Positions 1-49,291 of a stretch of DNA of 49,291 nt are shown in pieces. A program made the position numbers and the translations under genes. The notes beneath the pieces were generated by a model. The model made no database searches, was not told where the DNA came from, and was given only the letters and a program-made list of their open reading frames with translations. The number at the start of each line of letters is the position of its first letter. The stretch's first letter is position 1. The stretch lies in assembly GCA_026391555.1 (NCBI GenBank), contig JAPLEB010000136.1:1-49291 (forward strand). Direction: 5' to 3'. Origin of the DNA: Bacteroidia bacterium (GTDB taxonomy: Bacteria > Bacteroidota > Bacteroidia > Bacteroidales > VadinHA17).

Positions 1-1
1 T

Positions 2-942
2 CGTTCAATATTTGATAATAACTCAGGAGCAATCGCCATAATTGAACCAGATACAACCATATCAATGGTAAATGAAGAATTTTGTAGAAGGAGTGGCTAC
101 ATGAAGCAAGAAGTTATTGGAATGAGTTGGACACAACTACTACCACCCAAAGACCTTGAACGATTAAAAGAATTTAACCGAAGGAGACTGATAAATCCAA
201 ATGATGCCCCTGATAAATATGATTTTTCGTTCTATAATAAAAATGGTGAAATACGGCAAGTATTAGGGTCTTTCGCCATGTTAAGCAATCGGAAAATGAT
301 AGCATCATTTGTTGACATCACAGAGCGTAAACAAGCAGAAGAAGCACTGAAAGAGAGCGAAGAGAAGTATTCCAAGGCTTTCCAGACATCACCTTATGCA
401 ATCACTTTAACGAATGTGGAAGATGGAAAATTTATTGAAGTCAACGATGCCTATACCTCGATTACGGGTTACACCAGAGAAGAGGCAATCAACAGTTCAT
501 CGGTTGGACTTAAAGTGTGGGCAGATATTGAAGACAGAAAGCGGGTAGTTTCATCTCTTCTTGAAGGCAGGAATATAGCAGATAAGGAGTTTTTATTCAG
601 GAATAAGAATGGGGAAATTATTACGGGTTTGTTCTCTGCCGATATCATTCACTTAAATGGCAAACCCTACATTCTATCCAGTATCAACGATATCACCGCA
701 CGCAAGCGTGCAGAAGAGGTATTGATACACCACAATAATGCCATTACAATACTCAATCGATTTGCTATAGAATTGTCAAATTTGACATCGGATGTTAATC
801 TCGAAGCATTAATTGCTAATCAGGTCAAAGAATTCGCCTGTGCTGAGGCGGCAATATTCTCTGAATACGACTCTTCAACCAGAACAACCACCACCAAACA
901 TATTATAATGGAGTCTGGACTACTCAAAAAAGTCGTTGGTCT
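2..942 (+). pseudogene. Hybrid sensor histidine kinase, 5' part (interrupted by IS)
   Basis: Left part of a sensor kinase whose true start lies outside the window; the frame is open from base 2. The first visible stretch, to about base 330, is a PAS domain. A second PAS domain spans about bases 360-710 (VEDGKFIEVNDAYTSITGYT, ending in the usual DITARKRAEE PAC signature). A GAF-like domain then begins and is cut at base 942 by an insertion sequence, after which only a few IS-encoded codons follow before a stop at 973. The remainder of the gene continues in frame at 2612. PAS and GAF domains usually sense small ligands or redox state in the cytoplasm; no membrane segment is visible in this part. 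The gene as it stands should give a truncated sensor without a kinase module. Confidence 0.9.
927..942. repeat. Target-site duplication, left copy
   Basis: The 16-bp sequence AAAAAGTCGTTGGTCT directly precedes the left inverted repeat of the insertion sequence and is repeated exactly at 2596-2611 on the other side. Sixteen bases is long for most IS families; IS1634-type elements are known for long and variable duplications. Confidence 0.93.
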
Positions 943-2595
943 CCTGACTTCCGCACGGGGACACCCAAATTAGAGTTCAAATAATTGCTTAAGCATCATT
1001 TGTTCTTCGTTCAAGATAAGAGTTTGTTCCACAAGCTCTTTGTTAAGTGGAGTTTCCGCTCTTATTGAGTAAATTGTTTTTGCTATATCGATAGCTTTTT
1101 CAGGACTTAGGCTCGCTCCCTTTTCTTTGAGTTGGCGTTCAAGCTCTTTATAAACTTTGTAAGCGACAAATGCAATACATATATGTGCTTCTATTCTGGG
1201 TTGTAATCTGTGATATATCGGTCTTAGTTTTAAATCATTTTTTGATATCCTAAATGCCTTTTCAATCTTCCACAAATGATTGTAGCTCTCTATGATTTCA
1301 TCTTTTGAAAGAACGGTATTCGTTAAATAACCTTTCAACCCGTCCCATTTGCCATCGGCCTCAAATTTTTCTCTGTCAATTGAAATGTTTATTTCACCAT
1401 CCAGTTTTAAATATTTGTTATATCCCCTGTTGTTAATACTTGCTTTGGTAAGCCTACCTGCCCTGATTTGTTTTTCAAGTTTTCTCAGTCCCTTCTCTCT
1501 GTTAGCCTTATCTTTCTTTGCCCGGGTATCGGAGTAGCTTATCACAAGCTTGGTAGATGTGTCTTTGGTTAGCACATGACTTTCTCCGTTTTTGAGGTTT
1601 AAACTAAGTATTTTCTTCTTGAGATACCGGCTTTCGTTTCTAATTCTAGCCCCAAGGATAAACTCATATTCCCTAGCCTGAAGATCAATTATATTAGCAT
1701 TTGAAAGAAGTCCGGAATCAGCTATTACAACTAATTTCTCAAGGTTGTACTTTATTCTAAATGCGTCAATAATCGGCAACATGGTATGACCTTCAAATTT
1801 GTTGCCTTCAAAAATTTCATATGCAAGTGGGTAACCATCAATACTGACCAGCAAACCCAAAACAATTTGTGGATTTTGATGCTTGCCCTCTTTCGAGAAA
1901 CCAGTTCTACGAAGGTCGTCCTCATTGTCTATTTCAAAATATAATGTAGTTACATCGTAGAAAACTATGCTGATTCTGCCTCCAAGTATGTTCAAAGTAT
2001 GTTGATAGCTTATTCTTTGAACTATTTCTTTCTGAGTATTGTAAAGCTTATCCAGATAACGATAAACCGCATCCTCTTCAATTTGTACAGAATGATATTT
2101 TTTCAAATAGTCAACCGTTCTAAGCTTGCTAACAGGAAAACATAATCTCGCAAGAACTAACTGCCGAAATAGATCATCCTCGATCTGATTAAACCCAATC
2201 TGGTTGAAAATCTTTCCTAACAATAGATCGGTACCAATGACCGTAACCTGTTTGATGCCTGAAATAAATCTGGAAAACAATTGCTTCTCATCTTGAAAAT
2301 CAATCTCAAACTGTCCCTGATACTCCCTGATCCATTGCTGCCCCTGTTGAAAAAGCTGCTCAACTTCCAAAGAATTTGATGAGCTTCCAATAGTTTTGAT
2401 GAGTTTGTATTTACCAGAGCTCTTGTCTATAACTTGAATGCTTATAACTCCACTCTTATTCTTCTTTTTCCTGACAAACATGAAACAAAGATAATCCCAA
2501 AAACACCCGGGACACCCTAAACACCAAAAAAACCTTTATAACACACTCATTATCAGGATCTGAAATTTAGAGCAGAAAAAAGTGCGGAAGTCAGG
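943..2595 (-). mobile_element. IS1634-like insertion sequence (1653 bp, complete)
   Basis: The element is bounded by perfect 14-bp terminal inverted repeats (CCTGACTTCCGCAC at 943-956 and its reverse complement at 2582-2595; one further matching base could belong either to the repeats or to the duplication). It carries one transposase gene on the minus strand and is flanked by a 16-bp direct repeat. Intact ends, an intact transposase and identical flanking repeats all suggest a recent insertion. It lies inside the GAF region of a hybrid histidine kinase gene, opposite in direction to the host gene. Confidence 0.93.
970..2481 (-). CDS. IS1634-family transposase (DDE type)
   Basis: Complete 503-residue transposase filling most of the insertion sequence. 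The likely catalytic triad of the IS4 superfamily is visible: D176 in VFYDVTTLYF, D255 in VVIADSGLL and E407 in the YNHLWKIEKAFRI signature (the Y-(2)-R-(3)-E-(6)-K-like region). The N-terminal 130 residues are basic and helix-rich, as expected for end binding. Length fits the family, and no frameshift or internal stop is seen, so the element may still be mobile. The start codon lies about 114 bases inside the element's right end. The enzyme would cut and join the terminal inverted repeats. Confidence 0.93.
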   Translation of the reverse strand: MFVRKKKNKSGVISIQVIDKSSGKYKLIKTIGSSSNSLEVEQLFQQGQQWIREYQGQFEIDFQDEKQLFSRFISGIKQVTVIGTDLLLGKIFNQIGFNQIEDDLFRQLVLARLCFPVSKLRTVDYLKKYHSVQIEEDAVYRYLDKLYNTQKEIVQRISYQHTLNILGGRISIVFYDVTTLYFEIDNEDDLRRTGFSKEGKHQNPQIVLGLLVSIDGYPLAYEIFEGNKFEGHTMLPIIDAFRIKYNLEKLVVIADSGLLSNANIIDLQAREYEFILGARIRNESRYLKKKILSLNLKNGESHVLTKDTSTKLVISYSDTRAKKDKANREKGLRKLEKQIRAGRLTKASINNRGYNKYLKLDGEINISIDREKFEADGKWDGLKGYLTNTVLSKDEIIESYNHLWKIEKAFRISKNDLKLRPIYHRLQPRIEAHICIAFVAYKVYKELERQLKEKGASLSPEKAIDIAKTIYSIRAETPLNKELVEQTLILNEEQMMLKQLFEL

Positions 2596-2611
2596 AAAAA
2601 GTCGTTGGTCT
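2596..2611. repeat. Target-site duplication, right copy
   Basis: Exact repeat of 927-942. Deleting 943-2611 (the element plus this copy) joins codon bases CT at 941-942 to G at 2612 and restores one continuous reading frame through the kinase gene. Confidence 0.93.
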
Positions 2612-4073
2612 GCTTGGCAAACAAATGCAGAACATCCACTCTGTTGTCAGCGATGAGATGTATCGGGAGATGACCACCGAAATGATTGGGATTAAGAAAA
2701 CCTTATATGAGGCGAGTCTTGGAGCAATTCCTCGTTCAGTGGGAGCAGCAATACAGGCTTTGCTTAATGTTGACCGAATCATCGGAATTGCATACATCGT
2801 TGAAGGGAAACTTTACGCTACATCCCTGCTCGCAATGAAGAAGGGTCAACTTGACCCGCCCAAGGAAATATTCGAGAACTTCGTTCACTTGGCTGCTTCG
2901 TCATTAAGACGCAAGCGTGCTGAATTAGAACTAATTAAAGCCAAAGAAAAAGCAGAAGAAAGCGACCGACTGAAATCCGCCTTCCTTTCCAATATGAGCC
3001 ATGAAATCAGGACACCAATGAACGGCATTCTTGGTTTTACCGAACTATTGAAAGAACCGAATTTATCAAGTAAGGAGCAACAAGATTATACTAATATCAT
3101 CAATCAAAGTGCCACACGCATGCTCAATACCATCAACGATATTGTTGATATGTCTAAAATAGAATCGGGACTTATGAACCTTGATATAAAAGAAACAAAT
3201 CTTAACGAGAAAATCGAATTCATTTATAAGTTCTTCAAACCAGAGATTGAAAGGAAAGGGATGAAGTTTTTATTTAAAAACGGTTTGCCGTCAAAAGAAG
3301 CCATCATTAAAACAGACAATGAAAAAGTCTATACAATACTGGCTAACCTTGTTAAAAATGCTATTAAGTTCACAAATGAAGGCTCAATTGAATTTGGGTA
3401 TGAGAAAAAGGATGAATACCTTGAGTTCTTTGTGAAAGATACAGGGACTGGCATTTCAGAAACACAGAAGGAAATAATTTTTGAAAGATTCATGCAAGGT
3501 AGTGATTCGTTAACCCGAAAATATGAAGGCAGTGGTTTGGGTTTATCAATATCTAAATCTTATGTTGAATTGCTTGACGGCAAGATATGGGTAGAAAGCG
3601 AAAAAGGAAAAGGGTCAATATTTTATTTTACGATTCCTTACAATGCTGTATCGGAAGAAACACACACAATCGAAAATGCTGTTTCTGTAGAGCAAAAAGA
3701 AGTTCAGTTAAGAAAACTGAAAATACTAATTGCCGAAGACGATGAAGTATCGAGAATTATCCTTGTTAAAATGATTGGAATATTCGGTAAGGAAATTTTA
3801 CATGCAAAAACAGGAGTTGAAGCAGTCGTGGCTTGCCGCAATAATCCTGACATTGATTTGATTCTGATGGACATTAAGATGCCAGATATGGATGGGCATG
3901 AAGCCACCAGACAAATCCGTCAACTTAACACAGATGTAATTATCATTGCACAAACAGCCTATGGATTTTCAAGTGAGAGAGAAAAGGCAATAGAAGCGGG
4001 ATGCAACGATTATATTTCAAAACCAATTGAAAAGACCTTATTGTTAGAGTTAATCAAAAAACATTTTAATTAA
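2612..4073 (+). pseudogene. Hybrid sensor histidine kinase, 3' part (GAF end, kinase core, receiver)
   Basis: Continuation of the kinase split by the IS. It encodes the rest of the GAF domain, a short coiled coil, the dimerisation/phosphoacceptor domain (SNMSHEIRTPMNG, His 126 counting from the ATG at 2625), the ATPase domain (NLVKNAIKFTNEG, DTGTGI, GSGLGLSIS) and a C-terminal receiver domain with the acidic pocket EDD and phosphoacceptor Asp in LILMDIKMPDMDG. Together with 2-942 the rejoined gene reads 801 codons without a stop. An internal ATG at 2625 could allow translation of a free kinase-receiver fragment, but no promoter for it is evident beyond possible read-out from the IS. The catalytic residues are all intact, so only the IS disables the gene. 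Confidence 0.9.
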
Positions 4074-4105
4074 AATGAACAAGACAATTGTCTTAGATTC
4101 GTTTA

Positions 4106-4297
4106 GGGCATCTCTAAAACCCCATTGTTGATATAATCATTTGAATGTTAATAACATAACTATAATATAATAGATATATTTGCTTAGTTTTACAGTATAA
4201 ATATAAGCAAAATGAAAAACATTAATCCCCTTGGGCTATTTGACGATCATTTTTTATTGGAAGCTCTCAGTAAACTCGGTGATCCACTACAAAAATT
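4106..4297 (+). pseudogene. IS5-like element remnant: left end and transposase N-terminus
   Basis: From the ATG at 4212 about 29 residues read as the start of an IS5-family transposase (PLGLFDDHFLLEALSKLGDP is typical of Bacteroidota members). At about base 4298 the homology ends where a dispersed repeat begins, and the frame continues only as unrelated sequence to 4466. About 100 bases upstream, GGGCATCTCTAAAACCCC at 4106 resembles an IS terminal repeat. No catalytic DDE part and no matching right end are present nearby, so this is a dead fragment. Family assignment rests on the N-terminal motif only. Confidence 0.6.
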
Positions 4298-4432
4298 GAA
4301 TCCCCGCGAGCGCATTGGCTTCGCCGAGCTCGTAAACTCGGTTCTCCGTTGCTTGCTGCGGAGTCAGCGAGCATTAAGAAATTACCTTAGGGGATCGAAG
4401 ATTCTTCGTAGCTTGCTGCGAAGAGCTTCAAT
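4298..4432 (+). repeat. Dispersed palindromic repeat, copy 1 (REP/MITE-like)
   Basis: This 135-bp unit is repeated in reverse orientation at 39205-39312. The two copies are identical over their shared length except that copy 1 has an extra 27 bases at about 4317-4343. It contains two related hairpins with the same loop type: CTCCG-ttgcttgctg-CGGAG and CTTCG-tagcttgctg-CGAAG; the extra 27 bases hold a third short palindrome (CCGAG...CTCGG). ATTGAA and TTCAAT mark the two ends of copy 1. Structure and intergenic location fit a REP-like or miniature mobile element. Confidence 0.85.
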
Positions 4433-4796
4433 TCTTGACTATTCTTTGCCGAACCAATATGCTTAAATACCACTCGCTTGCGATTTCTGTAGTAAACCAC
4501 TTGCACTCCCCTTCATAAAAATGACATGTCATTCCGAAAGAATCCACCGCAAACAAATCTCAAGCCATAGGGAAATACCAGCTTAAGGTGGATGAATGAG
4601 GAATCTCCTGCTCCAGAAACAGTCCATCTGAAAAATGTTTTCATTAGTAGTAATGATGCGCAGCGAAAAGAGGAACAGAGTCCCGCTCCTGCGCGATGAG
4701 CTCATCGAAGGTAATCTCACCACGCATAGAAAAATCAAAGAGCTTATCTACATGAATTCGGATACACATTAAAATTTATATGCGTTGACCCTGATT
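4433..4796. other. Gene-poor remnant region before the polysaccharide locus
   Basis: No convincing gene is seen. TGTCATTCCGAAAGAATC at 4527-4544 is a variant of an intergenic repeat that recurs near 16.0 kb and 34.4 kb. On the minus strand 4644-4769 is an open frame of 41 codons (starting MCIRIHVDKLFDFSMRGEIT) whose base composition is higher in GC than the surroundings; it resembles a gene fragment rather than AT-rich spacer but I do not recognise it. No clear promoter for the downstream lipoprotein gene is evident. Confidence 0.5.
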
Positions 4797-5675
4797 ATGA
4801 GGTACCTGTTTATTAGTATTTCTTTTTTAATTCTTATATCGTGCAAAAAAATAATCAACCAGGATACAGATACTTCCATCTATATTTCAGATGATATTAT
4901 TATTAATGACAGGGTTAAGATAAGAGATACTATTTTTAATTATAATACTTATGAAAAATTCATAATAGAACTGGTTAATTCAAACCGGTTTATTTTTGTT
5001 CCGCTTAACGAATTTGAACAGACTTATTCTTCTGAAAAAATTGTTATCGCGATGCGGCATGATATAGATTATAATATAGCCTCAGCAGTAAGATTCGCGA
5101 GGCGGGAATATAAAATTGACGTTAGGGCCACCTATTATTTTTTAAATACTGCAGACTATTATAGTAGTACGAAAAGTTTCTCTGTCATCAGAAATCCTTC
5201 AGTTTTAACTTATATGAAGAAACTTCAGAACGAATACAACCATGAAATAGGATGGCACAACGATCTTGTTACTTTACAGGTAGTTTATAATATAGATGTA
5301 AAAAAATATTTAACCGGTGAATTAGCCTGGTTACGCATGAATGGAATTAAAATTGATGGCACTGTATACCATGGATCTGAGTACTGTTATACATACAATT
5401 ATTTGAATTCTTATCTTTGGGAAGGCGCCGGACTGAATACAAATTTCCCGAATTATGATTCAGTTTTGGTTGATGGCATTTATAAAAGAATCAATAAGTT
5501 TAAGTTGTCCGATTTTGAATTTAAGTACGAAGCCGGTCTGTTAAACTGCAATTATTTTTTTGCAGATGTTTTCTTTTTTGATAATAAACGCTGGAATATG
5601 GGAATGTTTGATTGGAATTCCCTGAAACCCGGTGACCGGGTTATAGTTCTTACTCATCCTGCACTTTGGGATTAA
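4797..5675 (+). CDS. Polysaccharide-deacetylase-like lipoprotein (module A)
   Basis: Predicted 292-residue lipoprotein of the carbohydrate-esterase-4-like (NodB/WbmS-type) fold. The ATG at 4797 is chosen over an upstream TTG because it places a clean lipoprotein signal (LILISC, Cys 16) at the N-terminus. Metal-site candidates are RHDID (H88, D89, D91), HEIGWHND (H149, E150, H154) and a C-terminal THP (H287), the pattern seen in RHD-type deacetylases rather than the TFDDGP of classical NodB. A paralogue lies at 24498-25433 with long shared stretches, including NDLVTLQ, GTVYHGS and YFFAD. Each paralogue is followed at once by an O-antigen polymerase/ligase-like gene (here 30 bases downstream). 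Likely role, by inference: periplasmic tailoring, for example N-deacetylation, of the polysaccharide made by this locus. Enzymatic activity is unproven. Confidence 0.75.
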   Translation: MRYLFISISFLILISCKKIINQDTDTSIYISDDIIINDRVKIRDTIFNYNTYEKFIIELVNSNRFIFVPLNEFEQTYSSEKIVIAMRHDIDYNIASAVRFARREYKIDVRATYYFLNTADYYSSTKSFSVIRNPSVLTYMKKLQNEYNHEIGWHNDLVTLQVVYNIDVKKYLTGELAWLRMNGIKIDGTVYHGSEYCYTYNYLNSYLWEGAGLNTNFPNYDSVLVDGIYKRINKFKLSDFEFKYEAGLLNCNYFFADVFFFDNKRWNMGMFDWNSLKPGDRVIVLTHPALWD

Positions 5676-5705
5676 AACTTTTGAGTTCCTGAGTTTTTAA
5701 GATCA

Positions 5706-8552
5706 ATGAATCAGTCGCGGAGTAAATATGATCTCAAAATGATTGAGATAAATATTATTGTTTTAACAATTTTATTATATCTCTTTAGGGCCACTGTTCC
5801 TTTATTAAAATTCCCATTTATTCTATTATTATTCGGTTTAATACTTTATTCTGCCATAAAATATAGAATTCAGATCCTGTCAACTTTTAAAGAATTTTTT
5901 CGTAATTTTTATTTATCAATTTTCCTTGCAGTAATTCTTATTGTTTCTTTTTTTCTTTCACATAAACTATACCTGGTTGTCTTTAAAGACATTTTTAACG
6001 CGATAATATTAATATCCCTGTTCTTTTTAATGGCGCTATTTATTACATCAAAGCGTGATCTGAATTTGTTCTTTAAATGCCTTATCCGTTTGATTATCTT
6101 TTTTGCGCTATTAATTTCTGTCATGCTTTTGTGTAATCTCCTGAATATTATACCGGTTAATGACAGCCTTTCTTCAGATAAATTTGCCTGGAACTCAATA
6201 ACCGGTTCTTTAACTGCAGATTATAATTTTGCTTTATTACCTGTTTTTTTTGGCATGATTGCCATATTATTTTATCTAAATGAGCCATTTTCCTTAATAA
6301 AAAAGGGTATTCTTAACCTGGTCCTGATCATTTATTCAACAACAATTTTATTTTCCGGATCCAGAAGGGGATTGATTACTTTCTCATGTATAATTCTTAT
6401 TCTACTGGTTATACAATTGTTTGCATATATCAGGAAGGACAGCTCTCTGAAAAAGATTTTATCCGGTTATTTATGCTTTATTTTATCTGTAATTCTACTG
6501 ACAATATTTTCATGGAGTTTTGCTTTTCATGGTTCGTCTTCATTTAAGAACCGGGCCCTTGAATTTATCGGTTCAAAGAATATTCTTTTGACAAAAAGGA
6601 AATTAGCTCTTGTAGTTTATAGGTACTCATCAAGTATTAACAGCCATATTTTATACAAAGATATTTATGAAAAAATTTGGTTACCCGGTTTTGACAAGGC
6701 TTTGAACAGGGATAGGGATATTGGATGGGATATCAGGATTAATAAAACTATATACCCGTTGAAGGGTACAAATGTTGAGATAGTTCCTCACGGGTCAGCA
6801 GGATACTTGATGGATAGTACATATAACGCGTATTCCAGTGACGGCAACGCTTACTCTTATACACTGATTGGTGCGGATAATGTAGAACATGGTGATAGTG
6901 TCCTTGCATCGGTATACTGTTACGTTTCCAAAGATTTTAATGGTGGTGGGGTGAAAATTATCACGGAAGGCGCCACTTATGGAAATACCGTTACTGAATA
7001 TAATGTAATTGATTCATTATATGGTACCGGGCATTCCGTAAAAAATATTTTCAATAATTTCAACGATAAAAATGATTCTCTTATCTCTTTGCATAAAACA
7101 AATTCAAAATTTAACGGGATATCTGAATCATCAGTTGGTGATATAGCATCTGAAACCAAAATGGATGATCCTAAAGAAAAATTTCTGAATCAAGGAAAGA
7201 ACCTTTTTAGCAATGGTGATTTTAAGGACAGTACTCTTTATTGGTTTCCGGGCGCAGATTCAACAAAACATGAAATTATTGAAACGCCTTTTGGCAATGG
7301 GATCAGGGTTTCGAGAACCAATGGTGATGGAGCATCCTGGTCATTATTGTATACCGGAAGACCCATAATTTATTATGCTGATCATAGTTACAGATTCAAA
7401 TTTAATTTTAAAGTTGAAAAGGGAACTGCCAAACCATTCAATATAGGGTGGTGGGTCAATGAACCGAACAAAGGTTTTAAAACTTATGCATTGCCCTTGA
7501 CAATCAAAAATATTAAAGATGGATGGAAAGAGGCAACTTGTTCATATAAATTCAAAGAAACGCATTTAAATTTACTCACTTTTTTAAATTCATTACAAGA
7601 TAATTCCATTGTCGATATTGCTAATGTTGAGCTTGTAGATTTGAATAGCATCGATTCACTTCCATTGTTTGTAGATCAATTCGAAGAAATAAATAAAAAT
7701 AATAAGGGCGTTTGGCAAAAACTCATTCTAAAAGTTAAATGTAATAAAGGCTCAGCTCCTTTTTACTTGTGTTTTTCTAAAATTGGAGTAACAGATTTTT
7801 CTTATTTAAAGGGATACGTAATTTTTGCTTACCCGGAATATAAAGTAATCAGAAACAAAGATAGTGGCAAATCTTTAATAAATCTTCCTTCAAAAAGCAG
7901 AACCAGCGATTCATTTAACAGTGAATGTGTTCCAATTTACCGGCAAAATTTAATTGCGAATTCTTCTAATACTTTTCAATACAGGACCGGTTTGTTCACA
8001 TCAGGTATCCCCCTTATTTCTACCCTGTTTTCATCTGGAACTGATAAGGATCCGGTGCGGAAATTGGCATCAGGGATTATTTCCGAAGACACAACATATT
8101 TTGGTTATAAGAATGAATTAATTATTAATAAAATTTCGAATAAATTTATTGGTCCCCGCGTAATGCATTGGCAGTTTGCATGGCAAATATTTTCAAAAGA
8201 GTTCAACTGGAGACAAAAGGCATTTGGAGGTGGATTCAACTTTCTAAACTGGTTCGGCTTTTATTTCCTGAAAAATAAATCATCAAGTGATTATCCGCAT
8301 AATCCTTTTCTTTCGGTTTTGTTATACTCAGGGTTATTTGGTCTGATAATATATTTAATTTTTATGTACAAGGTATTTTATTATTACATTAAGTATTTTC
8401 GGGAATACCTGATCTTGTCGATCTTATTCCTGGTTACTTTCTTTTTCTCAATTTTCAGTGGATGTGGTCCATTTGATCCTCCAATAATGGGCTTCTTCAT
8501 GCTACTTCCATTTTTTATCCATTATGTTCACCAAAAACCTGAAAAGATTTAG
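5706..8552 (+). CDS. O-antigen polymerase/ligase-like membrane protein with very large extracytoplasmic insert
   Basis: 948 residues, about twice the normal size for Wzy/WaaL proteins. About eight hydrophobic segments fill residues 15-275 and include the SGSRRG motif near residue 217 (the conserved Arg of this superfamily). The C-terminal 130 residues hold the partner motif DYPHNPF (His near 865) and three further membrane segments. Between them, where relatives have one periplasmic loop, sits a soluble region of about 540 residues. It contains at least two stretches that look like beta-sandwich carbohydrate-binding modules: about 330-430, and about 495-650 starting LFSNGDFKDSTLYW. It follows a deacetylase-like lipoprotein gene by 30 bases; the same gene pair recurs at 24.5-26.7 kb. 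Polymerase versus ligase cannot be told from sequence. Confidence 0.72.
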   Translation: MNQSRSKYDLKMIEINIIVLTILLYLFRATVPLLKFPFILLLFGLILYSAIKYRIQILSTFKEFFRNFYLSIFLAVILIVSFFLSHKLYLVVFKDIFNAIILISLFFLMALFITSKRDLNLFFKCLIRLIIFFALLISVMLLCNLLNIIPVNDSLSSDKFAWNSITGSLTADYNFALLPVFFGMIAILFYLNEPFSLIKKGILNLVLIIYSTTILFSGSRRGLITFSCIILILLVIQLFAYIRKDSSLKKILSGYLCFILSVILLTIFSWSFAFHGSSSFKNRALEFIGSKNILLTKRKLALVVYRYSSSINSHILYKDIYEKIWLPGFDKALNRDRDIGWDIRINKTIYPLKGTNVEIVPHGSAGYLMDSTYNAYSSDGNAYSYTLIGADNVEHGDSVLASVYCYVSKDFNGGGVKIITEGATYGNTVTEYNVIDSLYGTGHSVKNIFNNFNDKNDSLISLHKTNSKFNGISESSVGDIASETKMDDPKEKFLNQGKNLFSNGDFKDSTLYWFPGADSTKHEIIETPFGNGIRVSRTNGDGASWSLLYTGRPIIYYADHSYRFKFNFKVEKGTAKPFNIGWWVNEPNKGFKTYALPLTIKNIKDGWKEATCSYKFKETHLNLLTFLNSLQDNSIVDIANVELVDLNSIDSLPLFVDQFEEINKNNKGVWQKLILKVKCNKGSAPFYLCFSKIGVTDFSYLKGYVIFAYPEYKVIRNKDSGKSLINLPSKSRTSDSFNSECVPIYRQNLIANSSNTFQYRTGLFTSGIPLISTLFSSGTDKDPVRKLASGIISEDTTYFGYKNELIINKISNKFIGPRVMHWQFAWQIFSKEFNWRQKAFGGGFNFLNWFGFYFLKNKSSSDYPHNPFLSVLLYSGLFGLIIYLIFMYKVFYYYIKYFREYLILSILFLVTFFFSIFSGCGPFDPPIMGFFMLLPFFIHYVHQKPEKI

Positions 8553-8584
8553 AATGTGAATTTGTTTCACCAAGTTTTTTGGGT

Positions 8585-8735
8585 GTTGAAAAAGTCAGCT
8601 TTTTTAGTTTTACCCCTATCCCGATAGCTATCGGGACCCCCAGGGGGGACTTATTGATATACTGGAAGTTAAGAAGCCCCCCTTGGGGGGTTGGGGGTTA
8701 AGACTTGACTTTTTAAACAGCCCCCAGGATGGGGG
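8585..8735. repeat. Nested inverted repeats between polymerase and glycosyltransferase genes
   Basis: GTTGAAAAAGTCA at 8585-8597 pairs with TGACTTTTTAAAC at 8706-8718 with one mismatch. Inside lie the palindrome TCCCGATAGCTATCGGGA (8619-8636), also present at 19479 and 26736, and C- and G-rich arms that pair imperfectly. A further CCCCC-aggat-GGGGG hairpin follows at 8721-8735. The unit could fold into one large cruciform and may end the upstream transcript; it looks like a miniature foldback element. Confidence 0.65.
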
Positions 8736-8815
8736 TTATTAAAAATAATAATAACCAGCAAATAGAGTTAAAAACAAATTGTTGAAATTGGAGGACTAAT
8801 AGCATTTTTGAAACC

Positions 8816-10000
8816 ATGAATGTTCTCTTTTTGATGATAGCTTATCCTGATGTTAGCGGGAATTCTTCCATGTACACAGATTTGACCCTGGAGTTTGCTT
8901 CAAAGGGTTATAATGTATTTGTGGCTGTTGCAAATGGTTCGGATAAAACATCTTTAAATATTGAAGGCGGTTTAAAAGTACTGAGAGTAAAAACATTGGA
9001 ATTATTTAATACTTCATTTATTAAAAAGGGATTAGCAAATATCTTGTTGCCATATCAGGTTACAAAAGGAATAGAGAAATATTTGAGAGGTGTCCACTTT
9101 GATGCAGTTATTGTTTCTACTCCGCCTATTACCTATTTGAGCACTGTCGCCAGGCTTAAAAAGAAATTTAGGTCAAAGGTTTATCTGATCCTTAGAGATA
9201 TATTCCCTCAGAATGCCAAAGATTTGGGTATAATAAACAGCTCAATCCTGTTTAAATATTTTCGCGGAAAAGAAAAGAAGCTTTATTCAATTTCCGATTT
9301 TATTGGCTGTATGTCGCCGGGCAATATAGCATATTTAATTGAGCACGATCCAGGGATTGCCAAAAGTAAATTTCATCTGTTGCCGAACTGGAAAACTGTA
9401 ATGGAATACAGGCAACCTGATCTGAACTTAAAAAGACAGTTTGGTTTAGAGAATAAGTTTATTGCATTATATGGAGGTAATTTTGGCAAACCGCAACAGA
9501 TTGATGATATCTTAGATTTTGCTAAGGAAATGATTCATTTTAAGGATGTCGTTTTCTTATTTGTTGGGGATGGATATGAAAAGCGCAGAATAATTGAATT
9601 AGTAGCAAAGAAGGAGCTTTTTAATGTTTTAATTATAAATTCATTACCACGCGATCAGTACCAGGAATTAGTAAAGATTTGTGATATTGGTCTGGTTAAT
9701 TTAAGTGATAAATTCACCATTCCAAATATTCCGTCCAGAACCTTATCTTACTGGGAGGCAAAAATTCCAATATTAGCAGCAATTGATAAAAATACAGATT
9801 TCTGTACTATATTGGAACAATCAGGAAGTGGCTTATGGAGTATCACAGGGGATTTGAATTCTTATAAGCAAAATTTTGAGAAATTATACTTCAATAAAGA
9901 ATTAAGAATATCAATGGGAGAGAAAGGTTATAAATATCTTAAGGAAAACTGTACAACAGAAAATGCGTTTTCGATTATTCATGAAAAGTTAAATTCTTAA
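8816..10000 (+). CDS. Glycosyltransferase family 4 (WbuB-like)
   Basis: 394-residue GT-B fold glycosyltransferase. The N-terminal half begins MNVLFLMIAYPDVSG and holds the LILRDIFPQ stretch typical of the WbuB group; the C-terminal half has GGNFGKPQQIDDIL and FLFVGDGYEK of the donor-binding domain. WbuB proteins are assigned as L-fucosamine transferases in E. coli-type O-antigen loci, which agrees with the complete UDP-L-FucNAc pathway at 16.1-19.4 kb, but the donor is inferred from this association. The next gene encodes the initiating sugar-phosphate transferase, so this enzyme probably adds an early sugar at the cytoplasmic face of the membrane. Confidence 0.82.
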   Translation: MNVLFLMIAYPDVSGNSSMYTDLTLEFASKGYNVFVAVANGSDKTSLNIEGGLKVLRVKTLELFNTSFIKKGLANILLPYQVTKGIEKYLRGVHFDAVIVSTPPITYLSTVARLKKKFRSKVYLILRDIFPQNAKDLGIINSSILFKYFRGKEKKLYSISDFIGCMSPGNIAYLIEHDPGIAKSKFHLLPNWKTVMEYRQPDLNLKRQFGLENKFIALYGGNFGKPQQIDDILDFAKEMIHFKDVVFLFVGDGYEKRRIIELVAKKELFNVLIINSLPRDQYQELVKICDIGLVNLSDKFTIPNIPSRTLSYWEAKIPILAAIDKNTDFCTILEQSGSGLWSITGDLNSYKQNFEKLYFNKELRISMGEKGYKYLKENCTTENAFSIIHEKLNS

Positions 10001-10077
10001 AACTAACAGTGTTAATAGTTTTGAAGACAGAAGTCCGGCTTCCGGCTTCCCTTACAAATTCATAACTTTTGTATTTT

Positions 10078-10683
10078 ATGTATCAACTTTTCTTTAAACC
10101 AATTATCGATTTTACGATCTCTTTCTTAATGGTACTGATCTTATTCCCAATTATCATGACAGTTTGGCTGTTGGTCTTTTTTAAACTTGGGACCCCTGTA
10201 TTGTTCAGTCAGCCCCGACCTGGTAAAAATGAAAAGATATTTACATTATATAAGTTCCGGACAATGACTGAACAGCATGACTTTAATGGAGAATTATTTC
10301 CGGATATCGATCGAATTACAAAGTTTGGTATGTTTCTAAGAAAGACAAGCTTAGATGAACTGCCTCAACTTTTTAATGTAATAAAGGGAGATTTAAGTCT
10401 TGTTGGTCCCCGGCCACTTCTGGTCGAATACCTGCCTTTGTATAATGAGGAACAAAGGAAAAGACACCAGGTCAAACCCGGTATTACCGGCTGGGCCCAG
10501 GTTAACGGAAGAAATGCACTTACATGGAAAGAAAAGTTCAAACTTGATCTGTTTTATGTAGAGAATCAGTCATTCGTGCTTGATTTAAAGATTTTATTCA
10601 AAACAACCATTAATGTTTTCAAAGGTTCTGATATTTATAATAGCAGCGGCTTAACAATGGATAAATTTACGGGCGCTAATTGA
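10078..10683 (+). CDS. Initiating sugar-phosphate transferase (bacterial sugar transferase, PglC-like)
   Basis: 201-residue monotopic phosphoglycosyltransferase that would load the first sugar phosphate onto undecaprenyl phosphate. The start at 10078 gives MYQLFFKPIIDF with the single reentrant hydrophobic segment (ISFLMVLILFPIIMTVWLLVFF); an in-frame TTG nine bases earlier is less likely. Family motifs are present: FSQPRPGKNEKIF, YKFRTM, RKTSLDELPQLFNV (the Asp-Glu catalytic pair), LVGPRPLL and PGITGWAQVNGR. Length matches the small PglC type, without the four-helix N-terminus of WcaJ/WbaP. PglC-like enzymes often use UDP-diNAc-bacillosamine or a related amino sugar, in keeping with the PglE-like aminotransferase three genes downstream. 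Confidence 0.92.
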   Translation: MYQLFFKPIIDFTISFLMVLILFPIIMTVWLLVFFKLGTPVLFSQPRPGKNEKIFTLYKFRTMTEQHDFNGELFPDIDRITKFGMFLRKTSLDELPQLFNVIKGDLSLVGPRPLLVEYLPLYNEEQRKRHQVKPGITGWAQVNGRNALTWKEKFKLDLFYVENQSFVLDLKILFKTTINVFKGSDIYNSSGLTMDKFTGAN

Positions 10684-10727
10684 TTTTTTTCGCACCCTTT
10701 TGGGTAAGGGGCAAACGAAAAAAATCA
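10681..10727. terminator. Long hairpin after the sugar transferase gene
   Basis: A perfect 12-bp inverted repeat, TGATTTTTTTCG at 10681-10692 and CGAAAAAAATCA at 10716-10727, encloses a shorter pair of arms (cacccttt / aaggggc region). The left arm contains the stop codon of the sugar transferase. It could act as an intra-operon attenuator or mRNA-stabilising hairpin; there is no clear U tract after it. Confidence 0.5.
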
Positions 10728-10754
10728 GTTAATGGATGTCATATTATATTTTAA

Positions 10755-11720
10755 ATGAATATTCTGATTACTTCAGCCGGAAGAAGGGTTTCTCTTGTAA
10801 GGGCTTTTAAAAATGAGCTTGTTAAATTTTTTCCAAAAGGGAGAATTTTTACTGCTGATATGAAACCCGAATTATCGTCTGCATGCAGTGTTTCTGATGG
10901 ATATTTTTCTGTAGTCAGAGTTACGGACCCTGCATATAGTGAAAAACTTATTGAAATCTGTCTGGCAAATAATATTAAATTGATTGTCCCTACTATTGAT
11001 ACTGAACTGATTCCCCTTGCAGAGAATGTAGAACTTTTTCTTAATAATGGGATACAGCCGGTTATTTCATCTGTTGAAATTGTCAGAATTTGCCGGGATA
11101 AGAGGAAACTGTTTAGTTTTTTTGACTCAATTGGTTTCCCAAGGACAAGAGAAATTGATTTTACAAATCCTGAATTCCCGATATTCGCCAAACCGGTTGA
11201 TGGTAGCAGCAGTATAGGGACCCGGATTATTACCGAAAATTCTCATTTACCGGGAGATGCATCTGAGGATAAGAAGATGGTATTTCTAAAATTTCTCAGC
11301 CCCCTCGATTATACTGAATTCACTATTGACCTCTACTTTGATAAGAATAGTTGGCTTAAATGTGCAGTTCCCAGGGAACGCCTCGAAGTGCGAAGCGGTG
11401 AGGTTACGAAAGCTGTTACAAGAAAGGATGATCTTTACAAAAAAATTCGTTCAGCATTTTCTTATTGTAATGGTTTTGTTGGTTGCATAACTTTGCAGGT
11501 TTTCCGGCACAGGAATTCAAATGAAATAATTGGTATTGAAATAAATCCCAGATTTGGTGGAGGTTATCCGTTATCTTATCTTGCAGGGGCTGATTATCCT
11601 GAGTATCTTATCAGGGAATATCTTCTGAATGAGAATATTCAGTTTTTTGATAATTGGACAAGCGATATGCTTATGTTACGTTATGACGATGAAATAATTG
11701 TTTATGATTATAAAGGCTGA
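10755..11720 (+). CDS. ATP-grasp ligase (PylC / carbamoyl-phosphate-synthase-like)
   Basis: 321-residue ATP-grasp protein. The N-terminal pre-ATP-grasp domain starts MNILITSAGRR and is followed by an ATP-binding subdomain (FPIFAKPVDGSSSIG near residue 140-150, the phosphate loop) and the metal-binding end IGIEINPRFGGGYP (Glu and Asn ligands). ATP-grasp enzymes activate a carboxylate as acyl phosphate and join it to an amine or thiol. It overlaps the following HAD hydrolase gene by 17 bases, a strong sign of a functional pair, and both sit among amino-sugar genes. The substrate is unknown; attaching an acyl or amino-acid group to an amino sugar is one possibility, given that no N-acetyltransferase is seen in the locus. 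Confidence 0.82.
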   Translation: MNILITSAGRRVSLVRAFKNELVKFFPKGRIFTADMKPELSSACSVSDGYFSVVRVTDPAYSEKLIEICLANNIKLIVPTIDTELIPLAENVELFLNNGIQPVISSVEIVRICRDKRKLFSFFDSIGFPRTREIDFTNPEFPIFAKPVDGSSSIGTRIITENSHLPGDASEDKKMVFLKFLSPLDYTEFTIDLYFDKNSWLKCAVPRERLEVRSGEVTKAVTRKDDLYKKIRSAFSYCNGFVGCITLQVFRHRNSNEIIGIEINPRFGGGYPLSYLAGADYPEYLIREYLLNENIQFFDNWTSDMLMLRYDDEIIVYDYKG

Positions 11721-12366
11721 TTCCGGAACATTTTTTGTTTTTGATTTGGATGATACTTTATATTCTGAGATCGATTTCTTAAAATCGGCTTATAAATCAA
11801 TAGCCTTTGAAATTGAGCCAAAATCTCATGTCCTGTTATTTAAAGATATGTTCGAAGTATTCAAATCAGGAGGTAACACTTTTGAATATTTAATGGGAAG
11901 AATTCCTGATAGAAAGATCACTATGGAAAATCTATTATCTTTATACCGGGATCATTTCCCGAAAATTTTTTTAAAAGCAGGTGTATTGGAAATATTAATA
12001 AAGATAAAAAACAAGAAGGGGAAAATTGGCATAATCACAAATGGGAGAAGTATAACTCAAAGAAATAAACTTAAAGCTCTTGGATTAGAGCAGTTTATTG
12101 ATGAGACAATTATATCTGAGGAATTTGGTCATGAAAAACCAGACGAATCTGTTTATAAATATTTCCTTGATAAGTACCCGGGAGAACAATTTTATTTTTT
12201 TGGTGATAACATAAATAACGACTTTGTTTCTCCTAAAAAACTTGCATGGTGTTGTATTGGAGTATTGGATAAAAAAAATATTCATAAAAAACTTTTATCT
12301 GGATTTTCTATTGGATATTTACCACATTGTTTTATTAATAAGTTTACAGAAATTAAAATTATTTAA
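11704..12366 (+). CDS. HAD-superfamily hydrolase
   Basis: 220-residue haloacid-dehalogenase-type phosphatase. Motif I is FDLDDTLY (nucleophile Asp and acid/base Asp), motif II TNG in GIITNGRS, motif III a Lys in FGHEKPDES and motif IV FGDNINND. The start at 11704 (MIIKADSGTFFVFDLDDT) is preferred to an in-frame TTG at 11698. It overlaps the ATP-grasp gene and is followed after three bases by an aminotransferase, so it is translated as part of the same unit. A small helical cap lies between motifs I and II. It probably removes phosphate from a sugar or sugar-derived intermediate; the exact substrate cannot be read from the sequence. Confidence 0.85.
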   Translation: MIIKADSGTFFVFDLDDTLYSEIDFLKSAYKSIAFEIEPKSHVLLFKDMFEVFKSGGNTFEYLMGRIPDRKITMENLLSLYRDHFPKIFLKAGVLEILIKIKNKKGKIGIITNGRSITQRNKLKALGLEQFIDETIISEEFGHEKPDESVYKYFLDKYPGEQFYFFGDNINNDFVSPKKLAWCCIGVLDKKNIHKKLLSGFSIGYLPHCFINKFTEIKII

Positions 12367-12369
12367 TAT

Positions 12370-13506
12370 ATGAAACCAAAAATATGGCTCTCATCTCCAC
12401 ACATGACAGGTGAAGAGATGAAATATATAAATGAGGCATTTTCAACTAACTGGGTAGCTCCTTTGGGCCCTAATGTTGATAAATTTGAGAAAAATCTGGC
12501 CAATTATCTGTCAGTAAAAGGTGGCGCTGCCCTTTCTTCCGGAACTGCTGCCATACATCTTGCCCTTATAGTCCTGGGTGTTAAACAGGGAGATGAGGTT
12601 ATATGTTCTTCATTCACTTTTGCAGCTTCAGCCAATCCAATTGTCTACCTGGGTGCAACACCTGTTTTTGTTGACAGTGAGCCTGAAACATGGAACATGG
12701 ATCCTGTTCTGTTGGAAGAGGCTATTAAAGATAGAACTAAGTCCGGTAAAAAACCAAAGGCAATAATTGTTGTACATCTTTATGGGATGCCTGCAAAAAT
12801 TATTGAAATTAAAGCTATTGCATCAAAATATTCTGTTCCACTTATTGAAGATGCTGCAGAAGCTATTGGTAGTGAATACAATAATAAAAAATGTGGATCT
12901 TTTGGGGATATCAGCATTCTTTCATTTAATGGTAACAAAATTATTACTACCTCCGGTGGTGGGGCACTTTTATCAGACAATATGGAATATGTTGATCATG
13001 CCCGCTTTTTATCCACTCAGGCAGCCGATAAAGCAATTCATTATCAACATTCTCAGATTGGTTATAATTACCGGATGAGCAATGTTCTTGCAGGAATTGG
13101 TTTAGGTCAGCTTGAAGTAATAGGCGAACGTGTGGCCAGCAGACGAAAAGTCTTTTCCAGGTACTTTGACACGCTATCTGAAATTGAGGGTATTAAATTC
13201 AATGTGGAACCTGATAATAATTACAAATCAAACAGATGGCTCACAACAATTGTTATTGATTCGGATCTTACCGATGGAACAACCCGGGAGGATATTCGAT
13301 TAGGACTGGAAAAAGAAAATATTGAATCACGCCCACTTTGGAAGCCTTTACATATTCAACCTGTTTTTTTATCGTGTCCATCCTATATAAATGATGTTTC
13401 ATATAACCTTTTCGTAAATGGTTTATGCCTCCCTTCCGGTAGCAACTTATCAGATAATGATTTGAACAGAGTAATTGAGTGCATTTTTGCAATGCTAAAA
13501 AAATAG
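12370..13506 (+). CDS. DegT/DnrJ/EryC1/StrS aminotransferase (PglE/EpsN-like)
   Basis: 378-residue PLP enzyme that transfers an amino group to a keto-sugar nucleotide. It opens with the signature of the PglE/EpsN branch (IWLSSPHMTGEEMKYINEAF, then NWVAPLGPNVDKFE). The PLP lysine is K190 in FNGNKIITTSGGG; SSGTAAIHLAL and VPLIEDAAEAIG form the phosphate and pyridine sites. Members of this branch make 4-amino-4,6-dideoxy sugars such as the bacillosamine precursor, but the matching 4,6-dehydratase and acetyltransferase (PglF, PglD) are not in the window, unless CapE-derived intermediates are used. It starts three bases after the HAD gene. Confidence 0.88.
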   Translation: MKPKIWLSSPHMTGEEMKYINEAFSTNWVAPLGPNVDKFEKNLANYLSVKGGAALSSGTAAIHLALIVLGVKQGDEVICSSFTFAASANPIVYLGATPVFVDSEPETWNMDPVLLEEAIKDRTKSGKKPKAIIVVHLYGMPAKIIEIKAIASKYSVPLIEDAAEAIGSEYNNKKCGSFGDISILSFNGNKIITTSGGGALLSDNMEYVDHARFLSTQAADKAIHYQHSQIGYNYRMSNVLAGIGLGQLEVIGERVASRRKVFSRYFDTLSEIEGIKFNVEPDNNYKSNRWLTTIVIDSDLTDGTTREDIRLGLEKENIESRPLWKPLHIQPVFLSCPSYINDVSYNLFVNGLCLPSGSNLSDNDLNRVIECIFAMLKK

Positions 13507-13530
13507 GTTTATAATATTCGTCGCATTGGT

Positions 13531-13902
13531 ATGGCTCATTTAATAAACTTAACCACTTTCACTGACCTTAGAGGAAACCTGACTGTTATCGAAAAGGTTA
13601 TTCCATTTACAATTAATAGAGTTTTCTATATTTATGGCGTTGATAATTCAAAACGTGGTTTTCACAGGCATAAAAAAACAATTCAGGCTGCAATTGTGCT
13701 TCAGGGTAAGTGTAGAATAATAAGCCAGGCCGGACCTGCACTTCCTGTTGAAGAATTCAATATGGACTTCCCATCTAAATGCTTAATAATTAATCCGGAA
13801 GACTATCATTGGATGGATAACTTTTCAAAAGATTGTATTCTTATGGTCTTTGCCTCTGAATTTTTTGATGTTGATGATTATATCTTCGAACCTTATGTAT
13901 AG
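13531..13902 (+). CDS. fdtA: Sugar 3,4-ketoisomerase (FdtA/QdtA, WxcM-like cupin)
   Basis: 123-residue single-domain cupin. [35 protein letters not shown] and the late [21 protein letters not shown] are the standard motifs of dTDP-4-keto-6-deoxyglucose 3,4-ketoisomerases; the paired His of the HRH motif is the likely catalytic site. The product, a dTDP-3-keto-6-deoxyhexose, is the substrate of the aminotransferase encoded next, whose ATG overlaps this stop by eight bases. FdtA and QdtA differ only in C4 outcome, so galacto versus gluco product cannot be decided here. The rmlA/rmlB genes that would supply the dTDP-sugar are absent from the window. Confidence 0.85.
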
Positions 13903-15001
13903 AGAAATATTTTATGAAAACCTTTACAAATCAAATCTTGAGTTTTTTAATGATTATAAAAAGGAATTCTCAAAGGTTCTGGATTCCGGCTGGTTCATCC
14001 TTGGGAATAATGTTAAGAAATTCGAAGAGGAATTTTCGGACTATTGCGGGTCAAAGTATTGTGCAGGGTTGGCTTCAGGACTCGATGCACTGTCAATTGC
14101 TTTGCAAATTTTAAATTTTCAGAAAGGGAGCGAGATTATTGTTCCCTCAAATACCTATATAGCAACAGTACTCTCAATAATTAACAATGGATTAATACCG
14201 GTTTTAGTTGAACCGGATATAAAAACTTATAATATTGATACGGCAAAAATTGAAGAGAAGATTACTCTTAAAACGAAAGCTATTATGGTGGTCCATCTTT
14301 ATGGAAAATGTTGCGAGATGGATAAAATCATGGAAATTGCCAGAGCTAAAAATCTTAAAGTAATTGAAGATTGTGCTCAGGCCCATGGAGCTTCATTCGA
14401 CGGGAAAAAAGCAGGAACATTTGGTGAATTTGGCGCTTATAGTTTCTATCCGACAAAAAACCTTGGTGCCCTGGGGGATGCGGGAGCGCTCATTACCGAT
14501 TCAGAAGGATTCTATATAAAATCAAAAATCCTGCGAAACTACGGCAGTAATATTAAATATATAAATGATTTAGTTGGTGTCAATTCACGATTAGATGAGA
14601 TGCAGGCTGCATTTTTAAGAGTTAAGTTGAAGCATATCAGTAAGATTACCGAACATAAAAGAAAGCTGGCAAAAATATATTTTGAAAACCTTAATGATTT
14701 TTATGTCAAACCTGTGGTAGATGATCGATTTTACGATGTTTACCACATCTATAATATCAGGACAAAAAAAAGAGACCGGCTAAAAACTTATTTGCTTGAA
14801 AACAAAATTTATACAGAGATACATTACCCGATTCCGCCAAACAGGCAGGTTGCAATGAAAGGTTTTATTGATGATCAGATAACTCCTGTTGCACAGGAAA
14901 TTCATGATACTACTTTGAGCCTGCCAATATCTTATGGTAATTCTGAGGAAGAAGTATTCAGGGTTTGCGAAATGATGAACAAGTTTGCTTCTAAACAATG
15001 A
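13895..15001 (+). CDS. fdtB: dTDP-3-amino-3,6-dideoxyhexose transaminase (FdtB-like)
   Basis: 368-residue DegT-family PLP enzyme. The chosen start, ATG at 13895 ([14 protein letters not shown]), overlaps the ketoisomerase stop and fits the family better than an in-frame start 45 bases upstream. Key regions are [30 protein letters not shown] and [15 protein letters not shown] with PLP lysine K188. With FdtA it should convert the 3-keto sugar to dTDP-Fuc3N or dTDP-Qui3N. No FdtC/QdtC acyltransferase follows, which is unusual because the amine is generally N-acylated before transfer. Confidence 0.87.
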
Positions 15002-15062
15002 TTTTTACTTTGCATTATATCCAATTATTTCAAACTATTTTTATCTATTTCCCTGACTTTCC

Positions 15063-16022
15063 ATGAACCAGAAGAAATTCATCTGTACATATTTTGATTC
15101 CAGCTTTTTACCCAGAGGTTTAGCCCTGTATTATTCAATCAAACGTTATCATAAAGAGTTTGATTTCTTCGTTTTAACATTTGACAAGCAGACTCATGAA
15201 TATCTCAGTAAATTGAATGAAGATAATATTAAGCTTATTTCAATCGAAGAATATGAAAGTTATTTTCAGACTTCAATATCAAAATTTGAAGATAAAAAGC
15301 AGTATTACTTCACCGCGACTCCTAATATTTGTTTATATTTAATTGAGAATTATTCGCAAATTGATGTTTTGCTTTATCTCGATGCAGATGTTTATCTTTT
15401 TAATTCTCTTGATCCTCTGTATTATGAATTTGGTGATTCTTCCATCGCATTCTGTCCGCACAGAGTTCATCCCGTCTTAAAGTTCTTTGTAAAACATTAT
15501 GGGAAATACAATATTGGCGTTAATCTTTTCAGAAATTCAGAATCCGGTCTTAACTGTTTAAAGGATTGGAAAAATGATTGTGATAACTGGTATCCCAATA
15601 AACCAGGTTATCCATTGAAATTCTTTTCTGACCAGATATTTCTCGATTCGTGGGAGAATAAATATAATGGAGTAAAAATCATTGAAAATATTGGAATTAA
15701 TGTATGTTATTGGAATGCAGTAAATTATACTTTTAAAAAAGTGGGTGAGGGTTTTTTTGTCAACAATAAACCTTTGATAATATATCATTTTTCTTCGCTC
15801 CGGAAGGAAAGCGATAATACCTGGAATGCATATTCAATTTATGGCTTAGTGTCAGTTAAAAATACGCTGCTTGAAATTTACATTAAGTACATTAATCAGA
15901 TTGAATCATTTGGGTTAAGTAATAAGAGATGGGAGAAAATTAATCATAGGGAGAGCATTCAAAAACGATTTTCTCATTTTATATTAAAATTATTTATTAA
16001 TGAAAAAATTGTAATTAGATAA
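15063..16022 (+). CDS. Glycosyltransferase, GT-A fold (GT8-like)
   Basis: 319-residue predicted nucleotide-diphospho-sugar transferase. It begins KFICTYFDSSFLPRGLALYY, has TATPNICLYLIE and a DxD metal-binding motif in LLYLDADVYLF (Asp near residues 106 and 108), and contains the acceptor-side NIGVNLFRNSESGL stretch. No membrane segments are seen, so it acts on lipid-linked intermediates at the cytoplasmic face. A 61-base gap separates it from the FdtB-like gene. Donor and linkage are unknown. Confidence 0.75.
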   Translation: MNQKKFICTYFDSSFLPRGLALYYSIKRYHKEFDFFVLTFDKQTHEYLSKLNEDNIKLISIEEYESYFQTSISKFEDKKQYYFTATPNICLYLIENYSQIDVLLYLDADVYLFNSLDPLYYEFGDSSIAFCPHRVHPVLKFFVKHYGKYNIGVNLFRNSESGLNCLKDWKNDCDNWYPNKPGYPLKFFSDQIFLDSWENKYNGVKIIENIGINVCYWNAVNYTFKKVGEGFFVNNKPLIIYHFSSLRKESDNTWNAYSIYGLVSVKNTLLEIYIKYINQIESFGLSNKRWEKINHRESIQKRFSHFILKLFINEKIVIR

Positions 16023-16027
16023 TCACT

Positions 16028-16055
16028 TGTCATTCTGAACGAAGCGAAGAATCTC
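16028..16055 (+). repeat. Dispersed intergenic repeat (TGTCATTCTGA... type)
   Basis: A 28-bp unit beginning TGTCATTCTGAACGAAGC and ending GAAGAATCTC. Close relatives occur at 34346-34373 (minus orientation) and 34457-34494, with a diverged one at 4527. All are intergenic. Such units are scattered through many Bacteroidota genomes; function unknown. Confidence 0.8.
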
Positions 16056-16144
16056 ATGCTTTTATTCGGACAGTAGTGTTAAATAATAACTTTTTATTGA
16101 ATGATTGCCGATAGTCAATCTTTCCATTTTAAAACAAGAAATAT

Positions 16145-17182
16145 ATGTATAAGAACAAGATTTTGCTAATTACAGGAGGAACCGGATCTTTTGGTAACGC
16201 TGTACTTAAACGATTCCTTAATGCTGAAATTAAGGAAATCAGGATATTTTCACGGGATGAAAAGAAACAGGACGATATGCGTCGATATTATAATAATCCA
16301 AAAATTAAGTATTATATAGGCGATGTTCGCGACTACGATAGCATTAACAGTGCAATGGTTGGTGTTGATTTTGTTTTTCATGCTGCAGCTCTTAAGCAAG
16401 TTCCATCTTGTGAGTTTTATCCGAGTCAGGCTGTGCGAACAAATATTTTGGGTAGCGAGAACGTAGCAAATGCGGCTATTTTTAACAAAGTCAAGCGGTT
16501 TATTTCCCTGAGCACTGATAAGGCAGTATATCCGGTCAATGCCATGGGAATTTCAAAAGCGATGATGGAAAAAATCATTATTGCTTCAAGCCGGGTTGTC
16601 TCTGAAACAGTATTTTGCTGTACACGTTATGGTAATGTAATGGCTTCACGGGGTTCTGTGATTCCTCTTTTCATTAAACAGGCAAAAGAAAACAAAACTC
16701 TGACAGTAACTGATCCTGCCATGACAAGATATTTGATGTCACTTGACGAATCAGTTGACCTGGTGCTTTATGCTTTCCAAAATGGAAATCCCGGCGATAT
16801 TTTTGTGCAAAAAGCGCCGGCTTCAACGGTAGGTGATTTGGCCCAGGCCATTATTGAACTCTTTAATTCGAAGAGCAAAGTCGGGATCATAGGCACCCGT
16901 CATGGTGAAAAACTCTACGAAACTTTACTTAGTCGCGAGGAAATGGTAAAGGCACAGGACATGGGTAATTATTTCAGGGTTCCATCCGATGACCGTGACC
17001 TGAATTATGATGGGTATTTTATTGAGGGAATAGTTGAAACATCAGCCAGGGAAGATTATACTTCTCATAACACGACTATCCTGGCAATTCCGGAGATTAA
17101 GAAACTTCTTTTGAAACTCGATTATGTTCAGAATGAATTAAAAGCAATCGGAAATGAAAAAAGTTCTTATAACTGGTTCTAA
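16145..17182 (+). CDS. capE: UDP-N-acetylglucosamine 4,6-dehydratase/5-epimerase (CapE/FnlA)
   Basis: 345-residue short-chain dehydrogenase. The Rossmann motif TGGTGSFG is near residue 10, LSTDKAVYPVNAMGISK carries the DK and MxxxK pattern of the FnlA/WbjB group (Met replacing the usual Tyr), and CTRYGNVMASRGSVIPLF and FVQKAPASTVGDLAQA are diagnostic of the subfamily. It converts UDP-GlcNAc to UDP-2-acetamido-2,6-dideoxy-L-arabino-4-hexulose, the first step to UDP-N-acetyl-L-fucosamine. The next gene, capF, starts 29 bases inside this one and capG follows two bases after capF, so all three are translationally linked. The C-terminal extension after about residue 280 is normal for the group. 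Confidence 0.95.
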   Translation: MYKNKILLITGGTGSFGNAVLKRFLNAEIKEIRIFSRDEKKQDDMRRYYNNPKIKYYIGDVRDYDSINSAMVGVDFVFHAAALKQVPSCEFYPSQAVRTNILGSENVANAAIFNKVKRFISLSTDKAVYPVNAMGISKAMMEKIIIASSRVVSETVFCCTRYGNVMASRGSVIPLFIKQAKENKTLTVTDPAMTRYLMSLDESVDLVLYAFQNGNPGDIFVQKAPASTVGDLAQAIIELFNSKSKVGIIGTRHGEKLYETLLSREEMVKAQDMGNYFRVPSDDRDLNYDGYFIEGIVETSAREDYTSHNTTILAIPEIKKLLLKLDYVQNELKAIGNEKSSYNWF

Positions 17183-18266
17183 TGGTTTTATTGGTAGAAA
17201 CCTTTTATTTAACCTTAAATACACCGATGGATCAGAGGTCTTCGAATTTGATATTGAACAGGATAGAAATTATCTGAAAAAGGTACTTAAAGATGTTGAC
17301 TTTGTTTTTCATCTGGCTGGTGTAAACAGAACAGGTAAGGTCGATGATTTTAATATACATAATACTGAACTTACTCAATTTATCGTCGATTATCTTATTG
17401 AATGTAAGAATCTCGTTCCGTTGGTGTTAGCTTCTTCAACACAGGTTGAGTTTGATAATGATTATGGCAAGAGTAAACGGGAAGCCGAAACCCATATATT
17501 AAGATATCGTGATAATGGGGGTGAAGGATATATTTACAGATTAACAAATGTATTTGGGAAATGGTGCCGGCCAAATTATAACTCTGTTGTAGCTACCTTC
17601 TGTTACAACATTGCTAACGGGAAGGAGATCACAATTTCAGATAGAAACAAGGAACTTCAACTTAATCATGTTGATGATATCGTTGCAGATTTTAAAATAT
17701 TATTGTCAGGGCAGAATCAAAGATCTAGTACAGACATCCTTTCAGTTAATCCAACTTATAAAGTCACCCTGGGAGAAATTGCTGATCTGATAAAATCTTT
17801 TAAAGCTATGTCAGGTACCGTTATGATACCGGATATTAACAATGATTTTTTGAGGAAACTACAATCAACATACCTTTCATATATTCCGCTTAAGGATGCT
17901 GTCTATTCTCTTAACAAGCAAACAGATGAACGAGGGTACCTGTTTGAATTAATAAAATCAAAATCGCTGGGGCAGATTTTTGTTTCCAAAACCAGGCCGG
18001 GAATTACAAGAGGAAACCATTTTCATCATCTTAAGAACGAAAAATTTTGTGTTATTGAAGGTACTGCAATAATTAAATTAAGGCATTTGATTTCCAACGA
18101 AACTTACGATTATTTTGTAAATGGCAAAGAGCCGGTGGTAGTAAATATTTTACCTGGTTATGCTCACTCTGTTACTAATATAGGCAAGGATGAGCTTATT
18201 ACTCTTTTCTGGGCTAATGAGCCATTTGACAAAGAGAGACCTGATACATATTTTGAAAAAGTTTAA
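17154..18266 (+). CDS. capF: Bifunctional UDP-2-acetamido-2,6-dideoxy-hexulose epimerase/reductase (CapF/FnlB)
   Basis: 370-residue two-domain enzyme. Residues 1 to about 240 form an NAD(P)-binding SDR domain (VLITGSNGFIGRNL at the N-terminus, LASSTQVEFDNDYGKSKREA with YGKSK). Residues about 255-370 form a cupin (RGNHFHHLKNEKFCVIEG and LPGYAHSVTNIG with metal-ligand His residues). In CapF the cupin does the C3 epimerisation and the SDR the C4 reduction, giving UDP-2-acetamido-2,6-dideoxy-L-talose. The ATG at 17154 overlaps the capE end by 29 bases. Length and domain order are as in the family. Confidence 0.95.
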   Translation: MKKVLITGSNGFIGRNLLFNLKYTDGSEVFEFDIEQDRNYLKKVLKDVDFVFHLAGVNRTGKVDDFNIHNTELTQFIVDYLIECKNLVPLVLASSTQVEFDNDYGKSKREAETHILRYRDNGGEGYIYRLTNVFGKWCRPNYNSVVATFCYNIANGKEITISDRNKELQLNHVDDIVADFKILLSGQNQRSSTDILSVNPTYKVTLGEIADLIKSFKAMSGTVMIPDINNDFLRKLQSTYLSYIPLKDAVYSLNKQTDERGYLFELIKSKSLGQIFVSKTRPGITRGNHFHHLKNEKFCVIEGTAIIKLRHLISNETYDYFVNGKEPVVVNILPGYAHSVTNIGKDELITLFWANEPFDKERPDTYFEKV

Positions 18267-18268
18267 AA

Positions 18269-19402
18269 ATGAAAAAACTTAAGATTTTAACTGTTGTTGG
18301 GACTCGTCCGGAGATAATACGTTTATCAAGGGTTATATCAAAACTTGATACAACTGAATCAATTGATCATGTCCTGGTTCATACGGGGCAAAACTATGAT
18401 TATGAGCTAAACGAGATTTTCTTCAGGGATCTTGAACTCCGGAAACCTGATTATTTTTTAAATTCGGCCGGAGGAAATGCAACTGAAACCATTGGTAAGG
18501 TTATTATAAATATAGACCCTGTTTTGGAAAAGGAGCAACCGGATGCTTTTTTGGTGTTGGGCGATACCAATAGCTGCCTGTGCACTATTCCTGCAAAAAA
18601 GAGGAAGATACCTGTTTTTCATATGGAAGCCGGAAACCGCTGTTTCGACCAACGGGTTCCCGAAGAGACCAACAGAAAAATAGTCGATCATATAAGCGAC
18701 ATAAACCTGACATATAGCGATATTGCCCGGGAATATCTTTTGCGTGAGGGCCTTAATGCAGACAGGATAATAAAAACAGGAAGCCCAATGTTTGAGGTTC
18801 TTAATCACTTTTTACCGAAAATAAAAGAATCCACAGTACTCTCTGAACTGGGACTGAACAGAGAGAACTATTTTGTTGTTTCTGCACACAGGGAGGAAAA
18901 CATAAACTCTGATAGAAACTTCAGGGAGTTGGTTAATACCATTAATTCAATTGCTGAGAATTATTTAATGCCGGTTATTGTATCAACACATCCCCGTACA
19001 CGCAACCAAATTGAACTGACCGGAACCAAATTTCATAAATTAGTTATACCGGGTAAACCATTCGGATTCCTTGACTATGTTTATCTGCAAATGAATGCTT
19101 TGGCTGTTTTATCCGATAGCGGAACAATTTCAGAAGAGTCCTCAATTTTGAATTTCCCGGCTCTTAATATTCGTGAAGCACATGAAAGGCCCGAGGCTAT
19201 GGAGGAGGCTTCTGTTATGATGGTTGGATTGAAGTATGATCGGATTTCACAAGGATTATCCATTCTGAAGGATCAAAAGAGGGGAGAGGAACGCACTTTA
19301 AGGATGGTCAACGATTACTCAATGCCCAATGTTTCAGATAAAGTGGTTCGGATAATTCTATCCTATATCGATTATGTAAACACTAATGTCTGGAAAAAAT
19401 AA
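18269..19402 (+). CDS. capG: UDP-N-acetyl-L-fucosamine synthase, WecB-type 2-epimerase (CapG/FnlC)
   Basis: 377-residue non-hydrolysing UDP-HexNAc 2-epimerase. Recognisable blocks are VVGTRPEIIRLSRVI at the N-terminus, VHTGQNYDYELNEIFF, HMEAGNRCFDQRVPEETNRK (catalytic acid region) and LSDSGTISEESSILNFPALN (nucleotide binding). GNRCFD fits the FnlC/WbjD branch rather than housekeeping WecB. It performs the last step of the UDP-L-FucNAc pathway, C2 epimerisation of the L-talo intermediate. It starts two bases after capF and ends the operon-like run; a palindrome-rich gap of 121 bases follows. Confidence 0.93.
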   Translation: MKKLKILTVVGTRPEIIRLSRVISKLDTTESIDHVLVHTGQNYDYELNEIFFRDLELRKPDYFLNSAGGNATETIGKVIINIDPVLEKEQPDAFLVLGDTNSCLCTIPAKKRKIPVFHMEAGNRCFDQRVPEETNRKIVDHISDINLTYSDIAREYLLREGLNADRIIKTGSPMFEVLNHFLPKIKESTVLSELGLNRENYFVVSAHREENINSDRNFRELVNTINSIAENYLMPVIVSTHPRTRNQIELTGTKFHKLVIPGKPFGFLDYVYLQMNALAVLSDSGTISEESSILNFPALNIREAHERPEAMEEASVMMVGLKYDRISQGLSILKDQKRGEERTLRMVNDYSMPNVSDKVVRIILSYIDYVNTNVWKK

Positions 19403-19425
19403 GGTCTATCTTCTTAACTTTTGTC

Positions 19426-19496
19426 CCCGCCGAAGCGGGATTTCGTCTCCGCCAGCTGGCGGATACTCAACTTTTTCCTCCCGATAGCTATCGGGA
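19426..19496. repeat. Cluster of three palindromes between capG and wzx
   Basis: Within 71 bases there are CCCGC-cgaa-GCGGG (19426-19439), TCCGCCAGCTGGCGGA (19448-19463) and TCCCGATAGCTATCGGGA (19479-19496). The third recurs exactly at 8619 and 26736. They may serve as transcript-end hairpins or be copies of short dispersed palindromes; GC content is far above the flanks. Confidence 0.75.
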
Positions 19497-19523
19497 TGTC
19501 TTTTATCTTAAGTTAGATCTTTG

Positions 19524-20813
19524 ATGACCCGAATCGAGCTATTCCAATCTCTTAAGCGATCAGAGTTACTGAGGAATACCTCAATTCTTATATCAGGCAC
19601 AGCATTAGCCCAGTTAATCCCCATTTTACTCCAGCCAATCTTAAGGAGATATTATTCTCCGGACATCTTTGGAGCTTATGCCGTTTACCTGAGTCTGGTC
19701 GGGATACTTGCTATTATTTCTTCCTTTAAATATGAACTCGCCATTATTTTACCGCGCAAAAACAGTGAGGCGGCTAATATTTTCTTTTTAACAATACTGA
19801 TAAACATAATATTTAATATTTTATTGGTTTTTATAATACTTATCTGGAAAACCAAAATACTTCATTTCTTTAATTTGTCGGAAAAATTTTCTGATTATCT
19901 GTACTTTGTTCCTCTTGGTATTTTCTTCTATAGTTTTTATCAGAGCATTAATTACTGGTTGATCAGAAAGAAAGGCTTTTTCCCTATTTCGGTCAATAAA
20001 TTTGTTCGAAGAGGATTTGAAGGATGTGCACAGCTTATATTTAAATTTGCAAAAAATTCTCATGGAATTATTTTCGGAGACCTGGTTGGACATTTTGCAA
20101 ATATAATCTCCGGGATCTATCAGGGGAGAAAAAGAGGCCTTTCGTTAGGTCTTTTGAGCCCGGGTAAGATTAAATATGTGGCACTCAAATACTCTGAATT
20201 TCCAAGATTTAATGTAATTCCCAGTTTTATGAGCGCATGTAGCTTTCTATTACCTGTTATTCTGATAAATAAGTTTTTCTCATCTGAAATAACAGGTTTT
20301 TTTGACCTTTCAAAATTACTACTATCAATTCCGTTAGCCCTGATTTCCACTTCAATTTCCAATGTCCTGTTGCAGAGTATCTCTGAGAAATTCAAAATTG
20401 ATAAGAGTTTAAAAAAAGATTTGTTACTTATTCTTGGCATTGTATCGGTTATTGCAACAGTTGAAATAATAGTCATTACTTTTTTTGGTGTTGAATTGTT
20501 TAAATTGATCTTTGGTGAATTATGCGGGTTTTCGGGAAGAATATCGCAGATTCTGGTTTGGTCCTATGCATTGAATTTCTTTGCTGCTTCCTTTAGTGCC
20601 ATCTTTATTTCGATGAACAAAATAAAGTTACTGAGTATATGGCAATTGTTTTATTTTTTTTCCATTCTTTCTTTGACATTATTCAGAAATTATGAATTCC
20701 TCGATTTTCTAAAAATTTATGTATCCATTGAGGTATTTTGTTACTTAATCATAATTATTTTAATGATTTATATTGTGCTGGGGTATGAAAAAAGACTTAA
20801 AACTCAGGTTTAG
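19524..20813 (+). CDS. wzx: Wzx-type lipid-linked oligosaccharide flippase
   Basis: 429-residue polytopic membrane protein with about 12 hydrophobic segments, of the polysaccharide export (MOP/Wzx) superfamily. The start region GTALAQLIPILLQPILRRYYSPDIFGAYAVYL is highly characteristic, and the ATG at 19524 is preferred over a TTG three bases upstream. It would move undecaprenyl-linked repeat units across the inner membrane for polymerisation by one of the two polymerase-like proteins in the locus. Sequence of flippases diverges with substrate, so the sugar specificity cannot be inferred. Confidence 0.9.
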   Translation: MTRIELFQSLKRSELLRNTSILISGTALAQLIPILLQPILRRYYSPDIFGAYAVYLSLVGILAIISSFKYELAIILPRKNSEAANIFFLTILINIIFNILLVFIILIWKTKILHFFNLSEKFSDYLYFVPLGIFFYSFYQSINYWLIRKKGFFPISVNKFVRRGFEGCAQLIFKFAKNSHGIIFGDLVGHFANIISGIYQGRKRGLSLGLLSPGKIKYVALKYSEFPRFNVIPSFMSACSFLLPVILINKFFSSEITGFFDLSKLLLSIPLALISTSISNVLLQSISEKFKIDKSLKKDLLLILGIVSVIATVEIIVITFFGVELFKLIFGELCGFSGRISQILVWSYALNFFAASFSAIFISMNKIKLLSIWQLFYFFSILSLTLFRNYEFLDFLKIYVSIEVFCYLIIIILMIYIVLGYEKRLKTQV

Positions 20814-20875
20814 TTGTTTTTTCAGGATCGGCTTAACAGCATATTAATATTAGTAACATTTGAGTATTTAGCGAT

Positions 20876-22102
20876 ATGAGTTTAAAACTTTTCACAATAA
20901 GTTCAATGTATCCCGGGAACCTGGGATCATTCTATAAACGGTTTAATGGATTAAAAAATTTATCTTATGATGAGCACTATAACTTACTTCTGAATGATAC
21001 CACAGAGTTTGTCGGATCATATACAAAGACTTTCAGAAAACTTGGCATTGATGCAAAATGCGTTATTGCAAGCGATTTTATACTACAAAACAAATGGAGA
21101 TCTGAAAATTGTAATAAATCCGGAAACGATAAAAAGGTACTTTTTGAACAGGTTAAAAGATTTCAACCTGAAATTCTTAGCATTGAAAATTTAAGTTACA
21201 CCGACAAAGAGTGGCTGGAAAATATAAGAGAGAGTGTCAAAAGCATAAAATTGATAATAGCCCATCATAGTTCGCCTATTGGTCCAAAAATTATTGAACG
21301 ATTACAATATGTCGATTTTGTAATAACCTGTACCCCCGGATTAAAGCAGGATATGGAAAACAAAGGTTTTCGTTCATACCTTGTTTATCATGGATTTGAT
21401 AAAGAACTTCTAAGCAGGATAAACCAGGATAATATTTTTCCGCAAAATAATCTCATTTTTTCAGGTTCACTTTCACCCGGGGCAGGTTTCCATGGAGATA
21501 GAATCGATTTAGTTGAGAACATTCTTAAAGCTGATTTAGATATTGCTTTATATGTAAACCTTGAGAAGAGATATAAAATCATAGCAAAACAATCAATAAA
21601 TCTGGTAAATGAGTTTCTCAAAAAGATTAAGATGACCAGGCTTCGGAATTATATTCCATTGCTTCAATATGAGGAAACATCAATAAGAAACTATTCGGAT
21701 ACCTTACTTGAGAAAAAGCAACAACCGGTTTTTGGAATAGATATGTACAACTTGTTTAAAAATTCTAAAATAGTTTTAAATTTCCATATAGGTGTTGCAG
21801 GAAATTATGCAGGAAATATGAGACTATTTGAAGTGACAGGCGTTGGAAGTTGCTTATTAACAGACAACAAGGCAAATCTAAGCGATTTATTTATTCCTGG
21901 TAAAGAAGTTGTTGTTTATGACAGTATGGAAGATTGCATTGAGAAAGCAAAATGGCTCCTTGATAATGAAGATGAACGGGTGAAAATTGCCCGGGCCGGT
22001 CAACAAAAAACCCTGATATCACATACCGTTGAGAACAGGTGCAGTCTAATTCTAAAAATCATTGATAATGAATTGAACAATAAGAAAATTAATAAAATCT
22101 AA
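20876..22102 (+). CDS. Glycosyltransferase, CgeB/GT4-like
   Basis: 408-residue protein. The C-terminal third matches the glycosyltransferase domain found in CgeB-type proteins (NMRLFEVTGVGSCLLTDNKA, then IPGKEVVVYDSMEDCIEKAK and VENR), where the Glu in LFEVTG is the usual donor-phosphate contact. The N-terminal half (MSLKLFTISSMYPGNLGSFY) fits the acceptor domain but is poorly conserved. It is followed by the oxidoreductase gene after one base, so the three genes to 24244 form one translational unit. The sugar transferred is unknown; a WbpB/WbpE-derived uronate is a reasonable guess from position only. Confidence 0.78.
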   Translation: MSLKLFTISSMYPGNLGSFYKRFNGLKNLSYDEHYNLLLNDTTEFVGSYTKTFRKLGIDAKCVIASDFILQNKWRSENCNKSGNDKKVLFEQVKRFQPEILSIENLSYTDKEWLENIRESVKSIKLIIAHHSSPIGPKIIERLQYVDFVITCTPGLKQDMENKGFRSYLVYHGFDKELLSRINQDNIFPQNNLIFSGSLSPGAGFHGDRIDLVENILKADLDIALYVNLEKRYKIIAKQSINLVNEFLKKIKMTRLRNYIPLLQYEETSIRNYSDTLLEKKQQPVFGIDMYNLFKNSKIVLNFHIGVAGNYAGNMRLFEVTGVGSCLLTDNKANLSDLFIPGKEVVVYDSMEDCIEKAKWLLDNEDERVKIARAGQQKTLISHTVENRCSLILKIIDNELNNKKINKI

Positions 22103-22103
22103 A

Positions 22104-23123
22104 ATGAATAAGTTGAAATTCGCAATAGTGGGTTGTGGTAGGATCGCGGAAAGACATGCAGAACAAATAGCTCGTTTGGCAAAGCTGGAGGCTGTATGCG
22201 ATATAGTTGAAACACAGGCAAATAAACTTGGACAAAAGTATGGATCAAAAGTCTATTATAACATTGATGATTTACTTTTAAATGAAAAAGAGATAGATGT
22301 GGTTTCAATTTGCTCCCCAAACGGACTACATTCCGAACATTCAATCAAGGTGTTTCGCAAAGGATTTCATGTTTTATGTGAAAAACCGATGGCAATAAGT
22401 GTTTTTGATTGCGGAGAAATGATAAAAGAAGCCGAGAGAGCAAATAAAAGGCTTTTTATCGTAAAACAAAATCGTTATAATCCACCGGTTCAGGCTATTA
22501 AAGAAGCTCTTGATGAAAACAGGCTTGGAAAAATATTTAGTATTCAATTGAATTGTTTTTGGAATCGTAATCCTGAATATTATGCTCAATCAGATTGGAA
22601 AGGCACTAAAAATCTTGATGGTGGAACCCTTTTTACACAATTCAGCCATTTTATAGATCTTCTGTATTGGCTGTTTGGAGATGTTAAAAATGTTGAAGCC
22701 GTTACCAAAAATTTTATGCACGATCAGATCATAGAGTTTGAAGATACCGGTGTAGCTTTGATTGAATTCTATAATGGGATAATCGGGACCATTAACTATA
22801 ATGTAAATAGCTATTTAAAGAATATGGAGGGCTCTTTAACTATTTTTGGAGAATTGGGAACTGTTAAAATTGGAGGTCAGTATTTAAATGAACTTGAATA
22901 TCAGAATATCAGGGATTTTAAAATTACTAACCTGCCAGCTGGAAATCCTCCCAATAATTATGGGCAGTATGTAGGATCAATGTCTAATCATAACAAAGTA
23001 TATGAGAATGTAATTGAGGTGTTAGTAAATCAGGGAATAATTGCTACTAACGGTTTCGAAGGATTAAAAACAGTTGAGATAATTGATAAGATATATACTG
23101 CTGCTAAAAAGAATTTAAAATGA
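22104..23123 (+). CDS. wbpB: Gfo/Idh/MocA-family dehydrogenase (WbpB/WlbA-like)
   Basis: 339-residue NAD-dependent sugar oxidoreductase. The Rossmann motif FAIVGCGRIAERHAE is at the N-terminus, the family motif is CEKPMA, and the active-site helix lies in DGGTLFTQFSHFIDLLYWLFG. WNRNPEYYAQSDWKGT supports the WlbA/WbpB subgroup, which oxidises C3 of UDP-GlcNAc-uronate. Its stop overlaps the next start by four bases (ATGA), and the next gene is the WbpE-like aminotransferase that uses the 3-keto product. The WbpA dehydrogenase and WbpD acetyltransferase of the full pathway are not in the window. Confidence 0.82.
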   Translation: MNKLKFAIVGCGRIAERHAEQIARLAKLEAVCDIVETQANKLGQKYGSKVYYNIDDLLLNEKEIDVVSICSPNGLHSEHSIKVFRKGFHVLCEKPMAISVFDCGEMIKEAERANKRLFIVKQNRYNPPVQAIKEALDENRLGKIFSIQLNCFWNRNPEYYAQSDWKGTKNLDGGTLFTQFSHFIDLLYWLFGDVKNVEAVTKNFMHDQIIEFEDTGVALIEFYNGIIGTINYNVNSYLKNMEGSLTIFGELGTVKIGGQYLNELEYQNIRDFKITNLPAGNPPNNYGQYVGSMSNHNKVYENVIEVLVNQGIIATNGFEGLKTVEIIDKIYTAAKKNLK

Positions 23124-24244
23124 ATCAACCCAATATGATACCTCTTGTTGATCTGAAAGCACAATATTTTGGCTTAAAAGAAGAGATAGATAAGGCAATT
23201 AGTGATTGTATTGTTGAAGGTAACTTTATTAAAGGCAAAATAGTTACTGAATTTGAAAATGCATTTTCACAATACCTTGGGGCAGATTACTGTGTGGGTT
23301 GTGGAAACGGAACAGATGCCCTTGAGTTAATTTTGAAATCACTGAATATTGGACCCGGTGACGAAGTAATTGTACCTGCATTGACCTGGATTGCAACAGC
23401 AGAAGCCGTCAATAATGTTGGCGCTGAACCTGTTTTTGTTGATATTGATCAGAATAATTATACAATTGATATTCGTAAAATTGAAGAAAAAATAACAAAA
23501 AAGACCAAAGCAATAATCCTGGTGCATTTATATGGTTGCCCTGCTGATCTGGAAGAAATCATCAGAATTGCCAAAAAGTATGGATTATTTATTGTTGAAG
23601 ATTGTGCTCAGGCACATGGAGCAGAGTATTTCGGGAAAAAGATCGGAACTTACGGGATTGCTTCAGCTTTCAGTTTTTTCCCCAGCAAAAATCTTGGTGC
23701 ATTCGGAGATGGGGGGGCCATAGTCACAAATAATCAGGAGTTGGCAAACAGTGCGAGAATGATATCAAATCATGGACAACTTCATACGAGACATTCACAT
23801 TTAGTAATAGGAAGAAATAGTCGTTTAGATAGCATTCAGGCTTCAATACTTAAAGCTAAACTTCCATATCTTGATAAATGGAATAGAAATCGTATTGAAG
23901 CTTCACAGCACTACATATCAAGACTGGAGGGAATGGGCTCAATAATTTTGCCGCGTGTTGAACAAAATAAAACCCATGTTTATCATCTTTTTGTTATCCG
24001 GAGTCAGAAGAGAGAAAAACTGATTGAAGTTCTTAACAAGAGCAACATTTCATGTAGTATCCATTATCCAAAACCTTTGCCATTTCTTGACGCTTACAAT
24101 TATAAAAAACATAAATTGGAAGATTTTCCTATTGCAGTTAAAATTACAAATGAGATATTATCTATTCCGATATTTCCGGAAATAACGGATTCACAAGTAG
24201 ATACAATTTGTGATCACATTTTGAAAATTCATAAAACATTTTGA
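23120..24244 (+). CDS. wbpE: UDP-3-keto-hexuronate aminotransferase (WbpE-like, DegT family)
   Basis: 374-residue PLP enzyme, third DegT-family member of the locus. MIPLVDLKAQYFGLKEEIDK at the start and GCGNGTDALELILKSLNIGPGDEVIVP are typical for WbpE/WlbC. The PLP lysine is K190 in FFPSKNLGAFGDGG, and [13 protein letters not shown] gives the ring-stacking and Asp contacts. Tight ATGA coupling to the WbpB-like gene indicates joint action: oxidation at C3, then transamination to a 3-amino uronate. It closes the nucleotide-sugar part of the locus; a 253-base spacer follows. Confidence 0.83.
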   Translation: MNQPNMIPLVDLKAQYFGLKEEIDKAISDCIVEGNFIKGKIVTEFENAFSQYLGADYCVGCGNGTDALELILKSLNIGPGDEVIVPALTWIATAEAVNNVGAEPVFVDIDQNNYTIDIRKIEEKITKKTKAIILVHLYGCPADLEEIIRIAKKYGLFIVEDCAQAHGAEYFGKKIGTYGIASAFSFFPSKNLGAFGDGGAIVTNNQELANSARMISNHGQLHTRHSHLVIGRNSRLDSIQASILKAKLPYLDKWNRNRIEASQHYISRLEGMGSIILPRVEQNKTHVYHLFVIRSQKREKLIEVLNKSNISCSIHYPKPLPFLDAYNYKKHKLEDFPIAVKITNEILSIPIFPEITDSQVDTICDHILKIHKTF

Positions 24245-24497
24245 ATTTCCGCAAGCATATTTTATAAAATATAATATGAGTATCGGTTATAATACACATA
24301 AATGCATTGATTTTTCTGCTTGTTTTCATAATGTCTTGAACCTTTTGTCTTTAGCCTTTTATCTTTTGTCTTTTTTGAAGTTTGTGAACGGCGAAGCCCT
24401 CAACGAAGTTAATTAAACAGGCTAATCTGTTAAAGTAGAATTAATATCATTTTTTTCGACATTTTTTATTAATTTGCAAAATATCGAATGTCTTAAA
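24245..24497 (+). other. Spacer before deacetylase module B
   Basis: No gene is seen. A pyrimidine-rich run of CTTTTGTCTTT-like repeats lies at about 24340-24378. TAATTTGC at about 24470-24477, 20 bases before the ATG at 24498, resembles a shortened Bacteroidota -7 element, but no matching -33 TTTG is present, so a promoter here is only a suggestion. Confidence 0.4.
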
Positions 24498-25433
24498 ATG
24501 GAGGGTTTGCGAAAAGATAAAGTTGTGAAATCGGGTACATTTTTATTGAACGGGCAGTTAATATTATTCCTATTATTTCTTGTTAATTTTTTGGGATGTA
24601 AAAAGGAGGAGGAGGTATTCTATCCTGAATCAGACAGGTCAATACAAATTACTGATGATATTGTTATTGATAACGGGGTCAAACTTACAAAACCCATCTT
24701 TAACTATTCGTATTATGATAATTTTTTAAGTTACCTGTCCGCTTCAGATCACTTTCTTATAGTTTCATTAAAGGATTTCAAGAACACTACATCTGAAGAT
24801 AAGGTTGTTCTATCACTGAGGTATGATATTGACGAAAATATAAATGCTGCTGTAAAACTTGCATACAGGGAACATAAATATGGTATAAAATCAACCTATT
24901 TCGTTTTACATACTGCAACCTACTACGGCCAAAAAATTGGACCCTGTTTTAAAAGAAACGATAACATTATTTTCTATCTGAAAAAATTACAGGACGATTT
25001 TGGTCATGAAATTGGATTTCATAATGATCTGGTAACTCTCCAACTTATGTATGAAATACCCCCTAAAGAGTATCTGAAGAATGAATTAGCCTATCTTAGA
25101 GAAAACAATATTCATATTTGGGGCACTACTTATCATGGATCGCAATACTGTTACATATACAAATATTATAATGCATATTTCTGGAAAGAATATCCAGATA
25201 ACGGTTGGAATTATGAATATATTACAAAGGGTTATAAGACTCTGAAAATTGAAAAAGATAGTCTTAAAACTTATAATTTTACTTATGAAGGAGGCCTGTT
25301 AAATGAAGATTATTTTTTTGCTGATTGTTTTTTTATTGATGGAAAAAGGTGGAACATGAGTATGGTTAATCTCGACACAATAAAACCTGGTAAAAAGGTG
25401 ATAATATTATTGCATCCTGCAAATTGGGATTGA
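24498..25433 (+). CDS. Polysaccharide-deacetylase-like lipoprotein (module B)
   Basis: 311-residue paralogue of the product of 4797-5675. The start at 24498 (MEGLRKDKVV) leaves a lipoprotein signal ending in LVNFLGC. Conserved sites are RYDID (Y109, D110, D112), HEIGFHND (H170, E171, H175), YHGS and a C-terminal LLHPANWD. The first metal-site His of module A (H88) is Tyr here, so the metal site or the activity may differ. The O-antigen ligase-like gene starts five bases after the stop. Predicted to be anchored in a membrane and face the periplasm; a role in tailoring the polysaccharide is inferred. Confidence 0.75.
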   Translation: MEGLRKDKVVKSGTFLLNGQLILFLLFLVNFLGCKKEEEVFYPESDRSIQITDDIVIDNGVKLTKPIFNYSYYDNFLSYLSASDHFLIVSLKDFKNTTSEDKVVLSLRYDIDENINAAVKLAYREHKYGIKSTYFVLHTATYYGQKIGPCFKRNDNIIFYLKKLQDDFGHEIGFHNDLVTLQLMYEIPPKEYLKNELAYLRENNIHIWGTTYHGSQYCYIYKYYNAYFWKEYPDNGWNYEYITKGYKTLKIEKDSLKTYNFTYEGGLLNEDYFFADCFFIDGKRWNMSMVNLDTIKPGKKVIILLHPANWD

Positions 25434-25438
25434 GTTTT

Positions 25439-26731
25439 ATGATAAAATTTTACAAAAATATTCTGGATAGGAATTTGTGGTCAACAGGTTCAATTACATA
25501 TTATTTTGCTTTTATAACAATGATTATTATACCAGTCTATCATTGGTTTCTTCCTCCATTTATGATCCTGTGGGGTGTTTTCTGGTTATTTGAGATCAGG
25601 ACAAGAACAAAAGATATACAACACATAACACCTCATAACAAATTACTTTTTATTTTATTCATTTTATTTTTTGCGTGGCAGATAACAGGCATGCTATATT
25701 CAAACAACCCAAAAGAGGGCTGGAGGAATATTACCCTGCGACTTTCTCTATTTATTTTCCCATTAGTATTAATATCCCCTGGCGACCTGATACGACAAAA
25801 AGTCAATATTTTATTACGTTTATTTGCTATAAGTACTTTCTTTTATTTAATAATTTGCTGCGGATATGCTTTATATAGATCAATTAATTTTCAAAATGGG
25901 ATCATAACTTTTAATTCACATCCACCTGTCTATACATGGTTGAATTATTTTTATGCATCAGAATTAGCAATTTTTCAGCATCCATCTTATCTTTCAATGT
26001 ACGCCCTTTTTTCTGCTTTCATAGCATTTGAATCTTTTTTTGACAGGCTAATTTCAAAGAATCAACGTATTTGTTGGTTAGTAGTTAGTATCATTTTATT
26101 TGTTTCAATATATTTTCTTTCATCAAGAGCTGCGATATTAACTGCAATAATTACAGTTCCTGTTTACGTTTTTCAAAAATTCCGGATGAGAGGCGAAAAT
26201 AGATATTTAGGAATAAGCATGTTAGTTGGGATGCTTATATTATTACCAATATTATTAACCAACCCCCGTATTAATAAATACCTGAAATGGAGGTCCGGTA
26301 AGGAGTTAAGTGATATGGCATTAAAAGAGGGCAGGATAACTATCTGGAATACGGTCAATAATATTATGAAACAAAACATTGTTTTTGGAGTAGGTACCGG
26401 AGACATACAAGATGAATTGAATAAAGAGTATGTCAAATCAGGTAATATTAAATTGGCAGAAGGTAATGTTAATACCCATAATCAGTATATCGAGGTAATG
26501 GTTGAAAATGGATTAATTGGGCTGGTTCTTTTTTTGTCGATTTTTGGAATGATGCTATATATATCTATTTCGGAGAAGAATCTCATTTACATGATATTTA
26601 TTCTTATAGTACTTTTTTCTTTTATATTTGAGACTATGCTGAACAGGTTAGCGGGGGTTTCATTTTTTGCCCTGTTTTCTTTCCTCCTTCTACATATTGA
26701 TACAAACGAGAGGAATTTAAGCCCTCTTTAG
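25439..26731 (+). CDS. O-antigen ligase/polymerase (Wzy_C-like)
   Basis: 430-residue polytopic protein with about 10-11 membrane segments and normal size for the family. The ATG at 25439 is chosen; the in-frame TTG at 25424 lies within the upstream gene. The conserved Arg is in FLSSRAAIL, followed by the large periplasmic loop (GRITIWNTVNNIMK, VFGVGTGDI) with THNQYIEVMVENGLIG carrying the conserved His. It could polymerise repeat units or ligate the finished chain to lipid A core or another acceptor. Together with the 948-residue protein at 5706 the locus has two such enzymes, which could divide the two jobs. Confidence 0.85.
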   Translation: MIKFYKNILDRNLWSTGSITYYFAFITMIIIPVYHWFLPPFMILWGVFWLFEIRTRTKDIQHITPHNKLLFILFILFFAWQITGMLYSNNPKEGWRNITLRLSLFIFPLVLISPGDLIRQKVNILLRLFAISTFFYLIICCGYALYRSINFQNGIITFNSHPPVYTWLNYFYASELAIFQHPSYLSMYALFSAFIAFESFFDRLISKNQRICWLVVSIILFVSIYFLSSRAAILTAIITVPVYVFQKFRMRGENRYLGISMLVGMLILLPILLTNPRINKYLKWRSGKELSDMALKEGRITIWNTVNNIMKQNIVFGVGTGDIQDELNKEYVKSGNIKLAEGNVNTHNQYIEVMVENGLIGLVLFLSIFGMMLYISISEKNLIYMIFILIVLFSFIFETMLNRLAGVSFFALFSFLLLHIDTNERNLSPL

Positions 26732-26735
26732 GGGG

Positions 26736-26753
26736 TCCCGATAGCTATCGGGA
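26736..26753. repeat. Palindrome TCCCGATAGCTATCGGGA (third copy)
   Basis: Perfect 18-bp palindrome just after the stop codon, identical to copies at 8619-8636 and 19479-19496. The preceding CTTTAGGGGGT is part of the same common intergenic motif. Confidence 0.85.
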
Positions 26754-26771
26754 GGTGGTAAAAATACCGGA

Positions 26772-26800
26772 AAGGGAGCCGCAAGCTCCCTTTATTTTTT
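26772..26800 (+). terminator. Rho-independent terminator at the end of the polysaccharide locus
   Basis: A 9-bp perfect stem, AAAGGGAGC and GCTCCCTTT, with a five-base loop (CGCAA) is followed by ATTTTTT. It sits between two convergent genes and ends the + strand transcript; the complementary strand has less of a U tract. Confidence 0.85.
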
Positions 26801-27803
26801 AGTATTTCCTGAAAATTTCCTGAAGTTTTTTCCTGTTGTCTATTAATATCAGAAGGAGAAGGCATATTGTGAAAAATGCCGGGATTATGGTTTTACCGAA
26901 ATATAGTGTACCATTAATTGACCGTGCCGGTTGGGTAAAGTCATTTAAAAGGGTAATAACATCTTTGTAGATTTCCATATCCGCATCAATGGCCTGTTTC
27001 CTGGAATATAATGTATAAATATTATCGTAAATGAGCTGAGTATTTTGCTGCTGTTCCTGTAAGAAGATCATCTGTCCTCCGGAAGCGGGTATCCTTCTCC
27101 TTGTTTCTTCAAAATATTTGACTTTCTGCAGACTATCGAGTTGGTCGATGTCATATACCAGCCTTACACGAATCTCATCATTCTGTGCTAACCTGACCTG
27201 GTTCTTCAGCTGAAAAAGAGGATTCTGCCTGGTATATTCTAAAATTCTTTCACTTAATAATGGAAATTCCTTCGAAACAGCTAATCTGCCCCGTACAACA
27301 AACCTGTCCTCCATCCTTTTGTTTGTAGTATCATTGGAATAAAAGTTATTCTTGTAATCAACATTGTCAGGAATCCCGTCATTTAACATGTCGATTGCCC
27401 AGAAAGCTTGTATATCCTTTATTAACCTGACCTTCTCCATAGGCAGGGAGAGAGCTGCTGCCAGGGACATACTATCATTTTCTATGCAAAAATAGTGCAA
27501 TCTGTTTATATATGTTATCATATCGCTGTTTGGAACAGCATTGCTCCTCAAAGTTAATTCCGATGAGTATATCTTTCCCGTTAGCCTTGGAACCATCCAT
27601 GAGATTCCCGTTCCAATAATAATACTTAATGCGAGCCATATCCATCTCTTCAATAAAAAGATAATGGATATCAGAGTTGCCCTGCCTAACAGATTCATTC
27701 CAATCCTCATTCCCTTACTGATTGAAGTACCCATTCTACGGAACAAGTCGAGCAAATCAATCTCGTCGTTCTTTTTTTGTTGACTTTTCGTTTCTTCAGA
27801 CAT
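26799..27803 (-). CDS. wzz: Wzz-like chain-length determinant
   Basis: 334-residue polysaccharide co-polymerase-type protein. The start at 27803 (MSEETKSQQKK) is preferred to the in-frame start at 27857 because a good promoter lies between them. The N-terminal cytoplasmic tail of about 50 residues leads into a membrane segment (RWIWLALSIIIGTGISWMV), then a long periplasmic helical domain, then a second membrane segment near the C-terminus (PAFFTICLLLLILID). There is no tyrosine kinase domain. It is convergent to the polysaccharide locus and probably sets the chain length produced by one of the polymerases. Sequence similarity to classical Wzz is low, so the call leans on topology and context. 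Confidence 0.72.
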   Translation of the reverse strand: MSEETKSQQKKNDEIDLLDLFRRMGTSISKGMRIGMNLLGRATLISIIFLLKRWIWLALSIIIGTGISWMVPRLTGKIYSSELTLRSNAVPNSDMITYINRLHYFCIENDSMSLAAALSLPMEKVRLIKDIQAFWAIDMLNDGIPDNVDYKNNFYSNDTTNKRMEDRFVVRGRLAVSKEFPLLSERILEYTRQNPLFQLKNQVRLAQNDEIRVRLVYDIDQLDSLQKVKYFEETRRRIPASGGQMIFLQEQQQNTQLIYDNIYTLYSRKQAIDADMEIYKDVITLLNDFTQPARSINGTLYFGKTIIPAFFTICLLLLILIDNRKKLQEIFRKY

Positions 27804-27827
27804 AATATGATGTTTTTTACTTTTTAG

Positions 27828-27858
27828 CAAATATAATAATTCTCCGGACTTTTTCAAA
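27828..27858 (-). promoter_or_regulatory. Bacteroidota-type promoter for the wzz-like gene
   Basis: On the minus strand TTTG (27858-27855) is followed after exactly 19 bases by TATATTTG (27835-27828), an excellent match to the -33 TTTG / -7 TAnnTTTG pattern. The ATG at 27803 lies 25 bases beyond the -7 element. Confidence 0.78.
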
Positions 27859-27872
27859 CAAGAGAATTATTT

Positions 27873-28736
27873 TCAGATTACTTTAAATACCTTCAAGGCG
27901 AGATCACTCATTAATGGTTTATAATCCTGCACAAACTCACCGGTTACCCGGTTACCGATAACCAGACAGATTGTTAAGGCTTTATGACCAAGCAATGCTG
28001 ATAAACCATAAATTGCGGAGCTCTCCATCTCATAATTACTTATTGTTCTGCCTCTGAATGAAAATTCAGATAACTTGTTGTTGATCTCGTTATCAAAAGT
28101 TTCAAGCCGGAGTCTTCTTCCTTGTGGTGCGTAGAACCCTGGCGCCGAAATGGTTATTCCTTTAGTGAAGTTTTCATTCCTGAATAATTCAATGAGCTCT
28201 TTATTTGCATTTACTGCATAAGGGTAGGAGAGTGTATCTGGCCATTCAAGATATTCAACAAGCGCATCAGCCAGACTGGTATCAAGTATCCAGTCATAAC
28301 CCTCATAAAAATGCAAAAGGCCGTCAAACCCGATAGCAGTCTCGGTAAGAACACATGAACCTGCAGGTATGTCCGCTCTTAAACCACCCGATGTACCCAG
28401 TCTGATAAAAGTCAATGAAACAGGATCTTCCTTGCATATTCCTGTATTCAGATCAATATTTACAATGGCATCAAGCTCATTGATAAGTATATCGATATTA
28501 TCTGTCCCTATACCAGAAGAGATAATGGTTATTTCACTGTTATCGAATGTTCCGGTGACCGTTTTGAACTCCCTGTTTTCTTTTCTGACCCTGACATCCT
28601 GTAATAGGGAAGCCAGCATTTCTACCCGGCCTGGATCACCAACAATAATGATCTTATCTGAGATATCCCCCGGAAGAAGGTTAAGGTGAAATATGCTACC
28701 GTCTTTATTCGTAATAAGCTCTGTTTTCTTCTGCAT
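27873..28736 (-). CDS. Nucleoside phosphorylase (PNP/uridine phosphorylase family)
   Basis: 287-residue enzyme of the PNP_UDP_1 fold. The start is at 28736 (MQKKTELITNKDG). Visible features are the phosphate-binding IVGDPGRVEMLAS, ISSGIGTDNIDILINEL, RLGTSGGLRADIPAG (the GTSGGL signature) and NYEMESSAIYGLSALLG, whose Glu-Met-Glu contacts the ribose. It cleaves a nucleoside with phosphate to base and ribose 1-phosphate in salvage; uridine versus purine cannot be decided. It lies downstream of the efflux operon in the same direction, separated by a small repeat, and may be co-transcribed. Confidence 0.88.
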   Translation of the reverse strand: MQKKTELITNKDGSIFHLNLLPGDISDKIIIVGDPGRVEMLASLLQDVRVRKENREFKTVTGTFDNSEITIISSGIGTDNIDILINELDAIVNIDLNTGICKEDPVSLTFIRLGTSGGLRADIPAGSCVLTETAIGFDGLLHFYEGYDWILDTSLADALVEYLEWPDTLSYPYAVNANKELIELFRNENFTKGITISAPGFYAPQGRRLRLETFDNEINNKLSEFSFRGRTISNYEMESSAIYGLSALLGHKALTICLVIGNRVTGEFVQDYKPLMSDLALKVFKVI

Positions 28737-28761
28737 AGTGAAATAATTAAGGTTCAAATAT

Positions 28762-28814
28762 CGCGAAACGCGAACCGAGGCGAAGCCGGGCTCGCCGAAG
28801 GCAAACGCGAAACG
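28762..28814. repeat. GC-rich repeat between efflux and phosphorylase genes
   Basis: CGCGAAACG occurs at 28762-28770 and again at 28806-28814, enclosing a GC-rich stretch with GGCGAAGCC and GGCTCGCC that can pair. GC content is far above the neighbours, as for other intergenic repeats here. Confidence 0.55.
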
Positions 28815-28818
28815 TTTT

Positions 28819-30141
28819 TTATTTGTAGTATTCCATTACCTTCCCCGAAATCAACTCCAGTGATATCTCTGCAAGCTTGGTCTGATATTGGATTGACAAT
28901 AAACTTTCCTTCGCATCGAGTAGGCTTTTTTGTACTTCACGCAGATCAATCCCTGAAAGACTGCCAAGCTTATAACTTACCAGTGCTATATCAAGGTTTT
29001 CTGCTGCAGTCTGAAGGTTTTGCTCCTCCAGTTTAATAAGTCTTAAATTATTGCTGTAGGCACTGTATATGGTAATTAGATCAGCTCTGATCCCCTGTTC
29101 AATTTCAAGATATTTTAACTCAATATTTTTTAGTTGTAAAGACGAATTATTAATATTCCTTTTCTGATTAAATCCATCAAATATATTTACCCCGAGGGTC
29201 AAACCATAATTCATCCCGTTTGATATCTGATTATTATATGTACCCGTTGAGTAGGAATTCAGGTTATAACTATATCCTGTCGACAGAGTAAAGTATGGAT
29301 AGGACCTCGATATTATTATCTTATAATCGTATTCTGAGATGGTTTTATATTTAGATGCAATAATGAGGCTGGTGTTTCCTTTGAGAGTTTCGTCAAGTAG
29401 TTTTTCGTAGAGAAGATCGGGAATTACCTCAATTGAGGAGTCTTTCGACAAAAATTGCACACCCATATCCTCAACCGCCATTAACTCGTTTAGCCTGACC
29501 TGTGCGGCTCTTACAACTTCGAATTGTTTAGAAAGTATAGAACTGTCGGCATTAAGATAGACACGCGATTGTAGTACTTGTAGTTTTGAGCCTGATTGGA
29601 GAAGATACCTGTCTTCGTCAATTCGGAAACGCTCTTTTGACAGAGTCACAGCGTACTTCATATTATTCAGCATTTGAACCTGCTGGATGTAGTTGTAATA
29701 CCCGGAAACAATATCTGCAATCAGATTTTCGACCGCTAATTGGGTATTCAGTTCACCGACCTGTTTTAACTCACTTAATTTCTTATATGTTGTTTGTACA
29801 CTAAAACCGTTGAAAATAGTCCATCCTATTGTCAATCCAGCGTTTGCAGTTGTATTGTAAGCTCCGTTTGTGATGGTCTGACTACCATCATAAAGATTTT
29901 GTGTATTATTGTTTAAAGTACCGCTGTAACGGCTATTTAAGTCAAGGGTGGGTAAGAAGCCTGCATTTCCACGTGTAAAGTTATTACTTGAAATAATTTC
30001 GCTGTTTTTCGCAACAAGAATTGAGAAATTCTTCTCCAGGCCTATTCCAATACATCCTTTCAATCCATATACAACCTGAGCTTTGCTCCCTGTCAGGAGA
30101 AAGAAAAAGAATAAGTTAAGAAATGTGATTCTCATTTTCAT
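28819..30141 (-). CDS. TolC-family outer membrane efflux channel
   Basis: About 440 residues with a signal peptide (MKMRITFLNLFFFFLLTGSKAQ). The body shows the duplicated long-helix pattern of outer membrane efflux proteins, with LTIGWTIFNGFSVQTTYKK and LTLGVNIFDGFNQKRN marking the two equivalent strand-helix transitions. The start at 30141 (or 30135) overlaps the end of the RND pump gene by about 20-26 bases; an in-frame start farther upstream would lack a signal peptide at the N-terminus. It provides the outer membrane exit for the pump encoded upstream. Confidence 0.9.
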   Translation of the reverse strand: MKMRITFLNLFFFFLLTGSKAQVVYGLKGCIGIGLEKNFSILVAKNSEIISSNNFTRGNAGFLPTLDLNSRYSGTLNNNTQNLYDGSQTITNGAYNTTANAGLTIGWTIFNGFSVQTTYKKLSELKQVGELNTQLAVENLIADIVSGYYNYIQQVQMLNNMKYAVTLSKERFRIDEDRYLLQSGSKLQVLQSRVYLNADSSILSKQFEVVRAAQVRLNELMAVEDMGVQFLSKDSSIEVIPDLLYEKLLDETLKGNTSLIIASKYKTISEYDYKIIISRSYPYFTLSTGYSYNLNSYSTGTYNNQISNGMNYGLTLGVNIFDGFNQKRNINNSSLQLKNIELKYLEIEQGIRADLITIYSAYSNNLRLIKLEEQNLQTAAENLDIALVSYKLGSLSGIDLREVQKSLLDAKESLLSIQYQTKLAEISLELISGKVMEYYK

Positions 30142-33100
30142 TATTGTCCGTTTTTGCTTCACTTGAGATATAGGAATAAATAGCAGGCACAACATAGAGT
30201 GTCAGCAAGGTTGATAAAAGCAAGCCGCCAACAACTGCTGTACCCATTGAAATACGACTTTTGGCACCCTCCCCCAATCCAAGTGCAAGTGGTAATATAC
30301 CCAGAATTGTTGCCAGGCTGGTCATTAAAATTGGTCTGAAACGGGATGCAGCGGAGTATTTTATTGCTTCAATTTTGGACATACCGGCCAGTTTCCTCTG
30401 ATTAGCAAATTCAACGATCAGAATTCCATTTTTTGTCACAAGACCTATAAGCATAATAATACCTATCTGGCTGAAAATATTCATAGTTATATTGAAATAC
30501 CACATGAAAAGTAGGGCTCCGGCTAATGCCAGAGGAACTGTCATCATAACTATCAGAGGGTCTTTGAAACTTTCAAATTGAGCTGCCAGAACAAGAAAAA
30601 TAAGTATTAGTGAAAGCATAAAAGCAAAAGTCAGACTCGAGGAACTCTCTCTGAAATCTTTTGAATCACCTGCCAATGCTGTCCTGAATGATTCATCAAG
30701 AACGTCAGCTGCAATTTTGTCCATTTCATCAAGCCCTTCACTAATTGTTTTCCCTTTTGCTAATCCAGCCGAAATAGTAGCGGCTACAAATCTATTATAT
30801 CTGTATAGCTGAGGAGGTGCTGTCTCTTCAGAAAGGGTAACGAGGTTATCGAACTGAATCATTTCGCCACTGTTATTTCTTACGTATAAAGATTTAAGAT
30901 CAAGCGGGTCATTGCGGTCATCGCGTGCGAGTTCTCCTAGTATCTGGTACTGTTTTCCATTCATAAAAAAATAACCGAATCTTTGGCCGCTAAGAGCAAG
31001 CTGAAGTGTCTGACCGATATTTTGTGTGGAAACACCAAGTGTAATAGCCTTTTCACGATTAATATGAATCCTTAGTTCAGGTTTAGTGAACTTTAGGTTT
31101 ACATCTGCCATCTGAAAAACAGGATTATCCATAACTCTGGCCATAAAGACAGGAAGAACTTCCTTCAGTTTTTCAATACTGGTTGCCTGCAGAACATATT
31201 GAACAGGCATTCCGGAACGTCTTCCACCAAAAGTAGACTGTTGCATAACAAATGCACGTGCCCTGGTCATTGTCCTCAATTCAGCAGTTAACTGGTCTGC
31301 CATTTCCTGCTGTGTTCTTTTCCTTTCATCAGGTTTACTGAGGGTAATACGGACACTACCAGATCCGTGTCTGATCATTGATGTCATTCCAATACGTTCA
31401 GGAATTTTTTGTTCAACAAGATTTGCAACTTCGTCAACGTATGAAAGCATATACTCATATGTTGCGCCTTCCTGCGATGTAGTAGATATAGAAATCTGAG
31501 AACGGTCCTCAAGAGGAGCCATCTCTGACGGAATTATTTTCCAGAGAAGAAATATTAAGCCTGAAGTTATAATGAGAATCACTATCGCTATTTTTCTATT
31601 CTTCAGAAATGATTCCAGCGTATTTTTATACCTGTTGTTAAGATCAATAAAGAAATGATCTGTCTTGCGGTAAAACCAGCTTTGTTCACTCTTTTTTCGC
31701 AACAACTTGGTCGATACCATGGGAGTAAGGGAGAGGGCAAGAAATGCTGAAATACCGATAGCAGCAGCCATCACAATACCAAACTCGCGAAATAGCCTGC
31801 CGGTTATACCTTGCAGAAACACTATTGGAAAAAAAACTGAGATAAGAGTTATTGTTGTTGCAATAATTGCAAAAAATATCTCATTTGAACCCTTTAAACC
31901 GGCATCAACCGGATTCATTCCCTGTTCAATTTTAACATAAATGTTTTCCATCACAACAATGGCATCGTCGACAACAATACCGATAGAAAGAACAATAGCA
32001 AGTAATGTCAATACATTAATTGAAAAACCTGCAAGATACATTATGAAGAACGAACCTATAAGGGAAACAGGTATAACGAGTATCGGAATTAAAGTGGCCC
32101 TCCAGTTTCGCAGGAAAAAGTAAATTATTATCAGCACCAGAAAAAAAGCAATATAAATAGTACTTTTTACTTCCTTGATTGAAGAACGGATAAAACGTGT
32201 GTTATCATAACTTACTACGACTTTAATATCTTCAGGAAGGTCTTTTTTGATATAATCCAACCTGCGATATACTTCATCGACAATTTCAATTTGGTTAGAC
32301 CCTGGTTGAGGTATTATTGCAATTCCTACTGTCGGAACTCCGTCTCTTTTCATTATTCCACGGATATCCTCCGGTCCAAGTTCAGCCCTGCCAATATCCT
32401 TGAACCTGACAATCTGATCACCCGATTGTTTGACAATCAGATCATTGAATTCTTTTGGAGTAGTCATCAGTCCAAGTGTCCTGATTGTCAGTTGTGTAGT
32501 ATTACCTTCAATCTGCCCTGATGGTAGTTCCACATTTTCTCTCGAAATAGCATTCCTGACGTCAAGTGGAGTAAGTCCGTAACCGGCAAGTTTACCAGGA
32601 TCAAGCCACAACCGCATTGCATATCTCTTCTCACCATAAATATATACCCTGCTTACACCGGAAATAGTCTGCAATTGTTCCTTGAAAGTCAGGTCAGCAT
32701 ATTCAGAAAGCTCAAGGAGGGAGCGTTTATCGCTGCCAATTGTAAACATTATAATATAATTGGCGTCAGCATCAGCTTTTGATACAACAGGCGGGTCACA
32801 ATCTCTTGGCAGGTAACGCATTGCCAGAGATACTTTATCTCTCACATCATTTGCTGCATCATCCATATCAACACTAAGTTCAAACTCAACAGTTATTTCG
32901 CTCTCTCCCTGGCTGCTCACACTTGTAAGAGTACGAACACCCGGTATACCGTTAATAGATTGTTCAAGAGGTTCAGTGATCTGTGCTTCTATAACATCTG
33001 AATTGGCTCCGGGGTATGAGGTACTGACAGAAATAATGGGTGGATCAACACTTGGAAATTCACGTATACCTAAAAATGTTACTCCGACTATACCTAAAAG

Positions 33101-33166
33101 AAGGATAAGGATTGCAAAGACGCTGGCCAACACCGGCCTGTTAATACTTACTGATGCGAGACTCAT
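30116..33166 (-). CDS. RND multidrug efflux pump (AcrB/MexB-like, HAE1 type)
   Basis: 1016-residue inner membrane proton antiporter, full length for the family. The N-terminal helix (VFAILILLLGIVGVTFLGI) leads to REFPSVDPPIISVSTSYPGA, the classical porter-domain start. The proton-relay Asp pair lies in LSIGIVVDDAIVVMENI (TM4). A second repeat begins near residue 525 (KNRKIAIVILIITSGLIFLL), and the C-terminal LMTSLATILGILPLALG motif is present. The start codon overlaps the stop of the adaptor gene by one base (TAATG), and the channel gene overlaps its end, so the three proteins should be made in linked amounts. Exported substrates are unknown. Confidence 0.95.
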   Translation of the reverse strand: MSLASVSINRPVLASVFAILILLLGIVGVTFLGIREFPSVDPPIISVSTSYPGANSDVIEAQITEPLEQSINGIPGVRTLTSVSSQGESEITVEFELSVDMDDAANDVRDKVSLAMRYLPRDCDPPVVSKADADANYIIMFTIGSDKRSLLELSEYADLTFKEQLQTISGVSRVYIYGEKRYAMRLWLDPGKLAGYGLTPLDVRNAISRENVELPSGQIEGNTTQLTIRTLGLMTTPKEFNDLIVKQSGDQIVRFKDIGRAELGPEDIRGIMKRDGVPTVGIAIIPQPGSNQIEIVDEVYRRLDYIKKDLPEDIKVVVSYDNTRFIRSSIKEVKSTIYIAFFLVLIIIYFFLRNWRATLIPILVIPVSLIGSFFIMYLAGFSINVLTLLAIVLSIGIVVDDAIVVMENIYVKIEQGMNPVDAGLKGSNEIFFAIIATTITLISVFFPIVFLQGITGRLFREFGIVMAAAIGISAFLALSLTPMVSTKLLRKKSEQSWFYRKTDHFFIDLNNRYKNTLESFLKNRKIAIVILIITSGLIFLLWKIIPSEMAPLEDRSQISISTTSQEGATYEYMLSYVDEVANLVEQKIPERIGMTSMIRHGSGSVRITLSKPDERKRTQQEMADQLTAELRTMTRARAFVMQQSTFGGRRSGMPVQYVLQATSIEKLKEVLPVFMARVMDNPVFQMADVNLKFTKPELRIHINREKAITLGVSTQNIGQTLQLALSGQRFGYFFMNGKQYQILGELARDDRNDPLDLKSLYVRNNSGEMIQFDNLVTLSEETAPPQLYRYNRFVAATISAGLAKGKTISEGLDEMDKIAADVLDESFRTALAGDSKDFRESSSSLTFAFMLSLILIFLVLAAQFESFKDPLIVMMTVPLALAGALLFMWYFNITMNIFSQIGIIMLIGLVTKNGILIVEFANQRKLAGMSKIEAIKYSAASRFRPILMTSLATILGILPLALGLGEGAKSRISMGTAVVGGLLLSTLLTLYVVPAIYSYISSEAKTDNNENENHIS

Positions 33167-34278
33167 TATGGTAAATTTCCAGGTTGGTTATTATTAATTA
33201 TTGAATCCAGAACCACAGGAAGATTATGTCTTAGTTGAAGAATACCTGTTGTAAGCAGGGTATCACCAAATTTGAGTCCGCGGGTGATTTGTACATTTAA
33301 TTCAGTTCTCAATCCGATATTAACACGAACAGATGAAGCTTTCCCTGATTTGTAAATAAAAACCCTTTCACCTTCCATTTCAGGAATAAGTGCCTCCGAC
33401 GGAACAGCAATTGCATCGTTAATCTTTGATAGCTGTAAATAGATCATGGCAGATCTGCCTGACTTAAGCTCTTCCTTCCTATTTGGATAAATGGCACGGA
33501 TTGGGATAGTCCGGGTAATAAGATCTATTTTTGGTTCTATAGCATATACTGAAGCATTAAAAATTGAATCGCTTCCATCTATAGTAAAATTAATTGGAAA
33601 TCCTATCTTAATCTCATCTGCATATTTTTCTGATATTGCAAATTCAATTTTTAAAGGACTTATCTTGATTAATTTTGCGATTTTGGTTGAAGATGTCGCG
33701 TAACTTCCTTCACTAAGGTAACGTAATCCGATTATTCCATCAAAAGGAGCACAAAGTTCTGTCTCGGAAATGCGGGCAGTAATAAGATTGATATCAGCCT
33801 GGATAGTTTGAAGATCAGTTACTATCTGGTCGTAGCTCTCCTTGCTTATGGCATCTCTGTCAAGCAGGTTTCTCTGACGGAATTCTTTCTCCTCTGTAAG
33901 TTTTTTTTGTGCCTGTAACTTCTGCAGCTGCGCCTGTAATGGTTTGTCATTAATTTTTGCAAGAAGGTCCCCCTTTTTTACCCGGGTACCTTCAGTGAAT
34001 TCAATCCTGACTATCTTACCTGATGTTTCAAAGGAAAGGTCCACCTCTTCATCAGGTCTGAGTGTCCCCGTAGTTTTTATCAGTTCACTCATTTGTGTCG
34101 GTGCAATAACTAATCCGGTCACATTTAATTTCTTCTGGACTTGCCTCATCATTATATTGCCACTGCTCTTTCCCTTTAATAACACCTCAAGCATTGGCTT
34201 AATTTTGGGATACAGGATAATCCCGGAGAACAATAAGATTATAAATATTGTTATAAAAAATCGAATTTTTTTATTCAT
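33166..34278 (-). CDS. RND periplasmic adaptor (membrane fusion protein, HlyD/AcrA-like)
   Basis: 370 residues. An N-terminal membrane anchor (FFITIFIILLFSGIILYP) is followed by a lipoyl-like half (LSFETSGKIVRIEFTEGTRV and KKGDLLAKINDKPL), an alpha hairpin (LQAQLQKLQAQKKLTEEKE) and the second half (LCAPFDGIIGLRYLSEGSYA), then beta-barrel and membrane-proximal domains. It bridges the pump and the outer membrane channel. It is the first gene of the efflux operon; no TAnnTTTG promoter is obvious in the 500 bases upstream, which contain repeat elements. Confidence 0.93.
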   Translation of the reverse strand: MNKKIRFFITIFIILLFSGIILYPKIKPMLEVLLKGKSSGNIMMRQVQKKLNVTGLVIAPTQMSELIKTTGTLRPDEEVDLSFETSGKIVRIEFTEGTRVKKGDLLAKINDKPLQAQLQKLQAQKKLTEEKEFRQRNLLDRDAISKESYDQIVTDLQTIQADINLITARISETELCAPFDGIIGLRYLSEGSYATSSTKIAKLIKISPLKIEFAISEKYADEIKIGFPINFTIDGSDSIFNASVYAIEPKIDLITRTIPIRAIYPNRKEELKSGRSAMIYLQLSKINDAIAVPSEALIPEMEGERVFIYKSGKASSVRVNIGLRTELNVQITRGLKFGDTLLTTGILQLRHNLPVVLDSIINNNQPGNLP

Positions 34279-34345
34279 AATAATCTGGCTAAATCATTGA
34301 TTTCTGATGTTACTTTTTAAATCATTACTGACCGACTAAAAGTAT

Positions 34346-34494
34346 GAGATTCTTCGCTTTGCTCAGAATGACAAGCGTTAAGTGAGTTAGAGAGTCGAGG
34401 GGGGGGTGGTTGGAGGCTGTGCCGCCAACCACCCCCCACATAAAAACACAAGTATCTGTCATTCTGAGCGAAACGAAGTGATGCGAAGAATCTC
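34346..34494. repeat. Composite foldback: inverted TGTCATTCTGA repeats around a perfect hairpin
   Basis: Two copies of the dispersed TGTCATTCTGA...AATCTC repeat face each other (34346-34373 reading on minus, 34457-34494 on plus). Between them a 13-bp perfect stem, GGGGGGTGGTTGG (34401-34413) and CCAACCACCCCCC (34425-34437), encloses an 11-base loop. The whole 149 bases could form a cruciform and look like a miniature foldback element. The rest of the 34279-34781 gap is AT-rich and holds no gene I can support. Confidence 0.8.
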
Positions 34495-34781
34495 CTTCTA
34501 ATTTCATATATTATCCGTTTAATAGTGTTTTTAAATATTTAACTTTTGCAGATCCTAAATTAAAATATTAAAAATGCTTAACAAATAATAGTTTAATTAA
34601 TTTGTCAGCAAATTTAGATAAATTACTTGTCTTCTGATTATTCTGTATTATGGAAAATATGTTAAAATATCATAAAATTAACCATTCGTCTGCTATTAAT
34701 AATTGAAATATTTGTTATCTCCAATTGAATTAATTATTGAAAAGAAGTTATTTTTACCGGGAATTATGAAATCATTTTATC

Positions 34782-35249
34782 ATGTTTCTGCGTATTCAAT
34801 CCTTATATCTGTCTTTGACAATTCTTCTATCATTATTATTCCTGAACGGGAGTTATCTGAATTTTATTGACAAATCAGAGTCTGTGATAAAAGTTACATT
34901 CGCTGGGATAATAAGAGATACGAATGGCCGAGGCTTCGAATTGATTGAGAAGCTTATACCGCTTTCTGTTATTATTGTGCTTATTCCTGCCTTATCACTG
35001 GTAATATTTTTACTTTTTAAATACAGGAAGATACAGTTGTGGCTCGCGTTATCAGAAATTGTTCTTTGTGCAGGACTAATCGTCATGGGATTCCTATATT
35101 CCTGCTATGTATCGGCAAAATACGTAACTGATATTATTTTCGGAATAAAGATGATTATCCCGGTACTGATGTTAATCTTCGCAATTTTAGCGTACCGTGG
35201 CATTAAGAAGGATGATCATCTGATCAAATCTTATGACAGATTAAGGTAA
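34782..35249 (+). CDS. DUF4293 family membrane protein
   Basis: 155-residue protein with four hydrophobic segments (about residues 8-22, 60-80, 88-108 and 118-138). The opening MFLRIQSLYLSLTILLSLLF and the ending ILAYRGIKKDDHLIKSYDRLR match the DUF4293 family, which is found almost only in Bacteroidota. Function is unknown. It converges on pyrI with a gap of only three bases. Confidence 0.85.
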   Translation: MFLRIQSLYLSLTILLSLLFLNGSYLNFIDKSESVIKVTFAGIIRDTNGRGFELIEKLIPLSVIIVLIPALSLVIFLLFKYRKIQLWLALSEIVLCAGLIVMGFLYSCYVSAKYVTDIIFGIKMIIPVLMLIFAILAYRGIKKDDHLIKSYDRLR

Positions 35250-35252
35250 AAT

Positions 35253-35711
35253 CTATATTATCTGCAGGTTTTCCTGATTAGTAATTTTTTCACAATAATG
35301 GCATTTCAGAGCCACATTCTTCTTTGAAACCACACGGAACCTGGTTGTTACAGGTTCAAAGTTCGTAATGCATTTGGGATTCATGCATTTAGCTATTCCA
35401 ACTATTTTGTCAGGCACTTCAACAACCTTCTTTTCAACTACCTCATAGTCTTTTATAATATTAAGTTTGGCATCCGGAGCCACAAGAGCAATCCTGTTGA
35501 TGTCTTCATCTTCAAAAAATACACCGGAAATCTTTATTATAGCTTTCCTTCCCAGCTTTTTACTCTCGAGGTTTGTCCCAAATGTTATCTGGTTGTCGAT
35601 CCTGTCGAGACCAAGTATCTGTATTACCTTAAACAGGTTGTTTGCAGGAACATGATCAATAACTGTTCCATTCTGAATTGCGCTGACACTCATTTGTTTT
35701 GGTTCCTTCAT
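35253..35711 (-). CDS. pyrI: Aspartate carbamoyltransferase regulatory subunit (PyrI)
   Basis: 152-residue regulatory chain of the PyrB-PyrI complex. The N-terminal nucleotide-binding domain (IQNGTVIDHVPANNLFKVIQ) binds ATP and CTP as allosteric effectors; the C-terminal zinc domain shows the four cysteines in CMNPKC and LKCHYCEK. It lies 13 bases downstream of pyrB and is surely co-transcribed. Length and motifs are standard, with no sign of decay. Confidence 0.95.
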   Translation of the reverse strand: MKEPKQMSVSAIQNGTVIDHVPANNLFKVIQILGLDRIDNQITFGTNLESKKLGRKAIIKISGVFFEDEDINRIALVAPDAKLNIIKDYEVVEKKVVEVPDKIVGIAKCMNPKCITNFEPVTTRFRVVSKKNVALKCHYCEKITNQENLQII

Positions 35712-35724
35712 TGCTCTGCCTTTC

Positions 35725-36633
35725 TTATTTTATTCCTAATAATGAACATAAAATAGCCTGACGTGTATAGACCCCATTAAGAGCCTGCTCGAAATAATAA
35801 GCTTTTGGATTTTTATCTACATCCTGATGTATCTCATTTACCCTCGGAAGGGGATGTAGTATGCGCATGTTTGGTTTTGTGTTTTTCAGCATCGAGTTTC
35901 TGAGCACATAAACATTCTTAACCTTTTCATATTCAATTGGATCGGAGAATCTCTCTTTTTGAACCCTGGTCATGTAAATAATATCAGCTTTAGAGATAAT
36001 ATCGGTGAAATCATTATGTTCGTAGTATTTAAGACCAAGATTGTCAAGATAAAATTTAAATTCATCGGGCATTTTAAGTTCCTCAGGTGAAATGAAATTG
36101 AAAGTTGCGTTCCACCTCGACATAGCCATCATGAGAGAATGAACTGTCCTGCCATATTTCAGATCACCTACCATGAAAATGTTCAGGTTATCAAGTTTAC
36201 CCTGTGTCTTGCGTATCGAATAAAGATCAAGTAAAGTCTGTGATGGATGCTGGTTAGCGCCATCACCGGCATTTATTACAGGTACAGTGGCAATCTCACT
36301 TGCGAACCTTGCACTCCCTTCAATAGGATGCCTCATTACAATAAGATCACAGTAATTGCTGACTGTCCTGATTGTATCATTAAGTGTTTCACCTTTAGAA
36401 ACACTCGAATTTGAAGCATCAGCGAATCCAACAATTTTCCCGCCCAGCCTGTTTATCGCACTTTCAAAACTTAATCTTGTACGGGTTGAGGGCTCAAAAA
36501 ATAATGTTGCAATAATTTTGCCCTCAAGTAATTTGCGGATTGGCTGCTTCTCGAATTCTTCAGTCAGATCAAGAATCCTCAGGATCTCCTCTGTTGAAAA
36601 ATCATCTATTGATACTAAGCTTCTGTTTTTCAT
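35725..36633 (-). CDS. pyrB: Aspartate carbamoyltransferase catalytic subunit (PyrB)
   Basis: 302 residues from the preferred ATG at 36633 ([12 protein letters not shown]), which fits family alignments better than a GTG 12 bases earlier. Catalyses carbamoyl phosphate + L-aspartate to N-carbamoyl-aspartate in pyrimidine synthesis. The carbamoyl-phosphate loop [14 protein letters not shown], the active-site loop [22 protein letters not shown] and the [11 protein letters not shown] motif are all present. Followed by pyrI. A good -7 element lies 40 bases upstream. Confidence 0.96.
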
Positions 36634-36672
36634 TAAGTTTGGCACATTATCGACTTACGACTGAACTGAAAT

Positions 36673-36680
36673 CAAAATTA
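36673..36680 (-). promoter_or_regulatory. pyrB: Likely -7 element of the pyrBI promoter
   Basis: TAATTTTG on the minus strand (36680-36673) matches TAnnTTTG exactly, leaving a leader of about 35 bases before the ATG at 36633. A clear -33 TTTG is not visible, and no attenuator hairpin is evident in the leader. Confidence 0.55.
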
Positions 36681-36748
36681 CGTAAGAATTGTCTCAACAT
36701 TGATAAATGTTGATAATTAATTTAAAACTTTTGTACTGAATTATTTCC

Positions 36749-37360
36749 TCAATAAGTTTCCAGATACTTGTATTTCATTCCTTCAATCCTGGATAACCGG
36801 TTGAGAATTTTTTCCCTGGCCGACGCCCTGAAATTCACTTTGATACAACATTCAAGATCAAATACCTGATTTGATTGACCTGTATCTTCCTCCTTAAGTA
36901 TCTTCATAACATCATTCATTGATACGAAAGGATATGTAATCTCATAATACTCCTGAAGGGTGCACTCAATTATTTCCGCATTTTTGATCGCGGAGGCAGC
37001 TGCAGTCCTGTAGGCGTTTATTAATCCACTTACCCCTAATAATGTACCTCCAAAATATCTGCTGACTATAATAAGAATATTTGTTAATCCGGATGAATTT
37101 ATCTGTCCGAGAATAGGTCTTCCCGCGGTGCCGGAGGGCTCTCCGTCATCATTCACTCTCCAGATCAGCCTTTCGCGACCAATCATGTAAGCATAACAAT
37201 GGTGCCTTGCTTCATGATGTTCTTTTCGTATTTTATGGATTATTGGAATAGTTTCTTCCTGATCGGAGACTGGGTATGCAAACGCGATAAAACGGCTTCC
37301 CTTTTCTTTATAGATTCCCTGTGAAGATGATTTAATTGTTTTATAACTATCAGATTCCAT
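36749..37360 (-). CDS. yigZ: YigZ/IMPACT family protein
   Basis: 203 residues. The IMPACT core is clear: KGSRFIAFAYPV, the EHHEARHHCYAYMIG stretch, WRVNDDGEPSGTAGRPIL and RYFGGTLLGVSGLINAYR. A C-terminal ferredoxin-like domain (DUF1949 type) occupies about residues 135-200. Members have been linked to ribosome or amino-acid metabolism but the biochemical role is not settled. Divergent from the GroES-like gene. Confidence 0.9.
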   Translation of the reverse strand: MESDSYKTIKSSSQGIYKEKGSRFIAFAYPVSDQEETIPIIHKIRKEHHEARHHCYAYMIGRERLIWRVNDDGEPSGTAGRPILGQINSSGLTNILIIVSRYFGGTLLGVSGLINAYRTAAASAIKNAEIIECTLQEYYEITYPFVSMNDVMKILKEEDTGQSNQVFDLECCIKVNFRASAREKILNRLSRIEGMKYKYLETY

Positions 37361-37439
37361 TATTTAATTAATGCGGCAATAGTAAGGCACAATATTAATT
37401 AATTCTATTTGTACGATTACTGATTAATGTAAAAAATAA

Positions 37440-37447
37440 TACTTTTG
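37440..37447 (+). promoter_or_regulatory. Likely -7 element for the GroES-like gene
   Basis: TACTTTTG fits TAnnTTTG, 19 bases before the ATG at 37467. The nearest upstream TTTG (37408) is 28 bases away, longer than usual, so the -33 half is uncertain. Confidence 0.5.
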
Positions 37448-37466
37448 TTCGTAATTAGCAATAGAT

Positions 37467-37850
37467 ATGAGTGTAATATTAGATGAAAAGGATTTACATA
37501 AGCTGATTTTGATTGGCGACAGAATACTGATAAAACCAAAAATTCCTCAGTCAAAGACAAAGAGCGGCTTGCTTCTTCCTCCCGGTGTGAACGAAAATGA
37601 AAAGGTTCAAATCGGGTATGTGATGAAAGTTGGTCCGGGATATCCAATTCCTTCGGTAAATGACAATGATGAGCCATGGAAAAACAGATCGGATGAACCT
37701 AAATATGTTCCTCTTCAGCCAAAGGAAGGTGATCAGGCTGTATATCTGCAGAATAGCGCTATTGAAATTGAATTCAATAAGGAAAAATATATTGTAGTGC
37801 CACATTCGGCCATATTACTTCTCCTCAGAGATGATGGACTTTTCGAATAA
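37467..37850 (+). CDS. GroES-like co-chaperone, extended form
   Basis: 127 residues, against about 95 for canonical GroES. The beta-barrel entry IGDRILIKPKIPQSKTKSGL and the exit VPHSAILLLLRDDG resemble cpn10, but about 30 residues rich in Pro and Asp (PGYPIPSVNDNDEPWKNRSD) are inserted before the second half. No groL gene is adjacent. It may be a second, specialised co-chaperone, or a GroES-fold protein with another job. Convergent with the namZ gene. Confidence 0.75.
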   Translation: MSVILDEKDLHKLILIGDRILIKPKIPQSKTKSGLLLPPGVNENEKVQIGYVMKVGPGYPIPSVNDNDEPWKNRSDEPKYVPLQPKEGDQAVYLQNSAIEIEFNKEKYIVVPHSAILLLLRDDGLFE

Positions 37851-37898
37851 TATGACCAGTCATGGAAAATGAATTTCTGAAAGTGAGCAGATCACTCA

Positions 37899-39074
37899 TT
37901 ATTCAGGGTAAAATGCAAAACGGCGGAATTCGTTTCTGAACTCTTCAATTTCATGAGCCCATCTCTCTTTCTCAATTCTGACATTTTGCCTGTTTAATAA
38001 TGATTCCCTCATCATAGAATCCCCCGACAAAATATCAAAAGGCATCAGGTTATATTCATATTCATATGGCGGCAGGTTGAATTTGAGAGCTTCAGGTGCT
38101 GACGTTTCAATTATTGCATCAAATATTTCTAATGCAGTTCCAACAGGTTTATAGAGATTGACGTCAGTAACATGTACCTGAATACCGTTGCATATCTCTC
38201 CGCAGAATTTATGAAAAGTCGGGATGAAGTTATGAATCCTGAATGCACACCCTTTAATATTGCGCGCATCGAGATTCTTTTTTAACTTTTCTGAATCAAT
38301 AAATGGAGCTCCGAAAAGCTCAAAAGGTATTGTCGTGCCTCTGCCTTCAGAAAGATTAAGTGCCTCAATAAGAACTGTACCAGGATAGACAATAGCTGAG
38401 TGGATTGTGGGCATATTTGGCGATGGTAAAACCCACGGAAGCCCGGTTTCATTGAACAAAGAGGATCTTTTCCAGTTTTTCATCCATACAATATTAAGAT
38501 CACATCCCGGATAATATTTTTCCTTTATCCATAATGCCATTTCTCCTACTGTCATACGGTGGCATAAGGGTATCGATGCACCTCCAACAAAAGTAAAATA
38601 CTCTTTCTTCAGTACAGGTCCGTCAAAGGGTAGACTTCCTATCGGATTTGGCCTGTCGGGTAACCATACAGGTATTCCTGCTTCCGTACATGCCTCAATA
38701 CATAACTTAACTGTCCAGATATATGTATATAACCTGGTACCGACATCCTGAAGGTCAATTAACAAAACATCAATATCCTTTAGCATTTCGGGTGACGGTT
38801 TCCGATGGTCTCCATAAAGGCTGTAAAGAGGAATATCATATACCGGATGTCTCTGACTTCGCCACTCAATCATATTATCCTGGGTCTGCCCATGAATGCC
38901 ATGTTGAGGTCCGAAGATTGCAGACAATTTGCAATCTTTCCGGTGAAAAAAAATATCAGTAATATGTTTAAAATCTTTTGTGATACTTGGAGCATGACAT
39001 AAAATTCCAATATTTTTTCCTTTCAGTGCAGAAGGAAGATGATCTGATATTATTTCCAGTCCGGTAACTACCAT
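37899..39074 (-). CDS. namZ: Exo-beta-N-acetylmuramidase NamZ-like (DUF1343)
   Basis: 391-residue DUF1343 protein, the family that includes the exo-N-acetylmuramidase NamZ acting on peptidoglycan fragments. Diagnostic stretches are FGPQHGIHGQTQDNM, LLIDLQDVGTRLYTYIWT, PDRPNPIG, FVGGASIPLCHRMTVGEMA and LNLSEGRGTTIPFELFGAPF. There is no signal peptide at the chosen start (MVVTGLEIISDH), unlike many relatives, so it may act in the cytoplasm on recycled muropeptides. Substrate preference is inferred from the family. Confidence 0.85.
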   Translation of the reverse strand: MVVTGLEIISDHLPSALKGKNIGILCHAPSITKDFKHITDIFFHRKDCKLSAIFGPQHGIHGQTQDNMIEWRSQRHPVYDIPLYSLYGDHRKPSPEMLKDIDVLLIDLQDVGTRLYTYIWTVKLCIEACTEAGIPVWLPDRPNPIGSLPFDGPVLKKEYFTFVGGASIPLCHRMTVGEMALWIKEKYYPGCDLNIVWMKNWKRSSLFNETGLPWVLPSPNMPTIHSAIVYPGTVLIEALNLSEGRGTTIPFELFGAPFIDSEKLKKNLDARNIKGCAFRIHNFIPTFHKFCGEICNGIQVHVTDVNLYKPVGTALEIFDAIIETSAPEALKFNLPPYEYEYNLMPFDILSGDSMMRESLLNRQNVRIEKERWAHEIEEFRNEFRRFAFYPE

Positions 39075-39204
39075 TTTAGAGATTTTATCAGCAAATATAT
39101 CATTAACAGTCCGAAATGATCAATAACATATATTATATTGTAGCAATTAATAAAATCTTAATAAATTTTGATTATAATTTTGAAATATCATATAATTGCT
39201 CAAT

Positions 39205-39312
39205 ATTGAAGCTCTTCGCAGCAAGCTACGAAGAATCTTCGATCCCCTAAGGTAATTTCTTAATGCTCGCTGACTCCGCAGCAAGCAACGGAGAATGCGC
39301 TCGCGGGGATTC
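39205..39312 (-). repeat. Dispersed palindromic repeat, copy 2 (REP/MITE-like)
   Basis: Reverse-oriented 108-bp copy of 4298-4432 lacking its 27-base insertion; otherwise every base I compared is the same. Both internal hairpins with the GCTTGCTG-type loop are kept. The surrounding gap, 39075-39450, is AT-rich and holds no gene. Confidence 0.85.
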
Positions 39313-39450
39313 ATCACTATTTAGACTAAGTATTTAAATACCAACGATATTCTCAAATAATAAAAAAAACTCATAAGCAAGATTGGATCCTTGATAATGA
39401 ATTAATAATTATAGCAATAAACGGACTTCTTAATAATAAATACGAAAAAC

Positions 39451-40389
39451 ATGAAACTAATTAGCATAGTCACTCCATGTTACAATGAAGAACAGAATGT
39501 TGAAACATTATACCGACAGGTTAAAGATATTTTAAATATGCTGCCGGAATACAATTATGAGCATATCTTTATTGATAATTCATCAACCGATAGAACTGTA
39601 GAGATTCTTAAAGGAATAGCAAATGACGATCATCACTTAAAAATAATTGTTAACGTACGTAATTTTGGTCATATTCGTTCTCCATATTACGGCTTACTTC
39701 AAAGTTATGGGGATGCTGTAATTTTAATCGTTGCCGATTTACAAGACCCGCCCGGTCTGATATATGATTTTATAAAAAAATGGGAAAATGGATATAAAAT
39801 TGTAGTTGGGACAAAGACCAAAAGTAAAGAAAATAAATTTATGTTCTTTATCCGTAGCCTGTTCTATAAAGCGATTGCCGGTATATCCGAAACAGAGCAG
39901 ATAAGTAACTTTACCGGTTTCGGTCTTTACGACAGGAAATTCATTGATATTTTGCGTAGCATTGATGAGCCATATCCTTATTTCAGGGGATTAATCACAG
40001 AATTAGGCTTTAGCAGGATGGAAATTCCTTATACACAACCCAAACGTGAAAAGGGAAAAACAAAGAATAATTTCTATACCTTGTATGATATTGCCATGCT
40101 TGGTTTTATTAATAATTCAAAGTTGCCTTTGCGCCTTGCAAGTTTCATAGGATTTGGAATCTCTTTATTGAGTTTTGTTGTTGCTTTGGTTTATCTGATA
40201 TATAAACTTTTATTCTGGAGTGACTTTTCTGTTGGAATAGCCCCACTTGTAATAGGAATATTCTTTTTGGGGGGCGTACAACTGTTTTTTCTTGGAATTA
40301 TTGGAGAATACATTGGAGCTATATTCACTCAAATTAAAAAACGTCCGCTTGTTATTGAAAAAGAGAGAATTAATTTCAACGACAAGTAA
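39451..40389 (+). CDS. Glycosyltransferase family 2, polyprenyl-phosphate type (GtrB/DPM1-like)
   Basis: 312 residues. The GT2 domain has TPCYNEEQNVETLYRQV, DNSSTDRTVEIL and the metal-binding VADLQDPPGLI; two C-terminal membrane helices (LASFIGFGISLLSFVVALVY and the VIGIFFLGGVQLFFLGI region) match the GtrB/YkcC type. These enzymes move a sugar from a nucleotide donor to polyprenyl phosphate on the cytoplasmic side, to be used outside by a GT-C enzyme such as the one encoded 20 bases downstream. No GtrA-like flippase is present nearby. Confidence 0.88.
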   Translation: MKLISIVTPCYNEEQNVETLYRQVKDILNMLPEYNYEHIFIDNSSTDRTVEILKGIANDDHHLKIIVNVRNFGHIRSPYYGLLQSYGDAVILIVADLQDPPGLIYDFIKKWENGYKIVVGTKTKSKENKFMFFIRSLFYKAIAGISETEQISNFTGFGLYDRKFIDILRSIDEPYPYFRGLITELGFSRMEIPYTQPKREKGKTKNNFYTLYDIAMLGFINNSKLPLRLASFIGFGISLLSFVVALVYLIYKLLFWSDFSVGIAPLVIGIFFLGGVQLFFLGIIGEYIGAIFTQIKKRPLVIEKERINFNDK

Positions 40390-40409
40390 TAGCTAATTGA
40401 TAATTAAAA

Positions 40410-41972
40410 ATGAATAGAGATTCATTCATAAATACTGATTCTAATAGTAAAGTACAAATAGCCTTATTCGCGTCTGTAATTCTGTTATGTTTTATAGTAT
40501 TTGGTTTTCTCATTTCTCAAGCAGGGTTAAGAGGTTCTGATCAGTATTGGTACGTTGCAGATACTGAATCTTTGCTCAATGGTACCGGAGTTCAAACAAA
40601 TAATATTTTTGCATCTAATATACTAAATGATAGTATTGTACAAAATAAGGGCTTCATACACAATGTTCCGCAGGTTTATATGGCTGTTATTCCGGGTTTA
40701 TTGTTTGGAGCATTCAATGGGTGGTTAATAATAAATGCCTTATTTAGTATAGTAACAGCAATATTAATTTTCTATACACTTAAAAAGTTTCTGCCATTTA
40801 CTGTGTCCAGCCTGATTGCACTGCAATTTTTAGTAATGCCTCTTACTTTTTGGCAATCATATCAGCCACTTGCCGAGTCATTTCAAGGTTTACTACTAAC
40901 ATCCATATTGTATGTTTATTATAGGGATCAAAAGATTAACCGGTATTATCTGTTATTATTACTAACTGTACTTTTACTTTTGTGTAGAAACAATTATATT
41001 CTTATAGTTCCCATTATCTCAATACTATTTTATCATGAAATCATAAATAAGAATAAATTGTTTTATTCTATTCTATATTCTATTCTATATACTATTCTAT
41101 ATACTATACTCATTTTGGTATTATTTTATACATTAAAATCTTTTTTGCCTGATACGTGGAATTTTTCTTTTTATGATACAATAGTTACAAGTAAAGTTGG
41201 TGTTTTAGATGCCTCAACTTTTATTGAATTAGTTAAAATATATTTCAATAATCTGGTAGCTTTTTTCTCAGTGCAATTTTTTACAACCGATTATACAGTT
41301 ATTTTTTATTTCCCTTTTAATTTGTTTGTAACAGGAACGCTAATATTATGGTTATTTGTTAAAAATAGAAATTTCAATGCATCTGTTTTCTTAGTGACTT
41401 TCTCGCTATTGTTTCTTCTTATTACAACAATTATTTTTCAGAACCAACCAAGATATATGCTTCCTTTCTATCCATTAGTGATGTTCGGTTTTTTTATTCA
41501 ATTAAAGAATTCTTTCATAAATGTCTCTCCTTATGGTCTGATTTCAAAATCATTAATATTTACAATAATACTAAGTCTTTTGATTAACTCACTTATTACT
41601 TATAAGTTAATGAATGAAGGGAAAACAGAGAAGTCGATGCGCGAATATTATTTAAATATTTATAATAAAACAATACCGGATAATGAATCAATCATCTTTT
41701 GTAATCATAATTATGATTACATTTTACAAGGTTATATTTTTCGTCCCGGGAATATTTTTATAGGTAACGAAAATACTTATTTGGAAACAGATAGATATTC
41801 TGCTTTAATTAATAAATATAAAATTAATTGGCTGATTACTAAAAACAATCTTGGACAAAATATGAAGTTTAAATATTATTGTTTAGAATTGAATGAAATA
41901 TTTAATACTTACGGGAGCATGTCAAAAGTATATATTTACAAGATATACAAAAACACTTCGGTTGCTTTTTAA
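40410..41972 (+). CDS. Polytopic membrane glycosyltransferase candidate (GT-C-like)
   Basis: 520 residues with about 10-12 membrane segments. After the first helix the loop GLRGSDQYWYVADTESLL carries acidic residues where GT-C enzymes keep their catalytic Asp, and a soluble C-terminal region of about 110 residues faces outward. Position directly behind a GtrB-like gene suggests that it uses the polyprenyl-linked sugar to decorate a surface glycan. No closer family assignment is possible. A tandem 12-bp repeat at 41066-41111 encodes SILY/TILY units inside one membrane helix. Confidence 0.6.
   Translation: MNRDSFINTDSNSKVQIALFASVILLCFIVFGFLISQAGLRGSDQYWYVADTESLLNGTGVQTNNIFASNILNDSIVQNKGFIHNVPQVYMAVIPGLLFGAFNGWLIINALFSIVTAILIFYTLKKFLPFTVSSLIALQFLVMPLTFWQSYQPLAESFQGLLLTSILYVYYRDQKINRYYLLLLLTVLLLLCRNNYILIVPIISILFYHEIINKNKLFYSILYSILYTILYTILILVLFYTLKSFLPDTWNFSFYDTIVTSKVGVLDASTFIELVKIYFNNLVAFFSVQFFTTDYTVIFYFPFNLFVTGTLILWLFVKNRNFNASVFLVTFSLLFLLITTIIFQNQPRYMLPFYPLVMFGFFIQLKNSFINVSPYGLISKSLIFTIILSLLINSLITYKLMNEGKTEKSMREYYLNIYNKTIPDNESIIFCNHNYDYILQGYIFRPGNIFIGNENTYLETDRYSALINKYKINWLITKNNLGQNMKFKYYCLELNEIFNTYGSMSKVYIYKIYKNTSVAF
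41066..41111 (+). repeat. In-frame 12-bp tandem repeat in the GT-C-like gene
   Basis: TTCTATTCTATA occurs twice exactly, then TACTATTCTATA and a partial TACTATACTC. The unit is four codons long, so gain or loss by slippage would lengthen or shorten a membrane helix without changing frame. Confidence 0.85.
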
Positions 41973-41990
41973 TTTTCATTACTAATTTTG
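41962..41990 (+). promoter_or_regulatory. Promoter candidate for the nucleotidase gene
   Basis: TTG at 41962-41964, an 18-base spacer and TAATTTTG at 41983-41990 fit the Bacteroidota pattern. The ATG at 42014 is 23 bases beyond. Confidence 0.6.
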
Positions 41991-42013
41991 GGCATTATAT
42001 ATTATTTATTGAT

Positions 42014-43783
42014 ATGAAGATCAGATCACTTAGTCTGCTGACTATAAAATTACTATTTATAATGCTCCTGGTTTCCTGTTCGGGAACCGGTAAAAAGAAA
42101 ATCAGTATTCTCGAAACAACAGATGTTCATGGGGTTATATTACAATATGATTTCATTGAAAAAGAAAAGTTAAATGCTTCACTTGCATCGTCTTTTACCT
42201 ATATCAGGCAGATCAGAGAGGAGAAGGATGTAACCATTCTTCTTGATAATGGGGATAATCTGCAGGGTCAGCCGGAAGTTTACTATTATAATTTTATAGA
42301 TACAGTTTCACCACATTTTTGTGCCGAAGTCATGAATTATATGGGATACGATGCCGGCACAGTTGGAAACCATGATGTGGAGGCTGGTCATGGAGTTTAC
42401 GACAGGTTAGTTAAAGAATACAACTTTCCACTGATAGCCGCCAATGCAATCGATATTAAAACAGGAACCCCATATTTTAAACCTTATTATGTTATTGTAA
42501 AAGAGGGAATTAAAATTGCTGTTTTTGGTCTTGTAACACCGGCAATCCCGAACTGGCTCCCCCCGGAACTTTATGCAGGAATTGAATTCAGAGATATGGT
42601 TGAAACAGCAAAACTTTGGATGCCTGTTATTTTAAATGAAAAACCGGACCTCGTTGTGGGTCTGTTCCATTCCGGCTGGGACAGGTCGAAGGAGGAGTTT
42701 CAGAAGAGTGATCCTTTAAACGAGAATAGCTCTGCCGATGTCGCTTACAATGTTCCAGGCTTCGACATTATTTTTAATGGTCATGATCATAGGCTGGCGA
42801 ATGAAAAATTTGTTAATTTAGTCGGAGATACAGTCCTGGTACTTGATGGAGGAAGCAGATCTGAAAAGATCGCCCAGGCTGATATAACATTGAGTTCCAG
42901 GAAAATAAAAGGAAGAAAACAAAGGAGAATTACCGGTAAGATAATTAATGTTGCTGATTTTAAACCAGACCCTGAATTCATTACCAGATTTACTCCACAG
43001 CATGAAAAAATTGATGAATATGTGAATCGGGTTATTGGTAATTCATCTGCAACAGTTTCATCACGAGATGCATATTTCGGTCCATCAGCTTTTATTGACA
43101 TGATTCATTTAATACAGCTTGAAATAACAGGAGCCGACATTTCATTTGCTGCACCATTATCCTTTGATGTTCATATACCTGAAGGACCAATAACTATTGG
43201 AGATATGTTCAAACTCTACAGGTTTGAAAATATGCTTTACACAATGACTATGTCAGGAGATGAGGTTCAAAAATATTTGGAGTATTCATACTCCGGGTGG
43301 TTTAACACGATGAATGGTCCGGGCGATGTAATGCTTAAATTGCGTGCCGGGAAAGATGGGAAACCAATTATTACCAATGGAAAAGCATGGCTGAAAAACC
43401 AGCCTTATAATTTTGATTCAGCTGCAGGAATCGATTATTCAGTAGATGTAAGCAAACCGGAAGGAGTAAGAATTATTATTAGTGGTTTTACCGATGGCAG
43501 ACCATTTGAAAGAAATAAATTGTACAAAGTTGCCGTTAACTCATATCGTGGAAATGGAGGAGGAGGACATTTTGCAGAAGGTGCAGGAGTAGGAAAAGAT
43601 GAACTCAGATCGAGACTTGTTTCCTCAACTGACAGAGATTTACGGTACTATATTTTAAAATCAATTGAAGCTAAAAAAACGGTCAATCCTGAACCATTGA
43701 ATAACTGGAAAATAATTCCGGAAAAATGGGTAAAACAAGCTACTTCCCGTGAATATGCAATGCTGTTTGGAACCAAAAAATAG
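42014..43783 (+). CDS. 5'-nucleotidase / 2',3'-cyclic phosphodiesterase family lipoprotein
   Basis: 589 residues. A lipoprotein signal (LLFIMLLVSC) is followed by a calcineurin-like metallophosphatase domain: ETTDVHG, LLDNGDNLQGQP, GNHDVEAGH, LFHSGWDRS and FNGHDHRLAN supply the two-metal site. The C-terminal 5'-nucleotidase domain (about residues 340-570) holds the substrate-stacking region FTDGRPFERNKLYKV and YRGNGGGGHF. It would release phosphate from extracellular or periplasmic nucleotides. It has its own promoter candidate and is followed closely by queE. Confidence 0.9.
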   Translation: MKIRSLSLLTIKLLFIMLLVSCSGTGKKKISILETTDVHGVILQYDFIEKEKLNASLASSFTYIRQIREEKDVTILLDNGDNLQGQPEVYYYNFIDTVSPHFCAEVMNYMGYDAGTVGNHDVEAGHGVYDRLVKEYNFPLIAANAIDIKTGTPYFKPYYVIVKEGIKIAVFGLVTPAIPNWLPPELYAGIEFRDMVETAKLWMPVILNEKPDLVVGLFHSGWDRSKEEFQKSDPLNENSSADVAYNVPGFDIIFNGHDHRLANEKFVNLVGDTVLVLDGGSRSEKIAQADITLSSRKIKGRKQRRITGKIINVADFKPDPEFITRFTPQHEKIDEYVNRVIGNSSATVSSRDAYFGPSAFIDMIHLIQLEITGADISFAAPLSFDVHIPEGPITIGDMFKLYRFENMLYTMTMSGDEVQKYLEYSYSGWFNTMNGPGDVMLKLRAGKDGKPIITNGKAWLKNQPYNFDSAAGIDYSVDVSKPEGVRIIISGFTDGRPFERNKLYKVAVNSYRGNGGGGHFAEGAGVGKDELRSRLVSSTDRDLRYYILKSIEAKKTVNPEPLNNWKIIPEKWVKQATSREYAMLFGTKK

Positions 43784-43802
43784 ATTTTGCAATTTCAGAA
43801 AC

Positions 43803-44432
43803 ATGAATAATGATTCAACCGCAATACCAGATGGAGCCAGGCTTCCTTTAGTGGAGGAATTTTTCTCATTACAGGGTGAAGGTTACCATACAGGGAAAGC
43901 CGCATATTTTATAAGGTTAGGAGGGTGCGATGTAGGATGCAGCTGGTGCGATTCCCGTTTCTCCTGGAACCCAAACCTGCACCCAATGGTTGAAACAGAT
44001 GCAATAATCGACCGAATGACAAAATCTGGCACAGATTCTGTTGTTGTTACAGGCGGAGAACCTCTTATGTGGAACCTTGATTATTTATGCACAGGATTGA
44101 AGAAAAAGAATATTCGTACTTTTATAGAAACTTCAGGAGCATATCCCTTAAGTGGAGATTGGGACTGGATATGCCTGTCACCAAAAAGAAATATGCCACC
44201 GGTTAGAGAAATTTGTAAAGTTGCAGACGAGTTGAAAGTAATAATTCAGGATAAAAGTGATTTTGAGTGGGCAGAAAAATACCGCGGAATGGTTACCGGT
44301 AAATGCAGATTTTTCCTGCAGCCTGAATGGAGCAGATTCGAAACCATTATTCCTGAAATTGTTGAGTATATCAAAAGAAACCCCATCTGGAGAATCTCTC
44401 TTCAGGTGCATAAATATATGCACATACCCTAA
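43803..44432 (+). CDS. queE: 7-carboxy-7-deazaguanine synthase (QueE)
   Basis: 209-residue radical SAM enzyme that makes 7-carboxy-7-deazaguanine for queuosine. The start at 43803 (MNNDSTAIPDGARLPLVEEF) gives the usual N-terminus EFFSLQGEGYHTGKAAYFIR. The SAM-cluster motif is CDVGCSWC (CxxxCxxC) and VVTGGEPLMWNLDYLC is the GGE motif. LSPKRNMPP and the C-terminal LQVHKYMHIP are also typical. It ends six bases before the PorE-like gene. Confidence 0.95.
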   Translation: MNNDSTAIPDGARLPLVEEFFSLQGEGYHTGKAAYFIRLGGCDVGCSWCDSRFSWNPNLHPMVETDAIIDRMTKSGTDSVVVTGGEPLMWNLDYLCTGLKKKNIRTFIETSGAYPLSGDWDWICLSPKRNMPPVREICKVADELKVIIQDKSDFEWAEKYRGMVTGKCRFFLQPEWSRFETIIPEIVEYIKRNPIWRISLQVHKYMHIP

Positions 44433-44438
44433 GTAGTC

Positions 44439-46376
44439 ATGAAGTATTTTTTTATTATATTTATCTTTATAACTTCCTTCGCGGTAACACGCAACAGTTT
44501 TTCTCAGGGTCTTCATACATCGTCCAATAAAGCCCTTAAGGTATACAATGAGGGAGTTACAGCTTATGATTATCTTGATTATAATAAAGCTGAAATTAAT
44601 TTTAGGGAAGCTATCTCGCTTGATAATAGATTCTATGAAGCATATATGATGCTTGGAGAATTGATGGCAAAAAGGAAAAGATATTTCGAGGCTTCAACTA
44701 GCTATAAGGCTGTAGTAAAGATCGATTCGTTGTTTTTTATACCTGTCTTTTTCAACCTGGCTAATGCCGAAATGATGTCAGGTGATTATCATAATGCACT
44801 TATTCATTTCAATGTTTATATCGCTCAGACAGGTATGTCCGAAAAGAATAAAATCTTTGCAATAAAAAATGTAAAAAATTGCGAATTTGCTTTAAATGCA
44901 ATGAAACACCCGGTACCGTTCAATCCCGTCAGCGTAGGGAGTTCTATAAATACGCAAGATGAAGAATACTGGCCTTCAATAACAGCTGATGGTCAGTCAT
45001 TAATGTTTACAAGACAGCCAGCTCCTCTTGATATCCCTTCACCTTTCGGGCAAGTTCAAGAGGATTTTTATTTAAGTCATTTTTCAGATAATAAATGGCA
45101 AAAAGCATATAATGCAGGCGCACCTCTTAATACCAGTCAAAATGAAGGGGCTCAAACTCTTTCATCAGACGGTAATTATATGTTTTTCACTGCCTGCGAC
45201 CGGCGAGGTGGATTAGGTAGCTGCGATCTTTATTTTTCAGCTTTTATTGAAGGAAGATGGTCAGAACCTTCTAACCTGAGGACTCCGGTAAATACTTCTT
45301 ACTGGGAATCACAACCATCAATAAGTGCCGATGGCAAAACTCTGTTTTTTTCAAGTAACCGGCCCGGTGGTTTTGGGGGTAAGGACATTTGGTTTTCAAT
45401 ACTGAATAATCAAAATGGTTGGACGGTTCCCGTGAACATGGGGAAGAACATTAACACAGATGGAGATGAAATGTCACCATTTATTCATTTCGACGGGAGA
45501 ACTCTGTATTTCGCTTCTGACGGAAGAGTTGGTATGGGAGGCTTTGATATTTATATGACCAGGATGAATATTGACAGTACCTGGACAGAACCACAAAACC
45601 TTGGTTATCCAATAAACACTTATAATGATGAAATGGGACTTGTAATTGAGTCGGGAGGAGAAAAAGCATATTTTTCCTCAATCAGAGATAAGCCGAACGG
45701 GAAGGATATCTTCTATTTTAACCTTTATGAATCTGTCAGACCAAGTCCAGTCTCTTATATGAAAGGTAAAGTTTACGACAAAGAGACAGGAAAGTTATTA
45801 AAAGCAGATTATGAATTAATTAACTTTTCGACAGGCAAGATCACAATAAAGAGTTCTACCGATGGAGCCGGGAATTTTCTGGTTTGTCTGCCTTCGGGAT
45901 ATAATTACGGTATTAATGTCAGCAAAGCCGGGTATCTGTTCTATTCCGAAAATTTTATGTTTGAAGGACAACATACAGTAGTGGAGCCATATATTAAAAG
46001 AATAATTCTGAACCCGATTAAAGTAGGAGAGAAGATGCAGCTCTCAAATGTATTTTATGAAATTGACTCCTGGCAATTAAAGAAGGAATCTACTTTAGAA
46101 TTAAATAATCTGGCAAACCTCCTTTCAGACAACAAAGACATTATTATTGAAATAGGAGGTTATACCGATTCAACAGGGTCAGTCGAATATAATCTTTCTT
46201 TATCGGAAAAAAGAGCAATATCTGTTGTTAACTACCTTGTAAATAAAGGTATATCATCTGACAGACTTAGATATAAAGGGTATGGAAATAAATCACCAAT
46301 AGGGGATAATGTAACTGTTGAGGGCAGAAAACTAAACAGAAGAACCGAAGCTAAAATTATTGAACGGAAAAAATAA
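44439..46376 (+). CDS. TPR / PD40 propeller / CRD / OmpA protein (PorE-like)
   Basis: 645 residues with a signal peptide (cleavage near SFSQ). Domains in order: TPRs at about 25-135 (AYDYLDYNKAEINFREAISL), a PD40/WD40-like beta-propeller at about 165-410 with repeated SADGKTLFFSS-type blades, a carboxypeptidase-regulatory-like domain at about 430-510 (MKGKVYDKETGKLLKADYEL), and an OmpA C-terminal domain at about 535-645 (GGYTDSTGSVEYN, NRRTEAKI) for peptidoglycan binding. This order is that of PorE, a type IX secretion component of Porphyromonas, but several paralogues with this architecture exist per genome, so a role in secretion is not certain. Located in the periplasm or outer membrane. 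Confidence 0.82.
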   Translation: MKYFFIIFIFITSFAVTRNSFSQGLHTSSNKALKVYNEGVTAYDYLDYNKAEINFREAISLDNRFYEAYMMLGELMAKRKRYFEASTSYKAVVKIDSLFFIPVFFNLANAEMMSGDYHNALIHFNVYIAQTGMSEKNKIFAIKNVKNCEFALNAMKHPVPFNPVSVGSSINTQDEEYWPSITADGQSLMFTRQPAPLDIPSPFGQVQEDFYLSHFSDNKWQKAYNAGAPLNTSQNEGAQTLSSDGNYMFFTACDRRGGLGSCDLYFSAFIEGRWSEPSNLRTPVNTSYWESQPSISADGKTLFFSSNRPGGFGGKDIWFSILNNQNGWTVPVNMGKNINTDGDEMSPFIHFDGRTLYFASDGRVGMGGFDIYMTRMNIDSTWTEPQNLGYPINTYNDEMGLVIESGGEKAYFSSIRDKPNGKDIFYFNLYESVRPSPVSYMKGKVYDKETGKLLKADYELINFSTGKITIKSSTDGAGNFLVCLPSGYNYGINVSKAGYLFYSENFMFEGQHTVVEPYIKRIILNPIKVGEKMQLSNVFYEIDSWQLKKESTLELNNLANLLSDNKDIIIEIGGYTDSTGSVEYNLSLSEKRAISVVNYLVNKGISSDRLRYKGYGNKSPIGDNVTVEGRKLNRRTEAKIIERKK

Positions 46377-46410
46377 AAAAATGGCCGCCTATTGGTGAGG
46401 CGGCCATTTG
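46375..46410. terminator. Terminator hairpin between convergent genes
   Basis: ATGGCCGCC (46381-46389) and GGCGGCCAT (46399-46407) form a 9-bp GC-rich stem with a nine-base loop, preceded by a run of A and followed by TTT. It can end the PorE-like transcript and, read on the other strand with its U run, the kinase operon. Confidence 0.8.
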
Positions 46411-46460
46411 CTCTCATGCTAATTGAATTCAGACATTGAAATAAAAATTACTTGCTTTTA

Positions 46461-47297
46461 TCAGATAGCGATCATTGTATTAACATATTTATTGATATTA
46501 ACGTCGGAGTTTGCTACCACCTTAGCCGGGATAGAAAAATAGATTCCTGCCCCTGTAAGACCATTACATTCAATCCAGATAGTTCCATTCAGCATTTGAA
46601 TCAGCTTTCTGGCCAGGATCAGATTGATCGCTGTATATGTATCATTGTGTTTAGATAGCGATTCATTAATATCCTCAGTTTGAAGAAATTCTTTGCATTT
46701 GAAATAACCCTGGCCGGAATCGAGAACATAGAAGGTTACCTTGTCATCCCTGAAATAGTACCCAATCTTAATATACCCTGATTTTGTGTTTTTTATTGAA
46801 TTCTGAAACAGACTGCGAATTACCCTGAAAACCCTGTTCTTATCAATAAAAACCTCAGAAGAATTAGAAAACTGGATCTCTGTTACGAGTTCCAAATCCA
46901 TGTGATTCTCTTTCCTTATTATTTCCCTGAATTCTGAAAGAAGATCATCAAGAATATTATCGAGTTTGCAGATTTTTGAATCGGCTTTTGAATTACCCGT
47001 ATCAATTATTGCCGAATCAAGAAAACTGTCGAATAGCTCTATTAATTGCTCACATGAGCTTAAAATCTGATTACTGAATTCCTCACGTTCTGAATTGTTA
47101 CAACAATTCTCTTTCATCAGGAATGAAAATGCAACAATTGCATTCATGTGCGTTCTCATCTCATGAGACATCCCTGTCAAAATTGTTGGACAATTTATCA
47201 TATTGCTCTTTAATGAATTCATACCATTACCCATATCCCTGATATTCAATTGTGAATTCTCGCTTGTTGCTGTATCATTTTTAGGAAGATCAAACAT
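46461..47297 (-). CDS. Degenerate cytoplasmic histidine-kinase-like protein
   Basis: 278 residues without signal peptide, membrane helix or sensor domain. The phosphoacceptor helix is recognisable (TGMSHEMRTHMNAIVAF) with the His kept, but the normally invariant Pro after Arg-Thr is His. The ATPase domain keeps the N-box Asn (LFQNSIKNTKSG) and a DSGQG G1 box, but the G2 box (GxGLGL) is missing: the equivalent place reads NDTYTAINLILARKL. It may be a pseudokinase or phosphotransfer/scaffold protein. It starts 22 bases after the TPR membrane protein gene and is clearly in its operon, ended by the hairpin at 46.4 kb. Confidence 0.75.
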   Translation of the reverse strand: MFDLPKNDTATSENSQLNIRDMGNGMNSLKSNMINCPTILTGMSHEMRTHMNAIVAFSFLMKENCCNNSEREEFSNQILSSCEQLIELFDSFLDSAIIDTGNSKADSKICKLDNILDDLLSEFREIIRKENHMDLELVTEIQFSNSSEVFIDKNRVFRVIRSLFQNSIKNTKSGYIKIGYYFRDDKVTFYVLDSGQGYFKCKEFLQTEDINESLSKHNDTYTAINLILARKLIQMLNGTIWIECNGLTGAGIYFSIPAKVVANSDVNINKYVNTMIAI

Positions 47298-47319
47298 AAA
47301 AATGTGAGGTTACCTGAGC

Positions 47320-48066
47320 CTATTTTAATTTTCTAATAATCTTTTTTGCATCATTCCCGTAAATGCCGCCCTCATTTTTAATAATTTCAAGTTGATTAAC
47401 TGCCTTCTCTTTTTCATCAGTCTTTACATAACATAATGCCAGATACCATTTAGCAGTTTCAATAAAAAGGTTATTATTATCGCTAATAACATTAACAAAT
47501 GATTGTTTTGCTTCAGGAAATTTCTTTTCTTCAAAATTTGAAACGCCGTTTAAAAACGCAGATTGCATATTGTTTGGTTCTGATTCCAATACTTTACTGA
47601 AATAAACGGCAGCATTCTGGTAGTCATGTGTGTTGTAATAATCAAGCGCCAACGCAAAATCAGCATTTTGCGTGTATTTACCAGTCCTTGTTTCTGTAGT
47701 TGGTTCATAGGATTTGTAGAACCTGTTAAATATTTCATCATTACTCAGATTTTTGCCGGTAAATAATGTAATACTACCAACAATGACAAGTCCGGCAATA
47801 ACTGCAGCATATTTTTGATAAACCGGTTTCTTCGAATTTCTGACAGGTATATTCGCTTCTCTTCTCTTTTCAATTATAGATAGCTTGTTCCTGAGTGAAA
47901 TAATATCTTGGTTTTTAAGAACCTCATCGGTACGTTTCCTTAGATTGACCTCATCCCTGAGCTTCTCATTTCCATCAAGTTCCTTCCGGAACCACTGTTC
48001 TTCAGAATTGCTCATCTCTGCGGCATTATACCTTTCGATGAAATATGAAAAATCAATTGTTTTCAT
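47320..48066 (-). CDS. Single-pass membrane protein with periplasmic TPRs
   Basis: 248 residues. The N-terminal 80 residues are cytoplasmic and charged, and resemble the regulatory tail of anti-sigma-like proteins (FSYFIERYNAAEMSNSEEQW) without a zinc-binding motif. A single membrane helix spans about 84-103 (YAAVIAGLVIVGSITLF), followed by a TPR domain (about 135-245: YYNTHDYQNAAVYFSKVLES, FEEKKFPEAKQSF). The gene is first in an operon with the kinase-like gene. The topology, with protein-protein repeats outside and a short tail inside, suggests signal transmission, but the partner is unknown. Confidence 0.75.
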   Translation of the reverse strand: MKTIDFSYFIERYNAAEMSNSEEQWFRKELDGNEKLRDEVNLRKRTDEVLKNQDIISLRNKLSIIEKRREANIPVRNSKKPVYQKYAAVIAGLVIVGSITLFTGKNLSNDEIFNRFYKSYEPTTETRTGKYTQNADFALALDYYNTHDYQNAAVYFSKVLESEPNNMQSAFLNGVSNFEEKKFPEAKQSFVNVISDNNNLFIETAKWYLALCYVKTDEKEKAVNQLEIIKNEGGIYGNDAKKIIRKLK

Positions 48067-48096
48067 AGAATATATAATTTATTTGAATTTCCATTT

Positions 48097-48127
48097 CAAA
48101 TGTATTTCACCAACATACTTAACACAA
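48097..48127 (-). promoter_or_regulatory. Promoter for the TPR/kinase-like operon
   Basis: On the minus strand TTG (48127-48125), a 20-base spacer and TACATTTG (48104-48097) fit the Bacteroidota consensus, 31 bases before the ATG at 48066. The -33 half overlaps the first CATWATGCTT palindrome. Confidence 0.65.
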
Positions 48128-48155
48128 GCATAATGCTTTACATAATGCTTTACAG
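48126..48155. promoter_or_regulatory. Operator candidate: AAGCATAATGCTT palindrome plus tandem repeat
   Basis: AAGCATAATGCTT (48126-48138) is a perfect 13-bp palindrome apart from its central base. CATAATGCTTTA is repeated head to tail at 48129-48140 and 48141-48152. It touches the -33 element of the TPR operon promoter, where a bound regulator would affect RNA polymerase directly. Confidence 0.5.
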
Positions 48156-48228
48156 CTAAAAATCTATTACAGACTTCCGTTAACAAGTTTTATCTCAAAC
48201 AATTGTTTTCCGGCAATATGTTTTTGTT

Positions 48229-48247
48229 AAGCATTATGCTTCACAGC
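48229..48247. promoter_or_regulatory. Second operator candidate AAGCATTATGCTT
   Basis: AAGCATTATGCTT at 48229-48241, continued by CACAGC, matches the site about 100 bases away (CATWATGCTTYACAGC consensus). Two separated sites could support DNA looping or serve both the peptide gene and the TPR operon. The rest of 48067-48370 is AT-rich with no gene. Confidence 0.45.
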
Positions 48248-48330
48248 CTCATATTAAACGTGCTTTCAATTATAAGCCCATACTTATTTTATAAGTCAGA
48301 CAAAACAGACCACTGACTATATTGGCCTGG

Positions 48331-48356
48331 TTTTCTGTTTTCAATAAAACAGAAAA
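48331..48356 (-). terminator. AT-rich hairpin downstream of the small peptide gene
   Basis: TTTTCTGTTTT (48331-48341) and AAAACAGAAAA (48346-48356) form a perfect 11-bp stem with a four-base loop, 15 bases beyond the peptide stop codon on the minus strand. Position suits a transcript end, though the stem is AT-rich and lacks a U tract on that strand. Confidence 0.5.
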
Positions 48357-48370
48357 AATATTATTCACTA

Positions 48371-48511
48371 TCAGATTATAATTGGAGGTTCAGGTGGTAA
48401 TATTATCGGGTCACCTTCTGCGTCTCCGCCACGAACATAAATCATCTCTTCATTTGACAGTGCAAACTCATTAAAAATGTTTTTTGTAGATTCGAAATTC
48501 AGGGTTTTCAT
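48371..48511 (-). CDS. 46-residue double-glycine leader peptide (RiPP/bacteriocin-precursor-like)
   Basis: A small gene reading MKTLNFESTKNIFNEFALSN, then EEMIYVRGG, then DAEGDPIILPPEPPIII. The leader LSNEEMIYVRGG closely fits the Bacteroidota GG-type precursor pattern (MK-L-F start, LS-x-x-EM-x-x-V/I-x-GG), the kind cleaved by C39 peptidase transporters. The 17-residue core is acidic, Pro-rich and hydrophobic and has no Cys, Ser or Thr, so lanthionine chemistry is excluded. An AT-rich hairpin follows the stop. No maturation enzyme, C39 transporter or immunity gene is in view; the right-hand neighbour, a secreted TPR protein, is divergent. Too short for routine gene finding. Function is unknown; a signalling or export role is inferred from the leader. 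Confidence 0.75.
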   Translation of the reverse strand: MKTLNFESTKNIFNEFALSNEEMIYVRGGDAEGDPIILPPEPPIII

Positions 48512-48706
48512 AATTCTTTTTTTAAAGTTAATACTAATTCAGGGTAATTCGTAATTCAGTTCTCTTCTATACTGCTACATGTCGGATGATGCCATTTTGT
48601 GACACGAAAATATCAATTATTTTTCAAATATTTATTTATATACACATAATCAGATATTTACAGAATACAAAATTTGGTGTGAATAATGTATTTGATTTGG
48701 TTTTAT

Positions 48707-48714
48707 TATCTTTG
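48707..48714 (+). promoter_or_regulatory. -7 element for the right-edge TPR gene
   Basis: TATCTTTG matches TAnnTTTG, about 48 bases before the ATG at 48763. No -33 TTTG at the right distance is seen, so the call is tentative. The 48512-48762 gap is otherwise AT-rich spacer between divergent genes. Confidence 0.45.
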
Positions 48715-48762
48715 ATTAAGATATTTATATAGTTTTTACCATAGAAAGTGGTGGAATTATTC

Positions 48763-49291
48763 ATGATTAAAATTTTTTACGGTACAAGGTTATTATTATG
48801 CCTGTCTATCCTGACAGGATTTATTTTTTCTTCTGCCAGCCCGGCCGTTGTTATAACCTTCCTGCCCGCACAGGAACAGGATCCGGTTGAATTCACATAT
48901 CAAAAAGATAATGGCATTATAGAAGAAGAAATCAGGCAACTTAATATATATCTGCAACCACTGCTGACGAACGGATCTCTCGACAGAAGCCGGATCGTTG
49001 TTGACAGCATCATTCAAAAAATCGATAACAATAATATATCAGATAGTAGTACATTATCCGAGTCCTATTATTTTATTGGTGTCTATTACTTACTTGCAAA
49101 AAATTATTATGAGTCAATTAAATTTTTTAATATTTCAGTTGCACTTAAAGAAAGCAGAAAGGAGTACGGTGAAAGATTCGCAAAAGCCCTTAATAATATA
49201 GGTGTCGCATACAAAGGTCTCGGAGATTTCAATAAGCTTGAATACTATTCTTTGAAATCTCTCGTAATACGAAAAAAAATTAATGACGAAT
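48763..49291 (+). CDS. Secreted TPR protein, probably a TPR-type sensor (partial, runs off right edge)
   Basis: Open frame of 176 codons from the ATG at 48763 to the window end. A signal peptide or anchor (LLLCLSILTGFIFSSASPA) is followed by tetratricopeptide repeats: SYYFIGVYYLLAKNYYESIK and ALNNIGVAYKGLGDFNKLEY are clear TPR units. In Bacteroidota this layout (signal, periplasmic TPRs) usually precedes a membrane helix and a histidine kinase or LuxR-type DNA-binding domain, but that part would lie outside the window, so the output domain is unknown. It is divergent from the double-glycine peptide gene. Confidence 0.8.
   Translation, partial: MIKIFYGTRLLLCLSILTGFIFSSASPAVVITFLPAQEQDPVEFTYQKDNGIIEEEIRQLNIYLQPLLTNGSLDRSRIVVDSIIQKIDNNNISDSSTLSESYYFIGVYYLLAKNYYESIKFFNISVALKESRKEYGERFAKALNNIGVAYKGLGDFNKLEYYSLKSLVIRKKINDE

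Follow-up and report, generated by a model that had tools for sequence, protein, structure and literature searches.

A conserved double-glycine peptide encoded beside a TPR-CHAT protease in Bacteroidales: a candidate ligand for an autoregulated signalling cluster

Introduction

Does a short reading frame lying among signalling genes encode a peptide that its bacterium secretes and senses? The window analysed here, the whole 49,291-nucleotide stretch of contig JAPLEB010000136.1 (Bacteroidia bacterium, GenBank assembly GCA_026391555.1), raises this question close to its right-hand end. There the original prediction had placed a 46-residue frame with a double-glycine (GG) leader, followed by a hairpin and surrounded by TPR and kinase genes rather than by a known maturation cassette, and had proposed that the peptide is secreted and read by TPR-type sensors. 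Here, we compare the locus with its relatives and ask whether the precursor is genuine, how it might leave the cell, and what might read it.

A conserved precursor peptide

The predicted frame is real and lies on the minus strand (Table 1), where it encodes a 29-residue leader, MKTLNFESTKNIFNEFALSNEEMIYVRGG, and a 17-residue Pro-rich core, DAEGDPIILPPEPPIII; across all frames of the 49-kb window, no other frame fitted a strict GG-leader pattern. Of 117 genomes from its family, 86 contain relatives at E <= 1, spread over 12 of 15 genera; the weak end of this list includes chance matches, and the best match outside the window's own genome reached 1.7e-16. Order-wide, the peptide profile matched 20 of 247 genomes (E <= 0.01). 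The leader has clearly conserved homologues: in 62 relatives, G-1, G-2 and M-7 are present in every sequence, R or K occupies position -3 in all 62, and L-12 is found in 61. Cores are 14-22 residues long, with 61 distinct sequences among the 62; PP is kept in 61, the last residue is aliphatic or aromatic in all 62, net charge is 0 or below in 58, and Cys occurs in three. The strict pattern misses true members, including four peptide matches without a strict hit (L047, L090, L109 and L110) and two variant leaders (L290 and L362), so counts based on it are lower bounds.

Substitution patterns among 63 peptides gave a pN/pS of 0.20 for the closest pairs, then 0.31 and 0.44 as pair identity falls, and over 294 pairs the leader stood at 0.31 compared with 0.47 for the core. 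For the window peptide and its nearest relative, the ratio was 0.97, from 4 synonymous and 14 non-synonymous changes; with so few changes, this pair by itself gives no sign of constraint. Judged by the substitution ratios across relatives, the precursor peptide is under purifying selection. A chance frame is ruled out by conservation in the family genomes together with pN/pS. The hairpin said to follow the frame was also recovered, and a stem of at least 9 bp within 110 nt after the stop is present in 27 of 63 loci compared with 11% of shuffles.

The window peptide had no NCBIfam or Pfam match and none in a plasmid collection, and the expected match to known precursor families did not materialise at E <= 1. 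Weak matches to TIGR04149, an rSAM-modified RiPP family, in five of 18 members (best E 6.4e-4) raise the alternative that the peptide is a TIGR04149-type RiPP whose core-modifying enzyme is encoded elsewhere. We consider this very unlikely, given the lack of any family match for the window peptide itself, the rarity of Cys in the cores, and inspection of the clusters by eye, in which no dedicated maturase was recognised. A radical-SAM-like neighbour at 43749-44432 resembles, by motif, the housekeeping enzyme QueE.

Table 1. Features at the peptide locus, in window coordinates
Feature	Position	Strand	Details
Precursor peptide gene, 46 codons + stop	48371..48511	minus	Leader 48425-48511, core 48374-48424, stop 48371-48373
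Hairpin, 11-bp stem, 3' of peptide stop	48331..48356	minus	Stem found in sequence, recurs in relatives
Promoter-like site, TGTCACAAA-N11-YGACATGTA	48576..48604	minus	93 nt before peptide start, counted from the site's first base
TPR-CHAT protease gene, N-terminal part, cut by contig end	48748..49291	plus	Signal-like segment and first TPRs; in-frame ATG at 48763
Putative anti-sigma factor, 248 residues	47320..48066	minus	N-terminal helices, one membrane segment, TPR (Pfam); relative in 66/66 loci
Histidine kinase, 278 residues	46461..47297	minus	HisKA + HATPase_c; relatives in 58/66 loci

Export genes beyond the contig end

Position 49291, where the window contig stops, falls within the next gene, so the apparent absence of a maturation cassette is an artefact. 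In the relative locus L038, the product of this next gene is 1031 residues long and combines TPR repeats with a CHAT domain (PF12770, E 2.9e-56); genes for a sigma factor, a C39-peptidase ABC exporter (Peptidase_C39 match 2.6e-35) and an HlyD adaptor come after it. The window's own genome carries a C39 exporter on another contig (C120:20883-23066) that is 92% identical to the exporter of the relative locus L032; beside it and most of a TPR-CHAT gene (C120:23770-26715; PF12770, 4.8e-54), which runs to the end of that contig, lie relatives of the sigma and HlyD genes. Exporter catalytic residues are conserved, with Cys14 and His88 in 60 of 60 sequences and Asp104 in 59 of 60. The search for C39 transporters past 49.3 kb that had been advised thus found an exporter both in relatives and on C120, and the contrast originally drawn with known maturation cassettes falls away. 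A lone peptide without export genes is ruled out by the contig end and the exporter genes on C120, and, as read from these genes, the core is very probably exported.

The right end of C120 (L062) and positions 48894-49291 of the window share about 400 bp with 78% identity, within the TPR-encoding portion of the CHAT gene, a putative sensor segment. At this identity, the contig ends cannot simply be the two halves of a single gene; the overlap would be explained if the sampled population contained two alleles of the TPR segment, or if the gene were present in two copies. A second C39-type ABC exporter relative, 34% identical to that of the cluster, was observed elsewhere in the genome (L063, C155:7886-9991).

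A cluster conserved among relatives

Relatives share a cluster of genes for HlyD, a C39-peptidase ABC exporter, an ECF sigma factor and a divergent TPR-CHAT protease, then the peptide, a membrane-TPR putative anti-sigma factor and a histidine kinase; in the window itself, the neighbours are TPR and kinase genes, as first described. We collected 66 loci by peptide match, so only the counts of the other genes are informative there, and contig ends or region limits cut several: anti-sigma-like genes were present in 66, CHAT in 65 (one labelled CHAT2), the C39 exporter in 60, sigma in 59, the kinase in 58 and HlyD in 44. The peptide and anti-sigma genes adjoin on one strand in 62 of these loci, and the peptide and CHAT genes run divergently in 62; the other four have no strict peptide hit.

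The reverse choice, by anti-sigma protein among named genome records, kept 80 of 116 loci, and of the 72 with more than 1.2 kb upstream, 71 contained CHAT and 65 a strict peptide. By title, these records are MAGs of uncultured Bacteroidales, Bacteroidia or Bacteroidetes/Bacteroidota, two of them under a genus name, and the isolate names indicate sources that include fens, a lake and digesters. Order-wide, 18 peptide loci outside the window's own genome and G049 (L205-L222, 1.5-kb flanks) included 11 with a CHAT or anti-sigma relative nearby, three with a C39 exporter only and four with neither.

CHAT as a general marker of GG peptides is ruled out by 40 CHAT loci of the class, chosen by best CHAT hit in 40 of 58 genomes, which yielded a single strict GG frame that looks spurious; the association with the peptide is therefore a property of this particular type of CHAT locus. 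Sigma and anti-sigma relatives were found in four of the 40, among them L290, which combines sigma, anti-sigma, CHAT and C39 exporter genes with a GG peptide missed by the strict pattern.

We also observed a second kind of cluster with a CHAT2 gene (L048, L049, L050, L112, L114, L115, L116, L120, L121 and L122). Several of these have adjoining sigma2 and anti-sigma2 genes and a kinase, and four (L050, L112, L115 and L122) carry a different strict GG peptide. In L182 and L211, one locus contains a pair of similar GG peptides close to the CHAT and anti-sigma genes.

A promoter motif and its targets

TGTCACA was found upstream of the peptide in 62 of 63 loci. Aligned over 58 full stretches, the site reads as TGTCACAAA, 11 nt, and a YGACATGTA-like block whose last eight positions are each 90-100% conserved; this set omits L033, which has no TGTCACA and keeps the second motif half without the -35-like half, and four loci in which an early start codon cuts the stretch (L081, L095, L099 and L108). 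Promoters of the Bacteroidota are usually of the -7/-33 type, and by its sequence the peptide promoter looks unlike these and suits an ECF sigma factor. The cluster sigma factors scanned all passed the TIGR02937 cut-off (three of three), while regions 2 and 4 of the one main-cluster sigma scanned with Pfam (L038) lay below the Pfam cut-offs. We consider it likely that the cluster's sigma acts at the peptide promoter.

The exact promoter matched only the peptide site in the window and its own genome, where six other sites occurred at 2-3 mismatches compared with four for the reversed pattern (<=3), so no regulon is shown in the window's genome. Across the 117 family genomes, 31 sites with 0-1 mismatch lie beyond the peptide promoters; the reversed-pattern control gave 32 matches at <=2 mismatches, scaling to about one at 0-1. 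Two of the 31 belong to further cluster copies: L352 (G039), with CHAT, the exact promoter and the anti-sigma gene and no recognisable peptide between them, and L362 (G045), a second copy in one genome with the exact promoter and a variant peptide ending ...CIHGG before the core.

Frames of at least 100 residues start within 300 nt on the same strand at 22 of the remaining 29 sites (L341 by its homologue's start), leaving seven without one (L334, L335, L338, L339, L357, L360 and L361). Six sites (L337, L348, L349, L350, L351 and L356) precede an operon for a T9SS-sorted protein, an S74-type chaperone protein and an RHS-repeat/SpvB/FG-GAP giant, the third frame being short in L348 and cut elsewhere; L363 has the same operon at 2 mismatches. 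Five precede further C39 exporters (L338, L339, L341, L343 and L355), and four a fibronectin-type protein and partner (L344-L347). Domains were scanned in one example of each type and the other members assigned by evident similarity. The recurrence of these targets indicates that the motif marks a regulon in some relatives, and it makes such regulons predictable by computer.

A promoter that also precedes other C39 exporters would suit a small, C39-secreted bacteriocin, with the sigma, anti-sigma, CHAT and kinase genes merely regulating it in answer to a different cue, for instance envelope stress or the presence of competitors. Typical bacteriocins are cationic, whereas the cores here are short, mostly neutral or acidic and seldom contain Cys; their divergence, moreover, tracks TPR domains, as described below, and no immunity gene was noticed in passing. 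C39 exporters with HlyD do serve bacteriocins (PMC10352776), and on balance we hold a bacteriocin to be unlikely.

Candidate receptors: the protease and the putative anti-sigma factor

The TPR sensors originally proposed stand as the best receptor candidates, though not as generic TPR proteins: one is the TPR-CHAT protease and the other the putative membrane TPR anti-sigma factor. The window's TPR-CHAT fragment and the N-terminal end of its full-length relative in L032 share 45% identity. A CHAT dyad of His861 and Cys908 is invariant in 47 sequences, and the best match of the CHAT structure model was Csx29. Hydrophobic helices at residues 2-23 and 1006-1030 flank the TPR-CHAT body in this model, which suggests that the protein is membrane-anchored and exported.

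The structure model of the putative anti-sigma factor had a pLDDT of 79.9, and the matches listed by Foldseek for the whole model are TPR proteins. Its N-terminal helices had no specific Pfam or PDB sequence match identifying an anti-sigma domain; zf-HC2 matched weakly in two of 24 relatives (best E 0.074). The gene lies directly behind the sigma gene in L290 and the type-2 loci and is not adjacent to it in the main clusters. The membrane TPR protein is probably an anti-sigma factor. Domain scanning of the window's histidine kinase found HisKA and HATPase_c and no sensor domain, and PADLOC gave no match for either the anti-sigma or the kinase. Palindromic AAGCATAATGCTT-like repeats were observed 5' of the anti-sigma gene, at 48126-48152 and 48229-48241, and none were seen in the compared stretches of seven relatives. 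Near the kinase, 44439-46376 encodes an OmpA/PD40/TPR protein like the PorE and CHU_0125 families, under their cut-offs, and a neighbour similar in size and ending lies beside the kinase in most of the relatives listed.

Co-variation was assessed in 46 complete loci of the 66, where core divergence correlated with every cluster protein tested. With exporter, kinase, sigma, anti-sigma N-terminus and catalytic domain controlled for, the core retained partial correlations with the TPR domain of the anti-sigma factor (r 0.30, p 0.002) and with the two CHAT TPR halves (r 0.23, p 0.002; r 0.18, p 0.004). The catalytic domain (-0.03), sigma (0.08) and kinase (0.06) dropped out under matching control sets, and the anti-sigma N-terminus retained 0.14 (p 0.01). 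Core divergence thus appears to track the TPR domains of both proteins and not the catalytic domain, a pattern that is suggestive only, because Mantel tests err on the optimistic side when sequences are related and rapidly evolving domains contain more signal.

The tracking of the CHAT TPR halves, together with the divergent pairing of the peptide and CHAT genes in 62 loci, would also fit a peptide that serves as a substrate, inhibitor or co-factor of CHAT within the producer's own envelope, a private timer or checkpoint rather than an intercellular signal. The linked C39-HlyD exporter instead suggests passage outside, and the catalytic domain goes untracked by core divergence once the other proteins are removed; we regard a private partner of CHAT as improbable, more so than a bacteriocin.

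A proposed signalling circuit

We favour, with reasonable though far from full confidence, a role for the peptide as the secreted ligand of an autoregulated peptide-signalling cluster. The cluster and its promoter are well supported, and around them we infer export, ligand binding and proteolysis. The C39 domain would cut after GG, with the HlyD adaptor helping to export the core of about 17 residues. Outside the inner membrane, the core would bind the TPR domains of the CHAT protease, the anti-sigma factor or both, and reading by TPR domains seems to us the better bet. The activated periplasmic CHAT protease may then cleave the anti-sigma factor, a step that we lean towards by a little and that has a direct precedent in the cleavage of Csx30 by Csx29 (PMC10028731). 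The freed ECF sigma would transcribe the peptide in a positive loop, with the transcript starting just after GACATGTA, and in some relatives it would also drive operons that encode additional C39 exporters and secreted proteins; a part in tuning the circuit may fall to the kinase. The earlier idea of peptide signalling through TPR sensors therefore keeps its genuine precursor and its receptor candidates, and the signalling itself we infer as the best reading. Counting against this model, G039 has CHAT, promoter and anti-sigma without a recognisable peptide, the main-cluster sigma and anti-sigma genes are not adjacent, and L033 has no -35-like half.

Comparison with known systems

Streptococcal GG pheromones such as ComC/ComAB and BlpC are read by a membrane kinase and a response regulator. 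The cluster described here shares with them a GG leader, a C39 exporter, a proposed positive loop and, in some relatives, targets that include additional C39 exporters, but its candidate readers are TPR domains with a protease and an ECF sigma. In systems of the RseA/DegS type, a protease acts on a membrane anti-sigma factor and frees an ECF sigma. The protease action proposed here would have the same outcome, with the difference that the protease is a CHAT cysteine protease and is linked to a peptide predicted to be exported.

Such RseA/DegS-type proteolysis is named in PMC10028731, a paper on Craspase/CASP of type III-E CRISPR, which brings together the TPR-CHAT protein Csx29, Csx30 and CASP-sigma; there, Csx29 cleaves Csx30, otherwise an inhibitor of CASP-sigma. 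Compared with that account, the CHAT protein here has terminal hydrophobic helices, the TPR protein proposed as anti-sigma factor sits in the membrane, and the place of the RNA-guided trigger is taken by a GG peptide and its exporter. RRNPP receptors are intracellular (PMC10075063), whereas the TPR domains here are predicted to lie outside the inner membrane. The Bacteroidales PCAT clusters described in PMC10352776 share GG precursors, PCAT exporters and, in two of nine, TPR genes; they differ in carrying rSAM or LanM enzymes, mostly the former, and the main text of that paper gave no hit for 'CHAT' or 'sigma'. DdvA, a transmembrane anti-sigma factor by the title of the entry PDB 8rot, differs in that protease and putative anti-sigma are separate proteins here.

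The combination of a GG peptide, a TPR-CHAT protease and an ECF sigma was not found described in searches of the open-access literature, and although peptide autoinduction is already known, there is a plausible case for a new class here. Tentatively, and with rather less than even confidence in the joint claim, we suggest a new class of peptide quorum sensing in Gram-negative Bacteroidales, in which an exported GG pheromone would be read by periplasmic, co-evolving TPR domains, a separase-like CHAT protease would destroy a TPR anti-sigma factor, and a dedicated ECF sigma would switch the pheromone on again, along with a competition-like regulon in some species, made up of C39 exporters and of secreted proteins of the RHS type or with T9SS sorting. 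At its length the ligand can be synthesised, which makes the idea directly testable. If the model holds, Bacteroidales have an autoinducer system with a TPR-CHAT receptor class and an ECF sigma output, CHAT proteases gain a signalling role outside CRISPR, and an origin is suggested for the protease/anti-sigma/sigma logic of Craspase; if the new-class reading is true, Craspase would be the cytoplasmic, RNA-triggered counterpart of the same logic.
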